This document shows positions 1 through 64,000 of a DNA stretch of 64,000 nt, one piece after another. The stretch spans positions 1 to 64,000 of the forward strand of contig NZ_AUZM01000002.1 of NCBI RefSeq assembly GCF_000478195.2, given 5' to 3'. This stretch comes from Lyngbya aestuarii BL J (GTDB lineage Bacteria; Cyanobacteriota; Cyanobacteriia; Cyanobacteriales; Microcoleaceae). The notes under the pieces are model-generated. The model made no database searches. It was not told the DNA's origin and saw only the letters and a list, made by a program, of their open reading frames with translations. The number at the start of each line of letters is the position of its first letter. The first letter of the stretch is position 1. The position numbers were made by a program, and so were the translations under genes.

Positions 1-1
1 T

Positions 2-478
2 ATTCTCCTACTCCTGTTAGGAGACTTAATTTCAACGTTTTGCTACCACGTCCCCGAACACATTTTTGGTAAGTTCCATGCTGTTGTTCACCATAGTCCA
101 AACCGTAGCTTTGTTCGCTATGCTATTTTGACTAAAAAACCTGTCGCTTTGATCACGGGTTTTTTTGGGGCATTTCCTTACTTAATGTTTATTCCTCTAT
201 TTTGGATTATCTCACCGATTGGTACAATTTTAGGATTAATTTTGGCAGAATGTCATGTGGAGTGGAGACACGTTTCTCTACAACACTGGCAAACCCCAAC
301 TCGAGTTAAATGGATTTGTAAAATTTTCTGTATTACAACCCCCGAACGACATTGGGAACATCATCTCAATTCTAGGGTTGCCTTTGGTGATATCTTTACC
401 TTTTATGACAAACCGGCTCAAGCTTGGTTTAGGGTTTTGTTGAGATGGAAAAAGATGTTCCGAGCCAGATACAGTTAA
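2..478 (+). CDS. Fatty acid hydroxylase / sterol desaturase family protein, 5'-truncated by the window edge
   Basis: The frame is open from base 2, so the real start lies left of the window. The translation shows histidine clusters typical of the membrane di-iron fatty-acid hydroxylase superfamily: FHAVVHH near base 80, a central ECHVEWRH segment, and ERHWEHH near the end. The stretch after base 128 contains two hydrophobic helices. Enzymes of this family hydroxylate or desaturate lipids or carotenoids in the membrane; the substrate cannot be told here. It converges with phnF, with only 35 bases between the two stop codons. The family is fairly sure, the exact role is not. Confidence 0.75.
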   Translation: MLLLLLGDLISTFCYHVPEHIFGKFHAVVHHSPNRSFVRYAILTKKPVALITGFFGAFPYLMFIPLFWIISPIGTILGLILAECHVEWRHVSLQHWQTPTRVKWICKIFCITTPERHWEHHLNSRVAFGDIFTFYDKPAQAWFRVLLRWKKMFRARYS

Positions 479-513
479 AGTTTAGTTCAGATTCAAATTC
501 ATTCAAACTCAAA

Positions 514-1269
514 TTATAATTTAGATGATCGCTTGGAATTGAGAGTATCTAACAACTCGTTTTCAAACACCAATTCCATGCGATCTCCCCGAAATCGTGT
601 GATACCATATTCGATAATCCGACCATCTTGATCGACATTAATTGATTCCGCTAACAAAATGGGATGATTGAGCGGTAATCTCAGTAAACGGGCATCTTGG
701 GGACGAACAACCCGAGCAGAAACCCGCGTAGACTGACGAATATGATCGCAGCCATAAACTTCTCTAAGAAGCTGTGAAATTGACCACATTTTATGTTGAA
801 AAGATAAAATATTGGGGAAGTAAGACAGCGGAAAATGACCTGTAGAAATGCTAATCGGTTGGTCATCAACAAAAGTTAAACGTTCGATCAATGCCACTTT
901 ATCGCCACAGGAAACCTTTAAATTATTCGCCACTACCAAACTAGCCGGAATTTCAATAGCTTGTAACAGTTGAAAGCTCATTTCTAGCCCTTGCTCAGTC
1001 ATCGTGGCGTTGTAGCGAACCCGCTTACCAATGGGATATCGAATCGGTATTCCCGCAACAAAAGTACCGCGACCTTGATCAACACGCAACAATCCTTCAC
1101 TTTTGAGCAAAGCAATCGCCCGCCTGACCGTATGGCGGTTGACGCTAAAGTGTTCGCTCAACTGATTTTCGGTCGGTAATTTATCCCCAACCTGATAGAC
1201 TCCCTGATTGATATTTTGTCGCAACTCATTGGCGATTTGAGCGTATACAGGCACAGTATCACGGTTCAT
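514..1269 (-). CDS. phnF: GntR/HutC-family regulator, PhnF type
   Basis: This 251-residue protein has an N-terminal winged helix-turn-helix of GntR type (about residues 5-72, with LPTENQLSEHF and NRHTVRRAI) and a C-terminal UTRA effector domain (about 90-240). It is divergent from phnG, with 119 bases between the two starts. The family usually represses phosphonate genes until a phosphonate or phosphate-related ligand binds the UTRA domain. Two perfect palindromes with TTGTC/GACAA half-sites lie in the shared promoter region and are likely its operators. Assignment to PhnF rests on the UTRA architecture and the neighbouring C-P lyase genes. Confidence 0.9.
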   Translation of the reverse strand: MNRDTVPVYAQIANELRQNINQGVYQVGDKLPTENQLSEHFSVNRHTVRRAIALLKSEGLLRVDQGRGTFVAGIPIRYPIGKRVRYNATMTEQGLEMSFQLLQAIEIPASLVVANNLKVSCGDKVALIERLTFVDDQPISISTGHFPLSYFPNILSFQHKMWSISQLLREVYGCDHIRQSTRVSARVVRPQDARLLRLPLNHPILLAESINVDQDGRIIEYGITRFRGDRMELVFENELLDTLNSKRSSKL

Positions 1270-1293
1270 TCCAAATTTGATTCACGGTGAACC

Positions 1294-1309
1294 TTGTCAA
1301 TTTTGACAA
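1294..1309. promoter_or_regulatory. Palindrome TTGTCAATTTTGACAA, candidate PhnF operator near phnF
   Basis: A perfect 16-base inverted repeat with half-sites TTGTCAA and TTGACAA lies 24 bases upstream of the phnF start. It shares the TTGTC...GACAA arms with a second palindrome 30 bases further on. The position fits autoregulation of phnF. The operator role is inferred from symmetry and position. Confidence 0.55.
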
Positions 1310-1339
1310 AGTTAGGTACTTTGTGACTAGCGGGTTTAA

Positions 1340-1351
1340 TTGTCTAGACAA
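1340..1351. promoter_or_regulatory. Palindrome TTGTCTAGACAA, candidate PhnF operator near phnG
   Basis: A perfect 12-base palindrome lies 37 bases upstream of the phnG ATG. GntR/HutC proteins bind short palindromes, and its core TCTAGA resembles operators I recall for PhnF-type proteins. Together with the 1294-1309 site it gives one operator per divergent promoter. Confidence 0.6.
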
Positions 1352-1388
1352 GTTGAGTTAATTTCATTCATCCTTAAACATAATTATT

Positions 1389-1838
1389 ATGTCAAATCTT
1401 GCCCAACGACAGGCTTGGATGGCAACTTTAGCAAAAGCTTCGTTAGAGCAATTGCAAGAGAAAATGGCAGGGCTAGAACCTTTGCCCCAATACAGTTTCT
1501 TGCGTCCACCAGAAATTGGTTTAACCCAGGTTCGGGGTCGAGCCGGAGGTACAGGACAGATTTTTAACTTAGGAGAAATGACATTAACTCGCTGCGTACT
1601 CAAACTTCATTCTCAACCGATGATAACAGGTTTTGGTTACGTTGCGGGGCGCGAACATTTTCATGCTGAGTTAGCGGCTTTGGCTGATGCTTTGATGCAG
1701 CATAATGACTGGTGCGAACGGGTTAAAAAAATAGTCATAGAACCCCTGCAAGCAGAGGCGATTCGTCAACAACAAACCCAACAGTCACAAACCGCTTCAA
1801 CTCAAGTTAATTTCTTTACTTTAGCTAGAGGAGAATAA
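1389..1838 (+). CDS. phnG: C-P lyase core subunit PhnG
   Basis: This 149-residue protein has PhnG hallmarks: an N-terminal QRQAWMATLAKA helix, a GLTQVRGRAGGTG segment, and GEMTLTRCVL followed by a conserved GFGYVAGRE. With PhnH, PhnI and PhnJ, PhnG forms the core complex. The complex exchanges adenine of ATP for a phosphonate and then cleaves the C-P bond. It is the first gene of the operon. Its length matches the usual roughly 150 residues. The C-terminal tail is rich in Gln and Thr and probably disordered. Confidence 0.93.
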   Translation: MSNLAQRQAWMATLAKASLEQLQEKMAGLEPLPQYSFLRPPEIGLTQVRGRAGGTGQIFNLGEMTLTRCVLKLHSQPMITGFGYVAGREHFHAELAALADALMQHNDWCERVKKIVIEPLQAEAIRQQQTQQSQTASTQVNFFTLARGE

Positions 1839-1885
1839 AATTATGAACGTATTAGTTTTATAAATGATTGAGCAATAAAATTGTT

Positions 1886-2470
1886 ATGAAAATTACTCAA
1901 TTCCCCGGGTTTCGGGTTGGAGTTCACGATGCTCAAATTACGTTCAGGACTCTTTTAAATGCTCTCTCTTATCCAGGAATGACTCAAGAGATTTGTGTTC
2001 AACTCACGCCTCCTCCTGGATTAACATTAGCTTGTGCTGCGGCGTGCTTATCTTTACTTGATTTAGATACAACTGTTTGGTTAAGTTCAGAGTTTGAGCC
2101 TGATGTAAAAGCGTGGTTAAAATTTCATACAGGTTGTCATTTTACAACTCATCCTCAAGCTGCTAGTTTTGCAATTATTCAAAAACTGAGTAATAGACCC
2201 TCTCTAGGTGATTTTAATTGGGGAACCGCAGAAAAACCCGAACTTTCAACCACTTTATTAATTCAAATAGAGTCATTAGCACCCTGTGAACCGATTCGCT
2301 TAAATGGGCCAGGAATTTCCGAGGAACAAGTGATCAAACTGCCGTTAGATTCAAGTTTTAGAGAGGAGTGGAATAAAAATCATCAGAGTTATCCGTTAGG
2401 AATTGATGTGTTTTTATTTAGGGAAAATACCATTATTGGTTTACCCCGAACAACAAATTTAAGTCTATAG
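1886..2470 (+). CDS. phnH: C-P lyase core subunit PhnH
   Basis: PhnH is a small PLP-transferase-like subunit of the C-P lyase core. GFRVGVHDAQITFRTLLNA near the N-terminus and the later GPGI are family features. I favour ATG 1886 because it gives 194 residues, the usual PhnH length. A TTG at 1868 in the same frame would add six residues. No good ribosome-binding site precedes either start. Two tiny frames, at 1843 (MNVLVL) and 1864 (MIEQ), sit directly in front, so the start may be reached by translational coupling. Confidence 0.9.
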   Translation: MKITQFPGFRVGVHDAQITFRTLLNALSYPGMTQEICVQLTPPPGLTLACAAACLSLLDLDTTVWLSSEFEPDVKAWLKFHTGCHFTTHPQAASFAIIQKLSNRPSLGDFNWGTAEKPELSTTLLIQIESLAPCEPIRLNGPGISEEQVIKLPLDSSFREEWNKNHQSYPLGIDVFLFRENTIIGLPRTTNLSL

Positions 2471-2500
2471 ATTTTATCAACAAATCAGGAGTGTATTGAA

Positions 2501-3670
2501 ATGCCTTATGTAGCAGTGAAAGGTGGACAACAGGCGATAGAAAATGCAGAAACATTGTTAAAAGCGTTACGACGAGGTGATCCAAATACACCCGAATTAA
2601 CCATAGAACAAATTAAACAACAACTGTCTTTAGCCGTAAACCGAGTCATGTGTGAAGGCAGTTTATATGACCCAGATTTAGCTGCTTTAGCCATTAAACA
2701 AGCTTGGGGAGATTTAGTCGAAGCAATCTTTTTAATTCGAGCTTATCGGACAACTTTACCCCGATTTTACCACAGTAAACCGTTAGAAACCAGCAAAATG
2801 CAAGTTCAACGGCGAATTTCTTCTATTTTCAAAGATATTCCCGGCGGACAAAAACTAGGCCCAACTTTTGATTATATTCATCGGTTATTAGACTTTAAAT
2901 TAGCAGCAGAAGAAAATAAAACTCCCACACCGCCAACAGCATCCCCCAACGAAGAAGCTGTTACTTCGGTTTTAAATTTGTTAGGACAAGAAGGACTAAT
3001 TCAAGACGAACCTCCCGAAGATAATCAACCCTTTGACCTAACTAAAAATCCTTTAAAATTACCCGCAGAACGAGATGAAAGACTACAAAATTTAGCCCGT
3101 GCAGATGAGGGATTTTTGCTGAGTTTAGCCTATTCAACTCAACGAGGATATGGTCGAAATCATCCCTTTGCAGGAGAAGTTTGCATGGGAGATGTGGAAG
3201 TGATTATTTGTCCAGAGGAGTTAGGTTTTGAAGTCGCCATTGCTGATATTACAGTCACAGAAGTGCAAATGGTCAATCAGTTTTCTGGAAACCAAAAAAT
3301 GTCACCTCAATTTACACGTGGATATGGTTTAACTTTTGGATATAATGAACGAAAAGCAATGTCAATGGCATTAGTTGATCGGGCAATGCGAGCGAAAGAA
3401 TTTGGTGAAGAAATTATGGGAATTGCTCAAGATGAGGAGTTTGTTTTGTCCCATTCTGATAACGTTCAAGCACAGGGATTTGTGCAGCATTTAAAGTTAC
3501 CTCATTATGTCGATTTTCAAGCAGAATTACATTTAGTTCGACAGATGCAACAAGAACAGATCAATAGTGATAATTCTTCGGTTCAAGAGTCTGATTCAAT
3601 CAATCCTGAACCTTCCCAAAATGAACAATCTTCTTGTTCTCCTAAAAGTTACTCCAAGTTATCTTCTTAG
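2501..3670 (+). CDS. phnI: C-P lyase core subunit PhnI
   Basis: PhnI is the nucleosidase-type subunit of the C-P lyase core and helps form the ribosyl-triphosphonate from ATP and a phosphonate. The protein begins MPYVAVKGGQQAIENAE, typical of PhnI, and contains the conserved block AYSTQRGYGRNHPFAGEV and, later, LSHSDNVQAQGFVQHLKLPHYVDF split over residues 310-345. At 389 residues it is longer than the roughly 355 usual. The excess is a Ser/Asn/Gln-rich tail after about residue 350, without family features. An AGGAG-like site precedes the ATG. Confidence 0.95.
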   Translation: MPYVAVKGGQQAIENAETLLKALRRGDPNTPELTIEQIKQQLSLAVNRVMCEGSLYDPDLAALAIKQAWGDLVEAIFLIRAYRTTLPRFYHSKPLETSKMQVQRRISSIFKDIPGGQKLGPTFDYIHRLLDFKLAAEENKTPTPPTASPNEEAVTSVLNLLGQEGLIQDEPPEDNQPFDLTKNPLKLPAERDERLQNLARADEGFLLSLAYSTQRGYGRNHPFAGEVCMGDVEVIICPEELGFEVAIADITVTEVQMVNQFSGNQKMSPQFTRGYGLTFGYNERKAMSMALVDRAMRAKEFGEEIMGIAQDEEFVLSHSDNVQAQGFVQHLKLPHYVDFQAELHLVRQMQQEQINSDNSSVQESDSINPEPSQNEQSSCSPKSYSKLSS

Positions 3671-3723
3671 CCTGGTTTATAATTGATCTATACGAGAAGT
3701 ATTAATCAAAGGAGATTTTAAGA

Positions 3724-4272
3724 ATGTCAGCTTTAACGGTTAAAGATTTGGAACACTTACAACGTCAAAACCCAGATTATCAGATGGAATTAGTTGGGGG
3801 AGAAATTATCATTATGAGTCCATCCGGGTTAGAATCAGATGAAGTTGCTGCTGCAATTATTGCTCAATTATCTAACTGGATTCGTCCTCGTCGTTTAGGG
3901 CGAGTTACAGCCTCAAGTGCGGGTTTTATCTTACCCAATACAGATCATGATGTGCGGGCGCCGGATGCTGCTTTTATTCGAGCCGAACGACTCAAAAAAA
4001 CAACAGAAAACTATGCTGAAGTGGTTCCCGATTTGATTTTTGAAGTGAAGTCAAAGTCTGATTATTTAACGAAGTTGCGTCAGAAAATACAAGCATTTTT
4101 AACAACCGGAACCCAAATCGGAGTATTAGTTGATCCGCGAACTCGCACAATAGAAGTTTATCGCCTAAATGCTGAAAAAATGATTCTACAAGATGGAGAG
4201 ATTCTCACAGTACCAGAGGTGCTTCCGGGTTGGGAATTACCACTTTCAGAAATTTGGGCACCCGAATTTTAA
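3724..4272 (+). CDS. Uma2-family (DUF820) putative PD-(D/E)xK nuclease inside the phn operon
   Basis: This 182-residue protein has the Uma2 pattern: an N-terminal segment ending MELVGGEIIIMSPSG, the conserved APDAAFI aspartate, and FEVKSKSD carrying the E-x-K of the restriction-endonuclease-like fold. Uma2 genes are extremely abundant in cyanobacteria and their biological role is unclear. Here the gene lies between phnI and phnJ on the same strand, 53 bases after one and 37 before the other, with its own AAAGGAG site. It is therefore probably co-transcribed but not known to be part of C-P lyase. It may be an insertion that kept the operon intact. Confidence 0.88.
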   Translation: MSALTVKDLEHLQRQNPDYQMELVGGEIIIMSPSGLESDEVAAAIIAQLSNWIRPRRLGRVTASSAGFILPNTDHDVRAPDAAFIRAERLKKTTENYAEVVPDLIFEVKSKSDYLTKLRQKIQAFLTTGTQIGVLVDPRTRTIEVYRLNAEKMILQDGEILTVPEVLPGWELPLSEIWAPEF

Positions 4273-4309
4273 TCCTTTAGTTTAGAACAAACTTACTCAA
4301 AAATTAACC

Positions 4310-5164
4310 ATGATTTCTAATTCTAAAAATCAATCTTACGAAGGGTTTAACTTTGCCTATCTAGACGAACAAACTAAACGTTCAATTCGTCGAACTCTTT
4401 TAAAAGCCGTTGCTATTCCAGGTCATCAAATCCCCTTTTCTTCTAAAGAAATGCCCATGTCCTACGGTTGGGGAACAGGAGGAATTCAAGTTACTGCTTC
4501 TGTGATTGGAAAAACAGATGTTTTAAAAGTGATTGATCAAGGTTCAGATGATACGACAAATGCTGTTAATATTCGGCGTTTTTTTGCGAAAGTTTGTAAT
4601 ATTAAAACCACTGAAAAAACATCAGAAGCTACTTTGATTCAAACTCGACATCGGATTCCCGAAACACCTTTAAAAGAAGGTCAAGTGATGGTTTATCAAG
4701 TTCCTATTCCTGAACCGTTGCGTTGGTTAGAACCCTCAGAAGTGCAAACTCAAAAAATGCACGCCCTAGAAGAATATGGTTCAATGTACGTTAAACTCTA
4801 CGAAGATATTACTAAATATGGTTATATTTCCACCTCTTATGATTATCCGGTTATGGTTAATCATCGCTATTTAATGAGTCCAAGTCCTATTCCTCGATTT
4901 GATAATCCTAAACTGAATAATTCTCCAGCATTACAACTATTTGGGGCGGGACGAGAAAAGCGAATTTATGCTATTCCTCCCTATACTTGTGTGAAAAGTT
5001 TAGACTTTGAAGATCATCCGTTTTCCGTCGAAAAATGGAATAAACCCTGTCAACTTTGCGGATCAATAGAAAGTTATTTAGATGAAGTCATAATGGATGA
5101 CCAAGGGACAAGAATGTGGGTGTGTTCAGATAGCGATTATTGTCAGCAGCAACAGCAAAAATAA
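4310..5164 (+). CDS. phnJ: Radical-SAM C-P lyase PhnJ
   Basis: PhnJ cleaves the C-P bond of 5-phosphoribosyl 1-phosphonate by radical SAM chemistry, giving an alkane and the 1,2-cyclic phosphate. The 284-residue protein keeps the C-terminal cysteine set: C247-x2-C250, then C272 after 21 residues and C278 after 5 more. This spacing is that of the Escherichia coli enzyme, whose last cysteine is the thiyl radical residue. The block MSYGWGTGGIQ near residue 50 is also conserved. The tail ends in a short glutamine run. All key residues are present, so the enzyme should be active. Confidence 0.97.
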   Translation: MISNSKNQSYEGFNFAYLDEQTKRSIRRTLLKAVAIPGHQIPFSSKEMPMSYGWGTGGIQVTASVIGKTDVLKVIDQGSDDTTNAVNIRRFFAKVCNIKTTEKTSEATLIQTRHRIPETPLKEGQVMVYQVPIPEPLRWLEPSEVQTQKMHALEEYGSMYVKLYEDITKYGYISTSYDYPVMVNHRYLMSPSPIPRFDNPKLNNSPALQLFGAGREKRIYAIPPYTCVKSLDFEDHPFSVEKWNKPCQLCGSIESYLDEVIMDDQGTRMWVCSDSDYCQQQQQK

Positions 5165-5212
5165 GGTATAATTGAAACGAAAAACTCGAACGATCAATAG
5201 AGTATTTGAATC

Positions 5213-5875
5213 ATGTTAAAGTTTTATCACACTCCCTTGTCTGTTAATAGTCGTCGGGTTTGGGTAATGTTATTAGAAAAGCAAGTTGAATTTGAGGAAA
5301 TCGTTCTCAGCTTACAAGGAGATCAATTTGATGCTGAGTATTTAAAATTAAATCCTTTTCATCATATCCCGACTCTTGTTGATGATGATTTTACCTTAAT
5401 TGAATCTCTAGCGATTTTAGATTATCTAGAAGCCAAATATCCAACCCCTAGTTTTACACCCAAAGACGCTAAAGCCATTGGAATTATGCGGATGATAGAA
5501 TTAGTAACAGTCAATGAACTTTTACCCACAACTTTACCGCTATTAAAACAGAGGGTTGGTTTACCAGAAGATCCGAAACAACCGTTAGAAGCCGTTTACC
5601 AAAAGATTACAACTATTTTTGATTTTTATCAAAAGTATTTAGGTGACAATCCTTATTTAGTGGGCGAACAAATAACGCTGGCTGATATTGTCGTTGGCAC
5701 TGTTATCCCCACATTAAAATATATGAATATCTCCCTTGAAAATCATCCTCAACTGCAAGACTGGTGTGAACGGTTAATGTTGCGAGAAAGTTGGAAAAAA
5801 ACCGAACAAAAGCCAGAATATATTGAAGCTTCTTACGCTAAAATTAAAGCCATTTTAACCCAAAAAAATCAATAA
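5213..5875 (+). CDS. Glutathione S-transferase family protein in the phn operon
   Basis: The 220-residue protein has an N-terminal thioredoxin-fold GST domain (about 1-80), with NPFHHIPTLVDD supplying the cis-proline and LIESLAILDYLEAKYP the Glu-Ser that binds glutathione. An all-helical C-terminal domain follows (about 90-205), including LVGEQITLADIVVGT. It sits between phnJ and phnK, 48 bases after the first and 11 before the second, so it is co-transcribed. No GST is part of known C-P lyase. A role in thiol or redox protection of the PhnJ radical or cysteine site, or in handling a conjugated phosphonate, is conjecture. Confidence 0.85.
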   Translation: MLKFYHTPLSVNSRRVWVMLLEKQVEFEEIVLSLQGDQFDAEYLKLNPFHHIPTLVDDDFTLIESLAILDYLEAKYPTPSFTPKDAKAIGIMRMIELVTVNELLPTTLPLLKQRVGLPEDPKQPLEAVYQKITTIFDFYQKYLGDNPYLVGEQITLADIVVGTVIPTLKYMNISLENHPQLQDWCERLMLRESWKKTEQKPEYIEASYAKIKAILTQKNQ

Positions 5876-5886
5876 GTTAATAATCT

Positions 5887-6666
5887 ATGAATAAGATTAA
5901 ACCCTTGCTTACTGTAGATAATCTAAGTAAAAATTACGGTTCAACTCAAGCTTGTAATGATATTTCTTTTACGCTTTATTCGGGTCAAGTGTTAGGAATA
6001 GTTGGTGAATCCGGTTCGGGTAAATCAACCTTACTCAAAGCAATTGCTGGATTTTTATCTATCGAACAGGGTAAAATAAACTATTTAAACCGTCAAGAAA
6101 AATGGTTAGATTTTCAACAAATTTCTGAATCCCATCGACGTCAACTGATGCGAACAGAATGGGGATTTGTTCAGCAAAATCCTCGGGATGGTTTACGGAT
6201 GAATATCACAGCAGGTGCGAATATTGGTGAACGTTTAATGGATATTGGGGTGCGAAATTATGGTAAAATTCGTCAAGAAATTGCCTATTGGTTAGAACAG
6301 GTTGAAATCGATTGTCGTTGGATGGATGAACTTCCCACTACTTTTTCGGGAGGAATGCAGCAACGCCTACAAATTGCCAGAGTTTTAGTGACTCAACCCC
6401 GTTTAATTTTAATGGATGAACCCACCGGAGGATTGGATGTTTCGGTACAAGCAAGATTGTTAGATTTATTACGTTCTTTAGTGAGAACTTTAAATTTAAG
6501 TGTTATTTTAGTGACTCACGATATCGGAGTTGTACGGTTACTTGCTCATCGGTTATTTGTGATGAAAAATGGCAAAATTGTAGAGTATGGATTAACCGAT
6601 CAAGTATTAGATGATCCTCAACATCCCTACACCCAACAGTTGGTGAGTGCGACTCTCATCCCTTAG
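5887..6666 (+). CDS. phnK: C-P lyase ABC-type ATPase PhnK
   Basis: The 259-residue ABC ATPase has Walker A GESGSGKST (near residue 42), signature FSGGMQQRLQIAR (near 155), Walker B LILMDEPTGGLD and an H-loop VTHD. PhnK docks on the PhnGHIJ core rather than on a membrane permease and couples ATP binding to the reaction cycle. It is 11 bases after the GST gene and 24 before phnL. Order and motifs make PhnK much more likely than a peptide-transport ATPase, which it resembles in sequence. Confidence 0.95.
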   Translation: MNKIKPLLTVDNLSKNYGSTQACNDISFTLYSGQVLGIVGESGSGKSTLLKAIAGFLSIEQGKINYLNRQEKWLDFQQISESHRRQLMRTEWGFVQQNPRDGLRMNITAGANIGERLMDIGVRNYGKIRQEIAYWLEQVEIDCRWMDELPTTFSGGMQQRLQIARVLVTQPRLILMDEPTGGLDVSVQARLLDLLRSLVRTLNLSVILVTHDIGVVRLLAHRLFVMKNGKIVEYGLTDQVLDDPQHPYTQQLVSATLIP

Positions 6667-6690
6667 TTAATATCATAAAAACGAAAAAAA

Positions 6691-7431
6691 ATGACAAAAA
6701 TGCAACTCAAACATCAACCCATTGAGTCTGTAATTTATGACTCTGATGATTCTATTTTACTCAAAGCGGAGAACCTTTCTAAAGGCTTTACTTTGCACAA
6801 TCAGGGGAGTGTTTCTCTCTCTGTTTTAAAAGAAGTCTCTCTCCAAGTTAAACAAGGAGAAGGAGTCGCATTATCGGGAAAATCAGGTTCAGGAAAGTCT
6901 ACCTTTATGCGATTACTTTATGGAAATTACCGAGTTGATAGCGGTTCAATTTGGATCAAACATCACCAAAATTGGGTAGATTTAACTCGACTAGAACCCC
7001 ACGAACTCTTAGAAGTGCGACAGACAACAATCGGCTATGTCAGTCAATTTTTGCGCGTTATTCCTCGGGTTCCAGCGTTAGAGATTGCCGTAGAACCTTT
7101 ACTAGAGTTAGGGGAAAATATAGACACCGCTTATGAAAAAGTTCAACAGCTTTTTATTCACCTCAACTTACCCGAACGACTCTGGAGTTTATCTCCAACA
7201 ACGTTTTCAGGTGGAGAAAAACAACGGGTGAATATTGCTCGGGCTTTATCGGTAGATTATCCAATTTTACTTTTAGATGAACCGACTTCTGCTTTAGATG
7301 AAAGTAACTCTCAAGCCGTAATCCAACTGTTACAAGAACGTCAAGCCAAAGGTTCTGCTTTAATTGGAATCTTTCACGACGAAGGAGTTAGAAATCAGCT
7401 TTGTCTGCGAGAATTAACCTTTGGTGATTAG
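6691..7431 (+). CDS. phnL: C-P lyase ABC-type ATPase PhnL
   Basis: The 246-residue ABC ATPase has Walker A GKSGSGKST, signature FSGGEKQRVNIARAL and Walker B LLLDEPTSALD. The LENLSKGFTLH-like opening (AENLSKGFTLHNQG here) is characteristic of PhnL. With PhnK it forms the ATPase pair associated with the C-P lyase complex. A 25-residue N-terminal extension precedes the usual start, so translation could also begin internally. The gene ends the first operon segment; the next gene is on the opposite strand. Confidence 0.94.
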   Translation: MTKMQLKHQPIESVIYDSDDSILLKAENLSKGFTLHNQGSVSLSVLKEVSLQVKQGEGVALSGKSGSGKSTFMRLLYGNYRVDSGSIWIKHHQNWVDLTRLEPHELLEVRQTTIGYVSQFLRVIPRVPALEIAVEPLLELGENIDTAYEKVQQLFIHLNLPERLWSLSPTTFSGGEKQRVNIARALSVDYPILLLDEPTSALDESNSQAVIQLLQERQAKGSALIGIFHDEGVRNQLCLRELTFGD

Positions 7432-7449
7432 ATCCATAATGACTTTGAA

Positions 7450-7743
7450 TTAAACTTCGTAATCAACTGCAAGAATCTCTGCTAAAATGGGCTTGATCAA
7501 ATTCTGCACCACAGCTTGATGATCCGGATGTGGAGTATAAGCCTCCAAAGCTGTTTTATCTGTAAATTTAACGACTAATCCATGCTGAAATCCCTGAGAA
7601 CGTTCAGAAAAATTGGTTCCACAGGATAAGTCGATAATACCGGGAATTTTAGTTTTTAATTCTTTCAGTCCCTCTAGAACTGCTGCAATTGCTTCTGGTG
7701 TCGCTTCTTCTGTCCATTTAAACAAAACAACGTGTATAATCAT
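7450..7743 (-). CDS. Dabb (stress-responsive A/B barrel) family protein
   Basis: The small protein begins MIIHVVLFKW, the classic opening of Dabb ferredoxin-like dimeric barrels, and continues with GLKELKTKIPGI and a C-terminal HPDHQAVV segment. I prefer the ATG at 7743, giving 97 residues, over the longer frame from 7767 because the family begins exactly at this MIIHVV. It lies on the minus strand between phnL and phnM, interrupting the collinear phn genes, and converges with phnL. Dabb proteins are linked to stress or polyketide cyclisation; the role here is unknown. Confidence 0.85.
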   Translation of the reverse strand: MIIHVVLFKWTEEATPEAIAAVLEGLKELKTKIPGIIDLSCGTNFSERSQGFQHGLVVKFTDKTALEAYTPHPDHQAVVQNLIKPILAEILAVDYEV

Positions 7744-7867
7744 TCTTGCTGAGATCCTAATCATCATTTAAACGCCTTTAGAATTTTAGCAGAATTTTCG
7801 TTACAATATTAAAGTTTGAGAATTAAAAACCTTGATTAATTTTAGATTAACTAACAATTAAGAAACC

Positions 7868-9004
7868 ATGAATGAACAAGTCTACACCAATTATCGTCTA
7901 CAACTTCCAGATCAAGAATTGATAGGAACTTTAGTCGTTCGTGACGGCAAAATTGCAGACATTCAACCTGGTGTTGTTCCCACGGGTCAAAATGGTCAGG
8001 GAGACTATTTAATGCCGGGATTAATCGAACTCCATACCGATAATTTAGAAAAATGTATGTCTCCTCGTCCAAGCGTTAAATGGCCGTTAGAAGCTGCTGC
8101 AACTTACCATGATCGGGATTTAATTGGTGCAGGAATTACAACGGTTTGTGATGCAATTGGGATTGGAGATATTAAACCCGGTTCTAAGCGGATGAGTCAT
8201 TTTAGACCGATGATTGAGGTGATTTTAGACGGACAAAAAGCCGGAAGATTTACAGCCGATCATCGCCTACATTTACGATGTGAACTTTCCTATGATCAAG
8301 TTTGTGATGTCGCCAATGACTATAGCGAACATCCCTTACTTTCGCTCATTTCAGTCATGGATCATACACCCGGACAACGACAGTTTGTAGATGTAAAAAG
8401 ATACACAGAATATTATATGGGAAAATATGGATTTTCTGCCCACGAAATGGAAAACTTTGTCAAAATGCGTCGTGATTTGCAACAAAAATATGCAGAAAAC
8501 AACCGAAAATCTATTATCCAACTCACTCAAGCCAAAAATATTTCTTTAGCCACTCACGATGATGCCACTGTAGAACACGTTCAAGAAGCAGTTGAAAATG
8601 GTGCAACCATTGCCGAATTTCCAACCACATTAGATGCAGCCAAAACCGCTCATAAATCGGGTTTAAAAGTATTAATGGGTTCACCCAATTTAGTGTTAGG
8701 TGGCTCACATTCAGGTAATATTTCCGCAATGGAACTAATTCAACAAGATCTCGTTGATATTCTTTCCTCTGATTATGTTCCTCATAGCTTGTTACAATCT
8801 ATTTTTATTATTGCAAATCAGCTTAAAAAACCGATTTATGAAGCCATGCGTCTCGTCACCAGCAACCCCGCAAAAGCAATTAATTTATTTCAAGAACGAG
8901 GCAGTTTAGACATCGGAAAACAAGCCGATTTAATCACCGTTCATAATGATGGAATCGTTCCCCGCATCACTTCTGTAATTCGTCAAGGTCAACGAGTGGC
9001 ATAA
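7868..9004 (+). CDS. phnM: Alpha-D-ribose 1-methylphosphonate 5-triphosphate diphosphatase PhnM
   Basis: PhnM is an amidohydrolase-fold metal enzyme that removes pyrophosphate from the ribosyl-phosphonate triphosphate before PhnJ acts. The 378-residue protein shows the metal-binding block LIELHTDNLEKCMSPRP (near residue 55), GAGITTVCDAIGIGD, MGSPNLVLGGSHSGN and SSDYVPHS. The length is normal. It lies 100 bases beyond the start of the opposing Dabb gene, so it probably has its own promoter. It heads a second group of phosphonate genes that continues with a 2H phosphoesterase and an HD oxygenase. Confidence 0.95.
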   Translation: MNEQVYTNYRLQLPDQELIGTLVVRDGKIADIQPGVVPTGQNGQGDYLMPGLIELHTDNLEKCMSPRPSVKWPLEAAATYHDRDLIGAGITTVCDAIGIGDIKPGSKRMSHFRPMIEVILDGQKAGRFTADHRLHLRCELSYDQVCDVANDYSEHPLLSLISVMDHTPGQRQFVDVKRYTEYYMGKYGFSAHEMENFVKMRRDLQQKYAENNRKSIIQLTQAKNISLATHDDATVEHVQEAVENGATIAEFPTTLDAAKTAHKSGLKVLMGSPNLVLGGSHSGNISAMELIQQDLVDILSSDYVPHSLLQSIFIIANQLKKPIYEAMRLVTSNPAKAINLFQERGSLDIGKQADLITVHNDGIVPRITSVIRQGQRVA

Positions 9005-9041
9005 TAGCTAAAAATTAAAAGAACGAAAAATCCCGATCAAG

Positions 9042-9578
9042 ATGATGAACACTGAACAATTTATTATCTATGCTTGTCCAGTCGGAGAACTCAATGAACA
9101 AATTAATCTTTATTTCCAAAAAAGCCAAGAACACTGTGGAGAAAATCCCGCCCATGATTATATGCCCCATTGTTCCCTCACCGGATTTTTTAACGCCAAT
9201 CCAAATAGGATTCCTGATTACTTGAACAGTCTCGATCAAATCTATCATCAATCTGAAAATCTCTCTTTAGATATAAAAATTGTGCAGATGATGTTCAAAC
9301 CGAAGTGGCATGGTTTAGAATTAAAAGCATCCGGTTTAAAACACCTAATCGCTAACTTTGCCGAAATCATGCACCGTCAACCTATTGAGGAAAATATTCG
9401 ACTCAAAGACTGGCTTCATATTAGTTTCGCCTATAAATTTCAACCCCAACACCATGAAACCTTAAAAAAACTGGCTGAAAATACGATTAATCCTGAATCT
9501 CTAACTCAATGGGAATTACGATTTTATCAAAAATATTCTAACGGCTGCTGGACTTGTTTACAATCTTGGACTCTATAA
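9042..9578 (+). CDS. 2H-superfamily phosphoesterase, candidate cyclic phosphodiesterase of the phn pathway
   Basis: The 178-residue protein carries two copies of the 2H motif His-x-Ser-hydrophobic: HCSL at residues 43-46 and HISF at 126-129, about 80 residues apart as in cyclic phosphodiesterases. It follows phnM by 37 bases. C-P lyase yields a 5-phosphoribosyl 1,2-cyclic phosphate that PhnP normally opens, and no phnP-like metallo-beta-lactamase is in this window. A 2H enzyme, whose family opens cyclic phosphates, could fill that step; this is inference. It is shorter than the roughly 230-residue 2H (DUF1045-type) proteins I associate with phn operons. Confidence 0.72.
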   Translation: MMNTEQFIIYACPVGELNEQINLYFQKSQEHCGENPAHDYMPHCSLTGFFNANPNRIPDYLNSLDQIYHQSENLSLDIKIVQMMFKPKWHGLELKASGLKHLIANFAEIMHRQPIEENIRLKDWLHISFAYKFQPQHHETLKKLAENTINPESLTQWELRFYQKYSNGCWTCLQSWTL

Positions 9579-9612
9579 TTCAACCTTATCTCTAAAATTA
9601 TTAATTGTAATT

Positions 9613-10182
9613 ATGATTCAATTCCAATCCACCATGAAACTTGGCTTTGAACAAATCATTGAAATCCTTAAAACTCGGGGTCATGAACAATATGGTCAAG
9701 AAAACGTAAGTCAACTCGAACACGCCTTACAATCTGCGACATTAGCACAATCTAATGATGCTTCTTCTGAACTGATCACCGCTTGTTTATTGCATGACTT
9801 CGGACATCTCATTCATCAGTGGGGAGAAGATGCCGCCATACGCGGAATTGATGATCGCCATGAGTATTGTGCCTTACCTTTCTTGAGCTTATTATTTAGT
9901 TCGGCGGTGACTGAACCGATTCGTCTTCATGTCGCAGCTAAACGTTATCTTTGTATCACCAATTCCGAATATTGGCAAACATTATCCCCCGCGTCTCAAC
10001 ACAGTTTGAACCTACAAGGGGGAATTTTTTCGCCCGATGAAGCAACCACATTTATTAATCATCCCTATGCAAAAGATGCCATCAAGCTGCGAATTTGGGA
10101 TGATCAAGCCAAACAAGTCAATTATTCAACTCCGAGTTTAGAAGACTTCATTCCCACTCTCCAGGCTTGTCTAAAGTCCTAA
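9613..10182 (+). CDS. PhnZ-type HD-domain phosphonate oxygenase
   Basis: The 189-residue HD-domain protein matches the family of phosphonate-degrading di-iron oxygenases. Candidate metal ligands are H37, H61-D62, H83, H106 and D163 or D164. LHVAAKRYLC around H106 is a family signature. Y27 and E30 correspond in spacing to the substrate-gating Tyr/Glu that I recall in PhnZ. PhnZ oxidatively cleaves 2-amino-1-hydroxyethylphosphonate to glycine and phosphate. No PhnY-like 2-oxoglutarate dioxygenase, its usual partner, is in the window. The gene is 34 bases after the 2H gene, so the two are likely co-transcribed. Confidence 0.85.
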   Translation: MIQFQSTMKLGFEQIIEILKTRGHEQYGQENVSQLEHALQSATLAQSNDASSELITACLLHDFGHLIHQWGEDAAIRGIDDRHEYCALPFLSLLFSSAVTEPIRLHVAAKRYLCITNSEYWQTLSPASQHSLNLQGGIFSPDEATTFINHPYAKDAIKLRIWDDQAKQVNYSTPSLEDFIPTLQACLKS

Positions 10183-10189
10183 AATCAGG

Positions 10190-10284
10190 GAAAAGAGAGA
10201 GAACTGATCAACTCTCTCTAAATTTCTTTAAATTTACTCTAATATTCCGGGTTAGACTAAATTTTTAGAGAAAAGAGAGAGAAC
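10190..10284. repeat. Pair of 15-base direct repeats, GAAAAGAGAGAGAAC
   Basis: The same 15 bases occur at 10190-10204 and 10270-10284, exactly 80 bases apart, in the gap between the HD oxygenase and the HAD gene. Only the first copy can form a hairpin with the following CTCTCTCT. Function unknown. Confidence 0.6.
10194..10229 (+). terminator. Hairpin after the phosphonate genes, possible terminator
   Basis: AGAGAGAG (10194-10201) pairs with CTCTCTCT (10212-10219) around a 10-base loop, followed by an A/T-rich run. The U-tract is imperfect, so termination may be weak. The left arm is part of a 15-base direct repeat present again at 10270-10284. Confidence 0.45.
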
Positions 10285-10331
10285 CCCAAATTTTAGTCAT
10301 ATCACCCTTTATTTCTGACTTTTTTTTATCA

Positions 10332-11033
10332 ATGGAAACCCGTTCAAAAATCACACATATTATTTACGATCTAGATGGTTTACTGTTAGATACAGAACCT
10401 CTCCATGCCAAAGTTAACCAAATGTTGGCGAGTCGTTATGACAAATTGATCGAGCCTTCTTTAATGTGTAAATTGCGAGGTCGAAAATCCCATGATTCAG
10501 CAAAACTCATTATTGAAATGCTCGAAATTCCCTTAAGCGTTGAAGCGTATCTCACCGAAAAAGATGCGATTATTTATCAATATTATGCCCATGTTCCGCC
10601 CTTAGAAGGTGCGGTTGAACTCACCCAACATTTGGCGACTCATCGCATTCCTCAAGCCATCGCCACCAGTTCGAGTAGTCGTCCCTATGCGGCCAAAACT
10701 CAAAGTCATCAGCAATGGTTTTCGATGTTTCAATGTATTATTCGGGGTGATGATCCCCAACTCAAAAATGGCAAACCTGCACCCGATATTTTCTTACTCG
10801 CCGCCCAACGTTTAGGGGCTAAACCGGAAAATTGTTTAGTGTTTGAAGATGCCTTAGCGGGAGTTGCCGCCGCCAAAGCAGCAGGAATGGCTGTGGTGGC
10901 TGTTCCGGCAGCAGATATGGATCAACAACTCTATCTCGAAGCCGATCAAATTCTCAATTCTTTAAGTGAATTTCAACCCGAAGACTGGCAATTACCCCGC
11001 TTTAATTCATCAGTAAACGCTTCTAAACTTTGA
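10332..11033 (+). CDS. HAD-superfamily (subfamily IA) phosphatase
   Basis: The 233-residue protein has the HAD motif I DLDGLLLDTEPLH (nucleophile Asp near residue 15), motif II in ATSSSSRPY, the motif III lysine in KNGKPAPDIF and motif IV in FEDALAGVAAAKAAGM. It resembles GS1/HDHD1-type phosphatases acting on small sugar or nucleoside phosphates. It follows the phosphonate genes on the same strand after a 149-base gap holding a hairpin, so co-transcription is uncertain. It could process a sugar phosphate from the C-P lyase pathway, but nothing in the sequence proves that. Its 3' end overlaps the opposing CHAT gene by 11 bases. Confidence 0.85.
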   Translation: METRSKITHIIYDLDGLLLDTEPLHAKVNQMLASRYDKLIEPSLMCKLRGRKSHDSAKLIIEMLEIPLSVEAYLTEKDAIIYQYYAHVPPLEGAVELTQHLATHRIPQAIATSSSSRPYAAKTQSHQQWFSMFQCIIRGDDPQLKNGKPAPDIFLLAAQRLGAKPENCLVFEDALAGVAAAKAAGMAVVAVPAADMDQQLYLEADQILNSLSEFQPEDWQLPRFNSSVNASKL

Positions 11034-13458
11034 GAAGACGATAAATTAATGTAGTTGCTATTAATGCTGCTGCTAAAGCCAATGCAGGCGGAACAAATGG
11101 AATCCATAATCCCTGTTCAATCAGCAAAATATAACTATAACGATGCAAAACCCAAAGCATCGGTACTGCAACCCCAACCGCAATCGCAGGACGGAACCAA
11201 CGGGCGAGTAAACCGCCAACTAACGCCCAAACTAAAATCCAAATATTCTCTTTCCAGTCAGGCCACCATCCTAACAGTTGTCGTTGATCTTTAACAGCAC
11301 TCACCAGTTGTGAAATCATGTGACCCTGAAGAAAAATCTCGGACATTTCTCCATAGGGAGTCGAATAAACGGTTTCAAATTCGGGAACACTCGTGCCAAT
11401 TAACACAATTTTATCTTTGACTAAAGCCGGATCAACTGAACCATTTAAGACTTCAGTTAGACTCGTTTTGGGTGCAATTTCACCGCCTGTTGCCCGATAG
11501 TTTAACAGCAATTGTGCATGAGCCACATCAATAAGTTGATCATCGTAGATCGTCGTATTCATCGGCAAACGAGTCAGTGTGACATTACCCAACTCAAAAT
11601 CTCGTCTTTCTTGATAAATTTCTTCGGTAATTATCCCCTCATCCGCCAAATAACGAAACGCCATCAGCAAATTAAAAGATAACTCACTTTGACAGGGCGA
11701 AATTTGCCGATCTCCTGGAGGTTCTAGACTCAATAATTGACGCCGAATGATTCTATCTGTATCGATAACCTGATCGCTAAATCCAATTCTATGTTTCCAG
11801 TTTGCACCTTGAATTGCATGAGGAGAAGGGGCGCGACCCAAATCTAAGGCATCTTCTCCGACATCACATTGACTAATAAATCGATCATCATCTTTAAAGC
11901 GATTAATTAGCCTCTTATATTCCGGTTTGAGTTGATAATCACGATCAAGGGTTAAGCCAATCACACGGGGTTCTAATACTGCCAGTTTTTCAATTAATTC
12001 TTCGAGATAGCCATCATTCAGAGACTTATATTTTCCTTCGTTAGGCGGTCTAATTTGAGTATTAACATCCTGGCGAGTAATATCAACAATTAACATTCGA
12101 GAGTCTAGCGTTTCTGCCGGACGCGATCGCATGAAATGATCAAAAGCTTTCAACTCTAAAAACTCTAACTGCCCAAAATCTCGAATAAAAATCACTAAAA
12201 AAGCTGCAATTAAACTCGCACTAACCGCCATAATAATGCGAAGAAATCGACGCCTTTGTTTGCGGTTCTTCAAGACTTTAGCTTCGGATATTTCCCGATC
12301 TTCAATCTCTTTCTTTTTCACTGTCGGTTGGCGTAACTGTTGCCAACTCGGAGGCACATCCGCTAAGTTTTGAAAAATCAGAGGCAACCAAGTTGCTCCG
12401 GGTAATTCTTGATAATCTTCCAGTCGTTGTTGAGCTTGATAAACGGATTTATATAAAGGTTTTCCCGTCGAATATTCTGCCAGAAACTCTTTCAAAAAAG
12501 ACTGAGCCACAACATCCGGCACCGACTCCTGCATCACAATTGCAACCGGAATTTTTCGTTGAATCAACTCCTGGGCTAATCCCAACCCATCGCAGGAATT
12601 AAACACCGCAATTTTTAAACCATTATTAATCGCTTCTTTGAGAGTATTTTTAAACTCATCCAGCCTTAAACTTTCTTTCTCACTTAGATAAATTCGACCC
12701 GTGGTTTCTTCCGTCTTACTATGTCCGGCAAAAAACAAAATATCCCAACCTTTGGGTTGGCGAAGCGTCTTAATAAACTGTGTAGAACGAGGCTGATGTA
12801 GAAACGTCACCTCAGCACCTTTCAACTTCCGAATCGCTTCTTGATCGGGTTGTAAATTCAGATTGCGTTGATCTCCTAAAACCGCCAAAATTCTGACTTT
12901 ATTGGAGCGACTTGAACGGTTTACAGGCGTAAAATTGGCACTAAATCCCGGTAAAGTATAACCCAAGCCAGTATGATATTCTTCGAGTAAATCCCAAACG
13001 TGCCAGGGTAACTTCCACAGTCGAGGATTTTTGGTTTGAATAATAAGGCGAATTTCACTTTCACCTTGAGCAAATTCAACCCTCAAACGTTCCCGAATAC
13101 ATTGCCATTTCGGAGTAGAAGATTGCAGCCATTTTTTCATGCGTTTATCGACATCTCGCACCAAACGCTGACAGCGAGAAAAATCATCAACAGCCGAAGA
13201 ATTACTTTGAAAACTTTCATCAATTTCCCAAGCTTCTTCAGTTTCAGTGTTAAGACGCCGACTCGACTGACTCGCGCCTTGCAAACGCCGAAAACGAGTT
13301 TGCCAACTCACATAACATCCTTCTAAACCCGGGTTTGGAGGAAGTTGACCTTCGAGTTCAGCCAAAAGACAGTTATCATCGGTTTTGATCTGAAGCAAAA
13401 CATCGAAGCCTTGCTCGAAATTACCATGACCAACCTTCAGTATTGCGACCTTGCCCAT
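11023..13458 (-). CDS. CHAT caspase-like domain fused to a CHASE2 sensor, membrane protein
   Basis: The 811-residue protein has an N-terminal region of about 185 residues, then a CHAT (caspase HetF-associated) domain with catalytic pair H246 (FFAGHS) and C289 (FNSCDG). A basic linker precedes a transmembrane helix (about 405-425). A CHASE2 extracytoplasmic sensor domain (about 430-725) and two or three C-terminal transmembrane helices follow. CHAT domains are cysteine proteases; CHASE2 senses periplasmic signals. The cytoplasmic protease head would thus be controlled by an outside signal. It is the last gene of a three-gene minus-strand set with a DUF1822 protein and a sigma-like protein. The final lysine of RLLKV ends inside the opposing HAD gene. 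Confidence 0.88.
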   Translation of the reverse strand: MGKVAILKVGHGNFEQGFDVLLQIKTDDNCLLAELEGQLPPNPGLEGCYVSWQTRFRRLQGASQSSRRLNTETEEAWEIDESFQSNSSAVDDFSRCQRLVRDVDKRMKKWLQSSTPKWQCIRERLRVEFAQGESEIRLIIQTKNPRLWKLPWHVWDLLEEYHTGLGYTLPGFSANFTPVNRSSRSNKVRILAVLGDQRNLNLQPDQEAIRKLKGAEVTFLHQPRSTQFIKTLRQPKGWDILFFAGHSKTEETTGRIYLSEKESLRLDEFKNTLKEAINNGLKIAVFNSCDGLGLAQELIQRKIPVAIVMQESVPDVVAQSFLKEFLAEYSTGKPLYKSVYQAQQRLEDYQELPGATWLPLIFQNLADVPPSWQQLRQPTVKKKEIEDREISEAKVLKNRKQRRRFLRIIMAVSASLIAAFLVIFIRDFGQLEFLELKAFDHFMRSRPAETLDSRMLIVDITRQDVNTQIRPPNEGKYKSLNDGYLEELIEKLAVLEPRVIGLTLDRDYQLKPEYKRLINRFKDDDRFISQCDVGEDALDLGRAPSPHAIQGANWKHRIGFSDQVIDTDRIIRRQLLSLEPPGDRQISPCQSELSFNLLMAFRYLADEGIITEEIYQERRDFELGNVTLTRLPMNTTIYDDQLIDVAHAQLLLNYRATGGEIAPKTSLTEVLNGSVDPALVKDKIVLIGTSVPEFETVYSTPYGEMSEIFLQGHMISQLVSAVKDQRQLLGWWPDWKENIWILVWALVGGLLARWFRPAIAVGVAVPMLWVLHRYSYILLIEQGLWIPFVPPALALAAALIATTLIYRLLKV

Positions 13459-13701
13459 AGAGGCTATCCTATCTTATCGATTTGACTCTGCACACCGCAC
13501 CCATTGGGGGTTCTAAAATGAGACAACATTTTGATCTGTTGCTTTACGAGTCCCACTATTGCTATCTTTCAATATATTGTACAGATAGCCAAAATCTATA
13601 GCAAATCTTTCTTTTGAGGGGTTGATCGCAATTTCTCCCCTCTATTCTCTTGCATTGGGTACTTTTACCTGCATTCTTGAAATTTTGTCGGAGAATTATC
13701 A

Positions 13702-14892
13702 TTAGGCCAGAAAATCTTCTGTCACAATCATTGAACCGAATTGCAATTGCACCTGAAAACCCGTTTCTGGGGGTGGACTAAAACGACGTCCAATGGTTCG
13801 ATCTAAACCAGACCCTTGACGATCACTTCTCGCTTCTACCTGTAGACGAGTTTCTCCCGACATCGACAACACTCTCAATGCTAAACCCCCTGGTAAAACC
13901 GTCAAAGACCCTAGCGGTTCAACTTGCAGCCAGACTCCAATCCGATCATTGGCTTTCGGCATAATCGCCACCATCAACGCCACTTGTTCGGAGTTCGGTT
14001 TCGAGGTCAAATTGATCGCCCTGACTCGTCGAATTCCGGCTTGAGGATGATTGGGGTCTAGTTTCCCTAAACTCAAAGCGGCTTGCCAACGGGTTTCTTC
14101 GTCTTCTGCGGTTGCCAAGAGTTCCGTTAAAGCGTTAATCGTTGTCGAATTGCTAACGCCCATGTAACCTAAGTCGCCCGCCGCTTGAGCGCGAACCTCC
14201 TCACTTTGATCGGGGTCTAATAACCGGATCACAGACGCCACAGAATCAGGATTTTCAATCACGGCTGTCTCTCCTCCCCGCACCGCAAAACTGGGTTCAG
14301 CCGGAGATAATAGAGTTTCTACCGTTTCCCAACCTGTGGTGACTGTATTTTGCAGCCATTGACGTAAATTGACCGAAGTTGGGACGGTTTCAGCCTGGGG
14401 GGATGAGAGCAGATGTTCGAGTAACTCATCCGGCGATCGCAATTGTCTAAGCGAGATCGAATCATTCGCCGTTTCCACAAAGCCCAACAATGTGGCTAAT
14501 TCCTGTTCTAAGTCCAGTTCTACAATCACATAACCAATGCGATCGCTTTGCACCTCACCAGGAACCGAACAAGCTGTTGAGTTGAGATCTTCAGGAACCT
14601 GAATGGGACGACATTCTAAACGACCTCGACCGACAACTTCCAAGTCTGCCACATCTGCATACAAACGAACAGAGGGGTTCCAACTATCTCCGGTTGTTAA
14701 ATTGGTGGGAATTCCCATAATTCGCAAATAGTTATTGACGATGCACACCGCCAGAGTATTGAGATAAACCTGAGTCGCTTTTTGCGGAGTGGGTTGTTGG
14801 GCGGCAAATTGTTCAGCTAATGATTTAGCTTGAGAAGGGATAAATAAGGGAATGGAGAAATCATCTAGGGTTTGCATAAATTGACTGATCAT
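13702..14892 (-). CDS. DUF1822 family protein with HEAT-like repeats
   Basis: The 396-residue protein belongs to the cyanobacterial DUF1822 family. The N-terminal part contains LAEQFAAQQPTPQKATQVYLN and NNYLRIMGI, and the C-terminal part ends with a beta-rich segment (LGSLTVLPGGLALRVLSMSG). Between them (about 220-290) are HEAT/PBS-type helices such as SEEVRAQAAGDLGYMGVSN. The ATG overlaps the stop of the upstream sigma-like gene (ATGA at 14889-14892), so the two are translationally coupled. The biochemical function is unknown. Its steady association with a sigma-like gene and a CHAT-CHASE2 gene points to a signalling adaptor, by inference. Confidence 0.85.
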   Translation of the reverse strand: MISQFMQTLDDFSIPLFIPSQAKSLAEQFAAQQPTPQKATQVYLNTLAVCIVNNYLRIMGIPTNLTTGDSWNPSVRLYADVADLEVVGRGRLECRPIQVPEDLNSTACSVPGEVQSDRIGYVIVELDLEQELATLLGFVETANDSISLRQLRSPDELLEHLLSSPQAETVPTSVNLRQWLQNTVTTGWETVETLLSPAEPSFAVRGGETAVIENPDSVASVIRLLDPDQSEEVRAQAAGDLGYMGVSNSTTINALTELLATAEDEETRWQAALSLGKLDPNHPQAGIRRVRAINLTSKPNSEQVALMVAIMPKANDRIGVWLQVEPLGSLTVLPGGLALRVLSMSGETRLQVEARSDRQGSGLDRTIGRRFSPPPETGFQVQLQFGSMIVTEDFLA

Positions 14893-15560
14893 GATTTCCT
14901 TTTGGTCCGAGTTTTAGCAGGGTCAATATACCCCTGAGAAGTACCAAATTCTCGTAAAAGGGGTAAACACTTACGGTTGTAAAATTTCGGCAAATCTTTG
15001 GTTTCTGCGGGTGTGAGGTCAAAGTCTGAGGCAATATCATTCCAGGGTGTCTCTGATGGAAACCGTCTGAGAAAGAGAACCTGACAGTTAACATCAGGAC
15101 AATTTCTAAAGCAGGTTTTACATAAGAGGTGATCGGGATCTTTGTTGACCCATTCTGTGGTTTTTTCCCAAATTTCGAGAACGGGTTGAATATCAAATTC
15201 AGCCACTACTCTCTCGATGGGATCTGTAAAGTTTGCTTCAGTATTGGATGGAGTAATTTGACGGTTTAGCTGCCGATTGGCGCGATCGCGCCAACTTCTC
15301 AGCCGTTTTTTTAAGTGGTTGTCAAGCCAGGTAATCACACTGGCCCGTTCCGGATCGTACTCCTCTAAATGCCCACAGCAGTATTCCCAAGTTTCCTGAA
15401 GTGCGTCGTTATAATATTCGGTCTTCTCTCTCCACAGCTTACCCGAACGCATAATTTTACGAATAATCTGATTGAGTCTTTGCCGACGTTCTACACTCTC
15501 AGGAGGATAGGTACAAGCCTCGGCAACGAGTTGACGGAGTTGAGTGTGTATGTTGTCCAT
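14889..15560 (-). CDS. Sigma-70-like (ECF-type) protein
   Basis: The 223-residue protein has a region-2-like block, DALQETWEYCCGHLEEYDP followed by TWLDNHLKKRLRSWRDR (about residues 48-92), which parallels ECF sigma region 2. Near the C-terminus, TPWNDIASDFDLTPAETK could be a region-4-like helix-turn-helix. A cysteine-containing linker (CKTCFRNCPDVNCQ) lies between and may bind metal. The protein is divergent and may not be a working sigma factor. It heads the operon with DUF1822 and CHAT-CHASE2 genes. Confidence 0.75.
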   Translation of the reverse strand: MDNIHTQLRQLVAEACTYPPESVERRQRLNQIIRKIMRSGKLWREKTEYYNDALQETWEYCCGHLEEYDPERASVITWLDNHLKKRLRSWRDRANRQLNRQITPSNTEANFTDPIERVVAEFDIQPVLEIWEKTTEWVNKDPDHLLCKTCFRNCPDVNCQVLFLRRFPSETPWNDIASDFDLTPAETKDLPKFYNRKCLPLLREFGTSQGYIDPAKTRTKRKS

Positions 15561-16041
15561 AGACTGGTATTTAGTTATAGGAATTGCCGCTATCTTTTTC
15601 GCAGATTAACCCTAAAAAAAATTTTTTTCCAGATCTTGCGAAAACTTACTTTTAGCGTCGCTATATCTTTACGAACGCTCTAACAACAGCTTCATCAGCT
15701 TTTACACAGCTTTTTGAACTGTCATAAGTGAGTTCCCCCTAAAATTAAGTGGCCCTGAACCCTAAGCTAATTGTTGACTGAGTTTGATCATTATCGGATA
15801 CCCAATCTCTAGCAAGTTGCAAACTCCTTGATTATTGGCTTTTTTGTTCACGGGTCACTATTTCTTGAGATGAACTTTAGATTTTCTATTATCCAGTAAG
15901 TTGTCTACTTTAACAATACCATTTTGAGCAGATTTTAAATAAAATTCAAACTGAGGCAATCAAAAATTAAGATTTCCAGTCTAATCCAATCGGCGATTAC
16001 TCCAACTCCCGAAAAGCAATCGCCTACAAGAATCAACTCTT
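15561..16041. other. Intergenic region, promoter side of the sigma-like gene
   Basis: These 481 bases lie upstream of the minus-strand sigma-like gene and downstream of the minus-strand amidase. I see A/T-rich tracts near 15610-15640 that could belong to a promoter, no convincing reading frame and no strong terminator hairpin. Nothing else was recognised. Confidence 0.5.
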
Positions 16042-17130
16042 TTAAGAAATCAGCCCTAAAACTTGACTTGTTGGATTCGTATTAGAAAAAGCACACAGTA
16101 AAACATCATCCGTTTTCGCCTCTAGCGATTCTAAAGCTTGAGGAGAAAGATCCATAATTCGTTCGGTTTCTGTGTTTGGCCCCCAATCAATAACTCGTAC
16201 AACAACCGCCCGATCATTTTGGGGATTTACAACCAGTAAATGACGGTTTTTCCAAAACTGCATTCCCGCTTGATAATTCCAACGCATCGCACAATAATAG
16301 TCATCATTTGGCAGCAACCGCAAGACTTCCCCGGTTAAAGTCGCTGTTTCATCATCAGCAATCAGTTGATCTTTTTTCCCGGCAAACCAAGCCACTTTTC
16401 CCTGAACAAACTTCTGATCTTTAAACTCAACTAATTCACCAAAAGGCTCTTTAATCTTCCCTAATTTCCGTCTTAAGGTTGGATTTTCCACACCCTGATA
16501 AGGAATAATATAGCCTTCCTGTTGTAAACCCGCATAAAATTGACTCCAGTTTGACGGATCTGAATGCGGTTCTGAACCCACTCCAAACGGCCCAGGATCG
16601 GCAATATTACCTTTATTAATGCGTTGACTTAAAAAGTGAGCTAATAACGCTCCTAACCACTTTAAACGCGGCTTTAACCATTCAGCCTGTTCTAAACAAG
16701 TCAGTTCTCCAAACTCTAAAACCAATTCAGCGTCAGAAGTGCGAGTATACTTAAAACCGTAATAATTTTTTAAATTTGAAGTGAAATTATCCGGCATCCA
16801 CTTAAACGGCCAATACTGAGAATAAAGTTCCTTCCAGGCTTTAGCTGCATCCTGATCTGTACTATCATCATACCCAATCGATGCACCACTGCTACAACTC
16901 GGACTAGACGCATCAAAATGAACAAAAACTGCAACTTTTACATCATACTTGCCCCCTAAAAAAGCATCTTCACGAATAACTTTTACTCCCGCTTCCCGTA
17001 AAATGCGAGTGGCTTCATCTGCCACAATTGGAGTCCACTCCTGTTCACCCCCGAGCGGGCCATCAGCCCCAGTTGCCCCTGAAGTTCGTCCTTCGTGACC
17101 TGCCTGAATTAATAGATCAGCTTGTACCAT
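16042..17130 (-). CDS. N-acetylmuramoyl-L-alanine amidase-like protein with C-terminal double-psi barrel
   Basis: The 362-residue protein starts LLIQAGHEGRTSGATGADG, with H13, E29 (LGGEQEW) and H71 (VFVHFDAS) arranged like the zinc ligands of Amidase_3 enzymes. These hydrolyse the amide between muramic acid and the stem peptide. The C-terminal 120 residues resemble an RlpA-like double-psi beta-barrel (VVVRVIDWGPN, then RIMDLSPQALESL). No signal peptide is visible, which is odd for a cell-wall enzyme. The combination could remodel peptidoglycan at septa or junction pores; that is inference. Confidence 0.68.
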   Translation of the reverse strand: MVQADLLIQAGHEGRTSGATGADGPLGGEQEWTPIVADEATRILREAGVKVIREDAFLGGKYDVKVAVFVHFDASSPSCSSGASIGYDDSTDQDAAKAWKELYSQYWPFKWMPDNFTSNLKNYYGFKYTRTSDAELVLEFGELTCLEQAEWLKPRLKWLGALLAHFLSQRINKGNIADPGPFGVGSEPHSDPSNWSQFYAGLQQEGYIIPYQGVENPTLRRKLGKIKEPFGELVEFKDQKFVQGKVAWFAGKKDQLIADDETATLTGEVLRLLPNDDYYCAMRWNYQAGMQFWKNRHLLVVNPQNDRAVVVRVIDWGPNTETERIMDLSPQALESLEAKTDDVLLCAFSNTNPTSQVLGLIS

Positions 17131-17446
17131 GTTTATCCCTTCGCTTCTGCTTTTAACATGGTTCTACGGTTTCCCCTGTCCTCTCTCCGGATCTCAAATT
17201 GAACAGAATTCTAAATGATGAGTTATGAGTTATGAATTCTAAATGATGAATTATAAGTTATGAATAATGAAGCCCTAACTTCAGCCGTGAAAGTTGGGGG
17301 ACTTAATATTAGGGCTGCGTTGTAGATGAGACGTTAGCAAAAGAAGAACAAAATCATTAATTTTGAGGATTTGGGTTTCTGACGATTTCAGTTCTTTTTT
17401 GACTCAAAACTCGACAAACGCAGCCCAATTTTAATCGTTTTTGAGT
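17131..17446. other. Intergenic region with ATGA/TTATGA tandem motif and a hairpin
   Basis: Between the amidase start and the pdhA stop lies a run of imperfect repeats of ATGATGAATTATGA type (17215-17268). After it comes an inverted repeat closed by AGCCCTAA (17271-17278) and TTAGGGCT (17309-17316), with an inner arm pair AACTTCA/TGAAAGTT. The hairpin may end pdhA transcription or be the remnant end of a small IS200/IS605-like element. No gene is apparent. Confidence 0.45.
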
Positions 17447-18487
17447 TTATTGATCTTCAGCAAACACAAAACGATAGAGTTCACTCGGATCAGGTTCAGA
17501 ACTACTTTCAGCAAATTCGACCGCATCATCAACCACAGCTTGAATTTTCTGATCAATTTCCTTAAGTTGTTCAGCACTTGCTAAATCCTTTTCAATCAAA
17601 TAGTTAGCTAACTTTTTGATCGGATCACGAGAAAACCAAAACTCTTTTTCTTCTTGATCGCGGAGTTCATCAGGATCAGCCAGAGAATGACCTCGGAAGC
17701 GATAAGTGAGCGCCTCAATTAACGTCGGCCCTTCACCAGCACGGGCGCGAGTAACCGCTTCTTTGGCGAGGGTATGAACGGCTAAAATATCCATTCCATC
17801 GACTTCATATCCAGGCATTCCAAAAGCCGGGCCTTTCTTATAAATTTCCGGATCAGAAGTCGCCCGTTCATGGGCCATCCCAATCGCCCATTTATTGTTC
17901 TCAACCACAAAAATAATTGGCAATTTCCACAGAGTTGCCATATTCAGACATTCATAGAACTGGCCGTTATTACAAGCCCCATCCCCAAAGAAACAAGCCG
18001 TGACTTGATCGGCACTTTCATCACCCAAGGCTTCCCGGCGATATTTAGTTTGAAAAGCCGCCCCCGTCGCCACAGGAATCCCTTCAGCCACAAAAGCAAA
18101 CCCCCCCAGGAGTTTGTGTTGAGCAGAGAACATATGCATCGAACCGCCACGCCCTTTAGAGCAACCCGTTTCTTTCCCAAATAACTCAGCCATCACTTCT
18201 CGGGCGGGAACACCTGCACTCAAAGCATGAACGTGATCGCGATAGGTACTACATACAAAATCTTCACCCGGGCGCATCGCTTTAATAATGCCACTCGACA
18301 CCGCTTCCTGGCCATTATAGAGATGAACAAAACCGAACATTTTGCCTCGGTAATACATCTCAGCGCATTTATCCTCAAACAAGCGGCCCAAAACCATATC
18401 TTCGTAGAGGATTAAACCTTCTTCGTGGGTAATGCTGGCGTGATCAGCCTCAAAAGTCGGTAATGTACGTTCGCGTTCGGAAACCAT
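17447..18487 (-). CDS. pdhA: Pyruvate dehydrogenase E1 component subunit alpha
   Basis: The 346-residue protein shows the thiamine-diphosphate motif [17 protein letters not shown], the loop [19 protein letters not shown] and [15 protein letters not shown], all typical of PdhA. With the beta subunit it decarboxylates pyruvate and passes the acetyl group to E2 lipoamide. It is single here, with no pdhB or pdhC beside it, as is usual in cyanobacteria. The promoter must lie in the divergent region shared with ftn2. Confidence 0.97.
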
Positions 18488-19115
18488 TGTTGTCTTAATA
18501 CCTGTGTAGAAATGTTGTTAGATCCCAACCGACCCATGCCGGAGTGACAAAATTATGACTAATTATCACTATTGTGAACTACTGACGCTTTCCTGACGAG
18601 AGGTTTGCACTATTGATCAGCTAAGATATCTGCGAACTGTGACGACCCAGCGTGGCATTGACTGATGGCGAATTGCTATTGAGATCAGCATTCTCTCAAA
18701 ATAAACGAATAAACTTGAGATGGCAATAGAAAACTGCAAAACAGATAAGTTCAATACTCATCTATTATTTGGCTCAGTTTTGATCCCGTCGCCCACGGGA
18801 CTTCCCATGTATTGAGTTCAGCAAGAATAACCCTGTATACGTTAGCACTTCCAATGCTGAAGACGATACGATTGCGCGCGAGCTGAGGTTTTCTTGCACT
18901 ATTTATAGAAAGATTCTGGTACACTAATCGGGTAGCAAAAATAACGAACACTCCCTGAACTTTGGTTATCTTGTATATCCGGGTCAAGGGCCTCAAGTTG
19001 TCAACAGGTCGATGAATTGAAAAGCTCAATAGAGTGTTTCCTAGAAAAATTCCTCATCTGAGACAAACTTCGCTAGTATAGCTACATCAGTCGCTCGCCG
19101 TTGGGGAAGTCGCCC
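18488..19115. other. Long divergent intergenic region between pdhA and ftn2
   Basis: These 628 bases separate two divergent starts and should hold both promoters. An inverted repeat TCCCGT/ACGGGA with a 5-base loop lies at 18784-18800. A minus-strand open frame of 92 codons (18751-19029) has no start signal or recognisable family and is probably chance. Nothing else was recognised. Confidence 0.45.
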
Positions 19116-21449
19116 GTGCGTATTCCACTCGATTATTACCGAATTTTAGGTTTACCAATTCAGGCTACTGCTGAACAGTTGAAGCAGGCTCACCGCGATC
19201 GCACCATGCAACTACCCAGACGGGAGTATTCTGATGTGGCGATCGGATCGCGCAAGCGATTGATTGACGAAGCTTATGGGGTGCTGTCCGATACGGATCA
19301 GCGTCAAGCTTATGATATGGGCTTCTTAGCGAAAACCTACGACACTGAAGACCCTAAAGCTTCAGCCCCTGTTGGCATTACTCTTTCCAAAAGCTCATCT
19401 TCTGGATCAGCCAATGAGACTCATACACCGAGTATCGAAATTGATGATCAAGATTTTGTTGGTGCTTTACTGGTGTTGCAAGAGTTAGGAGAATATGAGC
19501 AAGTCATCAAGCTGACTCTCCCTTATCTCGGCAATGGGAGTATGGGCATCAAAGACGGTCGTTTTGGTGATCCCAACCTGATTCTGCCGGATGTGATTTT
19601 GACTGTTGCTCTGGCTTATTTGGAGTTGGGGCGCGAACAATGGCAACAGGGTCAGTACGAAAAAGCCGCTGCATCTCTAGAAACCGGCCAAGAGATTTTG
19701 TTACAAGAAAATCTGTTTGCCAGTTTGAGAGGGGAAATGCAAGCTGACCTCTACAAACTCCGACCTTACCGCATTTTAGAACTGTTGCAGCAGCCAGATG
19801 AGAAAGTTGCTGAACGACGCAGAGGAATGCAACTGTTACGTGAAATGCTGCACGAACGGGGAGGAATTGACGGCCACGGCGATGATCAGTCGGGTTTGAG
19901 TGTTGAAGATTTTCTCCGCTTTGTCCAACAATTACGCCGCTATTTGACGACAACTGAACAACAGACGATTTTTGAAACGGAAGCTCGTCGTCCCTCGGCG
20001 GTAGCGACTTATTTAGCGGTTTATGCTCAAATTGCTCAAGGGTTTGCCAACCGACAACCGGCTTTAATTCGTAAAGCAAAATTGATGTTAATGCAGTTGG
20101 GTCGGCGCCAAGATGTGCATCTGGAAAAAGCGGTGTGTTCGTTATTATTGGGTCAAACTGAAGAAGCCAGTCGTGCTTTAGAGTTGAGCCAGGAACGCGA
20201 ACCTATTGCCTATATTCGCGAAAATTCTCAAGATTCTCCCGATTTATTACCGGGATTGTGTCTCTATGCGGAACGATGGTTGCAAGATGAGGTATTTCCT
20301 CATTTTCGGGATTTAGTCAATCGTTCTGTTTCTCTCAAAGATTATTTTGCTGATGAACACGTTCAATCTTATTTAGAATCCCTCTCCTCGGAAGTGGGAA
20401 CTGCTAATGAGTGGGTCGTGGTACAACCCCGTCGTAACAACCCTTCTAGCGGTACTGTCGCGACTCCAAAACCGATGTTAGGCTCTCAGTCTCAAAGCTC
20501 CTCTGTGAAAACCCCAACTTCCAAGTTAGGGGGAGCAAGTGCCGGAACGACGACGGTGACATTGACCTCCTCAATGGCGGCAACACCTTCACCTGCAACG
20601 GGAGTGTCTTCTCCCTCGCCGTCACGCTCCTCGACGGTGAAAAGTGAGTTATCAGCATCCCCACCCCTGACAGAATCAGAACTTTCTCAAGCTTCCCGAC
20701 AGATGCCGCCGCGACTGAGTGAACCCATCCCGAGTAGTTCTAAGTCATCTGGGTCGGGGTCTAGCCGTTCATCTTCAACAACGGTATCTACTAGCCCTGT
20801 ATTGGGTCAAGAGAGTTCTACTGAAGGACGAACGCCAGGAACACGACGCCACAACAACTCTACAAAGTTTGATCCTTCAACGCTTCGTCGTTTACTGCTA
20901 TTGGGTGCGGCTAGTGTTCTGGGGCTATGGTTGGCTTGGTTAATCCTATCTGCTATATGGGGTTTAGTCTCTGGCGCTTTTGGAGGGGGTAATCAACAGG
21001 CAATGGTACAACTTGATCAGCCTCCTGTTGCCATACCCACGCCTGAACCTCAAAATCCTTTAACAGCAGAACTCACTCCCGAAGTTGCTCAACAAGTGGT
21101 TCAGAAATGGTTAGATACTAAGGCGGCGGCATTAGGCCCCCAACATCAGATCGAAGCCTTACGAGACATATTGGTTGATCCCGCTCTAGCGCAGTGGGTG
21201 GCAATTGCCCAAAGTATTGAATCTGAAAATTCTTATCGCAATTATCAACATAATCTCACAATTAATGATGTTCAGATTGATCCTAATGATCCCAATCAAG
21301 CTGTCATTGATGCTCAAGTGAGCGAGACGACTCGATTTTATCAAAATGGTCAACCTGTTGATTCTCGCGATGAAACACTCCGAGTTAGATATCAGCTTGT
21401 CAAACAACAGGATCTCTGGCAAATCGAGGATTGGCGGGTCGTTCGATAA
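19116..21449 (+). CDS. ftn2: Cell division protein Ftn2/ZipN (ARC6 homologue)
   Basis: I place the start at GTG 19116, giving MRIPLDYYRILGLP, the normal opening of this family. A TTG at 19101 would add five residues. GGGGAAG precedes the GTG. A DnaJ-like domain fills about residues 1-75 without the catalytic HPD, a helical middle follows (100-400), then a Ser/Thr/Pro-rich linker (430-580). One transmembrane helix (about 595-615) and a C-terminal IMS/DUF4101 domain end the protein. Ftn2/ZipN anchors FtsZ at the cyanobacterial division site. At 777 residues it is normal for filamentous species. Confidence 0.93.
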   Translation: MRIPLDYYRILGLPIQATAEQLKQAHRDRTMQLPRREYSDVAIGSRKRLIDEAYGVLSDTDQRQAYDMGFLAKTYDTEDPKASAPVGITLSKSSSSGSANETHTPSIEIDDQDFVGALLVLQELGEYEQVIKLTLPYLGNGSMGIKDGRFGDPNLILPDVILTVALAYLELGREQWQQGQYEKAAASLETGQEILLQENLFASLRGEMQADLYKLRPYRILELLQQPDEKVAERRRGMQLLREMLHERGGIDGHGDDQSGLSVEDFLRFVQQLRRYLTTTEQQTIFETEARRPSAVATYLAVYAQIAQGFANRQPALIRKAKLMLMQLGRRQDVHLEKAVCSLLLGQTEEASRALELSQEREPIAYIRENSQDSPDLLPGLCLYAERWLQDEVFPHFRDLVNRSVSLKDYFADEHVQSYLESLSSEVGTANEWVVVQPRRNNPSSGTVATPKPMLGSQSQSSSVKTPTSKLGGASAGTTTVTLTSSMAATPSPATGVSSPSPSRSSTVKSELSASPPLTESELSQASRQMPPRLSEPIPSSSKSSGSGSSRSSSTTVSTSPVLGQESSTEGRTPGTRRHNNSTKFDPSTLRRLLLLGAASVLGLWLAWLILSAIWGLVSGAFGGGNQQAMVQLDQPPVAIPTPEPQNPLTAELTPEVAQQVVQKWLDTKAAALGPQHQIEALRDILVDPALAQWVAIAQSIESENSYRNYQHNLTINDVQIDPNDPNQAVIDAQVSETTRFYQNGQPVDSRDETLRVRYQLVKQQDLWQIEDWRVVR

Positions 21450-21577
21450 ATAGTGTAGCGTCGCGGCGGGCAATTAGAACGCCCACAATTGGGTCAAACC
21501 TAAGTTTAGAAAGCGTTTGACCTCACAACTTCTGCTTTGAATTTACAGTTTACCGTTTTCTAGATAATTCTCAACTT

Positions 21578-21615
21578 CTGTAGAGATCCGTATGGGTTGG
21601 TCTCTACAGATTTTT
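21578..21615 (+). terminator. Rho-independent terminator of ftn2
   Basis: CTGTAGAGA (21578-21586) pairs perfectly with TCTCTACAG (21601-21609) around a 14-base loop, followed by ATTTTTGATTTT. This is a strong canonical terminator, 129 bases after the ftn2 stop. Confidence 0.85.
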
Positions 21616-21621
21616 GATTTT

Positions 21622-21872
21622 CTACTGTTGACTGCTCACAGGTGACTGTCAAAGCTGATCCCCAATTTGCTAAAATGTTATCATTTGATGACAATACGAT
21701 CCCCGAGTTGCCGATAAATCCGTACATTTACTTATAATTTGTTGCACTCCCCCCTTGACCACTCGAAAAATATTCTTCAATATATTGAGTAATTAAGCGA
21801 TCCCCACGATCCCAAAGAAAAGCTACAGATACACCTAAATTGTTGTTGTTAGAAGTGGAGAACATCAAGCTC
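21622..21872. other. Leader region of the DUF4912 gene
   Basis: Between the ftn2 terminator and the DUF4912 start I see only A/T-rich sequence, including a TATTCTTCAATATATTGAG palindrome-like patch near 21770-21788. The promoter is probably here. No small gene was found. Confidence 0.4.
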
Positions 21873-24854
21873 ATGGTTAAAGATCGTCCCCCCTTAGAAG
21901 AGATGACATTGAGACAACTGCGTAAAGTTGCGAGTGAATACGGAATCTCGCGTTATAGTCGAATGAGAAAATCACAGCTTTTAGCCTCTATTCAAGAAAT
22001 TGAACGCCAAAGAATGGGATTATCCAGTCCCTCCGCCTCAACACTCAAGTCTCAAGAGGAGGTAGAAGCTGCCAAATTTTCAGTCGGTCAAGCAGAACAA
22101 GTAGATGAAGTTTTGTCCTCTGTAGACGAAGAACTCGCTGATTTACCCATCGGATATGGTTTAAGTCGCATTGTGTTGATGGCCAGAGATCCAGAATGGG
22201 CTTATGCGTACTGGGATGTCTCTAGCGAACACAAAGAAGAATTTCGCCGCCAAGGAGGAGAACAACTCACTCTGAGAATTTACGATGTTACAGAGATTAA
22301 CCTAGCCTATCAAAGTCCCCACAGCATTCAGGAATATCCCTGTGATGAACTTGCTCGGGAATGGTATGTACCGATTCCTGTTAGCGATCGCGAATATGTG
22401 ATAGAAATTGGTTATCGTTGTGCAGATGGTCGCTGGTTGATCTTGGCTCGTTCTGCGGCGATTCGTATTCCGCCCATATATCCTTCAGACTGGATCGAGG
22501 ATCAATTCATCACCGTATCTTGGGATGAGGAACTTCAGGGTAAAACCTTTGCAGAATTGACCCCACCCACTCAACCTGGAAGTGATACTGAAGATCGCCT
22601 CTACAAAGAGATTTTTGGTATAGATGATCTAGAAGCAACAAGAGTTACAGGTTCATTATTTGGTTCCATGCACCAAGTTTCCTTACACGAAGAAACGGTA
22701 AGTTCCTACGTCTTACCCTCTAGTGTGGGTCAATGGGCTTCTGGTATTGGACAAACGATGTCTGGCGCTGGCTTAACCACTTCTGGCGCTGGTTTAACCA
22801 CTTCTGGCGCTGGCTTAACCACTTCTGGAGTAGGAATCGGACAAACGATGTCTGGCGCTGGTTTAACCACTTCTGGCGCTGGCTTAACCACTTCTGGAGT
22901 AGGAATCGGACAAACGATGTCTGGTGCGGGTTTAACCACTTCTGGTATTGGTTTAACCACTTCTGGAGTAGGAATCGGACAAACGATGTCTGGCGCTGGC
23001 TTAACCACTTCTGGAGTAGGAATCGGACAAACGATGTCTGGTGCGGGTTTAACCACTTCTGGCGCTGGCTTAACCACTTCTGGAGTAGGAATCGGACAAA
23101 CGATGTCTGGCGCTGGCTTAACCACTTCTGGAGTAGGAATCGGACAAACGATGTCTGGTGCGGGTTTAACCACTTCTGGCGCTGGCTTAACCACTTCTGG
23201 AGTAGGAATCGGACAAACGATGTCTGGCGCTGGCTTAACCACTTCTGGAGTAGGATTAACTGCTTCTGGAGTAGGAATGGCGAAGTCCATGTCTGGAATT
23301 GGACAAACCATGTCTGGAGTAGGATTAACTGCTTCTGGAGTAGGATTAACTGCTTCTGGAGTAGGAATGGCGAAGTCCATGTCTGGAATTGGACAAACCA
23401 TGTCTGGAGTAGGATTAACTGCTTCTGGAGTAGGATTAACTGCTTCTGGAGTAGGAATGGCGAAGTCCATGTCTGGAATTGGACAAACCATGTCTGGAGT
23501 AGGATTAACTGCTTCTGGAGTAGGATTAACCACTTCTGGAGTAGGAATCGGACAAACGATGTCTGGCGCTGGTTTAACCACTTCTGGTATTGGCTTAACC
23601 ACTTCTGGAGTAGGAATCGGACAAACGATGTCTGGCGCTGGTTTAACCACTTCTGGTATTGGCTTAACCACTTCTGGAGTAGGAATCGGACAAACGATGT
23701 CTGGCGCTGGTTTAACCACTTCTGGCGCTGGCTTAACCACTTCTGGAGTAGGAATCGGACAAACGATGTCTGGCGCTGGTTTAACCACTTCTGGCGCTGG
23801 CTTAACCACTTCTGGAGTAGGAATCGGACAAACGATGTCTGGTGCGGGTTTAACCACTTCTGGCGCTGGCTTAACCACTTCTGGAGTAGGAATCGGACAA
23901 ACGATGTCTGGTGCGGGTTTAACCACTTCTGGCGCTGGCTTAACCACTTCTGGAGTAGGAATTGGACAAACGATGTCTGGCGCTGGTTTAACCACTTCTG
24001 GAGTAGGAATTGGACAAACGATGTCTGGCGCTGGTTTAACCACTTCTGGAGTAGGAATTGGAGAACGAATGTCTGGAGTGGGAATGAATATGTCTGGTGT
24101 CGGACAAACGATGTCTGGCGCTGGTTTAACCACTTCTGGGGCGGCAATTGGAGAACGAATGTCTGGAGTGGGAATGAATATGTCTGGCGCTGGTTTAACC
24201 GCTTCTGGTGCGGCAATTGGAGAACGGATGTCTGGAGTAGGAATGAATATGTCTGGCGCTGGTTTAACCACTTCTGGCGCTGGTTTAACCACTTCTGGAG
24301 TAGGAATTGGACAAACGATGTCTGGCGCTGGTTTAACCGCTTCTGGTGCGGCAATTGGAGAACGGATGTCTGGGGTGGGAATGAATATGTCTGGTGTCGG
24401 ACAAACGATGTCTGGCGCTGGTTTAACGGCTTCTGGTGCTGGTTTAACCGCTTCTGGCGCTGGTTTAACGGCTTCTGGTGCGGGAATGAATATGTCGGGT
24501 TATGGAATGGGCTTAACCATGTCCGGTGTGGGAATGTCCGGTGTGGGAATGGGGGCTTCTATACCTCCTGTTCGTCCCCGTAAGTTCTGGTTAGTTGCGG
24601 AAGCCGAATTAATCATTTACGGTGCGACTGAACCCGATGCAACGGTTACGATTGGTGGACGACCCATTAAACTGAATCCGGATGGTACGTTCCGCATTCA
24701 AGTTTCCTTCCCCGATGGTGTGATTGACTATCCAATTATGGCGGTGGCTGCTGACGGTGAACAAACTCGTTCTATTCACATGAACTTTAATCGTGAAACC
24801 CCAGAACGTCACACCAATACAAAAGAAGAAGCCGTTTTAGAATGGATCGGTTAA
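21873..24854 (+). CDS. DUF4912 protein with a roughly 600-residue Gly/Ser/Thr tandem repeat
   Basis: From ATG 21873 the protein is 993 residues; a TTG at 21840 would add 11. Residues 5-45 resemble a Rho-N/SAP-like helix pair (MTLRQLRKVASEYGI). Residues 90-220 are DUF4912 (WAYAYWDVSSEHKEEF, LTLRIYDVT). About 290-895 are repeats of two units, a 9-mer like VGIGQTMSG and a 7-mer like AGLTTSG, mostly in 23- and 16-residue blocks. A second conserved domain ends the protein (FWLVAEAELIIYGATEPDA). Function is unknown; the array may form an extended beta structure. Copy number is likely to vary between strains. There is no signal peptide. Confidence 0.88.
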   Translation: MVKDRPPLEEMTLRQLRKVASEYGISRYSRMRKSQLLASIQEIERQRMGLSSPSASTLKSQEEVEAAKFSVGQAEQVDEVLSSVDEELADLPIGYGLSRIVLMARDPEWAYAYWDVSSEHKEEFRRQGGEQLTLRIYDVTEINLAYQSPHSIQEYPCDELAREWYVPIPVSDREYVIEIGYRCADGRWLILARSAAIRIPPIYPSDWIEDQFITVSWDEELQGKTFAELTPPTQPGSDTEDRLYKEIFGIDDLEATRVTGSLFGSMHQVSLHEETVSSYVLPSSVGQWASGIGQTMSGAGLTTSGAGLTTSGAGLTTSGVGIGQTMSGAGLTTSGAGLTTSGVGIGQTMSGAGLTTSGIGLTTSGVGIGQTMSGAGLTTSGVGIGQTMSGAGLTTSGAGLTTSGVGIGQTMSGAGLTTSGVGIGQTMSGAGLTTSGAGLTTSGVGIGQTMSGAGLTTSGVGLTASGVGMAKSMSGIGQTMSGVGLTASGVGLTASGVGMAKSMSGIGQTMSGVGLTASGVGLTASGVGMAKSMSGIGQTMSGVGLTASGVGLTTSGVGIGQTMSGAGLTTSGIGLTTSGVGIGQTMSGAGLTTSGIGLTTSGVGIGQTMSGAGLTTSGAGLTTSGVGIGQTMSGAGLTTSGAGLTTSGVGIGQTMSGAGLTTSGAGLTTSGVGIGQTMSGAGLTTSGAGLTTSGVGIGQTMSGAGLTTSGVGIGQTMSGAGLTTSGVGIGERMSGVGMNMSGVGQTMSGAGLTTSGAAIGERMSGVGMNMSGAGLTASGAAIGERMSGVGMNMSGAGLTTSGAGLTTSGVGIGQTMSGAGLTASGAAIGERMSGVGMNMSGVGQTMSGAGLTASGAGLTASGAGLTASGAGMNMSGYGMGLTMSGVGMSGVGMGASIPPVRPRKFWLVAEAELIIYGATEPDATVTIGGRPIKLNPDGTFRIQVSFPDGVIDYPIMAVAADGEQTRSIHMNFNRETPERHTNTKEEAVLEWIG
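22738..24560 (+). repeat. Coding minisatellite, 69-, 48- and 90-base units
   Basis: The array encodes the Gly/Ser repeats of the DUF4912 protein. The main unit of 69 bases encodes one 9-mer plus two 7-mers. A 48-base form has one 7-mer. A 90-base form with ATGGCGAAGTCCATG occurs three times in perfect phase (anchors at 23281, 23371 and 23461). Units are multiples of three, so other frames stay open too: more than 500 codons on both minus frames and 616 codons in another plus frame. Near-identity of the units suggests recent expansion or gene conversion. Confidence 0.9.
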
Positions 24855-24895
24855 TTTTCAATTCATAATTAATCAAATCAATTCCTAAAATAAAG

Positions 24896-24922
24896 CCCCT
24901 CGAATCAGATCGAGGGGTTTTT
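24896..24922. terminator. Bidirectional rho-independent terminator between DUF4912 and relA/spoT
   Basis: CCCCTCGA (24896-24903) pairs perfectly with TCGAGGGG (24910-24917) around ATCAGA, followed by TTTTTG on the plus strand. On the minus strand the stem is followed by CTTTATTTT. It therefore serves both converging genes. Confidence 0.88.
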
Positions 24923-24963
24923 GAGTCAGAAGTTAACCAACCTGAACTTCAAATCCATTCAGC

Positions 24964-27237
24964 TTATTTGAGAACTTTATTCAGCCGTCTTAGATTCAAG
25001 ACATCGCTGATATTTTTAATCTGAACACAAGTATGTTCAAGTTGATCGCGATCGCAAATTTCTATCCCGAGTTCAATCAATGCAGGCGCATCTCGGAAGG
25101 TTTTCACTTGAGCGCTACAAACATTGACATTATTATCTTTTAATCGGGATAAGATATCATTCAAGACACCAACACGGTTGAACACTTCAATTTGAATTTT
25201 GACTCGATAGGTTTGAGGACGACTTCCATTTTGAATGACAGGATTCCAATTCACCGGAACTAAGCGATCGCCTGAGACTTTATTGACATTCTCACAACCC
25301 TGTCGATGAATAGAAATTCCCCGAATTCGAGTCACAACCCCAATAATCGGTTCACCTGGAATTGGACTACAACAACCGGCTATTCCATATAACAATCCTT
25401 CAACTCCCGCAATCGGTGATTTACTCGAAGAAGCAGGAGTTGCCGGAGGAACCATGTTCGCTACCTGAAGATTGGTTTGAGATTCTTCTAGGGATGCTTC
25501 TGGAATCTGAGTGTGACCTTTGACTGCATCTCGCAGACGATTGACCACATGATTTAAAGTCACTTCACCGTATCCTAAAGCGGCTAACAAATCATCAACA
25601 CTATGGTAATTACATCGTTGAACAACGGTTTGCATGGCTTCAGATTTGAGCAAGGATTCAAAGCCATTTCTACCCATTTCTTTTTCGAGTAAATTGCGCC
25701 CTCGATCAATATTTTCGTCCCGATGCGATCGCTTGTACCATTGACGAATCCGGTTTTTAGCGGTACTACTGCGGACAAAATTGAGCCAATCTAAACTCGG
25801 ATGAGAGCTTTTTTGAGTGAGAATTTCAATAATATCCCCATTCTTCAATACCGTATCCAAAGGAACAATCCGATCATTTACTTTTGCTCCTTTGCAATGG
25901 TTGCCAATTTCGGTATGAATCCGATAGGCAAAATCGACCATTGTTGCCCCTTGAGAAAGAACCACGACATCCCCTTCTGGGGTAAAGACATAGACATCTT
26001 CATCAAATAAATTATTCTTGACACTCTCTAAATACTCATTGGCATCTTTGAGATCATTTTGCCATTCTAATAATTGCCGCAACCAAGTAAACTTATCATC
26101 ACTATTGCTCATCTTGGCATAATTGGAACCGCCTGTTTCTTTATACTTCCAATGTGCGGCGATCCCGTATTCAGCAATATGGTGCATTTCTACCGTCCGA
26201 ATTTGCACTTCTATTGGACGACCTGTACTGCCAATTACCCCGGTATGTAGGGATTGATAACGATTAGGTTTGGGTAAACCAATATAATCTTTAAACCGAC
26301 CTGGTATCGGACGAAAAGCATCATGGACAATGGCTAAAGCCCGATAGCATTCTTCGTTGGTTTCTACAATAACACGCAGGGCTGCTAAATCATAAATTTC
26401 GTGAAATTGCTTTTGATGGTGGTGCATTTTACGGTAAATGCCATAAAGATGCTTGGGTCGGCCAGTCACTTCATAAGATTTAATCCCGGCTTTCTCTAGT
26501 CGAGTTCTCAAAAAATCGGCAACTTCTGCTAATTTTTCTTCGCGAATATTGCGCTTATCTGCAACTAAGCTTTGAATTTCACGATAGGCTTCTGGCTCTA
26601 AATATTTGAAGGATAAATCTTCTAATTCCCACTTAAATCGACCAATCCCTAAGCGATGGGCTAAAGGGGCAAAAATTTCTCGGGTTTCTAGAGCAATACT
26701 CCGACGTTTGTGATCGGGTAAAAACTCTAGGGTTCTCATATTATGAAGTCTATCTGCTAACTTCACGACAATCACCCGAATATCTTTTGCCATTGCTAAA
26801 AACATTCGGCGGAAGTTTTCGGCTTGGCGTTCTGTTTTGTTAGAAAAATTAAACTTTGAGAGTTTGGTTACACCTTCTACCAGTTGTCTAACTTCTGAAC
26901 CAAAATGGCTTTCGAGTTCATCGGGTGTAACTTCCGTATCTTCGATGATATCATGGAGGAAACCTGCGGCAATTACAGTCCCTTCACTGCCTAGATAACG
27001 CAATAATCCAGCAACCGCGATGGGATGATTAATATAAGGTTCTCCGGATTTTCGATACTGTCCTTCGTGTAGTTTGTAGGCAAACTCAAAAGCCCGACAA
27101 ACTATTTCACTGTCAGGACAAGACTGATCTGAGCAAGAATTATTGTTATGATATTGCTGCAAACACTGTTGTAACCAGTCTGGAATCGCGCAGTCGGAGT
27201 TGATTGGGGTTGTTATAGTCCGAGTGTTCATGATCAT
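24964..27237 (-). CDS. Bifunctional (p)ppGpp synthetase/hydrolase RelA/SpoT
   Basis: The 757-residue Rel protein has an HD hydrolase domain (HDIIEDTEV near residue 92), a synthetase domain (YQSLHTGVIG, then EVQIRTVEMHHIAE), a TGS domain (VYVFTPEGDVVVLSQGATMVDFAYRIHTE) and a C-terminal ACT domain (VEVFNRVGVLNDILSRLKD). Both catalytic domains look intact, so it should make and degrade the stringent-response alarmone. The start may be the second Met (27231). A long, structured, gene-free region lies upstream. Convergent with the DUF4912 gene. Confidence 0.95.
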   Translation of the reverse strand: MIMNTRTITTPINSDCAIPDWLQQCLQQYHNNNSCSDQSCPDSEIVCRAFEFAYKLHEGQYRKSGEPYINHPIAVAGLLRYLGSEGTVIAAGFLHDIIEDTEVTPDELESHFGSEVRQLVEGVTKLSKFNFSNKTERQAENFRRMFLAMAKDIRVIVVKLADRLHNMRTLEFLPDHKRRSIALETREIFAPLAHRLGIGRFKWELEDLSFKYLEPEAYREIQSLVADKRNIREEKLAEVADFLRTRLEKAGIKSYEVTGRPKHLYGIYRKMHHHQKQFHEIYDLAALRVIVETNEECYRALAIVHDAFRPIPGRFKDYIGLPKPNRYQSLHTGVIGSTGRPIEVQIRTVEMHHIAEYGIAAHWKYKETGGSNYAKMSNSDDKFTWLRQLLEWQNDLKDANEYLESVKNNLFDEDVYVFTPEGDVVVLSQGATMVDFAYRIHTEIGNHCKGAKVNDRIVPLDTVLKNGDIIEILTQKSSHPSLDWLNFVRSSTAKNRIRQWYKRSHRDENIDRGRNLLEKEMGRNGFESLLKSEAMQTVVQRCNYHSVDDLLAALGYGEVTLNHVVNRLRDAVKGHTQIPEASLEESQTNLQVANMVPPATPASSSKSPIAGVEGLLYGIAGCCSPIPGEPIIGVVTRIRGISIHRQGCENVNKVSGDRLVPVNWNPVIQNGSRPQTYRVKIQIEVFNRVGVLNDILSRLKDNNVNVCSAQVKTFRDAPALIELGIEICDRDQLEHTCVQIKNISDVLNLRRLNKVLK

Positions 27238-27386
27238 TAAACCTAAGAATTACAGATAAAAATTCACAACCTGCAAGCGACATAGATCTTGCATTTTTGA
27301 TACAAAATTAAAGGGTGAGTAGAAGTTCTGCCCTGTTGCTCTGATCTAGAAGATCGGGCAACCTGCTAGAATTTCAATGACAACAA

Positions 27387-27497
27387 TGACCAACGGTCCG
27401 TGCCGTCTCCGTCGTTTTACGGTGAGAGCAGTGCGTTGGGCGGGTTCCCCGAAAGTCACGCAACTGCCGAACCCGGAGGGCGGAGTAATCTGTGACT
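27387..27497 (-). repeat. Dispersed intergenic repeat, copy B (minus orientation)
   Basis: Read on the minus strand it begins AGTCACAGATTACTCCGCC, contains TCGGGGAACCCGCCCAACGC and ends in GGAGACGGCACGGACCGTTG plus GTCA. The same three blocks in the same order occur on the plus strand at 43992-44125, with a different and longer filling between the first and second blocks. It is GC-rich compared with its surroundings and lies 150 bases upstream of relA/spoT. It is a multi-copy intergenic element of unknown type. Confidence 0.75.
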
Positions 27498-27589
27498 GAG
27501 TTGCAACAGTCGCACTTCTCAGTGTTAGTCCAGAATCCTCAGCAAAGATTGAAGTATAGAGCAGTTTTCCGCTACTCAGCATGACAAGT

Positions 27590-27930
27590 GTGAAGCCGCT
27601 TTCTCACCCTGCGGGGGTCAGCGAGCTGTGATGATTCGACGAAGTTACCCGTTGTCAGTTGTCTTTAATCAGTTCTAGCGTGTGGACTGATATTGAGTCT
27701 GTCTATCCCCGTTTTCCTGATCTGACAGACTGGGAGAGTTCTCATTTCTCTCAGTGGTACTGATAACTCTTTCTTCATCTTGTTTTAGGTGAGTCAGTAT
27801 ATTTGAGTTAGCAAACTGGGTATAACCACACCACGGCGTTTGCTTGATGCTAACTCACCGAATTAAGCGTTGTACGGGGATTGTAAAGCCTAGAGACGCT
27901 ACCGAATATGGCTTGTGTCTCTGGGGGGTT
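27590..27930 (+). ncRNA. Candidate structured RNA or leader region (unassigned)
   Basis: This gene-free stretch contains several strong inverted repeats. AGTCTGTC (27696-27703) pairs with GACAGACT (27724-27731). GAGTTAGC (27805-27812) pairs with GCTAACTC (27849-27856), with AAAC/GTTT extending it. AGAGAC (27892-27897) pairs with GTCTCT (27917-27922). GGTGAGT (27788-27794) competes for ACTCACC (27853-27859), so two alternative folds are possible. It lies upstream of the PatD-like gene on the plus strand. I do not recognise it as tmRNA, RNase P RNA or SRP RNA. The orientation is a guess. Confidence 0.35.
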
Positions 27931-28013
27931 GTAAGTGAAATTTGCCTAATCTTAAGATTCTAAAGCTTTAAGCTTTGGTTAATATTGACAGTATATACGA
28001 ATTTCTTAACATT

Positions 28014-28370
28014 ATGTTACCTGAACAGCATCGTCAAGCGATCGCTAAACTGCAACAAACCCTCGAACGACTCTCAGTTCAGTTAACAGAGGTGAATCCC
28101 GACAAAGCTACCCTGACAACGACTTTCAAACAAGCCCAACAGCTTTTAGAGAACATCCTGCAATTGGGGGATCAGGATGTAGACCCCTCGCTGGTATCAC
28201 CTCTACAATCCTATTTAACAGAAATTCACAAACAGATGCGACTTTTGGAGATGGATTTTCGCTTTCTCCAAACCTCTCGTCAGAATACAACCCTGCAAAC
28301 TCGGCAAACTCAAATGCGATCGCGTATTGCTACCCTGATGAGCTATTGTAAGTCTTTGTTAGACAAATAG
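28014..28370 (+). CDS. PatD-like (heterocyst frequency control) protein
   Basis: The start is set at ATG 28014, giving MLPEQHRQAI and 118 residues; a TTG at 27975 would add 13. The protein is all helical, with heptad-like patterns (LQQTLERLSVQL, TTFKQAQQLLENIL) and a conserved-looking end, QMRLLEMDFRFLQTSRQ then LMSYCKSLL. Overall size and pattern fit the cyanobacterial PatD family, which affects heterocyst number in Nostoc-type species and also occurs in filamentous non-heterocystous ones. The assignment is from memory of the family and only moderately sure. The GT39 gene starts 12 bases downstream. Confidence 0.55.
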   Translation: MLPEQHRQAIAKLQQTLERLSVQLTEVNPDKATLTTTFKQAQQLLENILQLGDQDVDPSLVSPLQSYLTEIHKQMRLLEMDFRFLQTSRQNTTLQTRQTQMRSRIATLMSYCKSLLDK

Positions 28371-28382
28371 TAGCATTGGCGA

Positions 28383-29876
28383 ATGAAGTCTCTATCTCAT
28401 CTTAACAAATCTAGAACTCTATCTGTCGGATTTGTTATTTTTGGCGTTGTGGTGCGTTTGGTTCAGTATCTTAGTAATCGCTCTTTGTGGTTTGATGAAG
28501 CTAACTTAGCTTTAAATATTGTTAACCGTTCCTATCTACAATTACTCGCTCCCCTCGATAATAATCAAGCTGCACCTCCTGGCTTTTTGTGGATTGAAAA
28601 GTTATCGATTCAAATTTTGGGAAACAATGAATATGCACTGAGACTTTTTCCTTTGATCGCCGGAATTGTCTCTCTTGTCGCTTTATTTTTCTTTGCTGAA
28701 CGTTATGCCTCTCAATGGGCGACACCGATAGCGATCGCTCTGTTTGCCAGTTTACCTTATATTGTTTATTATGGCACAGAACTCAAGCAATATTCCAGTG
28801 ATATTATGATTGCCTTATTGCTGAGTTTATTATTAGTTCCTGTCCGCTATAAGATTCTCAGTTATTCTCAACTTTTAGGATTATCTCTAGTTGGAGGAGT
28901 TGCAATTTGGATTTCTCATCCCGCTATATTTACTCTCGGTGGACTCGAACTTGCTTATCTAATTACTGCGCCTCATCGAGAACGGAAAGCAATTTTATTC
29001 AATCGGATTCCTGTTTATTTAACTTGGCTTCTCAGTTTTGGTTGTCTATATTTTCTAACCATTAGCAATACCATAAACAACGATAATCTTGTTGACTCTT
29101 GGAAAGCTAGATATCCTCAATCTCCCCTTGATTTGCTCTGGTTACTGGATGCTTTCGGTCGATTTTTCTATAGACCGTTAGGGTTTATTGGTATTGTTGA
29201 TGGTGTAGCTATTTTAGCATTTGTTGTGGGTTGCGTTGCTTGTTTTCGTCGAAATCGAATAATTTTCATGACGTTAATGGCGCCGACTGTGGCTACCTTA
29301 ATCGCCAGTTATTTACATCAATATCCTTTCCGTGAACGTTTAGTTTTATTTCTGACACCTTTTTTCCTAATTTTAATTGCAGAAGGAATCGTTTTTCTCT
29401 TGTCTTCACCCCTGAAGAAAAAATGGATAAAAGGATTAGGTACTGTTATGTTAGTTGTGCTACTTACTCATCCCACTAGCTACTCAAGTCGATTAATTTT
29501 TCAGCCGGAACTTAAACAAGAATTTCGATCTGTTATAGAATACGTTCAATCTAATCAACAGCCTAGTGATCAAATTTATGTCTATTTTAAAGGTATTAGT
29601 CACATGAAATATTATGCGCCAAAATTAGGCTATTCTCAAACTGATTATAGTTTAGGAACCTATGAACTTCCCGATGAAGGTGAAATTTCATCTCAGGAGT
29701 GGGAACGATACCAACAAGAGTTTGAACCCTTTCGAGGTCAAAAACGAGTTTGGATTATCTTTAGGGTTGATGACTCAGAAACAGAAACATTATTATCTTA
29801 TCTGAATACAATAGGTCGTCAAATTGAGATTTACAAACAAAAAGGAGCGTTTGTCTGTTTATACGATTTGAGTTAA
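28383..29876 (+). CDS. GT39-type integral membrane glycosyltransferase
   Basis: The 497-residue protein has about ten hydrophobic segments and the GT-C fold signature LWFDEANLAL in the first extracytoplasmic loop, with the catalytic Asp-Glu. APPGFLWIEKLSI and NEYALRLFPLIAGI follow, as in ArnT/PMT-like enzymes. These use lipid-linked sugars to glycosylate proteins or lipids on the outer face of the membrane. A soluble C-terminal domain covers about residues 370-497. It starts 12 bases after the PatD-like gene and is probably co-transcribed. The substrate is unknown. Confidence 0.82.
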   Translation: MKSLSHLNKSRTLSVGFVIFGVVVRLVQYLSNRSLWFDEANLALNIVNRSYLQLLAPLDNNQAAPPGFLWIEKLSIQILGNNEYALRLFPLIAGIVSLVALFFFAERYASQWATPIAIALFASLPYIVYYGTELKQYSSDIMIALLLSLLLVPVRYKILSYSQLLGLSLVGGVAIWISHPAIFTLGGLELAYLITAPHRERKAILFNRIPVYLTWLLSFGCLYFLTISNTINNDNLVDSWKARYPQSPLDLLWLLDAFGRFFYRPLGFIGIVDGVAILAFVVGCVACFRRNRIIFMTLMAPTVATLIASYLHQYPFRERLVLFLTPFFLILIAEGIVFLLSSPLKKKWIKGLGTVMLVVLLTHPTSYSSRLIFQPELKQEFRSVIEYVQSNQQPSDQIYVYFKGISHMKYYAPKLGYSQTDYSLGTYELPDEGEISSQEWERYQQEFEPFRGQKRVWIIFRVDDSETETLLSYLNTIGRQIEIYKQKGAFVCLYDLS

Positions 29877-29911
29877 AGAAGAAAGAGATTTTTTTACCTG
29901 AGTCTCAATGT

Positions 29912-30760
29912 TTAGTTAAATTCACTATCTAAACGATATTCTCGAAAGTTTTCCTGAGCATTTCCATTAATTTTTAAGATGGCGATAGATTTGTCTTGAG
30001 GAGTTTTAACAACATAATACCAAGTAAACCCTGTGCGATCATTAATGACTTGTAAAAGTTCAGGTCTTCCGAGAAATGCAGCTTGAATTGCTTGTTCATA
30101 TTCTTTAGCAACAAAAGTTCGATCAAAGCCATTATCTTTATTATAAGTTCCCCAAGAATTATAACTCCAAATAACGGTTTTATCTTCAGTATCGGGTAAA
30201 TACAAAGTCATGTTATTGACAAAGGATAATTTAACCACACTTTGAATCAGTTCATGCAAAGAAATCGGTACATTATTACGAGGTGGAGTAGTAATTTGAC
30301 TAACTTGTTGCACCCATTTAGTTTGTAACTTTTGCATTTGTTCAGCCGCAATTTCTTTAAAAACTTGACTCCGATGAACGGTAATGCGATTATTGATTAC
30401 AGAAAGAGCCGCAATTAAGGCGGAAAATACCGAAACTAATCCCACCATATAAAGCAGATAAGTTGTTTTAGGGGCTTCAGGAACAACGTTAGAACTCTCT
30501 ATATCAGGATGGCGTTGTAGAGAACCTATCGCTCTCACAATTTCTTGAATTCCTAATACAAAAGTAATCGCCACTCCAAAAATACTTAAGACTACACTCG
30601 CCCAAAATATCCCCGTTAAAACGGCTTCAACTTTAGCACTAAAAATATCCCAGTTGAGAATTTCGTCAAAAATTCCTAAGACAACCAAAGTTGCACCCAC
30701 CAATAAGAGGGCAATTGTCGTTGCTACGGTAAACGATAATATTTTAATGCGTCGTCTCAT
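29912..30760 (-). CDS. Unknown three-helix membrane protein with C-terminal soluble domain
   Basis: The 282-residue protein is not recognised. It has hydrophobic segments at about residues 8-30, 46-72 and 101-123, an inter-helix loop rich in charged residues, and a soluble part of about 160 residues. The soluble part (TPPRNNVPISLHELIQSVV, TGFTWYYVVKTPQDKSIAI) has a GAF/PAS-like or Cache-like feel, with alternating beta strands and a helix. This could be a small sensor without an output domain. It converges with the GT39 gene. Confidence 0.6.
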   Translation of the reverse strand: MRRRIKILSFTVATTIALLLVGATLVVLGIFDEILNWDIFSAKVEAVLTGIFWASVVLSIFGVAITFVLGIQEIVRAIGSLQRHPDIESSNVVPEAPKTTYLLYMVGLVSVFSALIAALSVINNRITVHRSQVFKEIAAEQMQKLQTKWVQQVSQITTPPRNNVPISLHELIQSVVKLSFVNNMTLYLPDTEDKTVIWSYNSWGTYNKDNGFDRTFVAKEYEQAIQAAFLGRPELLQVINDRTGFTWYYVVKTPQDKSIAILKINGNAQENFREYRLDSEFN

Positions 30761-30841
30761 TGATTAATTCTCCGATTAAAATCGCTCTAAAATAAAGGTT
30801 AAGATTTTTCAGACTGATCAAAAATGAATGTTATGTTACAT

Positions 30842-30858
30842 CCTATAGTGACTATAGG
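30842..30858. promoter_or_regulatory. Inverted repeat CCTATAG-TGA-CTATAGG before a small gene
   Basis: A perfect 7-base inverted repeat with a 3-base centre ends 11 bases before the ATG of the 31-residue peptide gene. It could be an operator or an RNA hairpin near the ribosome-binding site. Confidence 0.5.
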
Positions 30859-30869
30859 TCTAAAAAACA

Positions 30870-30965
30870 ATGACTGGACACGAACTTTTGTTACTGGGAG
30901 TGCTTCTGTTACCCGGTATGGCATTGTCAATCTTAATTATCGGAACATTTGCGGCTGGAGGTTAA
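30870..30965 (+). CDS. 31-residue hydrophobic peptide, candidate small membrane protein
   Basis: ATG 30870 opens a 31-codon frame ending at TAA 30963-30965. The product starts MTGHELLLLGVLLLPGMA and ends IIGTFAAGG, a single hydrophobic helix with short polar ends. Its size resembles the small subunits of photosynthetic or respiratory membrane complexes, but I do not recognise it as any named Psb, Psa, Pet or Ndh subunit. It has an inverted repeat just upstream and a terminator-like hairpin just downstream, giving a compact single-gene unit. No strong ribosome-binding site is visible. Confidence 0.55.
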   Translation: MTGHELLLLGVLLLPGMALSILIIGTFAAGG

Positions 30966-30978
30966 TCCAGCATTTAAC

Positions 30979-31003
30979 GAGGGAGGCGGATGTCTCCCTT
31001 TAA
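30979..31003 (+). terminator. Terminator-like hairpin after the small membrane peptide
   Basis: AGGGAG (30980-30985) pairs with CTCCCT (30994-30999) around an 8-base loop, followed by TTTAAA. The stem is short and the T-run brief, so this is a weak terminator call. Confidence 0.5.
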
Positions 31004-31446
31004 ACTCACTTAAATTGTCAAGCACTTTTAACGCCTCAGAGTGATTACGCGGTCAATCACGCACCCAACTTAATTTTATTACAATTTTAACCTAGAATTA
31101 AAATTCGGCTGAGTTTTTCTGAGATTTTCAGTGGGGGAGATTCTGATATTTTCTCACCTTCTCAAAATTCATAGCCGATCAAATTTGGATGGAAGTTACC
31201 CAATTTTGATCGGGCTAGATGACTATTCTAGCTGATTAGAATCGCGATTGGAAAGCGTCTTTTCAATACCGGATCAGCAACCTCGTTATAAACTAACAAT
31301 TCCTCGCTTCACAGCAGCGATCGCTGAGTGATAAATCAGATAACAAAGATTAATTTCATCGTCTTAAACCGTTTACAAAATTACTCTAAACTCTAATACT
31401 TATATAAGAAGAAGATTATAACTATTGATGCGGATTTTACTAAAGT
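31004..31446. other. Gene-free stretch
   Basis: I see no convincing reading frame here. A small inverted repeat GTGATT/AATCAC lies near 31040-31060, and one HIP1 octamer (GCGATCGC) near 31318. The promoter of the DUF262 gene lies further right. Confidence 0.4.
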
Positions 31447-31617
31447 CTAACTTCTTTCAGTGCTTCTTCAATAACTTCATTACTAACACCATGACGTTTT
31501 AAACTGGCAATTAAGGCAGATATAGTATCCCCTTCTAAACACTCAAGATTGTCTCGAAGTCCTTGCCCAATATAGGCACGAATGAGGGGTTGATAAGAGG
31601 ATAGGCGTATAATAATA
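31447..31617 (-). pseudogene. Remnant of a small cyanobacterial protein gene (5' end lost)
   Basis: On the minus strand a frame without start codon reads YQPLIRAYIGQGLRDNLE, then LEGDTISALIASLKRHGVS and NEVIEEALKEVRL, and stops at 31447. An in-frame TAA lies just upstream of its N-terminal end. The composition is that of a conserved helical small protein, so this is probably the 3' part of a decayed gene. I cannot name the family. It ends 39 bases before the DUF262 gene on the other strand. Confidence 0.5.
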
Positions 31618-31656
31618 ATGCTATTGAAGTTTTTTTAGGTACTAGGGAGCTAAAAT

Positions 31657-33426
31657 ATGAGCATTGTCCCACGCGGAATGTCTATCACTGAAGCTTATCG
31701 GCTTTATCGGGATGGTAACTTATTAGTTAACAGAAAGTATCAAAGAAAATTGATTTGGTCAGTTCCTGAAAAAGAGAAGCTAATTGGAAGTATTTTGAAA
31801 GGATATCCAATCCCTTTAATTTTGCTGGCTGAACGTCCTCAAGTTCATGGGAGTGGAAAGTATGAGATCATAGATGGTATGCAGCGACTTAACGCTATTT
31901 GTGATTTTATTGAAAATGGATTCTCATTTCAGGGTAAATATTTTGATCTTAACGAATTCTCTTATGCCAAACAATTAGCCGACGAAAAAAAATTTCAATT
32001 TACAGAAAATTCTGATAATTTATCTAGAAAAGAATGTTCAAAAATTTTAGATTATCAACTGGCAGTAACTATCTATACTGCAATGAATGAAAGTGACATA
32101 ACAGAGGTTTTTGGAAGAATAAATTCTGGTGGAAAGCAATTAAGTAATCAAGAGAGACGACAAGCAGGTGTAACAGCACCATTTGCAGAAGTAGTTCGTA
32201 CGATTGCTATGAAACTGCGTGGAGATGATACTCCGAAAACACTTCGCCTATTTGAGATGCCACAGATTAGCATTGATTCTAAAAAGACTCAAAACTATGG
32301 GATTAAAGCAGAAGATACTTTGTGGTGCAAGCAAGGAATTCTTCGCATAAATCAACTGCGTGATAGTGAAGATGAAGATATGATTGCAGATATTGCAGCG
32401 TCGATCTTGCTGTCTGAACCTTTGGCAAAAAGCTCAAATTTATTAGATAAGCTTTATGATGATAACAGCGAAGATTTTAAGCGTATTGAAAAATCTCTTG
32501 CTACTTATGGAGCAGACAGAATAGAAGAAAATATTGTAAAAACTTTTTCCGTACTTTCAGAAACTATTGAATCCTATAGCTTAGAGAATAAGTGCTTGGT
32601 AAATATTGTAAATCCGGGGTACAATCCAATACCACAGGCATTTTATACGATTTTTATGGCTTTTTTTGATCTGGTTATAGAGTCTGAACTTCTACCTGCT
32701 GATCCTCAAGGAATTATGCAAGCACTTAAAAATCTTCAAAAGAAATTAGATATAAGCCGTGGTTATAAAACAATCAAAGGACGTAAAACGAATATTAATC
32801 AAACTAAAGGACTGATACAAGAATTTTTTGTCAAAAAAGATACATCATCTTTAGGACAAGGTGCTGAGTTAATACAAGAATTTAAAAATTCCTTACTTCG
32901 TTCTCGGATAGAAACTACAAAGTACGAGTGTAAACAAGGTTTGCTCGATCTATCACAGAATAGGAAGCTAAATAATGATTTGCTGCAAAAACTTGTTAAC
33001 ACAATTTGTGGAATTGCAAACTCGAATCCCGAAACTGATGGATATATATTTTTAGGAGTAGCTGATAAAAAGCCAGATGCAGTAAGAATTAAAAGTTTAG
33101 ATAAGATTAACCCCATGGAAATCAACGGTAGATATATTGTAGGGATTGATAGAGAAGCAATATCTCTAGGCAAAAAGTTAGAGGACTACGTTGAATTATT
33201 AATTAAGACAATCCGCCAATCCGATTTAACAGAACCTTTAAAAACTCAAGTTCTAGCAAAAATTGATACTATAAATTATAAAGGACACTCTGTAATTAGA
33301 ATTAATGTTCCATCACAAAAAGATGTTTCGTTTGTAGGTGAAAAAGCATTTACCAGAGAGAATTCTTCAACAATAGAAGTAACAGGGCCAAGATTAGTGG
33401 CTATTAGTCAACTTTTTCAAAAATAA
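31657..33426 (+). CDS. DUF262 domain fused to a Schlafen/AlbA_2-like domain, candidate defence protein
   Basis: The 589-residue protein begins with a DUF262 (ParB/Srx-like) domain: NRKYQRKLIWS, SILKGYPIPLILLAE, IDGMQRLNAI (near residue 75) and FGRINSGGKQLSNQERRQ. DUF262 proteins include GmrS-type and SspE-type DNA-targeting nucleases. Instead of the usual C-terminal DUF1524 HNH domain, residues from about 420 resemble an AlbA_2/Schlafen domain (TTKYECKQGLLDLS, GIANSNPETDGYIFLGVAD). The gene is A/T-rich, lacks HIP1 and stands alone on its strand. Anti-phage function is inferred from domain context. Confidence 0.8.
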   Translation: MSIVPRGMSITEAYRLYRDGNLLVNRKYQRKLIWSVPEKEKLIGSILKGYPIPLILLAERPQVHGSGKYEIIDGMQRLNAICDFIENGFSFQGKYFDLNEFSYAKQLADEKKFQFTENSDNLSRKECSKILDYQLAVTIYTAMNESDITEVFGRINSGGKQLSNQERRQAGVTAPFAEVVRTIAMKLRGDDTPKTLRLFEMPQISIDSKKTQNYGIKAEDTLWCKQGILRINQLRDSEDEDMIADIAASILLSEPLAKSSNLLDKLYDDNSEDFKRIEKSLATYGADRIEENIVKTFSVLSETIESYSLENKCLVNIVNPGYNPIPQAFYTIFMAFFDLVIESELLPADPQGIMQALKNLQKKLDISRGYKTIKGRKTNINQTKGLIQEFFVKKDTSSLGQGAELIQEFKNSLLRSRIETTKYECKQGLLDLSQNRKLNNDLLQKLVNTICGIANSNPETDGYIFLGVADKKPDAVRIKSLDKINPMEINGRYIVGIDREAISLGKKLEDYVELLIKTIRQSDLTEPLKTQVLAKIDTINYKGHSVIRINVPSQKDVSFVGEKAFTRENSSTIEVTGPRLVAISQLFQK

Positions 33427-33572
33427 TTTATTCGTCCATGTTAGCGGATGATTGTTCTCGAAGAGGTTAGAATAATTGGGCTGAACGGTTACGATCGTTG
33501 TTGCTATACCGACTGAACACAACTCTCAAGTCTGAGATGATGAAAGCTGGATTATTTTTGACGGGTCTTGTT

Positions 33573-34697
33573 ATGTCTCCTCTACAACAGATTAAACAAT
33601 TCAAACACTACGCTTGGGTTTCCCTGCTGTTGTGGCTGTTGATAGTCGCACCCGCCCAGGCTGCTGTGTTGCTGCGTATTGCAGTCACCGAAGATGCGAA
33701 TCAAGTCAAAGTGGGAAGTTCGACTCAAGCGGTTGTCCGCAACGCCAATGGTCAAACATTAGGACAAATTTCTCCCCAAGGCGGGCTGGTTGCACAACCC
33801 AAATCCGGTAATATTTCTTTAGGTCAATGGCAAGGCAGTCAACTCTGGATCGAACCCACAGGAAATGGTCATGTTTGGATTGGTGAGGGTTGGTATCGGG
33901 GCCGGGTGTTATTGGTGGCTGACGATGGCGGAATTACGGCGATTAACTATGTTGATATCGAACAATATCTTTACAGCGTATTAGGGTCAGAAATGGATGG
34001 AGGTTGGCCGACTGAAGCCTTAAAAGCCCAAGCTGTAGCTGCCCGAACTTACGCCCTGTACAAGCGAGAACGCAGCAACGGGGTTTATGATTTGGGAGAT
34101 GATCAAATGTGGCAGGTTTATAAAGGGTTAGCGACTGAATCTGGGGGAACTCAAGCCGCAGTCAACTCAACCGCCGGACAAGTTCTCACCCATAACGGTC
34201 AAATTATTTTAGCGGCCTTTCATTCGTCCTCGGGCGGACATACGGAAAATGTGGAGGATGTTTGGGATGATGCTTTGCCCTATTTGCGGGGTGTACCCGA
34301 CTATGACAAGGGTTCGCCTGTGTTTGAGTGGACGAGAACGTTTTCTCAAGCTGACTTGTCTGGGCGCATTTCTGGGGTCGGTAAAGTCGTGTCGATGACT
34401 CCTGAACAAACAACGGCGTTTGGAAGTATTTTGTCAATGAAAGTGGTCGGTGAGGGGGGGACTCGCACGATGACGGGAGAAGCAATTGCCGCTGCTTTAG
34501 GACTGAGAAGCACTCGTTTTCGCGTTAACCGTCAACCCAATTCGACTAACTTTACGATTGTTGGGCGAGGTTTTGGACATGGAGTGGGCTTGAGTCAATG
34601 GGGGGCTTATAATTTGGCTAGGGCCGGATACACTTATTATCAAATTCTGATGCACTATTACCAGAATACGAGTTTGGCAAAAATTCGAGTGGAGTAG
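33573..34697 (+). CDS. SpoIID/LytB-domain secreted protein
   Basis: I choose ATG 33573 because it places a clean signal peptide at the start (MSPLQQIKQFKHYAWVSLLL, cleavage near AQAA). Upstream in-frame starts (33498 TTG, 33537 and 33540 ATG) would give a longer leader. The SpoIID domain shows VDIEQYLYSVLGSEMDGGWP, LKAQAVAARTYALYKR and the C-terminal GRGFGHGVGLSQWGAYNLA. SpoIID proteins are lytic transglycosylases acting on denuded glycan strands. In cyanobacteria their role is probably cell-wall remodelling. It is followed by the FHA-kinase gene after 58 bases. Confidence 0.9.
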   Translation: MSPLQQIKQFKHYAWVSLLLWLLIVAPAQAAVLLRIAVTEDANQVKVGSSTQAVVRNANGQTLGQISPQGGLVAQPKSGNISLGQWQGSQLWIEPTGNGHVWIGEGWYRGRVLLVADDGGITAINYVDIEQYLYSVLGSEMDGGWPTEALKAQAVAARTYALYKRERSNGVYDLGDDQMWQVYKGLATESGGTQAAVNSTAGQVLTHNGQIILAAFHSSSGGHTENVEDVWDDALPYLRGVPDYDKGSPVFEWTRTFSQADLSGRISGVGKVVSMTPEQTTAFGSILSMKVVGEGGTRTMTGEAIAAALGLRSTRFRVNRQPNSTNFTIVGRGFGHGVGLSQWGAYNLARAGYTYYQILMHYYQNTSLAKIRVE

Positions 34698-34755
34698 TTG
34701 AGGGATGTTCGGCTTTGAGTTTTCTGCGAATGCGGCTGAGTCGTGAATCATTCAA

Positions 34756-35985
34756 ATGGCTGATGTATTGACGTTGACGCTACTTGATCCACAGGATAAA
34801 ACTCCTCAAAAACAGTGGAAATTTGAGGATCAGTCTGTGATTGAGATCGGACGGGCTTCAGATAATCAGGTTGTGATTGTTGATCCGTTGGTGTCTCGTT
34901 ATCATCTACAACTTCGTAAACTGAGTGAGAATCCCCTCAAGTGGATGTTAGTCAATAAGGGGACAAATGGCACTTTTGTTAATGGGGTGCTAACTTCTCA
35001 AGCTGTTGTCACAGAGGGGATTTTAATTGAGTTAGCAAAAGGTGGCCCGCTACTTCAACTCAACTGGCAATTCATTCGTCCGGTTTCCATCCCCAATACT
35101 TCCGGTTGTTCTCACGCCGGAAACCCACCCAACAATTTATTTTGTATTCATTGCGGTTTACCCATTCATATTGAACGCAGTATCCGCAATTATCACGTTT
35201 TAAGAACGTTAGGACAGGGAGGAATGGGAACAACAACCCTGGCTTGGAATGCGGAGTCGAGTTTACCTCAAACTTTGGGTCAGATCCGAATTCCGGCGTT
35301 GGTAGTTCTCAAAGAAATGAATGCAGACATGGCACAAATTGCCAAATCTCAAGAACTCTTTGAACGAGAAGCCCGTACTCTCAAAGGGTTAAACCATGAG
35401 GGAATTCCTCAGTTCTATGACTTTTTTGTGGAAGAGGGGAAAAAATATCTGGCGATGGAAATGGTTCATGGTCAAGACCTAGAAAAGATCGTACAGCATC
35501 GAGGGCCAGTTACTCCTCCACAGGCGATTAATTGGATGATCCAAACCTGTGAGGTGTTAGGCTACCTTCATGTTCAAGATCCGCCCATTATTCATCGAGA
35601 TATTAAACCCGCAAATTTGCTATTACGAAATCTAGATCAACGGATTGTTGTCCTTGATTTTGGGGCGGTTAAGGAGATTGGAACGCCTCCGGGAACCCGT
35701 ATTGGGGCAGAGGGATATAGCGCCCCCGAACAGGATCGAGGACAACCTCTGACTCTTTCTGATCTTTATGCGATCGGTTCGACACTAATCTTTTTATTAA
35801 CTGGTGAAAGTCCCTTAAACTTTTATGGAAAACGGGGCGGTAGCTACGGTTTTAACTTAGAAAGCGTTCCTACAATTACCCCTGAACTGCGAACTGTGAT
35901 TGAACGAGTCACAGAATATCGACCTCGCGATCGCTACCCCGATGCCCAACACCTTTGTCAAGCTTTACGAGACTGTTTGAATTGA
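34756..35985 (+). CDS. FHA-domain serine/threonine protein kinase
   Basis: The 409-residue protein has an FHA phosphothreonine-binding domain (about 5-105, with IEIGRASDNQVVI and SRYHLQLRK). A zinc-ribbon-like knuckle follows (CSHAG...FCIHCGLP, about 116-136), then a Hanks-type kinase domain (about 148-405). The kinase has LGQGGMGTTTL, VVLKEM with the ATP lysine, HRDIKPANLLL, DFGAVKE and APEQDRG, so it should be active. The FHA domain likely binds its own or a partner's phosphothreonine. The genomic link with SpoIID suggests, but does not prove, control of cell-wall processes. Confidence 0.92.
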   Translation: MADVLTLTLLDPQDKTPQKQWKFEDQSVIEIGRASDNQVVIVDPLVSRYHLQLRKLSENPLKWMLVNKGTNGTFVNGVLTSQAVVTEGILIELAKGGPLLQLNWQFIRPVSIPNTSGCSHAGNPPNNLFCIHCGLPIHIERSIRNYHVLRTLGQGGMGTTTLAWNAESSLPQTLGQIRIPALVVLKEMNADMAQIAKSQELFEREARTLKGLNHEGIPQFYDFFVEEGKKYLAMEMVHGQDLEKIVQHRGPVTPPQAINWMIQTCEVLGYLHVQDPPIIHRDIKPANLLLRNLDQRIVVLDFGAVKEIGTPPGTRIGAEGYSAPEQDRGQPLTLSDLYAIGSTLIFLLTGESPLNFYGKRGGSYGFNLESVPTITPELRTVIERVTEYRPRDRYPDAQHLCQALRDCLN

Positions 35986-36119
35986 CTGATTAATTCAGTT
36001 TATTAATCAGATGAGTGAATTTGATGTTTGTGATCGTTTTACCGATTCAAACACGACTCGAAATACCTCAAAATCAAGCTATTAAATGGCGATTTCTTGA
36101 TATTGAGATGTTTTGATAC

Positions 36120-36338
36120 TTAGTCTTCGTCCCAACCTTCTACGGCAAGGAGTTCGCTAATCGGATCTTGCATGGAAAAACCAAACTCTAACAGTTCTTT
36201 TTTCCAGTATTTCCACTCGTCGCCATAGAGAAATGCTATCTTCCAAAGGCGGTCGGTGGGCTTGATTATATCGGATTTCACGAGGGAATCCACCTGACGT
36301 TTAAGTTTCTCCATCTGGTGTATAACCTGTTGGCTCAT
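36120..36338 (-). CDS. Small protein of unknown function (72 aa)
   Basis: The frame starts MSQQVIHQMEKLKRQVDSLV and ends in an acidic tail, VEGWDED. It is predicted helical and highly charged, with a coiled-coil-like first half. No family was recognised. It looks like a real gene because the start is preceded by GAGG-type sequence on the minus strand and the composition is protein-like. It could be an antitoxin-like or adaptor protein. Confidence 0.5.
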   Translation of the reverse strand: MSQQVIHQMEKLKRQVDSLVKSDIIKPTDRLWKIAFLYGDEWKYWKKELLEFGFSMQDPISELLAVEGWDED

Positions 36339-36626
36339 AATACCTCTTTAGTTGTTTAAGTCTTGGTTTTCTTTTGTTGTTCTTCCCAATGCTTTTGTGT
36401 GAGTGCTTGAGAGTTTAGTTACGCATAAACTGTAGATTTTTTGGGAAGTCATCTACCTACATCATAAGATAACATACTTAATTTAAAATTGTGTTATTTA
36501 TGGCACAAAAATTAAATTTCTCCGGCAATAATTCCCCTTCAACACAGAACTTTTCCCAAACCCCTTTATAACCCCAGCTTAATGGATTAGATGAAGTTAT
36601 CAAACTTTTCCCTTAAGTTCAGGATT

Positions 36627-37700
36627 TTAAAAGTTGCTCACTAATTTGGCTTTCTTCAAAACCCAGCCTAAGAGACGCTCTTGAGTTACGAGAATATCAG
36701 CCGTTCCCTCCATACCCGAATAGATACTGTACTGATGATCGTCTTTCACCAAGTACGAGCTTTCGGGTTGAATCAGAACTTCATAATATGCTTTAGACGT
36801 TTGACGAGCAGAGGCTTGAGGGGCATTGCCGTTGAGGGAGATTCGTTTTACCCTTCCTTTCAATATACCATATTCTTGAAAAGGATAAACAGCAATTTGT
36901 AAATGAACTTGTTGATCGATCTCTATGCGGGAAATATCCTTTTCCGCAACCCACGCCAAAAACACCAGAGGAACTTGAGTCGGAACGATCTGAGCAATAA
37001 TTGTATCTGACTCTACGACTTGACCGGGTTTGGGAAGATTGAGTTGAATAATCGTCCCGGCTTGAGGGGCGCGAATGGTACTATGCCCAATCAGGCTGGT
37101 GATTTGTTCAAGTTGGCTTTGAGATTGAACAAACTCCTTTTGCACCTGCCATCGCTGTTTGAGAAGGGTTCGCCGTTCCTGAGCAAATTCTTGAGCGACT
37201 TCAGGAGTTGACTTCGTTAGCTCCACCACTGCTAATTCTACCGACAAATCATCCAACTTTTGACGCGATCGCCGAGAAGTTTTAGATTCTAATGTCGTCA
37301 AAATTTGCAGATCGAGGGTGGTGACATATTGATCGAGTTGATCGAGTTCTTGTTTCAACTGTGTGAGTTGCGCTTGGAGATTACGCTTTTGAGTCAACAG
37401 CAAAGATTGATTCACGTAAGCGATCACTTCTCCTTGTTCGAGCGGTTGATTTTCCCGAACTACAATTCGTTCTACAATACCGCTCGTTGCTGCCGAAACC
37501 AGTTCAACATCTCCTTCCGGTTGAGCCACTACAGGCACTCTCACACTGGGAGTATAGCGGATAAAACCCGCTAGCACAACAGATCCCCCAAAAGTTCCCA
37601 ACAATAACAGTCCCGCCCACTGTGTCCAGCGACCAATTGGCGGTAAAAAATCATCACTATCGAGAGGTTCAAGTTCTATCGGTTGGAAGTTGGAAGCCAT
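36627..37700 (-). CDS. HlyD-family membrane fusion protein of the peptide exporter
   Basis: I use ATG 37700 (MASNFQPIELEPL), giving 357 residues; an upstream frame would add nine. One transmembrane helix (about 30-50) is followed by a barrel-sandwich half (SAATSGIVERIVVRENQPLEQGEVI), a long coiled coil (about 105-205), the second half (STIRAPQAGTIIQLNLPKPG) and a beta-barrel. HlyD proteins bridge an inner-membrane ABC exporter to the outer membrane. It is divergent from the His-rich peptide gene and 0.8 kb from the C39 exporter. It therefore forms a type I secretion unit with them; no TolC-like gene is present. Confidence 0.9.
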   Translation of the reverse strand: MASNFQPIELEPLDSDDFLPPIGRWTQWAGLLLLGTFGGSVVLAGFIRYTPSVRVPVVAQPEGDVELVSAATSGIVERIVVRENQPLEQGEVIAYVNQSLLLTQKRNLQAQLTQLKQELDQLDQYVTTLDLQILTTLESKTSRRSRQKLDDLSVELAVVELTKSTPEVAQEFAQERRTLLKQRWQVQKEFVQSQSQLEQITSLIGHSTIRAPQAGTIIQLNLPKPGQVVESDTIIAQIVPTQVPLVFLAWVAEKDISRIEIDQQVHLQIAVYPFQEYGILKGRVKRISLNGNAPQASARQTSKAYYEVLIQPESSYLVKDDHQYSIYSGMEGTADILVTQERLLGWVLKKAKLVSNF

Positions 37701-38022
37701 AACACAGGAAACACCTGAAAAGAGCAATCCAAAAAAGCAGTTCTAGACGCGGAGCAAACCCTAATCACTGAAACTGATAGGACTCGATTTTACATCTATC
37801 CGAAGATAGACGACTCCCGAAGCGAGCAGTTGTCCAAAAATTAGCATTCTGACAAATCTTAACGTGATTTTGAGCAATCTACTAGAAATCTCAGGATTTA
37901 CCTGTTAGTATAGTCGCAACTTCTCAGGCTGAAGTCAATCCTTAGATTAATTCTCTGGGGTTTAAAGTCTGAGGTGAATGACATAAAAGCACAATCTATC
38001 TGTTGTTTCAAGGACATTGACC
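37701..38022. promoter_or_regulatory. Divergent promoter region between HlyD and the His-rich peptide
   Basis: These 322 bases must hold the promoters of both genes. A hairpin TCTATC-CGAA-GATAGA lies at 37795-37810. An AAGGA ribosome-binding site lies at 38010-38014, eight bases before the peptide ATG. I did not find a Fur- or Zur-like box by eye. Confidence 0.55.
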
Positions 38023-38226
38023 ATGGCAGAAAACAAGACCAAGAAACTATTCACTGAGATCTCTTCTGAAGAATCTTCCACTATCAATGGTGGTTCTCAC
38101 TACGACTACTATCACTACCATAAATCTGACTATCACCACAATAAATCCCACCACCACCATCATCATCATCACGATTATCATTACTACCCCGCTTACCACA
38201 GCGGATCTCCCCGTTATTGCTACTAA
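38023..38226 (+). CDS. His/Tyr-rich double-glycine-leader exported peptide
   Basis: From ATG 38023 the product is 67 residues; a TTG at 38017 is less likely because AAGGA is well spaced for the ATG. Residues 1-24 form a bacteriocin-type leader (LFTEISSEESSTINGG at 9-24) ending in Gly-Gly, the cut site of C39 peptidases. The mature part would be 43 residues with 15 His (eight in a row), 11 Tyr and one Cys next to last. That composition suggests binding of Cu, Ni or Zn. The divergent HlyD gene and the downstream C39-ABC exporter should process and export it. Function (metallophore, metal buffer or bacteriocin) is unknown. Confidence 0.85.
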   Translation: MAENKTKKLFTEISSEESSTINGGSHYDYYHYHKSDYHHNKSHHHHHHHHDYHYYPAYHSGSPRYCY

Positions 38227-38287
38227 TTTCCGCGCTTCGGTGCTGTACGCGATACAACTTCAGTTTTGATACTTAGTCCTACCAAAA

Positions 38288-38316
38288 GCGCCCGTAAGTT
38301 GCGGGTGTTTTTTTAC
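38288..38316 (+). terminator. Terminator after the His-rich peptide gene
   Basis: CGCCCG pairs with CGGGTG (one G-U pair) around TAAGTTG and is followed directly by seven T. It separates the abundant-peptide transcript from the exporter gene, which starts 170 bases later. Confidence 0.7.
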
Positions 38317-38481
38317 AGTTATCAGTAACCAGTAACCCGTTTTGACTTTGGCTTTTGGCTAATTGCCTATTGCCTTTTAACTGGTGACTCTCTTGCACAA
38401 ACTTTACTCATAATTGCGAAGTCCGTAATAAAGTAACTGCTGAACCCGAAGGGTGACTGTAAATTTCCTCTTGCCTTTTCT

Positions 38482-40629
38482 ATGAAATATCCGGTTGTTT
38501 TACAACATAGCGAAGAAGACTGTGGGGCGGCTTGTCTGGCAACTGTAGCTAAATATTACGGACGCACCTTTACCCTTCCCCATTTGCGATCAGTCTCCGG
38601 TACGGGTCAACAGGGAACCACTTTGCTTGGACTCAAACAGGGCGCAGAAGCGGTTGGGTTTAACGCTCGACCTGTCCGGGCTGACCCTGATATTTTAGAT
38701 GAAATTGATCAAGTTCCTCTACCTTTAATTATCCACTGGAAAGGGTATCATTGGGTAGTATTATACGGCTACCAACGTCAAAATTATATTATTGCCGATC
38801 CCGCTTTGGGAATACTTCAAGTTTCTAAAGAAGAATTAGCCGCTGGATGGAATGACTGGGTTTGTTTATTAATTGAACCGGATCAAGAACGGTTTTTCCT
38901 ACAAACTAGCGATCAAATTACTAATTTATGGCGATGGATTAAACGGGGTTGGATTTATCGTCAGGTTCTGATTCAAGTTTTTGCAATTAATATTGTTCTG
39001 GGTTTACTGGCTCTAGGTTCTCCGTTTTTAATTCAAATTATTACTGATGAAGTTTTAGTTCGAGAAGATTTACAACTGCTGCGATCTATTGTAATTGCAG
39101 TGGTGATTATGAATATATTCAGTAGTGCTTTAGGCTTAGTACAATCTAACTTAATTATTCACTTTTCTCAACGTTTAGAACTGGGATTGGTGATGGAATT
39201 TGGGCGAAAAATGTTACACCTTCCCCTTAGTTACTACGAAACACATCGGGGAGGCGATATTGTTAGCCGTCTCAAAGATATTCAAGAACTCAATCAATTT
39301 GTCTCCCAATTTATTGTTAGTTTACCCAGTCAGCTTTTAGTGGCAATTGTTTCTCTCCTTGTCATGCTCGTTTATAGCATTCCCCTGACTATTGCCGCTT
39401 TAATCATCGGGGGATTAATGGTTTTATCAACTTTAGCGTTACTCCCCACATTACGACAAAAAACACGTCAGTTCTTTGCAGTCGAAGCCGAAACTCAAGG
39501 TATTTTAGTTGAAACCTTTAAAGGTGCCTTAACCCTGAAAACCACAAACAGCACCCCGGAATTTTGGGAAGAATTTCAAACGCGCTTCGGACGACAAGCA
39601 AACCTCGCCTTTAAAACCACTCAAATTGCAATTCTCAATGATATTTTTTCTGGGTTAGTTAGTGGAGTTGGCGGTGTTGCGTTACTTTGGTTTGGGAGTA
39701 GAATTGTGATTACAAATAACCTCAGTATTGGTCAACTCCTCGCCTTTCTCACCCTCCAACGAAACATTACTATTTTTGTGAGTTCTATTGTTGGGTTTAC
39801 AGATGACTTAACTCGGGTACAAACCGTCACTCAAAGATTAGCTGACGTAATTGATGCTACTTCCGAAGGCTTGGAAACCGACAATCAAAAACCCTCAGCC
39901 TATATTCCCCCCAACGCTGACATTAACTGTAATAATATCACCTTTCATTACGGCGGACAAGTTAATTTACTCGATAAATTTTCCGTTGTCTTTCCCGGTG
40001 GGAAAACCATTGCATTAATTGGACGTTCGGGGTGTGGGAAAAGTACCCTCGCCAAATTAATTGCAGGTTTGTATCCCCTACAATCCGGTAATATTAGATT
40101 AGGGATGTACAATCAACAAGATTTATCCCTCGACTGTCTGCGTCAACAGGTGATATTAGTTCCTCAAGATGCCCATTTTTGGAGTCGTTCAATTATTGAA
40201 AACTTCCGCTTAGGACATCCCGGAATTCCCTTTGAAGCAATTGTTCACGCCTGTAAAATCTCGGGTGCGGATGAATTTATTAGTCAACTTCCTGAAAAAT
40301 ATCAGACCATTTTAGGGGAATTTGGCGCCAATATTTCCGGTGGACAACGACAACGATTAGCCATTGCCAGAGCGATTGTAACCAATCCTTCTCTCTTAAT
40401 TTTAGACGAATCAACCGCCAGTTTAGACCCCCTCAGCGAAAGCGAAATACTCTCTCGACTCCTGCAACAGCGGCGGGGAAGAACGACCATTTTAATTAGT
40501 CATCGACCCCGAGTTATAAACCAAGCGGACTGGATTATATTATTAGAAAACGGTCAACTCAAACTTCAGGGAGAATTATCGAAATTACAATCACTTCCCG
40601 GCGAACACCTCTATTTTTTAACCCCTTAA
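38482..40629 (+). CDS. Peptidase-containing (C39) ABC exporter
   Basis: The 715-residue protein has an N-terminal C39 peptidase domain with catalytic C14 (EEDCGAACL), H90 (GYHWVVLYG) and D106 (IADPALG). Six transmembrane helices follow (about 160-430), then an ABC ATPase with GRSGCGKST, NISGGQRQRLAIARAI and LLILDESTASLD. Such exporters cut double-glycine leaders and pump out the mature peptide. The obvious substrate is the His/Tyr-rich peptide 256 bases upstream. All catalytic residues are in place. No peptide-modifying enzyme gene lies nearby. Confidence 0.95.
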   Translation: MKYPVVLQHSEEDCGAACLATVAKYYGRTFTLPHLRSVSGTGQQGTTLLGLKQGAEAVGFNARPVRADPDILDEIDQVPLPLIIHWKGYHWVVLYGYQRQNYIIADPALGILQVSKEELAAGWNDWVCLLIEPDQERFFLQTSDQITNLWRWIKRGWIYRQVLIQVFAINIVLGLLALGSPFLIQIITDEVLVREDLQLLRSIVIAVVIMNIFSSALGLVQSNLIIHFSQRLELGLVMEFGRKMLHLPLSYYETHRGGDIVSRLKDIQELNQFVSQFIVSLPSQLLVAIVSLLVMLVYSIPLTIAALIIGGLMVLSTLALLPTLRQKTRQFFAVEAETQGILVETFKGALTLKTTNSTPEFWEEFQTRFGRQANLAFKTTQIAILNDIFSGLVSGVGGVALLWFGSRIVITNNLSIGQLLAFLTLQRNITIFVSSIVGFTDDLTRVQTVTQRLADVIDATSEGLETDNQKPSAYIPPNADINCNNITFHYGGQVNLLDKFSVVFPGGKTIALIGRSGCGKSTLAKLIAGLYPLQSGNIRLGMYNQQDLSLDCLRQQVILVPQDAHFWSRSIIENFRLGHPGIPFEAIVHACKISGADEFISQLPEKYQTILGEFGANISGGQRQRLAIARAIVTNPSLLILDESTASLDPLSESEILSRLLQQRRGRTTILISHRPRVINQADWIILLENGQLKLQGELSKLQSLPGEHLYFLTP

Positions 40630-40682
40630 TTATCGGAAGGATAGAGCATCAGCACAGATGACTCTCCTAGCAACTCAAATGA

Positions 40683-41144
40683 TTATTCTATTGCTGTCTG
40701 TCTACTATCTTCTTGAGGAGGATGTTGATTGACTTGTACCCAGAAACGTCGAGTTGAGCGAATTGAATCTTCTTGATTATAGCGGTTATCATTGAGGTCA
40801 AGGCGATCGCAGGTGGCTCTACCTATCTGAGTAATTCCGATAATATTAGTACCATCTGCTGTCCAGACAAAATGATCTGACCATCGTTGTTGACGAGGGT
40901 TGAATAAGGGAACAGTTTCTCCAGTTTCCGAATCAAATCCTGTTGTAAAATTATAACGACGTTCATTGCAGCGACGACAGGCTAAAGCTAGATTTTCGGG
41001 TTGATCGGAACCTCCTAGAGAACGGGGAATAATGTGATCAATAGTAAAACGAGATGCGCTAAGTTTTTCGGGAGAATGGCAATATTCACACAAGTAATTT
41101 GCTCGTTGTCGAATCAATTCTCTTGTGGCTTGGTCAATGGTCAT
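40683..41144 (-). CDS. HNH endonuclease family protein
   Basis: The 153-residue protein has a canonical HNH motif: YLCEYCHSPEKLSASRFTID start, DHIIPRSLGGSD, and NLALACRRCNERR with the four zinc cysteines in two CxxC pairs. The C-terminal half (WSDHFVWTADG, GITQIGRATCDRLDLN) is also typical of this cyanobacterial HNH family. The gene overlaps the stop of the small upstream gene by four bases (41141-41144), so the two are translated together. The role is unknown; defence or mobile-element functions are possible. Confidence 0.9.
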   Translation of the reverse strand: MTIDQATRELIRQRANYLCEYCHSPEKLSASRFTIDHIIPRSLGGSDQPENLALACRRCNERRYNFTTGFDSETGETVPLFNPRQQRWSDHFVWTADGTNIIGITQIGRATCDRLDLNDNRYNQEDSIRSTRRFWVQVNQHPPQEDSRQTAIE

Positions 41145-41374
41145 TTTTGAGCCACTAACATTGCATTAATGTGAGTAAAAATCCGATCAAGTTCTCCAAT
41201 GGCGTCGAGTTCTGTACTTTCTTCAAACGTGAGAGAATCTGCTTTTTTCTTGTCAAGAAGTTTTTCCATGCGTTCTTGAAGTTCATCGCTGAACTTGAAT
41301 AGATTAATCTGATCCATTTGCTCAATTCTAATCTTTCCCAGGAGAGCAGAAGGTTTAACAACAGTAGCAGTCAT
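41141..41374 (-). CDS. Small helical partner of the HNH endonuclease (77 aa)
   Basis: From ATG 41374 (MTATVVKPSALLGKI) the product is 77 residues; the open frame extends to 41446 but lacks support upstream. It is helical and charged (FSDELQERMEKLLDKKKADS, FEESTELDAIGELDRIF). Its stop overlaps the start of the HNH gene, a layout often found for this pair. It could control or guide the nuclease. No family name is offered. Confidence 0.7.
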   Translation of the reverse strand: MTATVVKPSALLGKIRIEQMDQINLFKFSDELQERMEKLLDKKKADSLTFEESTELDAIGELDRIFTHINAMLVAQK

Positions 41375-41457
41375 AGGACAGTTAAGGATATTGAGTGAGT
41401 GCAGAGAATAGCTATATTGAAATTTTAAACGATTTTTGCTAATCAAGCGATCGCATT

Positions 41458-41652
41458 ATTTTTATAAAGTCCGTCCTTTTAGGGGGCTATCTACGTTCGG
41501 TTGCTATCCGCGAGAAAGCCTTGGGAGAAAACCATCCCGATGTCGCCATCACCCTCAACAACTTGGCATTATTCTACACCTTCCAAGGACGCTACAGTGA
41601 AGCCGAACCCCTATTTCAACGTTACCGGGAACTGCTGAAAAAGCAAAGGTGA
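41458..41652 (+). pseudogene. TPR (kinesin light chain-like) gene remnant
   Basis: A frame without start codon encodes AIREKALGENHPDVAITLNN, then LALFYTFQGRYSEAEPLF and ends at TGA 41650-41652. This is one tetratricopeptide unit of the TPR_12 type that is abundant in cyanobacterial CHAT-TPR proteins. Nothing similar continues on either side, so it is the 3' remnant of a deleted gene. Confidence 0.7.
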
Positions 41653-41721
41653 TTTTGCACCGTTATGGTCTGCGGGTTTTAACTCCCGGAAAAGCGGCGG
41701 AATTTAGGAGGATAAATCTCT

Positions 41722-43365
41722 TTAACTCAACTTCACTGAAACGGGATTTTGTTGGTACTCGGTTAACAATAAACCATATTCCAACCCCTCGACAACCGCT
41801 TGATAAGACGCATCTAAAATATTTGTAGAAACGCCAACTGTTGTCCACCGTTTCTGACCGTTACTCGACTCAATTAATACCCGAGTTTTAGCAGAAGTTC
41901 CCTCTCTCCCATCCAAAATTCTCACTTTATAATCAGTCAGTTGAAATTGAGCAATACTCGGATAAAAACTCAATAACGCCTTTCTTAACGCCGAGTCTAA
42001 CGCCGAAACCGGGCCGTTTCCTTCGGCTGAAGCGAGGATTTCTTCTCCATTTACCGTGACTTTTACCGTTGCCAAAGAATTACTCATGTCTTCGGTTCGT
42101 TTGTCACAATGAACTTGAAACCCTTTAATTTCAAACAACGTTTTTCGAGACCCCAACGCCTCCCGCATCAACAACTCAAAACTTGCTTCGGCTGCTTCAA
42201 ACTGATAACCCTGATGTTCCAATTCTTTCATCCGTTGCAAAATTTGCCGACAAGTGGGATGATCGCGATCAAGTTCAATCCCAAAACTTTGCGCCTTGAC
42301 CAAAACATTACTTAAACCCGACTGCTCAGAAATCACAATTCGCCGTTTATTTCCCACCGTTTCCGGTTCAATATGTTCATAAGTTAGGGGATTTTTCTGC
42401 ACGGCTGACACATGAATTCCCCCTTTATGAGCAAACGCCGACAACCCCACAAAAGGCGCGTGTTCATCAGGGGCGAGGTTCACTAATTCACTCACTAACC
42501 GACTGGTTTCTGTCAGCTTCAAAATTTGGTCTTCCCCAATGCAAGAATAACCGAGTTTAAGTTGTAAATTGGGAATAACCGTACAAAGATTAGCATTTCC
42601 ACAGCGTTCACCATAACCATTCATCGTCCCCTGAACCATTCTCGCCCCTGACCTCACCCCTGCTAATGCGTTCGCCACAGCCGTCCCGGAGTCATTATGG
42701 GTGTGAATGCCAATTTGGGGAAGACTCTCTAAATTCCAACTCGCCAGCACTTCGACAACTTGGTGAGTAATTTCGCTAATTTCATGGGGAAGGGTACCGC
42801 CATTAGTATCACAAAGCACTAACCATTCAGCACCCGCCCTCGCTGCGGCTTCTAGAGTTTTGAGGGCGTATTCCGGGTTTTGTTTGTATCCATCAAACCA
42901 GTGTTCAGCATCATAAATCATTCGTCGCCCTTGAGAGATCAGAAACTCGATGGAGTCTCCTATCATGGCTAGATTTTCATCCAAGCTGGTCTTCAAACCT
43001 TCTGTAACGTGTAAATCCCAGGATTTTCCAAAAAGTGTCACCCAACGAGTTCCGGCTGACAAAATTGGTTTAAAAGCGGGGTCAGTAGCGGCAGTCGTTC
43101 CGGGTCGGCGAGTTGAACAAAATGCCACGATTTCCGCTTGGGTGAGGGGTTCTTCTTGCAGTCGCCAAAAAAACTGCACATCTTTGGGGTTTGCACCGGG
43201 CCAACCGCCTTCGATAAACGGTATTCCTAACGCATCCAGACGGTAAGCAATGCGGAGTTTGTCTTCGATAGACAGAGAAATTCCTTCTCGTTGGGCGCCG
43301 TCTCGCAGCGTGGTATCGTAAATCCAGCAGGTGGGTTGAGTCATGGCGGTTTGATCAGTAGTCAT
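41722..43365 (-). CDS. cimA: Citramalate synthase
   Basis: The 547-residue protein belongs to the HMGL-like family: IYDTTLRDGAQREGISLSIE at the start, GIHTHNDSGTAVANAL with metal-binding histidines, and a C-terminal LeuA-type allosteric domain (from about 395). Length and the GAQREGIS variant point to citramalate synthase rather than 2-isopropylmalate synthase. It condenses pyruvate with acetyl-CoA to make (R)-citramalate, giving isoleucine independently of threonine. That pathway is known in cyanobacteria. A second start (MTQPTCWIYD, seven residues on) is possible. Confidence 0.88.
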   Translation of the reverse strand: MTTDQTAMTQPTCWIYDTTLRDGAQREGISLSIEDKLRIAYRLDALGIPFIEGGWPGANPKDVQFFWRLQEEPLTQAEIVAFCSTRRPGTTAATDPAFKPILSAGTRWVTLFGKSWDLHVTEGLKTSLDENLAMIGDSIEFLISQGRRMIYDAEHWFDGYKQNPEYALKTLEAAARAGAEWLVLCDTNGGTLPHEISEITHQVVEVLASWNLESLPQIGIHTHNDSGTAVANALAGVRSGARMVQGTMNGYGERCGNANLCTVIPNLQLKLGYSCIGEDQILKLTETSRLVSELVNLAPDEHAPFVGLSAFAHKGGIHVSAVQKNPLTYEHIEPETVGNKRRIVISEQSGLSNVLVKAQSFGIELDRDHPTCRQILQRMKELEHQGYQFEAAEASFELLMREALGSRKTLFEIKGFQVHCDKRTEDMSNSLATVKVTVNGEEILASAEGNGPVSALDSALRKALLSFYPSIAQFQLTDYKVRILDGREGTSAKTRVLIESSNGQKRWTTVGVSTNILDASYQAVVEGLEYGLLLTEYQQNPVSVKLS

Positions 43366-43652
43366 GGGGTTTATGAGGGTGAATCAACACAGCTTCAACT
43401 CACCCCTCAAGTGACCAGTCTTGATTGATAGCCTAGCCGTGATTTTGTGATTCGCTTGAATAGGTGGGGGTTGAGTTGTCTCTTTTGTTTGAGTTATTGT
43501 TGAAGACTCAGTTTTCCTATTATCTAATTTTCCCCCCTGGTTTTGTCTAGTCTTTTTAGCAATTTTTTTGAAGTAAGAGTTCTGCTAAAAGTTGGTAAAA
43601 TTCTAAAAAGAATCTAAAAAAATGGGTAGCATCACAAAAGGAGAACACTTTT

Positions 43653-43988
43653 ATGGTTAGTATTCAGGTTCAAGGGAAAACGATCACTTGCGATCGCGGT
43701 GAAAATTTACGTCAGGTTTTGCTGAAAAATGGGATTGATCTCTACAATAGTCAGGCTTCTGTGATTAACTGTCGGGGCTTGGGGACTTGTGGAACCTGTG
43801 CGGTGGAGATTGTTGGGGAAGTCTCTGAACCGCAGTGGCGAGAAAAAACTCGATTGTCACTTCCGCCTCACTCTCCCCAAACCACTCGCCGTCTCGCTTG
43901 TCAGGTGAAGGTGTTGGGAGATATTAAAGTGAGAAAATACGATGGATTTTGGGGGCAAGGATCAGAAACCGTTTGGACAGAAACATAG
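43653..43988 (+). CDS. 2Fe-2S ferredoxin-like protein
   Basis: The 111-residue protein has the plant-type motif: VINCRGLGTCGTCAVEIVG gives C-x5-C-x2-C, and the last cysteine is in RLACQVKV. The start has a strong AAAGGAGA site eight bases before the ATG. It resembles the small cyanobacterial 2Fe-2S proteins beside photosynthetic genes rather than the main PetF. It should carry electrons; its partners are unknown. The end (WGQGSETVWTET) is followed at once by a dispersed repeat. Confidence 0.88.
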   Translation: MVSIQVQGKTITCDRGENLRQVLLKNGIDLYNSQASVINCRGLGTCGTCAVEIVGEVSEPQWREKTRLSLPPHSPQTTRRLACQVKVLGDIKVRKYDGFWGQGSETVWTET

Positions 43989-43991
43989 TCT

Positions 43992-44125
43992 AGTCACAGA
44001 TTACTCCGCCCAACGGGTACTCTGCGCGCGTGGGCTTCGCCCAACACCAGTTGCTTTAAGTCGGGGAACCCGCCCAACGCACTGGTTCACCGTACAACGA
44101 CGGAGACGGCACGGACCGTTGGTCA
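43992..44125 (+). repeat. Dispersed intergenic repeat, copy A (plus orientation)
   Basis: It begins AGTCACAGATTACTCCGCC, contains TCGGGGAACCCGCCCAACGC and ends in GGAGACGGCACGGACCGTTG plus GTCA. Copy B at 27387-27497 lies in the opposite orientation. Copy A has an extra GC-rich filling (CTCTGCGCGCGTGGGCTTCG) between the first and second blocks. It starts four bases after the ferredoxin stop. Copies in different contexts indicate a mobile or duplicated intergenic element. Confidence 0.75.
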
Positions 44126-44294
44126 GATTGTCCCATTTGTGATTGATTTTCGGAATTTGGGTTAATTTTCAAATTTTCTTTGATTTCTGAATCGATTTTA
44201 CGATACAGTGTCTCCAGAGATTTTCAAACTGATTTGAGATCGGTCGCTAATGCACAGATCCATTTCAATCGTTAACAAAATTGGAGACACACAA

Positions 44295-44618
44295 ATGGGT
44301 ACGGCTACTTTTATTCAAGATGAAGCTGAATTGGATTTGCTGCTGAAAAATGAGTCATTATTGGTTGTAGACTTCACCGCAACTTGGTGTGGGCCTTGTA
44401 AAATGATCGCCCCTTTTATGGATCAACTCGCTGAGGAGTATAGCGATCAAATCAAAGTGTCCAAGTTAGATCTTGATTCTAACAAGGGCATTGCTAAACG
44501 ATTTTCGATTAGAAGTATTCCGGCGGTCTTGTTCTTCAAAGAAGGGGAATTGAAAGAGACGGTGATCGGGGCGAAGCCCTACGAAAACTTTAAGAGTGTA
44601 GTTGCTGGACTGTTGTAA
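44295..44618 (+). CDS. Thioredoxin
   Basis: ATG 44295 is chosen because GGAGA lies nine bases upstream and the product then begins MGTATFIQDEAELD, 107 residues, the usual length. The open frame starts at 44250. The active site is WCGPC in FTATWCGPCKMIAPFMD; the cis-proline is in SIRSIPAVLFF. It reduces disulfides of target proteins. It may form a redox pair with the ferredoxin gene upstream, though a 306-base gap with a repeat separates them. Confidence 0.95.
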   Translation: MGTATFIQDEAELDLLLKNESLLVVDFTATWCGPCKMIAPFMDQLAEEYSDQIKVSKLDLDSNKGIAKRFSIRSIPAVLFFKEGELKETVIGAKPYENFKSVVAGLL

Positions 44619-44691
44619 TCTAAAATGGTCTCAGGTGCGACGACTTGTTGATGTCTCATTACTGATCATTTTCCTCCGTATCTTCGGAATT

Positions 44692-46269
44692 TTAATTCTC
44701 CTCAACTTCGGAATCTTCAGTTGATTCTGTTTCGGTTTCAGGAGAACGAGTAAAACTTTCATAAACGGTTTTAGAAATATTCCGAATCAGAGATTCAGCC
44801 GCCGAATCATCATCATTTCGTTCCACTAAAACCGCCAATAAATACCGCTTTCCATTGGGTAAATCAATTAAACCGACATCACCCGAAACTGATTTTAAAT
44901 TCCCCGTTTTATGAGCGATAATCGCACCTCGACCTAAGCCACTCGCCAGGAGAGAATCATTTTCGGTTTTCTCCATAATTCTAAAAATGCGATCGCGAGA
45001 TTTCATCGAAACCAATCCACCTTGATTGAGTTGAGTCAATAAATTTACTAAGTCTTTGGGTGTTGTTTTATTCGTTCCTCTTAAATCTGGAAGTACATCT
45101 CGAATCACAGTATTGTGTAAACCCCAATCGAGAAACTTTTGATTGATAAATTCCGCTCCCCCTAAGCGTTCAATCAACATATTCGTTGCGGTATTATCAC
45201 TAATCACAATCATTTTAGTTGCCGTTTCTAAAGCCGTGTATTCAGTTCCCGCCGATTGATATTGCATATCTCCCGACCCTCCAGCGATATGCTGATCCTC
45301 CATTGTCAAGACTTCATTGAGACTAATTTTCCCTTCGTCAACGGCTTGAAAAAATGCAACTAAAATCGGCACTTTAATCGTACTTGCTGCGGCGAAAGCA
45401 GATTCACTATTAATATCAACATAGCCGCCTGTATCCAAATCAACTAACAATACCCCCGGTTTTAAATCCGAATTTTCAGGCGTTAAAGCTAAAATTTGTT
45501 GTTTAACGGTTTTAATTTCTTGGTTGAGTTGAACCGATAAAGGAAGTGTTTCTACACCGACAGGCGTTGGTGTCGCCTCCAGTTGACTTTCAAGACCTAA
45601 ATTGGCGTTAGAAGTCGCCGCAGACGATCCCAACCGTCCCAAAGAACTTAATACCGACAACACCGTACCCGAAATTACCCCAATTCCCACACCCAAAATG
45701 AGTAAACGCGCCCCATAAATCATCGGTGAAAATCGACGTTTCGGCTTTTTAGTCACTCGGGGACGAGCATAAACCGGAGACTGGGAAGATAGCGTTGAAG
45801 AAGGGGAACTCAGCGGACGACGACTGAGACTCCTAGACGGAGGAGGAGCGGGTAAATTAGGGTTTCTACGATTATTCGTAATCAGAGGCGTTATCGGCGA
45901 ACCAGAAGTCTGACGAGGGCGGTTGCGCCGGGAAGGAGGAGTTCTAGGATGTTGCTGTTGTTGTTCACGAGTTTGTTGTCGCTGGCGTAGTTGAGAGACT
46001 AACGGTTTTAAAGACTCAGCCGTTTGTGACGCATCTCCCAAAGGGAAACCAGAGGGTGAATTTGGCGACTTAGACGATTTGAACCGCCCAAACGGTTTCA
46101 TCAAGCCATTCAAGAAGCGAAACGGCTGAGATGAACTTGTTCGACGCTGACGACGGCGACGGCGAGAAGTCGGCTGAGATCCATTGCGAGATTGGGACTC
46201 CCGAGATCGAGAGTCTGAAGAAGAAATAAGCGATAAATGACGGGGGGATCGCTGGGCCACACCAAACAC
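44692..46269 (-). CDS. Membrane-anchored class A beta-lactamase-fold serine hydrolase
   Basis: The 525-residue protein has a long basic, Ser/Arg/Pro-rich cytoplasmic N-terminus (1-180), one transmembrane helix (about 185-210) and a periplasmic serine-hydrolase domain. The domain has SxxK (S296-K299 in AAASTIKVP), SDN (357-359) and KTG (454-456). The region between SDN and KTG (DVLPDLRGTNKTTPKDL) lacks the Glu-x-x-Leu-Asn of beta-lactamase omega loops. It is thus more likely a D,D-peptidase-like cell-wall enzyme than a drug-destroying one, by inference. Confidence 0.85.
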   Translation of the reverse strand: MFGVAQRSPRHLSLISSSDSRSRESQSRNGSQPTSRRRRRQRRTSSSQPFRFLNGLMKPFGRFKSSKSPNSPSGFPLGDASQTAESLKPLVSQLRQRQQTREQQQQHPRTPPSRRNRPRQTSGSPITPLITNNRRNPNLPAPPPSRSLSRRPLSSPSSTLSSQSPVYARPRVTKKPKRRFSPMIYGARLLILGVGIGVISGTVLSVLSSLGRLGSSAATSNANLGLESQLEATPTPVGVETLPLSVQLNQEIKTVKQQILALTPENSDLKPGVLLVDLDTGGYVDINSESAFAAASTIKVPILVAFFQAVDEGKISLNEVLTMEDQHIAGGSGDMQYQSAGTEYTALETATKMIVISDNTATNMLIERLGGAEFINQKFLDWGLHNTVIRDVLPDLRGTNKTTPKDLVNLLTQLNQGGLVSMKSRDRIFRIMEKTENDSLLASGLGRGAIIAHKTGNLKSVSGDVGLIDLPNGKRYLLAVLVERNDDDSAAESLIRNISKTVYESFTRSPETETESTEDSEVEEN

Positions 46270-46373
46270 CTAGTAAACTGTGATCAACCAAACAAAGAGT
46301 AAGTCCGCGATTAACGAGGACATAAACCGAAAGTCATGTTGAGAGAAGAATCAGGGATTGTCAATACTCAACA

Positions 46374-47327
46374 CTAGATTGAGGTCTCATCTGGGGATTC
46401 GCTCTCCATCGTCCTACCAGGCTGTTCAACTGAGGGTGAGTCTGTCTCTTGGGTCAAGGCAACGCGATCGCTCAAAGCACTGCTCTGGGAATCGCACGAG
46501 ACATCTGCAACAGCATGATTACACGCTATCAGGGTATCATCAACTGTACCGGATTGTTGAGCCTCGTTTAACGCCCATTCCATTTGAGAAAGAATTCCCC
46601 TCAACATATTGACTTCGGTTTGAGATAAATCAGCACGATTAAACAAACGCCGAAATTTTTCCATGCGACTCGCCGCAGTATGAGGATAAAGATAACCAAT
46701 ATTCAGCAACAGGGTTTCTAGATGCTCGTAAAATCCTTCTAGACGTTCGAGGGGTGCTGATGATGCGGGCTGAATGGGCGAGGAAACTCGACGAGACGAA
46801 GCACTCAAAGACAAATCTTCTGCTGATGTATTCGGGCTGATATTCGCCAGTTGAGACAGTTCATAACAACAGACTGCCACAGCTTGAGCCAAATTTAACG
46901 CCGGATAAGCTGAACTCGACGGAATGCGAACAAATCGTTGAGCAAATTTCAGTTCTTCGTTGCTGAGTCCCCGATCTTCCGGGCCAAAAATTAAAGCCGA
47001 CCGGGTTTCTAGTAACCATCCTAAAGCATGACGGGGATGTTCTAAAGGGGTTTCGAGGGATCGTTCTCGTGCTGTTGTGGCGATCGCTCGTTGACATCCA
47101 GTTAAAGCTTCTGGCAAAGTTGCAGTTATCGTTGCTGTTTCCAGTAGATCTGCGGCATGGACAGCCATTCTTTGGGCTTCCTCACACTGGGGATCGCATT
47201 GAGGATTGACTAACACTAACTGTTGTAATCCCATATTTTTGAGAATTCGAGCGACAGAACCAACATTTAAGGCTCCGGCTGGCTCGACTAAGATAATCCG
47301 AACTTGGGCTAAGGCTTTCTCTAACAC
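46374..47327 (-). CDS. trmJ: TrmJ-like tRNA 2'-O-methyltransferase (SPOUT)
   Basis: The 317-residue protein opens with RIILVEPAGALNVGSVARIL, the SPOUT-family TrmJ start, and has the knotted-domain block ALIFGPEDRGLSNEEL and RIPSSSAYPALNLAQAVAV. TrmJ methylates the 2'-OH of nucleotide 32 in several tRNAs using S-adenosylmethionine. The C-terminal half (from about 165) is the helical dimer domain plus a low-complexity tail unlike the E. coli enzyme. It is a housekeeping gene; the DUF2256 gene lies divergently 61 bases away. Confidence 0.88.
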   Translation of the reverse strand: MLEKALAQVRIILVEPAGALNVGSVARILKNMGLQQLVLVNPQCDPQCEEAQRMAVHAADLLETATITATLPEALTGCQRAIATTARERSLETPLEHPRHALGWLLETRSALIFGPEDRGLSNEELKFAQRFVRIPSSSAYPALNLAQAVAVCCYELSQLANISPNTSAEDLSLSASSRRVSSPIQPASSAPLERLEGFYEHLETLLLNIGYLYPHTAASRMEKFRRLFNRADLSQTEVNMLRGILSQMEWALNEAQQSGTVDDTLIACNHAVADVSCDSQSSALSDRVALTQETDSPSVEQPGRTMESESPDETSI

Positions 47328-47388
47328 TGTCTATAACCTGGACAATGGTATGCTAGTTGTTGACAACCTGCAACTCAAATAACTTAAC

Positions 47389-47541
47389 ATGGCACGCCAG
47401 CGTTCTAAATCTGACCTGCCAACTAAAGTATGCCCCGTCTGTGGTCGTCCTTTTACTTGGCGCAAAAAATGGGCTGATTGTTGGGATGAAGTGAAATACT
47501 GTTCCGAACGTTGTCGGCGACGGAAAAACAGCGACCAGTGA
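47389..47541 (+). CDS. DUF2256 family small zinc-ribbon protein (50 aa)
   Basis: The 50-residue product begins [20 protein letters not shown] and has a second pair of cysteines in [10 protein letters not shown], so four cysteines make a zinc ribbon. The opening [17 protein letters not shown] is characteristic of DUF2256. The function is unknown. The gene lies divergently from trmJ and 99 bases before the isoaspartyl peptidase gene. Confidence 0.85.
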
Positions 47542-47640
47542 ACAGAGAAGATTCATAATTCATAATTCATTGGAATTGTCCAACCAGACGTGCAAAAATA
47601 TTTCAACTACTCACTCAAAAATTTATTGTTGTAAATCAGT

Positions 47641-48564
47641 ATGGTGCAGCCTAAATTAATTATTCACGGGGGAGCCGGAAGTTCCATTGAAAGTAAAGGG
47701 GGGATCGATCAAGTCCGCAAAGCCCTTTATAGTGTTTTAGAAAAAATTTATCCTTTGTTCGCTCAAGGGATCAGCGCCACTGATATCGTTGTTGAGGGAT
47801 GTCGGTTGCTTGAAGATGAACCTCTATTCAATGCGGGGACGGGTTCGGTGCTTCAGTCAGATGGTCAAATTCGCATGAGTGCGGGTTTGATGAATGGTAT
47901 GACTCAAAGCTTTAGTGGCGTGATCAACATTTCTCGGGTAAAAAATCCTATTGATCTCGCTAAAGTATTACAAGATTCTATGGATCGGATTTTATCTGAT
48001 CATGGAGCGACTGAACTGGCGCGAGAATTGCAACTACCGATTTATAATCCTCTAATTGATCGCCGACTCAACGAATGGGTCGAAGAACGTCAGCACAATT
48101 TTACCCGAGAAATGGCAAATGTTGTGGCTGAACCTGCTCGTACCGGTACCATTGGAGTTGTTGCTTTAGATACTGCTGGACGACTGGCTGCGGGGACATC
48201 TACAGGTGGTAAGGGGTTTGAAAGAATTGGTCGGGTGAGTGATTCTCCCATGCCTGCGGGTAATTATGCCACATCGGAAGCGGCTGTGAGTTGTACGGGG
48301 ATCGGCGAAGATCTGATCGATGAATGTTTTGCGGCTCGTTTGGTGGTTCGGGGGACAGATGGTTTATCGTTAAAAGATGCCCTGGATCGCTCTTTTGCGG
48401 AAGCGACTCAACGAAAACGGGATTTTGGAGCGATCGCGATCAATTCTACAGGTCAGATCGGATTAGGTAAAACTTGTGATGTGATTGTCGCTGCTTATCA
48501 CGATGGTGAACAAATTGGCGATAGTATTGAAATGGAAAAAGGAACTCAGGTGTTAGTAATTTAA
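47641..48564 (+). CDS. iaaA: Isoaspartyl peptidase/L-asparaginase (plant type)
   Basis: The 307-residue Ntn-hydrolase has the N-terminal block LIIHGGAGSS, the loop LFNAGTGSVLQSDGQIRMSA and the autocleavage site ARTGTIGVVALD, whose Thr becomes the N-terminal nucleophile. It breaks down isoaspartyl dipeptides and asparagine. Later GGKGFERIGRVSDSPMPAGNY is also conserved. Its C-terminal stretch DGEQIGDSIEMEKGTQVLVI is copied almost exactly at 55.2 kb, which makes this gene the left boundary of a 6.6-kb accessory segment. Confidence 0.95.
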   Translation: MVQPKLIIHGGAGSSIESKGGIDQVRKALYSVLEKIYPLFAQGISATDIVVEGCRLLEDEPLFNAGTGSVLQSDGQIRMSAGLMNGMTQSFSGVINISRVKNPIDLAKVLQDSMDRILSDHGATELARELQLPIYNPLIDRRLNEWVEERQHNFTREMANVVAEPARTGTIGVVALDTAGRLAAGTSTGGKGFERIGRVSDSPMPAGNYATSEAAVSCTGIGEDLIDECFAARLVVRGTDGLSLKDALDRSFAEATQRKRDFGAIAINSTGQIGLGKTCDVIVAAYHDGEQIGDSIEMEKGTQVLVI

Positions 48565-48644
48565 TTGGGGGGTTCTGGCGGTTGTGGTACGTTCTAAAAA
48601 TGCTTCTTTTATAATCAAGAGAAATCCTCAACGGTTCTGAAATT

Positions 48645-49466
48645 ATGTCTTCTCCATCCATTGGCGATCCCGAACTGAAGCCTTTTCCCGATCACACCCA
48701 ACTGCCAGAATCCGATGGAACCTTCGTGAAAAACTTTCAGGAACATCCCCAAAGCATTTTACTCACCGATTCTCTCGGCACAATTTTACAGCAACTTCAC
48801 CCGGACGGGCAGTATGCGATCGGTCAGGATTGCGGGATTTATTGGCGCGAACCCCAACCGCCAGAACAGGGAGCAATAGCGCCGGATTGGTTTTATGTTC
48901 CCAATGTTCCGTCCCGTTTACATGGGGAAATTCGCCGTTCTTATGTGCTTTGGCGAGAATTTATGGCCCCAATAATTGCATTAGAATTTGCTAGTGGAGA
49001 TGGTTCAGAAGAACGGGATGCAACACCGTTATTTACCGCAACGGGAAAAACTCAAAAGCCGGGAAAATTTTGGGTGTATGAAAGAATTATTCGGATTCCT
49101 TATTACGGCATTTTTGAAATCAAAACAAACAAGCTCGAAGTTTATCACTTGGTTGATGTTTCTTATCAAAAAGTAGAGCAAAACGAGCGGGGACATTATG
49201 AAATTCCGTTGCTGAATGTTGAACTGGGTTTGTGGCAAGGTCGCTATCAAAATCAAGATCCTCAACTGTGGCTGCGGTGGTGGGATTTAGACGGAAATTT
49301 GCTGTTAATTGGTCACGAACAAGCGGAATTAGAACGACAAAAAACCGAACAAGAACGTCAGCGTGCAGAACAAGCAGAATTCCAGTTACAGCAGGAACGT
49401 CAACGAGCCGAACGGTTAGCCGAATTGTTGCGATCGCAAGGGATTAATCTAGAATATCTTGAGTAG
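48645..49466 (+). CDS. Uma2-family (DUF820) protein with C-terminal coiled coil
   Basis: The 273-residue protein has the Uma2 core: IAPDWFYVPNV with the conserved Asp, IALEFASGDG with Glu, and FWVYERIIRIPYYGIFEIK. The last 60 residues are a Glu/Arg/Gln coiled coil (EQERQRAEQAEFQLQQERQR) common in cyanobacterial Uma2 proteins. It is the first gene inside the segment bounded by the two copies of the iaaA end. Uma2 is a PD-(D/E)xK-like fold; its biological role is not known. It is distinct from the one in the phn operon. Confidence 0.85.
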   Translation: MSSPSIGDPELKPFPDHTQLPESDGTFVKNFQEHPQSILLTDSLGTILQQLHPDGQYAIGQDCGIYWREPQPPEQGAIAPDWFYVPNVPSRLHGEIRRSYVLWREFMAPIIALEFASGDGSEERDATPLFTATGKTQKPGKFWVYERIIRIPYYGIFEIKTNKLEVYHLVDVSYQKVEQNERGHYEIPLLNVELGLWQGRYQNQDPQLWLRWWDLDGNLLLIGHEQAELERQKTEQERQRAEQAEFQLQQERQRAERLAELLRSQGINLEYLE

Positions 49467-49635
49467 AGAATATTATATCGTTTCTGTTTAATCATGCAAC
49501 TTTTTTCATCCCCCGCCTGCGGCTTCCCACAAACCCTCTTTTGTCATTGGTCACATCTTCGCTTTCATCCTTTGCTAACTTTGCTAAGAACTCATAAGCC
49601 AATTTAACCTGATCGGGTGGAGGAAAGATTAACTT

Positions 49636-50031
49636 TCAAGGAACAACAGTAATAGAGCCGAATTGACGAAAATGATCATCAAAACTAAAGGCTTGCGTTA
49701 ACTTTAATTTGTCTATAATAACTTTACTACTACAATCTGTAAAACTCCATTCTTTATCCGAAAATCGACTAAACACTTGCCATGTTAACTGAACGTCACC
49801 TTCTGTCAGATAGTAAAGCCTAACAAGCTGACCTGAAAAAAATGCTTCCCCTAAAGCAATTGAAAGTGCGGTTTCTCCTCTTGCTCTTAGTAATGTCAGT
49901 GTTTCATCAACGATCTAGTCTGTTGTCAGAAGAGGTTGGGTGTTTTGGCGAATCCAAGTATTTGCAGCTTGATAATTAGAATCAGAAGGAACTACGGTTG
50001 CAAACCAAGCACTTGTGTCTACAAATATCAT
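49636..50031 (-). pseudogene. PIN-domain (VapC-like) toxin gene with an internal stop at codon 39
   Basis: On the minus strand a 131-codon frame begins MIFVDTSAWFATVVPSD with the conserved first Asp, continues VDETLTLLRARG and ends GSITVVP at TGA 49636-49638. It is intact apart from TAG at 49915-49917, in a place where family members usually have a Tyr-like residue. C-terminal acidic residues (WSFTDC, FSFDDHF) typical of PIN RNases remain. It starts three bases after the antitoxin stop. A single substitution would restore it, so inactivation looks recent, or the base could be a sequencing error. Confidence 0.85.
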
Positions 50032-50034
50032 TAC

Positions 50035-50268
50035 TTATTTCTGATCATAATAGAGTATTTTATCATGGTCATGCCCTGAAAACTTTTCTTGAGTTCCCTC
50101 TAGCGGTAATGCTGCAATTTCAGCCAAGATATCAGCAGGGGTTTTCTCCTCTTGATTGAAATCTCGTGAAGTCACAATAACTTCTACTGGAGTCCCTTCT
50201 GGTAGGTTTATTGGCTGCATGAGTCGCAGCACTCCTTGTTCATAAATTGCTTGCAGTGTGATAGTCAT
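50035..50268 (-). CDS. Antitoxin (AF2212/DUF104-like), intact
   Basis: The 77-residue protein begins MTITLQAIYEQGVLRLMQPI, the opening of DUF104/AF2212-type antitoxins, with LPEGTPVEVIVTS as the short beta domain. A flexible C-terminal arm (DILAEIAALPLEGTQ) would wrap the toxin. The order, antitoxin then PIN toxin with almost no gap, is that of a VapBC-type module. It has lost its partner's function while itself remaining intact. Confidence 0.82.
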   Translation of the reverse strand: MTITLQAIYEQGVLRLMQPINLPEGTPVEVIVTSRDFNQEEKTPADILAEIAALPLEGTQEKFSGHDHDKILYYDQK

Positions 50269-50620
50269 TAACTTAGACTCAATAGTAGAACAACTCTTGA
50301 ATTCATTATAAGCGACTTAGAAGGTTACGAACTTCACCCTAGCTCTATTGTATAATTATCCGTGTATAGGTTAGGGCTGTTTTAATGTGATCGCCTTTCA
50401 GTCAGAAAAATAAGTTACCTTTAGTGCGATCGCTTTTCTTTTCAGTTAGATTTCACTTCAGTTCAACTCAACTAACTGTTATCAATAAAAAAGGATAGAG
50501 AATGTCTCTACCCTTGAATTTTAAAATTTTAGGATTTTTGCGATCGCGAAGCGTAAAATTAACTGAGTAGAGCAGTCAAATGAAGAGTTGGATGTCACAG
50601 TATTCAACCTAACCTACGAG
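50269..50620. other. Gene-free region between the antitoxin and the GTPase operon
   Basis: I see no reading frame of interest. Two HIP1 octamers (near 50434 and 50538) and A/T-rich sequence are present. The antitoxin promoter should be near 50290-50350. A weak inverted sequence (CTTTCAGTCAG and repeats of CAGTTAGATTTCACTTCAG type) runs through 50395-50470. Confidence 0.4.
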
Positions 50621-51715
50621 CTACACTAACATTGTAATTGCCAGAGGAATCACTCGTTTAACTCCTTCCTTTACAACTTCTGTTACTGCCGTTTCACTAC
50701 CTTTATTCAGTAGAGATTTACTCCAAGTTTTGAGCTTTTCTTTAAATGAAGGATCTTTTTTTGCTCGGTTGGCTAAATCTTTTGCTGCTTCCTGTTCAGC
50801 TTCTTCAGGAGAGTAAGTTTGAGAAAGTTGGTCTAAAAGTTTCTGAATTTCTTCCGCAGCTTCCGTTAAAGATTGCTTTTCTTCTGGTGCATAGTTGTGA
50901 AAAGTATTATTGTCAGAGCGAGCATTTCTACCTGCTGCTCCAGCTTGACCGATATGATAGGTATCTCCTGTATTATTCATAATTTTATCTCCTTTATCTA
51001 CATAAATATAGTAGCAATTTTTTGAATTTTCAGAAGCAAAATTATTATAATCAGCAGGAATATACTCAGTTTTTTTCAAGGTTACACTGACAGTTCCTTG
51101 AAGCTTTCCTCCTTTCTTATAGAACAAACGTGACGCATCTTTTACAGCCTGTGCCACTGCTTCTATCTTAATTGCTTTATTTTCAACTGTTGGATGAATA
51201 TTGCAGTTTCCGACACGGAAAGATTCAACAAAATTAAACTGGCTAACGATATAGCTCTGTTTAAAAAGATGAAATTTAATTGGAAAAATATAGGAAACAT
51301 GATTGGAGATATCGGTATTTTCGACGTGTCCCGTATCAATATTGAATTTGTACTCGATTTCCTCGGTTTCCGGATTAATTCTTTGAAAGATGATATTTAC
51401 AGTCCCTTTTAGCCTTCCTCCTTTCTTGTAAAAAAAGCCAGACGCATCTCGAACTGCTTTAGCTACTGCTTTTAAAGTGATCGTATTGTTTGCAATTGTA
51501 TAATTAACATAGCAGTTACCCACACGAGAAGATTTATCAAGCTTTAATTTATGAACGATGTATCCTGCTTTTTCAAGATCAGGTGGAATTGGAAATTGAT
51601 AGGATACACAATTTGGTTTGTCTGTATTTTCAACGTGTCCGGTGTCAATCGCAAATCTATACTCGATTTTCTCGTCTCCAATTTTTCCATGTAGATTAGC
51701 TTGAGCTAGTACCAT
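50621..51715 (-). CDS. Unknown protein with duplicated 103-residue domain, partner of the GTPase
   Basis: The 364-residue protein contains two tandem copies of a domain of about 103 residues. IDTGHVENTD recurs at 23-32 and 127-136, FYKKGG at 95-100 and 198-203. A linker leads to a segment seen in many cyanobacterial proteins (YHIGQAGAAGRNARSDNNTF, near 253), a helical region and a C-terminal hydrophobic end (VIPLAITMLV). The duplicated domain is not recognised. It starts 19 bases after the GTPase stop, so the two are co-transcribed. It may be a membrane-attached effector or sensor controlled by the GTPase. Confidence 0.65.
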   Translation of the reverse strand: MVLAQANLHGKIGDEKIEYRFAIDTGHVENTDKPNCVSYQFPIPPDLEKAGYIVHKLKLDKSSRVGNCYVNYTIANNTITLKAVAKAVRDASGFFYKKGGRLKGTVNIIFQRINPETEEIEYKFNIDTGHVENTDISNHVSYIFPIKFHLFKQSYIVSQFNFVESFRVGNCNIHPTVENKAIKIEAVAQAVKDASRLFYKKGGKLQGTVSVTLKKTEYIPADYNNFASENSKNCYYIYVDKGDKIMNNTGDTYHIGQAGAAGRNARSDNNTFHNYAPEEKQSLTEAAEEIQKLLDQLSQTYSPEEAEQEAAKDLANRAKKDPSFKEKLKTWSKSLLNKGSETAVTEVVKEGVKRVIPLAITMLV

Positions 51716-51734
51716 ATACCTCTTCTAGATTAGT

Positions 51735-54470
51735 TTAATTACTAGGATGACAATAAGTCAGAGTTACCTGATTATGAAGTTGATTACCAATTTCGAGTTG
51801 ATCGCCATTCTTGAGTAGATATCCTTGCTCAGGATGAATCCGAGTTCCATTAACAAAAATTCCATTGCTACTCGTTTTAGTACCATCTCCATCATAAATT
51901 CGATAACTGTCTTCTTCCTGTTGAAGCACTGCATGATGTCTGGAGAGAACTTCCCATCCAACATCGGCAATCTCAATATCTGACCAATTAGGATCGCGCC
52001 CAATTTGGTGACGTTCTTGTTGAAGATAGAGTATACAAGTTTGATCTGCTTGATTTTTTAGCTTAATATAGGGTTGCGATTGCACACTTAAAATAGTTGG
52101 TGCATTACCAGAAATTACTCGTGATGGAGAAACAGAAGGTTCTCGTGTAGGTTGAAGACTTGCTTCTCCTGCTGAATTGTGAACGACTCCTCCTTCAATC
52201 GCAACTATGGCACGATTAATTAACTCTCCCCAGGTTTGCCGAATTTCTATATAGCCTTGCTGTTGTCTCGCTTCTGGCCACACGTGCTGTATTTCTTTTC
52301 TTAGAAATGTGCGCCATTCTGTTTGGACACCTTTAGCTGAAAGAACTCGATCTACAAAATCTCGGACTAATGTAAAAGCAAGTTCATTTGGCTCACTGAG
52401 TTTTTGATTAAGAGTGACTTCACATTCATTAACGACTTGGCAGCGTAGATAATCAAGAGAATTGCGGATTGACTCGGCTTGAGATGAATTTTCTACTAAC
52501 TTAACAGCAAGGCTAGCTGATATTTCCTGCATTTGTTGTTGAGTAATTGGAATACCTACAATTCTGCTGAGGTTGTCTCTGACACTTGAATCATCAGGTT
52601 TGACTGCATTCAGATTGCCATGAATTTGTTGTTGAGAGATCGGGTCAAGATTATTATCTGGTGCTAACTGTTCAAGATGGTGCTTGATCCAGTTCATAAT
52701 GATATCATCGTAGGAGTACCTGACATTTTGAATATCATTAAATCCTTGTCTTAATCGGTCAGCACGATCAGGCAATATTGCTATGATTTCTTGAAAAAAA
52801 TCCGCTCCAACTTTGTCTGTTAGCCCTCCCAGACTACCCTTGTCTTTAAGGACATCAATAACAGAGTGTTGTAAATCTTTCAGTAATCGACCGATTGCTT
52901 CACCTAAAGGTGATTTAAAATAACTTGATAAAGTTTCTCGGATTTCTTTAATATAGATATAATAAGCAATTTTGTATGAATCTCCCTCCTCATCACGTCG
53001 TTCTTCAATCTTTTCAATTGAGGGTATAACTTCCTCTGCACGACAAGATTTTACAGCCTCAATAACTTCGTTCTCAAAATCAGAATTACTCTCATTTCTG
53101 TTCGCTCGTAACTTTCTCAAAAGTTCCTGAAGACCATTCGTAAGATTTGGCCATAACTCCCCATCAAACCACTCATCAAAGCCTAAATCTCCATTTTTTC
53201 CCTGTGTCAAACTACTTTTAGATTGCTTCAGTTTCTTGCTTATTTCTATTTGAAGTTTATTCAATCGATGCTTATGAGAGCGTAAATATTGATCATAGAC
53301 AACATTAATACTGTTTGTTAGGTCATCTAAAACAGGCATTAATACTTCAGTTCTTACATCTCCAGCATCAGCACAATTCGCAATCACACACTGACGAACT
53401 TCAATATGATGTTGAGTCGTTGTTTTTGCAAAACGCTCACAAGCTTCTAAACTGTCAGTATCCCCTTGCTGAACTCGATTTAGAACCATAAAAGAACAGT
53501 TGCTCAAAGGAAAGTCACCAAGAGCCTCACGAGCAGTTTTAAACATAGCTCTGTCCGCTTCTTGCCAGTCATCTCCCAAAGGATCAGGTCGGCGAACAAA
53601 TAAAATCAAGTCGATTTCTTCTTGAAGTGCTTTAATCAACCGTTCTACATCAAAGATATTATCATCTCCTAAGCCCGGTAAATCAATAACTCCAATTCTT
53701 CCAACCTCTTGGTGATGAGGGAACTCACAGAGAATCCGAACTTCTTTAACAGCCAAGTATTCACTCTTGCTACTTTGATCTTGAGCTATATACTTGGTGA
53801 TATCTTGTTGCGAAACTTCTGTGACATCACCTGTTAGTAACGATTGATAGTTCTGAAATTGGCTATAATACTCTTTGCAGAGACGACCGTATAAAAATCT
53901 CGAATTTTCGTCTTTTCTATGTTCAGGCAGTGCGGGAGGTCGTTGACTGAAGTCATCAGGAGTAGAAGGCTTAGAACCCGTTAAATCTAGTTTATCAAAG
54001 TATAAGTGAATTACTTCTAGAAATGAATGCCAAGAGTGAAATTCAACTATAATTTTTGCTTGACTTGGATCGTGGGTATGAAAAATTTTACTCAAACCCC
54101 TTGTACAAACTCCCTGATCACTGGTTGGGATTGCTGCCTGATTGAGTCCAGTTAAGCTTTGGAGTAAGCGACTTTTTCCTTGTCGCATTCGTCCAACCAC
54201 TCCTATATTGAGAGTAGAGCGCGATAATCGAGTTTCCAGGTTGCCTAAAATTTCTAGCTCACGATTAATTTGAGGAATATAGGTTGATAAATCAATATAT
54301 TGTAACCATTGAGATAGGTCAGTATTATTATACTTCACTCGCTCTTGTTCTAATTTTTCTAGAGTTTCTTTTAAAAAAATCCAATGGGGTTTATCTTTTT
54401 TTATGGAGTCGGCATAAGCTTGTCGTTTACTAATAATTTCTGCAATTTGTTTGGATCGATCTATATTCAT
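51735..54470 (-). CDS. Dynamin-like GTPase with C-terminal FHA domain
   Basis: The 911-residue protein has a P-loop GRMRQGKS (93-100) after a helical N-terminus, a switch/G3 motif IDLPGLGDDN (near 260), DLILFVRRPDP and a G4-like VLNRVQQGD. Long helical stalk segments (about 370-780) follow, as in dynamin-like proteins. Residues about 805-905 form an FHA domain (IGRDPNWSDIEI, LSRHHAVL, SNGIFVNGTRI). GTPase-FHA fusions of this type could sense phosphorylation and remodel membranes. It heads an operon with the duplicated-domain gene and lacks HIP1, as do its neighbours. Confidence 0.8.
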   Translation of the reverse strand: MNIDRSKQIAEIISKRQAYADSIKKDKPHWIFLKETLEKLEQERVKYNNTDLSQWLQYIDLSTYIPQINRELEILGNLETRLSRSTLNIGVVGRMRQGKSRLLQSLTGLNQAAIPTSDQGVCTRGLSKIFHTHDPSQAKIIVEFHSWHSFLEVIHLYFDKLDLTGSKPSTPDDFSQRPPALPEHRKDENSRFLYGRLCKEYYSQFQNYQSLLTGDVTEVSQQDITKYIAQDQSSKSEYLAVKEVRILCEFPHHQEVGRIGVIDLPGLGDDNIFDVERLIKALQEEIDLILFVRRPDPLGDDWQEADRAMFKTAREALGDFPLSNCSFMVLNRVQQGDTDSLEACERFAKTTTQHHIEVRQCVIANCADAGDVRTEVLMPVLDDLTNSINVVYDQYLRSHKHRLNKLQIEISKKLKQSKSSLTQGKNGDLGFDEWFDGELWPNLTNGLQELLRKLRANRNESNSDFENEVIEAVKSCRAEEVIPSIEKIEERRDEEGDSYKIAYYIYIKEIRETLSSYFKSPLGEAIGRLLKDLQHSVIDVLKDKGSLGGLTDKVGADFFQEIIAILPDRADRLRQGFNDIQNVRYSYDDIIMNWIKHHLEQLAPDNNLDPISQQQIHGNLNAVKPDDSSVRDNLSRIVGIPITQQQMQEISASLAVKLVENSSQAESIRNSLDYLRCQVVNECEVTLNQKLSEPNELAFTLVRDFVDRVLSAKGVQTEWRTFLRKEIQHVWPEARQQQGYIEIRQTWGELINRAIVAIEGGVVHNSAGEASLQPTREPSVSPSRVISGNAPTILSVQSQPYIKLKNQADQTCILYLQQERHQIGRDPNWSDIEIADVGWEVLSRHHAVLQQEEDSYRIYDGDGTKTSSNGIFVNGTRIHPEQGYLLKNGDQLEIGNQLHNQVTLTYCHPSN

Positions 54471-54594
54471 GTTTTCTCCTTATTGTTAATTAGCTAAGTC
54501 TTTCGTCTATTTTCTTATCTTGATTTGGATCGGTAATCAGGAAAATTTTTATACATTTTCCCAAGTTTAAATTAATAGGGATAAACTAAACTCA

Positions 54595-54963
54595 TTAGTA
54601 AAGTGAATCAGTTACCTCACGACATCCGTATTTTGTCACACCGGTTGAACGGCTAACAGTACCCACATTCATATCATCTTGCTGATCGCCTCTTGATTCT
54701 AATCCAGCTTCTACTCCTCTTCGACAAGCTTTTATATGAGCCTCTTCATCTTGAAAATACCAATCTCTTGCTTTCTCTGCTAGATTTCGATTTTGACGAG
54801 GATTTCCCCTCAATTCATCTACTTGCTTCCGACCTGTATCCCATAACCATTCTGCACCGTCTCTTAAAACACGACTTGGCCTAGCTGATGCTGGCTCTTG
54901 TACTATTGAGATTGTTAATAATAGTCCAGTGACTACTATTGCAAACTTGCGATTTTTTTCCAT
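54595..54963 (-). CDS. Small secreted protein (122 aa)
   Basis: The product begins with a signal peptide (MEKNRKFAIVVTGLLLTISI, cleavage likely after ASA). A charged body contains WLWDTGRKQVDELRG and AEKARDWYFQDEEAHI. Two cysteines (ACRRGVE and YGCREV) could form a disulfide. No family was recognised. It lies 124 bases upstream of the GTPase gene in the same orientation, so it may be the first gene of the operon, with a 12-base tandem repeat in its upstream region. Confidence 0.65.
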   Translation of the reverse strand: MEKNRKFAIVVTGLLLTISIVQEPASARPSRVLRDGAEWLWDTGRKQVDELRGNPRQNRNLAEKARDWYFQDEEAHIKACRRGVEAGLESRGDQQDDMNVGTVSRSTGVTKYGCREVTDSLY

Positions 54964-55035
54964 GCTTGAAGCTATGTAACTCTGTTATTAAATCAATATT
55001 ATATTAACTTTATCTTTGATGTCACCTAACAACTA

Positions 55036-55117
55036 TTAGGTATTTTTGGTAATTTTGTTAGGTATTTTGTTAGGTATTTTGTTAGGTATATTAGGTTTGT
55101 TAGGTATTTTGTTAGGA
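55036..55117. repeat. 12-base tandem repeat TTTTGTTAGGTA upstream of the secreted-protein gene
   Basis: Three perfect copies (55053-55088) are flanked by degenerate ones on both sides (TATTTTTGGTAATTTTG before, TTTGTTAGGTATTTTGTTAGG after). It lies 75-155 bases upstream of the 122-residue secreted-protein gene. It could bind a regulator, act as iterons or simply be a slippage-prone minisatellite. Confidence 0.85.
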
Positions 55118-55153
55118 TGTTAATATTGTCATTGGTTCGCCATGCTTGATCAG

Positions 55154-55282
55154 CGTCACAATCTCACAGATCAGATCCGATTCGATCAAACCTTCTACGT
55201 GGTTATAGTTGGCTATCAGAATGGTGAACAAATTGGCGATAGTTTGGAAATGGAAAAAGGAACTCAGATGTTAGTCGTTTAA
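55154..55282 (+). pseudogene. Second copy of the isoaspartyl peptidase C-terminus
   Basis: The frame reads RHNLTDQIRFDQTFYVVIV, then GYQNGEQIGDSLEMEKGT and ends QMLVV at TAA 55280-55282. The iaaA gene ends YHDGEQIGDSIEMEKGTQVL. By eye the last 68 bases differ at about seven positions, while the preceding 55 are more diverged. No start or upstream gene part is present. It closes the accessory segment that begins right after iaaA and overlaps the stop of the DUF4336 gene. Confidence 0.8.
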
Positions 55283-56487
55283 ACCTGTTCAACACTGGGA
55301 GGAACGATTCTCAGTTTGGTCAAGTTTTTATCAATTTCTTTGAGGAGTTCCAAGTCTTCTTCGGGTAAATAAGAGGTTGAATTCTTCCCAAGTTTATCGC
55401 CGCTGAGTCGTTTTTGCAGAAAAGAAAACGCTTCTCTAAATTGGTCGGGTTTGGCAACAACGGGCGAGTCAAAATGACAGGCTACTATTTGTTCAAATTG
55501 CCAATTTGCAACCCATTCCGCCCAAATTAATGTTTCTATTGGGGCGCGATTGAGAATTAGAGTTTGTAAAATCGGAGCGACTAACAAGCGTTTTTGTTGA
55601 TGGAGTAAACTTTGAAAAGACTTTTTCCAGCCCGATTTCCAGCGAAACGGAAATAGACCAAAATAGCCTTTTAATGAACGTTCGGGTGCAGTTTTTGCTT
55701 CTCTAAACGCTTGGATAAAAGGAACGGTTTCTAGGGTATTCGGACGAAAATATAATGAAAACAAACAAATGCGTTGCCATCCTTTTAAACGGTTGGTTTC
55801 GTTATCAATAATCTCATCACCCGCATAATCTCGGGCGTGAAAGAGTAAAGGATAGGGATCAAGTTCTAAAATCTCTGGCGGACGTTTGGGAACAGAAACC
55901 ACAATATCTGTGACTAATAATGTACGCGATCGCCGATCAAAAAATACAACTTCTGAAAACCGTCCCGGCCCTAAATAAATCGGCCCCAATGTGGCATAAT
56001 CAAATTGATTACTAAACGGTGCCTGACTACTATCTTCGGGTAAAATATGAGTGCGTTTTGCGGGTAAACCCAACCAACTCAGGGGTAAATTTAACGGAAA
56101 ACTCCATTGACTCGGAGCAACAAAAACTTGAGCTTGTTGAAAATAACGTGCAAATGGGCCGACAAAAACTTTGTGTTCGATCCCGGAAATTGTCGGTAAA
56201 ATAATATATTTAACATCGCCGTGTTTAGCAACTAACTCCCGAACTAAACGAATACATTCGGGTGTTGGGGCGACAGGGGCGTAAATCAGCAAGCCACCGC
56301 CTTCAAGTTTAACAACGCTCATCCGAATCGGTACAACCACGTAGAGAATACCCTGAAGTTGATCAAACGTCCACAGCGTATCTTTGATGACTTCTCGTCG
56401 CAGGGTTCGCCGTTGTCCGTAGGGATAAAGCGGTGCTGCTGGCCACCAGGGCCACGAAAAGTCTCTCGAACGCATGGGCTGTTGCAT
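55279..56487 (-). CDS. DUF4336 family protein
   Basis: The 402-residue protein has the DUF4336 pattern: WPWWPAAPLYPYGQRRTLRR near the N-terminus, VVPIRMSVVKLEGGGLLIYAPVAP, and ILPTISGIEHKVFVGPFARYF. The fold is believed to be metallo-beta-lactamase-like without the full metal-ligand set. The C-terminal half includes DYAGDEIIDNETNRLKGWQR, also typical. Function unknown; the family is common in cyanobacteria and plants. Its promoter lies in the gap before the pentapeptide gene. Confidence 0.88.
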   Translation of the reverse strand: MQQPMRSRDFSWPWWPAAPLYPYGQRRTLRREVIKDTLWTFDQLQGILYVVVPIRMSVVKLEGGGLLIYAPVAPTPECIRLVRELVAKHGDVKYIILPTISGIEHKVFVGPFARYFQQAQVFVAPSQWSFPLNLPLSWLGLPAKRTHILPEDSSQAPFSNQFDYATLGPIYLGPGRFSEVVFFDRRSRTLLVTDIVVSVPKRPPEILELDPYPLLFHARDYAGDEIIDNETNRLKGWQRICLFSLYFRPNTLETVPFIQAFREAKTAPERSLKGYFGLFPFRWKSGWKKSFQSLLHQQKRLLVAPILQTLILNRAPIETLIWAEWVANWQFEQIVACHFDSPVVAKPDQFREAFSFLQKRLSGDKLGKNSTSYLPEEDLELLKEIDKNLTKLRIVPPSVEQV

Positions 56488-56827
56488 TGACTCGGTTGTT
56501 GAAATGACTAGAACTCGCTATAATCTCTGAGCGACTGTTTTGGGCTGACGCTACACGCGCCGCAGTTGTCCCAGAAGTTTAGCAGATTTTCACCCCCAAA
56601 AGACAGGTGTCGGAACTTGGGGAGGAGGTCGGGAGGTGGGGAGACGGTGACCAATGATGAATTATGAATCTTTTCTAACCCCTAATCCCTATTCCCTGTT
56701 CCCTATTTCAGTGATCTCTGTCACGGTGTAACCTGATTAAAATCATACTAAAGCGAGATTCTCCTCATTTCTTGTTCATTTAAAATAAGGAATAGTAAAT
56801 ACTATCGAGTTTACCGAGGGTGTGCGA
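56488..56827. other. Gene-free region between DUF4336 and the pentapeptide gene
   Basis: This divergent region should hold both promoters. It includes an AATGATGAATTATGAATC copy of a short motif that recurs in several gaps of this window, and CCCTAATCCCTATTCCCTGTTCCC-type low-complexity sequence (56680-56710). No gene was recognised. Confidence 0.4.
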
Positions 56828-57484
56828 ATGAAACTGGCAATGATAACCACCGCAGTTTTACTGATGAACGTAGGTTTCGCTAATCTGGCGAGCGCGCTTG
56901 AACCCGCACACCTGAAGCAGTTGCAGGAAACAAACAACTGTCAAGGCTGCGATCTCAGCGATGCTCAACTGATGGGAATGGATTTAAGCGGGACTAATCT
57001 CGAAGGCGCGAACCTCCAAGGCGCAAATTTGACTGAGACGAATCTTAATGAAGCGAATTTAATTCGGGCGAATCTGACTCAAGCGAATTTGAGTGATTCG
57101 AGTTTAGTTGCGGCTAAATTGCATGGGGCTAATTTAACTGAAGCGAATTTGAGTGAAGCGAATTTAAGTTTAGCAGGAATGGTCATTGCTAATTTGACGA
57201 ATGCGGATCTTAATGGCGCGAATTTGGTGGGTGCGAATCTTGAAAGTGCGGATTTAACGGGTGCAAATCTCCAAGATGCGCGTCAGTCGATTGGTAAGTT
57301 AGGTCAAATCACTCTGCAAGAAGGAAGTCTTTATGGGATTGATGTTGCGGGAATTAATTTAAGAGGGGCAAATTTAACGGATGCTGATCTAACAGGTGCT
57401 AATTTGAGTGCTTCTGATTTAGGTGGTGCAAAGCTAGATAATGCGATTTTGTTTAAGGCTAATCTGGTTAATACACGCCGATAA
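56828..57484 (+). CDS. Secreted pentapeptide-repeat protein
   Basis: ATG 56828 is preferred over GTG 56822 because a normal signal peptide then starts at residue 1 (MKLAMITTAVLLMNVGFA, cleavage near ASA). After it comes an ETNNCQGCDLSDA cap and some 20 pentapeptide repeats of A(N/D)Lxx type (residues 40-215), interrupted once near 155-175 by ARQSIGKLGQITLQEGSLYG. Such proteins form right-handed beta-helices. The location should be periplasm or thylakoid lumen; the partner is unknown. Confidence 0.88.
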   Translation: MKLAMITTAVLLMNVGFANLASALEPAHLKQLQETNNCQGCDLSDAQLMGMDLSGTNLEGANLQGANLTETNLNEANLIRANLTQANLSDSSLVAAKLHGANLTEANLSEANLSLAGMVIANLTNADLNGANLVGANLESADLTGANLQDARQSIGKLGQITLQEGSLYGIDVAGINLRGANLTDADLTGANLSASDLGGAKLDNAILFKANLVNTRR

Positions 57485-57939
57485 TTTGGCTTAGAATGCT
57501 TGTTTTAAAATCTTGATTTCAATCTTTAAATCAGTATCAGTGTCAAAATTTAACTCAATTATGAATGTAGAATTATGAAGCGCGAGATTGATTGAGGCGA
57601 GTACAGGAATCTATATTTCTTCCTCAGTTATCCAAGTTTAGAAATTAGTAATTTATCGCTCATAATTCATTAGATTTCCCCTAGACTTTCAGAGCATCAA
57701 TTTATAATTTGTAATTCTGTTGATGAATATTGGATTTGAATATTAATGGTATTGATATTCTATCTTTTTCAATCAATTTTAAATCTAGACAGTCGGCAAT
57801 TGTGAACTCGGTTCAGATTGTCGGCTTTTGTTGATGGGCGGTTGTTCTATTGTCGGATTTGAAATCACGTTTTACCTGCAATCAGAAAACTTGTATAATA
57901 AAGAGTTTGACCAATTAATCTCAATATTATATAAAGACA
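57485..57939. other. Gene-free region between pentapeptide and KDPG aldolase genes
   Basis: The region is A/T-rich and holds two copies of a short AATTATGAAT-type motif (near 57556 and 57660) and one strong hairpin listed separately. The promoter of the aldolase gene should lie after the hairpin. No small gene was recognised. Confidence 0.45.
57794..57829 (+). terminator. Hairpin with T-run before the KDPG aldolase gene
   Basis: CGGCAAT (57794-57800) pairs with ATTGTCG (57817-57823, one wobble) and an inner TGAAC/GTTCA continues the stem around TCG. GCTTTTGTT follows. It may end the pentapeptide transcript, though it is 310 bases away, or act as an attenuator of the aldolase gene. Confidence 0.6.
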
Positions 57940-58578
57940 ATGAAGCCTCAAGACTGGCGAGCGTTATTAACTCAATATCGGGCGATCGCTGTAATTCGTT
58001 CTCCAAATCTTGAACAGGGAACCCAAATGGCAACCGCAATTGCAGACGGTGGAATTCGCTTGATAGAAATTACTTGGAATAGCCATCGCCCGACTGAATT
58101 AATCTCTAAACTGTGTTCGCAATTACCGAATTGTACGATTGGAGCGGGTACATTATTAACGAGAGAAGACTTACATCAAGCGGTTGATTGTGGTGCGGAG
58201 TTTTTGTTTACTCCCCATACCAATCCGCTATTAATAGAAGAAGCAAAATCATTAGACATTCCGATTATTCCGGGTGCATTTTCTCCAACAGAAATTGTAA
58301 ATGGATGGCAAGCTGGAGCGAGTTGTGTGAAAGTATTTCCGATCTCAAGCCTGGGTGGAGTGGCTTATGTCAAAAGCTTACAAGGGCCTTTAGGAGACAT
58401 TCCATTAATTCCAACCGGGGGAGTCACCTTAAAAAATGCTAAAGCGTTTATTGAAGCGGGGGCAATTGCAGTCGGACTTTCAAGTGAATTATTTCCACCA
58501 TCTCTATTAGCCGAACAAAACTGGAAAGCGATCGCAGAACAAGCTAAAATCCTTACCCAACAGTTTGCAAAAATTTAG
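57940..58578 (+). CDS. eda: KDPG/KHG aldolase
   Basis: The 212-residue TIM-barrel protein has [14 protein letters not shown] with the catalytic Glu, the [16 protein letters not shown] block, and [12 protein letters not shown] holding the Schiff-base lysine. [20 protein letters not shown] forms the phosphate-binding part. It splits 2-keto-3-deoxy-6-phosphogluconate to pyruvate and glyceraldehyde 3-phosphate, the key step of the Entner-Doudoroff route. It can also act on 4-hydroxy-2-oxoglutarate. Its neighbours are unrelated cell-wall and phosphatase genes. Confidence 0.92.
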
Positions 58579-58649
58579 GTAAAACTTCATCGAGATCAAC
58601 TAAAATATTTGCATCGAAAATCCGAGAATTGATCAATGTAGAGGAGAGT

Positions 58650-59162
58650 ATGAAAAAGATTAGGAATCGGAAAACATGGCAGAATGTAGGAACTCTAATC
58701 GCGAGTGTTGCGCTGAGTTTAAATGTGATTGCCACTGAGTCAACACCCGTTCTGGCTGATGAGTATCACAATCTGATCGCTTATCGGATGTTAGAGTTAC
58801 AAGACTCCACAGAACGCTGGATTCAGATTGATTTAACCCGACAACGGTTAATTGCTTGGGAAGGAAATAAAGCCGTTTATGCAGTGATTGTCTCGACAGG
58901 TAAAGGTTCAACCCCGACTCGTACAGGCACATTTAAAGTTTATACCAAATACCGAGAAACCCGGATGACAGGCCCCGGCTACGATGTGCCGGACGTTCCC
59001 TATACAATGTATTATGATGGCGGTATGGCAATCCACGGCGCCTACTGGCATAATCTGTTTGGCACTCCGGTGAGTCACGGTTGCACCAATGTTGCCGTTA
59101 ATCATGCCAAGTGGTTGTTTGAATGGGCTTCGGTGGGAACTCCTGTAGTTGTGCATGAGTAG
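58650..59162 (+). CDS. L,D-transpeptidase (YkuD family), secreted
   Basis: ATG 58650 is chosen because AGAGGAG lies just before it and it gives a signal peptide ([20 protein letters not shown]..., cleavage near LA-DE); a TTG at 58629 would add seven residues. The YkuD domain has [32 protein letters not shown] and the catalytic HGAYWHN...SHGCTNV with Cys. It makes 3-3 cross-links or anchors proteins to peptidoglycan. The next gene starts inside its last codons (59155), so translation is coupled. Confidence 0.92.
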
Positions 59163-59889
59163 AATTCACAAGCCAAGACGAACGCTAGTTATTGGTGATA
59201 TTCACGGTTGTTTGAAGGCGTTTGAGACGTTGATAACGACTGTGAAGCTTCAACAATGCGATCGCATTGTCACGCTTGGGGATTATATTGATAGAGGGCC
59301 AAATTCTAAAGAAATTATTGATCGGTTAATTGAACTGCATCGTCGAGGACAACTGGTGGCGTTGCGGGGAAACCACGAACTGATGATGTTACGGGCGCGT
59401 TCAGGCGATCGCTACGAACTCTATCACTGGTTAGCCGGAGGAGGAGAAAGCACCTTAGCATCTTACTCGAAAACGGGTTCAAATCGAGGTCTGGCGAGTA
59501 TACCTGATGAACATTGGAATTTTTTAGACAATATTTGTGTGAATTGGTGGGAAACCTCGTCCCACTTTTTTGTTCATGCCAATGTTTATCCCAATTTACC
59601 GCTTCATCAACAACCCGAAAGAATGCTATTTTGGCAAAAATTTACCAATCCTGCCCCCCATTGTTCAGGAAAAACGATGGTTTGTGGTCATACCAGTCAA
59701 AAAAGCGGTGAACCGATTAGTATTGGTCATGCAATTTGTATTGATACTTGGGTTTATGGAAGGGGTTGGTTAACTTGTTTGGATGTGGTGAGTGGTCGCA
59801 TTTGGCAAGCCAATCAAACCGGACAAATAAAGATGGCTTGGATTGATGATTATTATCGTCAACATCATCGTCGGTGTTCTCGGGCTTAG
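59155..59889 (+). CDS. Metallophosphoesterase (PP1/PP2A-like bacterial serine/threonine phosphatase), copy 1
   Basis: From ATG 59155 the product is 244 residues. Metal motifs are [15 protein letters not shown] and RGNHELM, with a second-half VHANV and CGHTSQKSG. These are marks of the PrpA/ApaH-type phosphatases that hydrolyse phosphoserine/threonine or diadenosine polyphosphates. The start codon overlaps the stop of the L,D-transpeptidase gene. A close paralogue follows 129 bases downstream. Confidence 0.9.
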
Positions 59890-60018
59890 GCGTGATTAAT
59901 TCATTCTTAAATTTTTCCATTTAGATCACTGGACTACATCACCATTCTCCAAATTTCGATACAATTAACGCCATCGACGGCATGAAAGATTAACTCTAAA
60001 AATTTAATTCGGAGATCT

Positions 60019-60723
60019 ATGCGAATTCTTGCTATTGGTGATATACATGGCTGTTCTCAGGCATTTGATACGCTGATGGAAGCGATAAAACTGCAACCGA
60101 CTGATCGCTTGATTACTTTAGGTGACTATGTAGATCGAGGGCCAGACTCTAAAGGCATCATTGATCGTTTAATTGGATTAAATTATACCGGACAATTGGT
60201 TGCATTGCGCGGAAATCATGAAATTATGATGCTGGATGCTGACCGTTATCCTCATCGGTTAGAAGGGTGGTTGGCTTGCGGGGGACGAGAAACTCTAGCT
60301 TCCTACGCACCTTCCTCAAAGAAAAAAGGTAAATTAAATGATATTCCCGATGAACATTGGAATTTTATTACTAATATTTGTCAGGATTGGTGGGAAACAA
60401 AAGAGCATTTTTTTGTTCATGCTAATGTGAATCCTCATAAACCTTTATCTCAACAATCTAGTCACGATTTATTTTGGACAAGGTTTTATCATGCTCAACC
60501 TCATTATTCCGGTAAAACGATGATTTGTGGTCATACCAGTCAAAAAAGCGGTCAGCCGATTAGTTTGGGGTATGCAATTTGTATTGATACTTGGGTTTAT
60601 GGAAAGGGTTGGTTGACTTGTTTAGATGTCAATAGCGGTCAAATTTGGCAAGCTAACCAAAAAGGAGAACAACGAACTGCTTGGATTGAAGAATTTAGCA
60701 CCTATTGTGCGATTTCTTCATAA
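60019..60723 (+). CDS. Metallophosphoesterase, copy 2
   Basis: The 234-residue product is a clear paralogue of the preceding gene: GDIHGCSQAFDTLMEAIKLQ, GDYVDRGPDSKGIIDRLIGL, RGNHEIMML and [20 protein letters not shown] all match with few changes. It lacks the short basic N-terminal extension of copy 1. GGAGATCT before the ATG serves as ribosome-binding site. The tandem arrangement shows a local duplication with later divergence. The natural substrate, protein or dinucleotide, cannot be told from the sequence. Confidence 0.9.
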   Translation: MRILAIGDIHGCSQAFDTLMEAIKLQPTDRLITLGDYVDRGPDSKGIIDRLIGLNYTGQLVALRGNHEIMMLDADRYPHRLEGWLACGGRETLASYAPSSKKKGKLNDIPDEHWNFITNICQDWWETKEHFFVHANVNPHKPLSQQSSHDLFWTRFYHAQPHYSGKTMICGHTSQKSGQPISLGYAICIDTWVYGKGWLTCLDVNSGQIWQANQKGEQRTAWIEEFSTYCAISS

Positions 60724-61011
60724 GTTTTTATCTTGAGTTTCTCTATATTTAATTGAGTCAAAGAGTTCTAATCTTTCACCGACAAACGAGAACTGTATAA
60801 ACAGGATATTGATCAGGAGTTGTCGCCGAAAAAAATGAAAAAGCCCAAGTTTTCTCTCTCAAAGGACAATCTTTTAGCCATTCTTGGCAAGAGTTTTAAT
60901 CTAGGCTAGAATAATCGGATCAAGTTTAACAGGATCAAGTTTAATCAGATTAAAAAAAATCGAGTATGATTGATCTTATCCTGATTGATCTACGACTTCC
61001 GTAGAAATTTT
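60724..61011. other. Gene-free gap before the YkgJ-type gene
   Basis: These 288 bases contain GATCAAGTTTAACAGGATCAAGTTTAATCAGATT-type direct repeats (GGATCAAGTTTAA twice, 60918-60945) close to the next gene's promoter. They may be regulator half-sites. Nothing else was recognised. Confidence 0.45.
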
Positions 61012-61602
61012 ATGAGTTTAGATATCGCCGACCAGGTGATGGAGTCTTATACCCAAATTGACCAAGAGATAGAAACCTTTCAGACTGAAACTCAACTGTA
61101 TTGTCCGACGGGATGCGGTTGGTGTTGTGAAAGCCCGAATGTTGAAGCGACGCCTTTAGAAATGTTACCTTTAGTGGTGGAATTGTTTCAACGGGGAGAG
61201 ATTCAAGAGTGGCTTAAACTCGCCGAGGAGTCTGATTATCAAGGGCAATGTATTTTTTATAAACCTGACCCTTTTGTGGGGGGAAATGGTCGCTGTCAAG
61301 TTTATCATTCACGGCCGACAATTTGTCGGTTATTTGGGTTTGCAACAGTTAATTCTAAGTCGGGACAGGTACAATTAGCCGCTTGTGTTCGTCATAAAGC
61401 CGCAATGCCTCATATTGTCGCCCAAACTCAAGCTGCAATTGATGAAAAAACAGTTCACCCGCCTAATTTTGCTGATATTTCCCAACAAATAGCCAGTTTA
61501 GAACCGGGGTTTGGTCATCAGCGTTTACCCATTAATGAAGCCTTGAAAGTAGCGGTTGAGAAGGTCGGACTTTATTTGCAAATGTTGGGTCAAAATGAGT
61601 AG
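61012..61602 (+). CDS. YkgJ-type cysteine-cluster protein
   Basis: ATG 61012 (MSLDIADQVMESYTQID) is preferred over an upstream frame start at 60985. The 196-residue product has a cysteine cluster typical of the YkgJ/CxxCxxCC family: YCPTGCGWCCESPN, GQCIFY, RCQVYHSRPTICRLFG and AACVRHK. These cysteines probably bind zinc or an Fe-S cluster. No activity has been established for this family. Its long N- and C-terminal helices are typical of the cyanobacterial branch. Confidence 0.85.
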   Translation: MSLDIADQVMESYTQIDQEIETFQTETQLYCPTGCGWCCESPNVEATPLEMLPLVVELFQRGEIQEWLKLAEESDYQGQCIFYKPDPFVGGNGRCQVYHSRPTICRLFGFATVNSKSGQVQLAACVRHKAAMPHIVAQTQAAIDEKTVHPPNFADISQQIASLEPGFGHQRLPINEALKVAVEKVGLYLQMLGQNE

Positions 61603-61627
61603 AGAGGTTGTCTATAATATCTGTAGA

Positions 61628-62281
61628 TTATTTTAATTTTTGAGTTCGATGGCGACGATACCAAGTCGCCCCAAATACAAGCATTCCAATTAAACTCAAA
61701 GCGGTAATTAACGGTAAAATTTCCCCTGTTTTAACCGCTTTTAAACCCGAACTTCCCAACATCACAAATGGCAAAAGACCGGGAACAGTTCCAAGCGTTG
61801 TAGCGATGAAATAATCTTTAAAGGAAATAGAGGTTAAACCCGAGGTAAAATTAACTAAACCATAGGGAATAATGGGTAATAATCGAATTGCAAACAGATA
61901 AAATAATCCCCCCTGATGAATTTCTGCATCTAAAACTTGCCAACGTCCCGCTAATTTATTTTTGACCCATTTTCGCCCAACAGTTCGAGTAAAGGTAAAC
62001 GCAACAATAGCGGCTGTTATCGCAGCAATACTTGTCCAAAGTGTACCCCACCACACCCCAAAAAACGCCCCTCCTAAGAGGTTTAAAGCGGTAGAAGGTA
62101 AAATTAAAATTGTCGCAACAGTATAAACAAAAATATACAGAATGGGGGCAAATATTCCCATCTGTTGTAACTGAGTTTGAAGATGTTCTAAGTTAAAACG
62201 ACTGAGACAATAAAACGCAATAACTGTAATCAAAACACATAAAAAAACTAATTTAATCAGTTCATTTTTATTTTTAAACAT
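61628..62281 (-). CDS. TVP38/TMEM64 family membrane protein
   Basis: The 217-residue protein has about five hydrophobic segments and the family block NLLGGAFFGVWWGTLWTSIA, with RLLPIIPYGLVNFTSGLTSI further on. This SNARE-associated (VTT/DedA-like) fold is linked to lipid scrambling or ion homeostasis. It is 19 bases after the stop of the GT2 gene on the same strand, so the two are an operon. The first residues MFKNKNELIKLVFLC suit a membrane start. Confidence 0.85.
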   Translation of the reverse strand: MFKNKNELIKLVFLCVLITVIAFYCLSRFNLEHLQTQLQQMGIFAPILYIFVYTVATILILPSTALNLLGGAFFGVWWGTLWTSIAAITAAIVAFTFTRTVGRKWVKNKLAGRWQVLDAEIHQGGLFYLFAIRLLPIIPYGLVNFTSGLTSISFKDYFIATTLGTVPGLLPFVMLGSSGLKAVKTGEILPLITALSLIGMLVFGATWYRRHRTQKLK

Positions 62282-62300
62282 GGATTAAAATGATAGAATT

Positions 62301-63272
62301 TCAATTCTTATGTGTGTCTTTTTCAAATCCATAACAGTCTCGAACAATATACAGAGGTCGTCGTTTAACCTCATCGTGAACTCGACTTAAATATTCCCCA
62401 ATTACGCCCAAACTCACCAACTGAACCCCGCCCAAAAACAACGTTACCACCATAATAGAAGCATAACCCGGAACATCAATTCCTAAAATTAACGTTCTCA
62501 AAATCAAAAAAGTTGCATAGATAAATGCTAACAAAGAAATTAACAATCCAATATAACTCCAAACTTTCAAGGGTAAAGAACTAAAAGAGGTAATTCCATC
62601 CAAAGCAAAATTCCAAAGTTGCCAATAATTCCACTTTGTTTCTCCCTTAGAACGAGGGGGACGATCATATTCAATCGCAATTTGTTTAAAGCCAACCCAA
62701 GAAAATAAACCCTTCATAAATCGATGTCTTTCTGGGAGTAATTTTAAAGCTTCTACCACCCGTCTATCCATTAACCGAAAATCACCAGTATCACGAGGAA
62801 TTGGAACAGGTGTCATCTTGCTAATAATCCGATAAAATGCACCCGCAGTTTTTTGTTTTAGCCAAGTTTCACCCTGACGTGATCGCCGTTTACAATATAC
62901 GACATCATAGCCATCTTGCCATTTTAAAATCAAGTCTTGGATTAATTCTGGCGGGTCTTGTAAGTCTGCATCAATGGGAATTACCGCATCCCCTTTCGCA
63001 TATTCAATTCCCGCAGTTAACGCAATTTCTTTGCCAAAATTACGCGAAAAATTAACGACTTTAATCATTGGATTAGAATGATGATATTCAATCAAGCGTT
63101 TTAACGTATGATCACGACTTCCATCATCGACACAAATAATCTCATAGGTGAGATGAAGTTGATCGAGAACTGTAATCAATCGAGTAAATAAATCATCAAG
63201 ATTTGGTTCCTCATTGTAGCAAGGAATCACCACAGAAAGCACCACAGAGTCAAGATTTGAAACCATATTCAC
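62301..63272 (-). CDS. Family 2 glycosyltransferase (GtrB/DPM1-like)
   Basis: The 323-residue protein has a GT-A domain: SVVIPCYNEEPNLDDLF, ICVDDGSRDHT and DADLQDPPELI with the DxD-like metal site, then RDTGDFRLMDRRVVEAL. Two transmembrane helices (about 232-255 and 265-290) end it. It should transfer glucose or a related sugar to polyprenyl phosphate. Such lipid-linked sugars are donors for GT-C enzymes like the GT39 gene at 28.4 kb. The start could also be the second Met (63266). Confidence 0.92.
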   Translation of the reverse strand: MNMVSNLDSVVLSVVIPCYNEEPNLDDLFTRLITVLDQLHLTYEIICVDDGSRDHTLKRLIEYHHSNPMIKVVNFSRNFGKEIALTAGIEYAKGDAVIPIDADLQDPPELIQDLILKWQDGYDVVYCKRRSRQGETWLKQKTAGAFYRIISKMTPVPIPRDTGDFRLMDRRVVEALKLLPERHRFMKGLFSWVGFKQIAIEYDRPPRSKGETKWNYWQLWNFALDGITSFSSLPLKVWSYIGLLISLLAFIYATFLILRTLILGIDVPGYASIMVVTLFLGGVQLVSLGVIGEYLSRVHDEVKRRPLYIVRDCYGFEKDTHKN

Positions 63273-63472
63273 AGATCCGTTAAACTAGAGGAGAAAGACA
63301 AGATCTCCATGATCTATTATCAGTGACAGCAGTATAGATGCTGAGAATCAGGTTTATGTTGCCAAAAAACAATTACAATTAAAATCTAAATATCGGGTAC
63401 TGATACGCTGGAAACACGCTTGCGAATCAAGTCAACAGCCCGATCAGTTTTAAAATTAAATGGGATTGTTAT

Positions 63473-64000
63473 ATGAAACGGATTGTATTAATTGCTGGGT
63501 TTGAATCGTTTAATGCTGATTTGTACCGTCAGGCGGCGAATTTTGCCTCTCGTCGCTGTGAAGATTTAAAAATTGACGTTTGGTGTGATCGCGCGATTAA
63601 TAGCGAACCCGAGGCAGTAGAGGCGGCTTTACAGCAAGCCGATGTGTTTTTTGCGAGTTTATTATTTGACTATGATCAAGTTTTATGGTTGCGGGAACGG
63701 GTGCAAAATATTCCGATTCGTTTGGTGTTTGAGTCGGCGTTAGAATTGATGAGTTTAACTCAAATTGGGGCGTTTAAAATCGGTGATAAACCGAAAGGAA
63801 TGCCTAAACCCGTTCAATTTATCCTCAGTAAATTTTCCAGTGGACGGGAAGAAGATAAACTCGCTGGATATATTAGTTTTCTCAAAACAGGGCCGAAATT
63901 ATTAAAGTTTGTACCTGTTAAAAAAGTTCAAGATTTGCGGAATTGGTTGATTATTTACGGCTATTGGAATGCGGGCGGAAGCGAGAATGTTGCCGCGATG
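63473..64000 (+). CDS. Magnesium-chelatase/cobaltochelatase subunit H-like, 3'-truncated by the window edge
   Basis: From ATG 63473 the frame stays open to the window end (176 codons visible). The start MKRIVLIAGFESFNADLYRQ and the segments ADVFFASLLFDYDQV and FILSKFSSGREEDKLAGYIS resemble the N-terminal part of the large H subunit (ChlH/BchH/CobN). The N-terminus is shorter than that of the main plant and cyanobacterial ChlH, so it may be a second, divergent H subunit. The full enzyme inserts Mg or Co into a tetrapyrrole. Confidence 0.75.
   Translation, partial: MKRIVLIAGFESFNADLYRQAANFASRRCEDLKIDVWCDRAINSEPEAVEAALQQADVFFASLLFDYDQVLWLRERVQNIPIRLVFESALELMSLTQIGAFKIGDKPKGMPKPVQFILSKFSSGREEDKLAGYISFLKTGPKLLKFVPVKKVQDLRNWLIIYGYWNAGGSENVAAM

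Follow-up and report, generated by a model that had tools for sequence, protein, structure and literature searches.

A 2H phosphoesterase of an unnamed family next to phnM as a candidate metal-free substitute for PhnP in C-P lyase clusters of cyanobacteria

The window, that is the whole stretch of 64,000 nucleotides that was analyzed, contains a cluster with the phnGHIJKLM core of C-P lyase. A small gene located directly after phnM encodes the protein studied here, for which we propose hydrolysis of 5-phosphoribosyl 1,2-cyclic phosphate (PRcP). The features of the locus are listed below.

514–1269, minus strand: phnF regulator, divergent (TIGR02325 235.3 bits, cut-off 156.8)
1389–7431, plus strand: open reading frames of phnG, phnH, phnI, a Uma2-type nuclease, phnJ, a GST-like protein, phnK and phnL
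4310–5164, plus strand: phnJ, C-P lyase catalytic subunit (PF06007 499.1 bits at 4343–5158)
7450–7767, minus strand: Dabb-domain gene between phnL and phnM (PF07876 98.9 bits)
7836–7861, no strand assigned: TTAA-N7-TTAA-N7-TTAA, a triple layout like that of cyanobacterial Pho boxes, just upstream of the phnM start
7868–9004, plus strand: phnM, ribosyl 1-alkylphosphonate 5-triphosphate diphosphatase, 378 aa (TIGR02318 494 bits, cut-off 390.55)
9042–9578, plus strand: gene of the 178-aa 2H phosphoesterase (family unnamed), proposed to hydrolyze PRcP without a metal
9613–10182, plus strand: Phn-HD, a PhnZ-like HD-domain phosphonate oxygenase (TIGR03276 227.9 bits, cut-off 214.6)
10332–11033, plus strand: HAD-superfamily phosphatase of the beta-phosphoglucomutase/YqaB group (PF13419 86.6 bits)

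The genes phnG, phnH and phnI were named from their order and from similarity among clusters. PhnK and PhnL both scored over the cut-offs of their families (TIGR02323, 367.9 bits; TIGR02324, 331.6 bits), and no phnN was seen in the cluster. The genes for the Uma2-type nuclease (3724–4272) and the GST-like protein (5213–5875) flank phnJ inside the phn operon. Gaps of 37 nt and 34 nt separate the 2H gene from phnM and from the Phn-HD gene, respectively. Because the Dabb gene between phnL and phnM faces the opposite way, phnM, the 2H gene and the genes for Phn-HD and the HAD protein probably form their own transcription unit, separate from phnG-phnL. The HAD protein reached 120.2 bits with TIGR02009, under the cut-off of 153.35. 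An earlier, sequence-only reading of this DNA had included neither the Dabb gene nor the Phn-HD and HAD genes downstream, nor the occurrence of the 2H family outside C-P lyase genomes.

The element at 7836–7861 is the sole occurrence of its layout in the 64 kb, where 0.02 would be expected, with 6 nt between its end and the start of phnM. Its interpretation as a Pho box is post hoc. The consensus of the cyanobacterial Pho box, as given in an excerpt of PMC1906773, is CTTAACCT; compared with the two-box consensus, the element matched once, with at least two mismatches in each orientation. The TTAA triple layout was missing from the region preceding phnM at 13 related loci, and the element could equally serve the divergent Dabb gene.

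The 2H protein displays the motifs H43-C-S45-L46 and H126-I-S128-F129. In an alignment of 50 members, both histidines were kept in 50/50 relatives, as were Thr/Ser at position 45 (50/50) and Ser/Thr at position 128 (50/50). R120, K122, Y131, W157, R160 and Y162 were likewise conserved in 50/50. The AlphaFold model computed from this alignment (pLDDT 93.9) adopted a 2H fold. Given this conservation and the predicted fold, the His-x-Ser motifs are not due to chance. Thus, the sequence-only reading, which had described the two motifs, the 37-nt gap and the position of phnM, was correct on each according to the list of open reading frames and the conservation, and its view of the protein as a 2H phosphoesterase is borne out by the model and its structural matches. 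The best matches were 2H enzymes, including drCPDase, YjcG, LigT, the Arabidopsis CPDase and Usb1. The top Foldseek match was the Arabidopsis Appr>p cyclic phosphodiesterase 1fsi (E 2e-4, 8% identity over 191 columns). VIA-align gave Z values of 13.8 for drCPDase, 13.3 for YjcG, 12.9 for LigT and 12.2 for 1fsi, differences under 1 being read as ties. The predicted 2H fold is therefore secure, and the substrate cannot be fixed from the fold alone.

Sequence profiles placed the protein in no named family. Searched alone, it matched no Pfam family at E<=1, and the only NCBIfam match was PRK13679, which scored 21.6 bits where 129 are required. YjcG, the PRK13679 protein of known structure (2D4G), and the LigT-type 2',3'-cyclic phosphodiesterases share the fold (Z 12.9–13.3) but only 13–14% identity. 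PF13563 (2_5_RNA_ligase2) did not match the window protein; it was detected in 38/50 relatives at E<=0.1 (best 4.3e-6), and three single members of the family scored 15.9–19.3 bits, compared with a gathering score of 27. Membership of DUF1045/RcsF was rejected, since neither PF06299 nor TIGR03223 matched the window protein at E<=1. A search of PDB sequences with the 50-member profile retrieved 0 chains at E<=10.

In the described pathway, PhnJ produces PRcP, PhnP opens the ring and PhnN makes PRPP (PMC3840354, from an excerpt). The absence of PhnP from the window cluster, claimed by the sequence-only reading, was confirmed, and it extends to the whole genome: no protein scored over the TIGR03307 cut-off of 272.25 bits, the best reaching 41.7 bits. 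RNase Z-type models scored better on this protein, the gene of which adjoins a chorismate-synthase-like open reading frame (named from sequence). A hidden PhnP in this genome, which the sequence-only reading had named as evidence against its proposal, was rejected, the two best matches being this RNase Z-type-like MBL protein and RNase Z itself; four weaker matches ranked below them. More broadly, PhnP was over cut-off in 0/62 genomes, 44 of these with PhnJ, and DUF1045 (TIGR03223) was detected in 0/62 at E<=0.001. As controls for the PhnP profile, E. coli was matched and 1/14 controls scored over cut-off. The one PhnP-like match of this search, with 101.9 bits in genome G421, was also rejected, other MBL families scoring better (NF038231, 310.4 bits; PRK02113, 280.6 bits); no phn genes were recognized near it in the part of the contig examined.

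The distribution of the family was surveyed in 386 evenly sampled cyanobacterial genomes and in 251 Chloroflexota genomes. In addition, a scan of the genome collection with a six-member alignment yielded 53 loci, 51 in records with cyanobacterial names and 2 in records labelled Chloroflexi or Chloroflexales. The family was present in 6/386 cyanobacterial genomes; the 50-member profile gave 7/386, the seventh being a short match with internal stops. PhnJ was found in 12/386, and 3 of these also carried the 2H family, compared with about 0.2 expected (Fisher p 0.0004). The other half of the sampled 2H genomes (3/6) had no PhnJ. Among the genomes reached through 2H loci, PhnJ was present in 32/47 and absent in 15/47, two of the 47 (L093 and L094) having no intact 2H frame. 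The comparison of 32/47 with 9/380 among 2H-negative genomes gave a p of 1e-28, which ignores kinship and overstates independence because many rows are related (Okeania, Pleurocapsales). By name groups, 25/34 include a PhnJ genome. In Chloroflexota, the 2H family was detected in 4/251 genomes, PhnJ in 20/251 and both in 3 (p 0.0017 when the centre genome is counted and 0.016 when it is left out). The sequence-only reading had proposed a survey of C-P lyase clusters lacking phnP for this gene. Such a survey supports it in that PhnJ is enriched in genomes with the family, and goes against it in that 8/12 sampled cyanobacteria with PhnJ have neither this family nor PhnP.

These data bear on whether the protein serves a general clean-up of cyclic phosphates, of the nucleoside 2',3'-cyclic or ADP-ribose type, with only a loose relation to the phnM neighborhood. 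The RNA and nucleotide cyclic phosphodiesterases LigT and drCPDase fit the model at about the same Z, the 15 of 47 genomes devoid of PhnJ are in line with such a role, many 2H loci lie away from phn genes, and some genomes without C-P lyase hold 2H-HAD pairs. However, PhnJ is many-fold enriched in 2H genomes of two phyla, phnM or a paralogue accompanies the 2H gene in 20 of 53 loci, and a house-keeping enzyme would hardly be confined to 6 of 386 genomes. We consider a clean-up function unlikely.

The 20/53 loci with phnM or a phnM paralogue in the neighborhood of the 2H gene include 13 in which the 2H gene is immediately preceded by phnM on its own strand, at distances of -8 to 232 nt. PhnJ is present in 14/18 genomes holding linked loci. 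In the three Chloroflexota genomes with both PhnJ and the 2H family, a few kb at most separate the 2H gene from phnM, and the same is true of G421. A tree of 50 proteins, in which many forks are weak, implies that linkage was gained or lost 6 times or more; linkage is thus spread across several clades. One might suppose that phnM and the 2H gene make up a two-enzyme module, which acts on a different compound of the ribosyl 5-triphosphate/1,2-cyclic phosphate kind and which C-P lyase clusters have borrowed. This would fit the phnM-2H pairs found without PhnJ in four genomes, G070, G391, G398 and G423 (L044:4307–6065, L049:5731–7540, L059:5829–7537 and L085:4370–6137), L059 being on a 5.4 Mb scaffold, and the divergent orientation of phnM-2H relative to the other phn genes in L045, L054 and L090. 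The PhnJ-bearing majority of genomes with linked loci speaks against it, and some of the four genomes without PhnJ are draft assemblies that may be incomplete, so that such an origin appears quite improbable to us. The PhnJ-less pairs hint at a role of the pair that is independent of C-P lyase.

The neighboring Phn-HD gene raises a different question, namely whether the 2H protein belongs to the oxidative, PhnZ-like route and not to C-P lyase. The 2H gene directly precedes Phn-HD in the window and in L060, L063, L065, L085 and L088. However, Phn-HD is present in 7/20 linked loci, compared with 20/20 for phnM or its paralogue, and PhnZ-type chemistry is not known to yield a cyclic phosphate. 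An involvement in the oxidative route is thus very improbable.

Other observations argue against a simple exchange of PhnP for this family. The 12 sampled cyanobacterial genomes with PhnJ comprise 3 with the 2H family, 1 (Nodularia) with a different 2H-like gene and 8 with neither, and PhnP is also missing from these 8. With none of the three, these 8 genomes must handle PRcP otherwise. The 2H family is therefore one solution among several and cannot be the whole answer for cyanobacteria. Moreover, G305 and G170, which possess both 2H and PhnJ, carry the two genes on different contigs, and in Planktothrix-type loci the 2H gene adjoins a HAD gene, closely related to that of the window, with PhnJ absent (6/6). 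Since 2H-HAD and phnM-2H loci persist without PhnJ, and the same 15 of 47 genomes lack it, part of the family likely has a second substrate or role.

Altogether, we find it rather probable that the window gene, a member of an unnamed 2H family, encodes an enzyme that hydrolyzes PRcP without a metal and so performs the step of PhnP. The replacement proposed by the sequence-only reading is favored by the fold, by the co-occurrence with PhnJ in two phyla, by adjacency to phnM and by the lack of PhnP in all 62 genomes; as a general rule it is weakened by the 8 of 12 PhnJ genomes with neither 2H type and by family members in genomes without PhnJ. The analysis shows the sequence, its conserved motifs, the predicted fold, the co-occurrence with PhnJ, the order of the genes and the absence of PhnP, and we infer the substrate, the product, the metal independence and what the HAD protein does. 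The 2H protein would open the PRcP that PhnJ produces, with H43 and H126, each followed two residues on by Ser/Thr, acting as acid and base and no metal taking part. By analogy with the plant enzyme, which leaves the 1-phosphate, the product would likely be ribose 1,5-bisphosphate. The HAD phosphatase encoded downstream may then remove one phosphate. A HAD gene is located beside the 2H gene, or one gene after it, in the window, in L065 and in the six Planktothrix-type loci, which makes the HAD phosphatase a plausible next enzyme.

The E. coli metallo-hydrolase PhnP (TIGR03307) carries out the same proposed step, from PRcP to ribose 1,5-bisphosphate, whereas the window protein has an unrelated 2H fold and a sequence without the HxHxDH metal motif. 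The Arabidopsis CPDase 1fsi, the top Foldseek match, also acts on a ribose 1,2-cyclic phosphate, as indicated by reference titles in PMC5283653 and by the title of its PDB entry; however, it is a plant enzyme of 8% identity with no tie to phosphonates. The use of a 2H protein as a substitute for PhnP, which the sequence-only reading had put forward as a distinct solution, is already in print. According to excerpts of the published texts, RcsF, a 2H protein in clusters without phnP, likely has the same role (PMC3840354, 2013), a SEED survey placed rcsF in 16 operons lacking phnP (PMC10574752, 2023), and DUF1045, which often adjoins phnM and whose function is called uncertain, has been proposed to act as a phosphoribosyl cyclic phosphodiesterase (PMC8235418, 2021). 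In our own reading, RcsF and DUF1045 are one family (PF06299, TIGR03223) of proteobacterial C-P lyase operons. It resembles the window protein in being 2H, in its presence in C-P lyase clusters without phnP and in the proposed opening of PRcP. It differs in that the window protein has about 180 aa, compared with 228 positions in the TIGR03223 model, and gives no profile match, and in that the window family occurs in Cyanobacteriota and Chloroflexota, also outside C-P lyase genomes. Thus, the idea is not new; this family and its distribution are. In the accessible portions of the open-licence literature, the cyanobacterial 2H family was not described, and no 2H protein had been assayed on PRcP.

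Further 2H-like genes were found near phnM. In Nodularia, a second type of 2H-like protein is encoded two genes after phnM (L034:6470–7093). It scored under cut-off with DUF1045 (17.2 bits), TIGR03223 (20.3 bits) and TIGR02258 (17.6 bits), its single-sequence AlphaFold model had a pLDDT of 35.6, a homologue was absent in 39/40 genomes, and hhalign found nothing between it and the window family. Its assignment as 2H-like therefore stems from two His-x-Thr motifs. Between this gene and phnM lies L034:7235–7846, the product of which has roughly 200 aa and contains a conserved TCTTKHG motif; relatives are present in the phn loci L036, L043 and L113. Neither of the two Nodularia proteins reached a Pfam cut-off. 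In a Chloroflexota phn cluster, L136:14295–14981 encodes a PF13563-type 2H protein (44.4 bits, cut-off 27) located 6 nt from phnM, with no hhalign alignment to the window family; this cluster also encodes an MBL protein that reached 31.3 bits with the PhnP profile. Counting the window family of Cyanobacteriota and Chloroflexota, the Nodularia 2H-like gene and the L136 protein as subfamilies, it is conceivable, and we suggest it tentatively, that non-proteobacterial C-P lyases recruited several unrelated 2H subfamilies, each located by phnM, as metal-free PRcP hydrolases, phnM-2H being a portable module that persists without C-P lyase in some lineages.

C-P lyase converts phosphonates to phosphate, and methylphosphonate to methane in oxygenated water. 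According to an excerpt of a review (PMC10574752), the cyanobacterium Trichodesmium uses phosphonates for growth although it lacks PhnN, PhnO and PhnP, which raises the question of the enzyme by which cyanobacteria open the cyclic intermediate. Here, the only 2H match in Trichodesmium was a frameshifted copy in the MAG L093, in the assembly of which PhnJ was not found. The 2H family offers a concrete and easily expressed candidate for this step in part of the cyanobacteria. If it is confirmed, C-P lyase clusters would have swapped one step at least twice for an unrelated metal-free enzyme, and such a replacement might suit metal-poor waters.

Two minor observations were made along the way. Many cyanobacterial phn clusters encode, besides PhnM, another protein that resembles it (about 32% identity) and often adjoins Phn-HD, such as L031:5174–6370 (NF011987, 583.6 bits), with similar proteins in L032, L033, L035, L060, L063, L065 and L070. 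Elsewhere in the window, the open reading frame at 21840–24854 (1004 aa) consists largely of GLTTSGVGIGQTMSGA-type repeats.

Follow-up and report, generated by a model that had tools for sequence, protein, structure and literature searches.

Cleavage of a precursor after a double-glycine (GG) motif, followed by one-step export through a PCAT, an HlyD adaptor and an outer-membrane pore, is established for these protein families. Hundreds of cyanobacterial GG-leader precursors have been called bacteriocins, and almost no function is known for them. GG precursors encoded with C39-ABC exporters and HlyD proteins are well known in cyanobacteria, according to Wang et al. 2011 (PMC3140520). In Synechococcus elongatus, the small GG proteins EbfG1-4 are secreted with the C39 exporter PteB and are required for biofilm formation; EbfG proteins occur in the matrix and three of them form amyloid, as given in two reports (PMC4997328, PMC9981879). 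Outside bacteria, the His/Tyr-rich peptides of the squid beak undergo phase separation by His deprotonation, His-Tyr hydrogen bonds and Tyr clustering (PMC6884462). In this study, we analyzed a GG precursor gene and its exporter in the window, a stretch of 64,000 nucleotides from Lyngbya aestuarii BL J, and compared them with related loci in other cyanobacterial genomes. The features of the locus were listed in Table 1.

Table 1. Features of the peptide export locus, with positions counted from the first nucleotide of the window
Feature	Position	Strand	Remarks
HlyD-family membrane-fusion adaptor gene	36627..37727	-	divergent; Pfam HlyD_3 7.6e-17, HlyD_D23 4e-9
Shine-Dalgarno-like AAGGA	38010..38014	+	read in sequence; 8 bases before ATG
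GG-precursor gene	38023-38226	+	67 residues: 24 aa leader and 43 aa core
Double-glycine leader MAENKTKKLFTEISSEESSTINGG (24 aa)	38023..38094	+	read in ORF; aligned to relatives
His/Tyr-rich core (43 residues) and stop codon	38095..38226	+	C-terminal RYCY
His8 run in the core	codons 38149-38172	+	eight consecutive His
Terminator-like hairpin and T run	38284..38312	+	after peptide stop codon, before exporter gene
C39-peptidase ABC exporter gene, short type (C39, TMD and NBD)	38482..40629	+	Pfam and alignment to 4ry2

The exporter matched the Pfam models Peptidase_C39 (5e-37), ABC_membrane (3e-30) and ABC_tran (2e-28), and the solved structures closest to it were those of 4ry2, an ABC-type bacteriocin transporter, and its relatives (E 3e-106). 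In the alignment with 4ry2, Cys14, His90 and Asp106 of the exporter fall on the conserved Cys, His and Asp, and the Walker A and B motifs and the signature motif are all intact, so that the N-terminal C39 domain, TMD, NBD and catalytic residues of a PCAT are present, with a GG-leader precursor adjoining the exporter. HlyD homologues at the equivalent place in relatives share about 27-44% identity with the adaptor, translation of which more likely starts at an internal ATG (about 37700) than at TTG. The sequence-only reading had described a self-contained export locus, in which the peptide gene is flanked by a divergent HlyD gene and a C39-ABC exporter with intact catalytic residues and no modification enzyme is nearby. 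This description was borne out: exporter, HlyD and precursor genes are present and intact, and the neighbouring genes tested between 28 and 46 kb include no RiPP-modifying enzyme. Nearby enzymes of the lanthipeptide, YcaO or another modification type were likewise lacking, both here and in the relatives examined. The kinase gene at 34756-35985 was considered as a lanthionine synthetase and rejected, its model matches being limited to the kinase domain. A gene for a LeuA/HMGL-type synthase downstream of the exporter is common to the window and to a Microcoleus locus (L002), which suggests vertical descent. Elsewhere in the window, positions 31657-33426 encode a GmrSD N-terminal (DUF262) domain fused to Schlafen AlbA_2, which is possibly defence-related, and positions 21840-24854 encode a long protein whose middle part holds dozens of GAGLTTSGVGIGQTMS-type repeats between non-repetitive ends, the repeats being overlapped by long antisense ORFs.

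The reading frame, coordinates, GG leader, core composition and tract of eight His reported earlier for the precursor were all found as stated. The core contains 15 His, 11 Tyr and 1 Cys (35% His, 26% Tyr), with 7 additional His scattered outside the His8 tract, which is not a simple trinucleotide repeat because CAC and CAT codons are mixed in it. With Lys, Arg, Asp and Glu counted, the net charge of the core is near 0, and it is without cationic character unless His is protonated. The hairpin behind the gene, which a simple scan overlooked, has 13 pairs, -16.4 kcal/mol and a z of -4.3 (0 of 200 shuffles equal it), and likely ends the peptide transcript ahead of the exporter gene; with a T run following the stop codon in this way, the peptide gene probably has its own short transcript. 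When the same genome was searched with the precursor sequence and profile A1, no further precursor was found. As far as sequence can tell, the peptide gene is real and not a chance ORF, because relatives with the same leader are similarly placed in many genomes.

The absence of homologous peptides beside this exporter in relatives had been named earlier as a finding that would refute the proposal, and leader-alike GG precursors were indeed found at most of the family exporters read. The source genus is represented by one genome. The exporter was matched at E <= 1e-200 in 48 of 62 family genomes, and copies 64-69% identical numbered 41 besides the window's (62 family genomes, 61 others). Most family exporters whose flanks were read are adjoined by 1-4 GG precursors; at L106, L124 and L133 none was found beside the exporter by the search expression used; the L133 genome (G012) does have precursors, some 18 kb away and next to a different HlyD gene (L225). 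The leader consensus of the relatives is ELF[ST][DE][IL][ST]xEESA[ST][VI]NGG, and, for the rows shown, alignment of the window's leader with theirs scored 52-79, while shuffles averaged 16-20. A profile built from 16 precursors had matches, some weak ones covering the leader alone, in 59 of the 293 genomes of the order and in 31 genera; the window sequence is a row of this profile and its own score is not independent, while leader alignment and placement by the exporter are. The cores of the relatives fall into two types, Tyr/Arg/Gly-rich and Ser/Asn-rich, the latter in Microcoleus-like genomes. This second conserved type, encoded beside the same exporter (L109 384-608 and equivalents), is not Tyr-rich and has the C-terminus LFF(M/L/V)PQPxQLYLYDPNRxRPYKTL(I/V)V. 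More distant Tyr-rich arrays were also read, among which a tandem array at L207 7017-8832 holds five identical core copies; this is evidence of recent amplification, and the identical copies suggest high dosage.

Composition of the cores separates Tyr from His. Among 150 precursors beside 75 related exporters, His makes up 35% of the window core, 16% of the next (L107) and 12% or less of those following, most having 0-10%. The cores of orthologous exporters are Tyr/Arg/Gly-rich with 0-16% His, and the Tyr fraction of the main core type is about 12-44%. When the Tyr-rich label was placed on an exporter tree inferred by maximum likelihood, it required 3 changes, compared with 25.2 on average after shuffling (none of 500 shuffles was as low), in a tree made by a quick method and with near-copies inflating the clustering of the label. 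The window exporter lies on a long terminal branch (0.46) inside a fully supported 37-row clade, of which 36 rows are Tyr-rich, and this clade is clearly split from exporters of the Nostoc, Calothrix and Pleurocapsa type, whose cores are Gly-, Lys/Pro- or Thr-rich. Cores with a terminal CY, like RYCY of the window, are numerous in the sister clade nearest to it (L097, L099-L104, L107, L120, L136). Homology of the core beyond composition was examined and rejected, since local alignments were at best marginally above shuffles; against the best Tyr-rich relative, 7 of 300 shuffles were as good (about 80 comparisons, uncorrected). The apparent kinship of the gene therefore rests on leader, position, exporter clade, Tyr composition and the terminal Cys-Tyr, core alignment being marginal. 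The window peptide has the leader ELFxxxSxEESAxxNGG, the Tyr-rich core and the exporter clade by which the Tyr-rich GG-precursor family is defined here.

A conserved His-rich peptide family was consequently rejected, polyHis being confined to this genome among those examined and relatives having 0-16% His. The idea that a His-rich core is the purpose of the system was not supported by the comparison with orthologous exporters, nor did any other of the 150 precursors beside the 75 related exporters have more than 25% His. As to conservation of core composition, Tyr-richness was upheld and His content was not. Judged from the compared sequences, leader and Tyr-richness are conserved and His enrichment is lineage-specific, which makes the window peptide a His-rich outlier of a Tyr-rich secreted family rather than a conserved His-peptide system. 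In the window lineage, Arg and Gly are largely replaced by His. The relatives' cores are strongly cationic, with a net charge of +3 to +12 (Lys, Arg, Asp, Glu), whereas that of the window is near 0, and the function of the peptide may thus have shifted.

Our preferred reading, held tentatively and with slightly less than even confidence, is that the locus is a PCAT type I secretion unit delivering an aromatic low-complexity peptide to the cell surface or matrix, in the manner of EbfG and PteB. The C39 domain would cleave the precursor behind its Gly-Gly, and the 43-residue core would then leave the cell directly through the ABC exporter, HlyD and a TolC-type pore, presumably encoded elsewhere. 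The core would be a short, probably unstructured, aromatic-rich peptide of the Tyr-rich family tied to the exporter clade, and it would most likely act, perhaps structurally, at the cell surface or in the extracellular matrix. Its contacts may be Tyr-Tyr and His-Tyr, possibly with cysteine or oxidative cross-links, and His in place of Arg or Gly would add metal-ion binding capacity and a response to pH. By analogy, cores that are rich in Tyr and have Arg, His or Gly scattered through them would fit a self-associating aromatic peptide. Taken together, the data suggest a peptide with an extracellular matrix role and possible metal binding. A broader proposal, that filamentous cyanobacteria secrete Tyr-rich disordered peptides via C39 exporters which condense or cross-link outside the cell, the His version here being tuned to metal or pH in parallel to the squid beak, is speculative and rather unlikely to hold as a whole.

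Fifteen His among 43 residues, including His8, are expected to bind divalent metals in vitro on general chemical grounds. Codon runs for eight His were present in 45 of 291 cyanobacterial genomes scanned, many of them in short or doubtful frames; the recognisable long proteins at the places read were of the cation efflux, ZnuA, CobW, nickel insertion and ferrochelatase/CbiX kinds, with metal-handling domains confirmed by Pfam in 10 of the 10 tested and the others recognised by sequence likeness alone. Because such recognisable proteins look metal-handling, metal binding by the window core gains circumstantial support, and it is chemically plausible to likely. The sequence-only reading had gone further and proposed binding of Cu, Ni or Zn for uptake, detoxification or competition; of this, the binding remains plausible, and neither gene context nor upstream sites support a dedicated metal function. 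The neighbours tested include no metal transporter, receptor or metalloregulator, no Zur-like palindrome lies upstream of the peptide gene (matches in the window to a Zur consensus are at chance level), and the 291 genomes contained no second GG precursor with a run of eight His. A dedicated secreted chelator, whose polyHis core would take Cu, Ni or Zn for uptake, buffering or detoxification, is unlikely in our judgement, given also the low His of the orthologous peptides. There is a precedent for a cyanobacterial zinc exoprotein in ZepA of Anabaena (PMC10957091), a secreted zinc binder that serves as an analogy with no homology claimed; however, ZepA is a folded, two-domain, Zur-regulated protein with a signal peptide and PEP-CTERM, not a GG peptide.

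The usual annotation of such cyanobacterial clusters would make the peptide a bacteriocin-type antimicrobial, the exported core damaging competitors, and we regard this as a minor possibility on a par with the chelator. GG leader, C39-ABC and HlyD form the architecture of bacteriocin clusters (PMC3140520), bacteriocins usually have variable cores and multicopy arrays, and the relatives' cores are cationic and aromatic; yet that of the window lacks positive charge as long as its His are not protonated, no immunity gene was recognised nearby, and the tested cyanobacterial GG/C39 system of like shape serves biofilm formation (PMC4997328). The precursor does match NF038167 (CTB family bacteriocin), but weakly and in the leader region only (E 0.053, 13.7 bits against a curated cut-off of 32, core outside the match), and membership was rejected. 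It is also improbable that the His content reflects neutral or near-neutral drift of a Tyr-rich peptide with no new function. CAY (His) is one base from TAY (Tyr), and CGY (Arg) to CAY is also a one-base change, the His-rich core occurs in a single genome, and the long end branch of the exporter indicates a locus evolving fast here; against this stand the dispersed His outside the tract, its mixed codons, and the intact frame, leader, hairpin and exporter. Very improbable, finally, is a pheromone, that is, a PCAT-exported signal sensed by neighbouring cells: PCATs of other bacteria also export quorum signals (PMC10986499), but the core is long, low-complexity and variable, a receptor pair is absent among the neighbours tested, and relatives carry multicopy arrays.

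Other exporters of the superfamily carry Gly-, Lys/Pro- and Thr-rich cores, and thus the exporter does not dictate function. Examples are the Nostoc precursors by related exporters at L013, L020 and L029, with Gly-rich cores of GGNGGAGGPG type in near-identical multicopy arrays, and a GG precursor of Cyanosarcina (L054 2295-2456) with the Arg-Thr repeat core RRTRTRTRGRTRTRTRTGRR. The Tyr-rich secreted peptides are apparently a widespread and unnamed group. No description of a Tyr-rich or polyHis GG class was found in the literature searched, and the earlier remark that no such cyanobacterial product is known to be described agrees with this. Because the Tyr-rich class is coherent and linked to a single exporter clade, it offers a testable handle on function (matrix, adhesion, antimicrobial or metal), and the native His tract of its natural polyhistidine member allows that peptide to be detected and enriched.

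Of the known systems, the squid-beak His-rich proteins (PMC6884462) are comparable by analogy, as a disordered extracellular peptide there self-associates through its His and Tyr, and differ in being animal proteins with GHGLY repeats; no homology is claimed. By gene content, with a short C39-ABC exporter and HlyD and without SurA, CAP_ED or LanM, the locus corresponds to the group III clusters of Wang et al. 2011 (PMC3140520), which share this arrangement and have about 4 precursors per cluster with variable cores; their cores are Gly-, Cys-, Ser- or Thr-rich, and no Tyr- or His-rich class is mentioned in the accessible part of that paper. EbfG1-4 and PteB of Synechococcus elongatus PCC 7942 (PMC4997328, PMC9981879) resemble the locus and its relatives in their small GG-leader proteins beside a C39-peptidase exporter, their multiple copies and their GG or GA cleavage motif, whereas the EbfG cores, compared by description, are not described as Tyr- or His-rich in the accessible parts of these reports.
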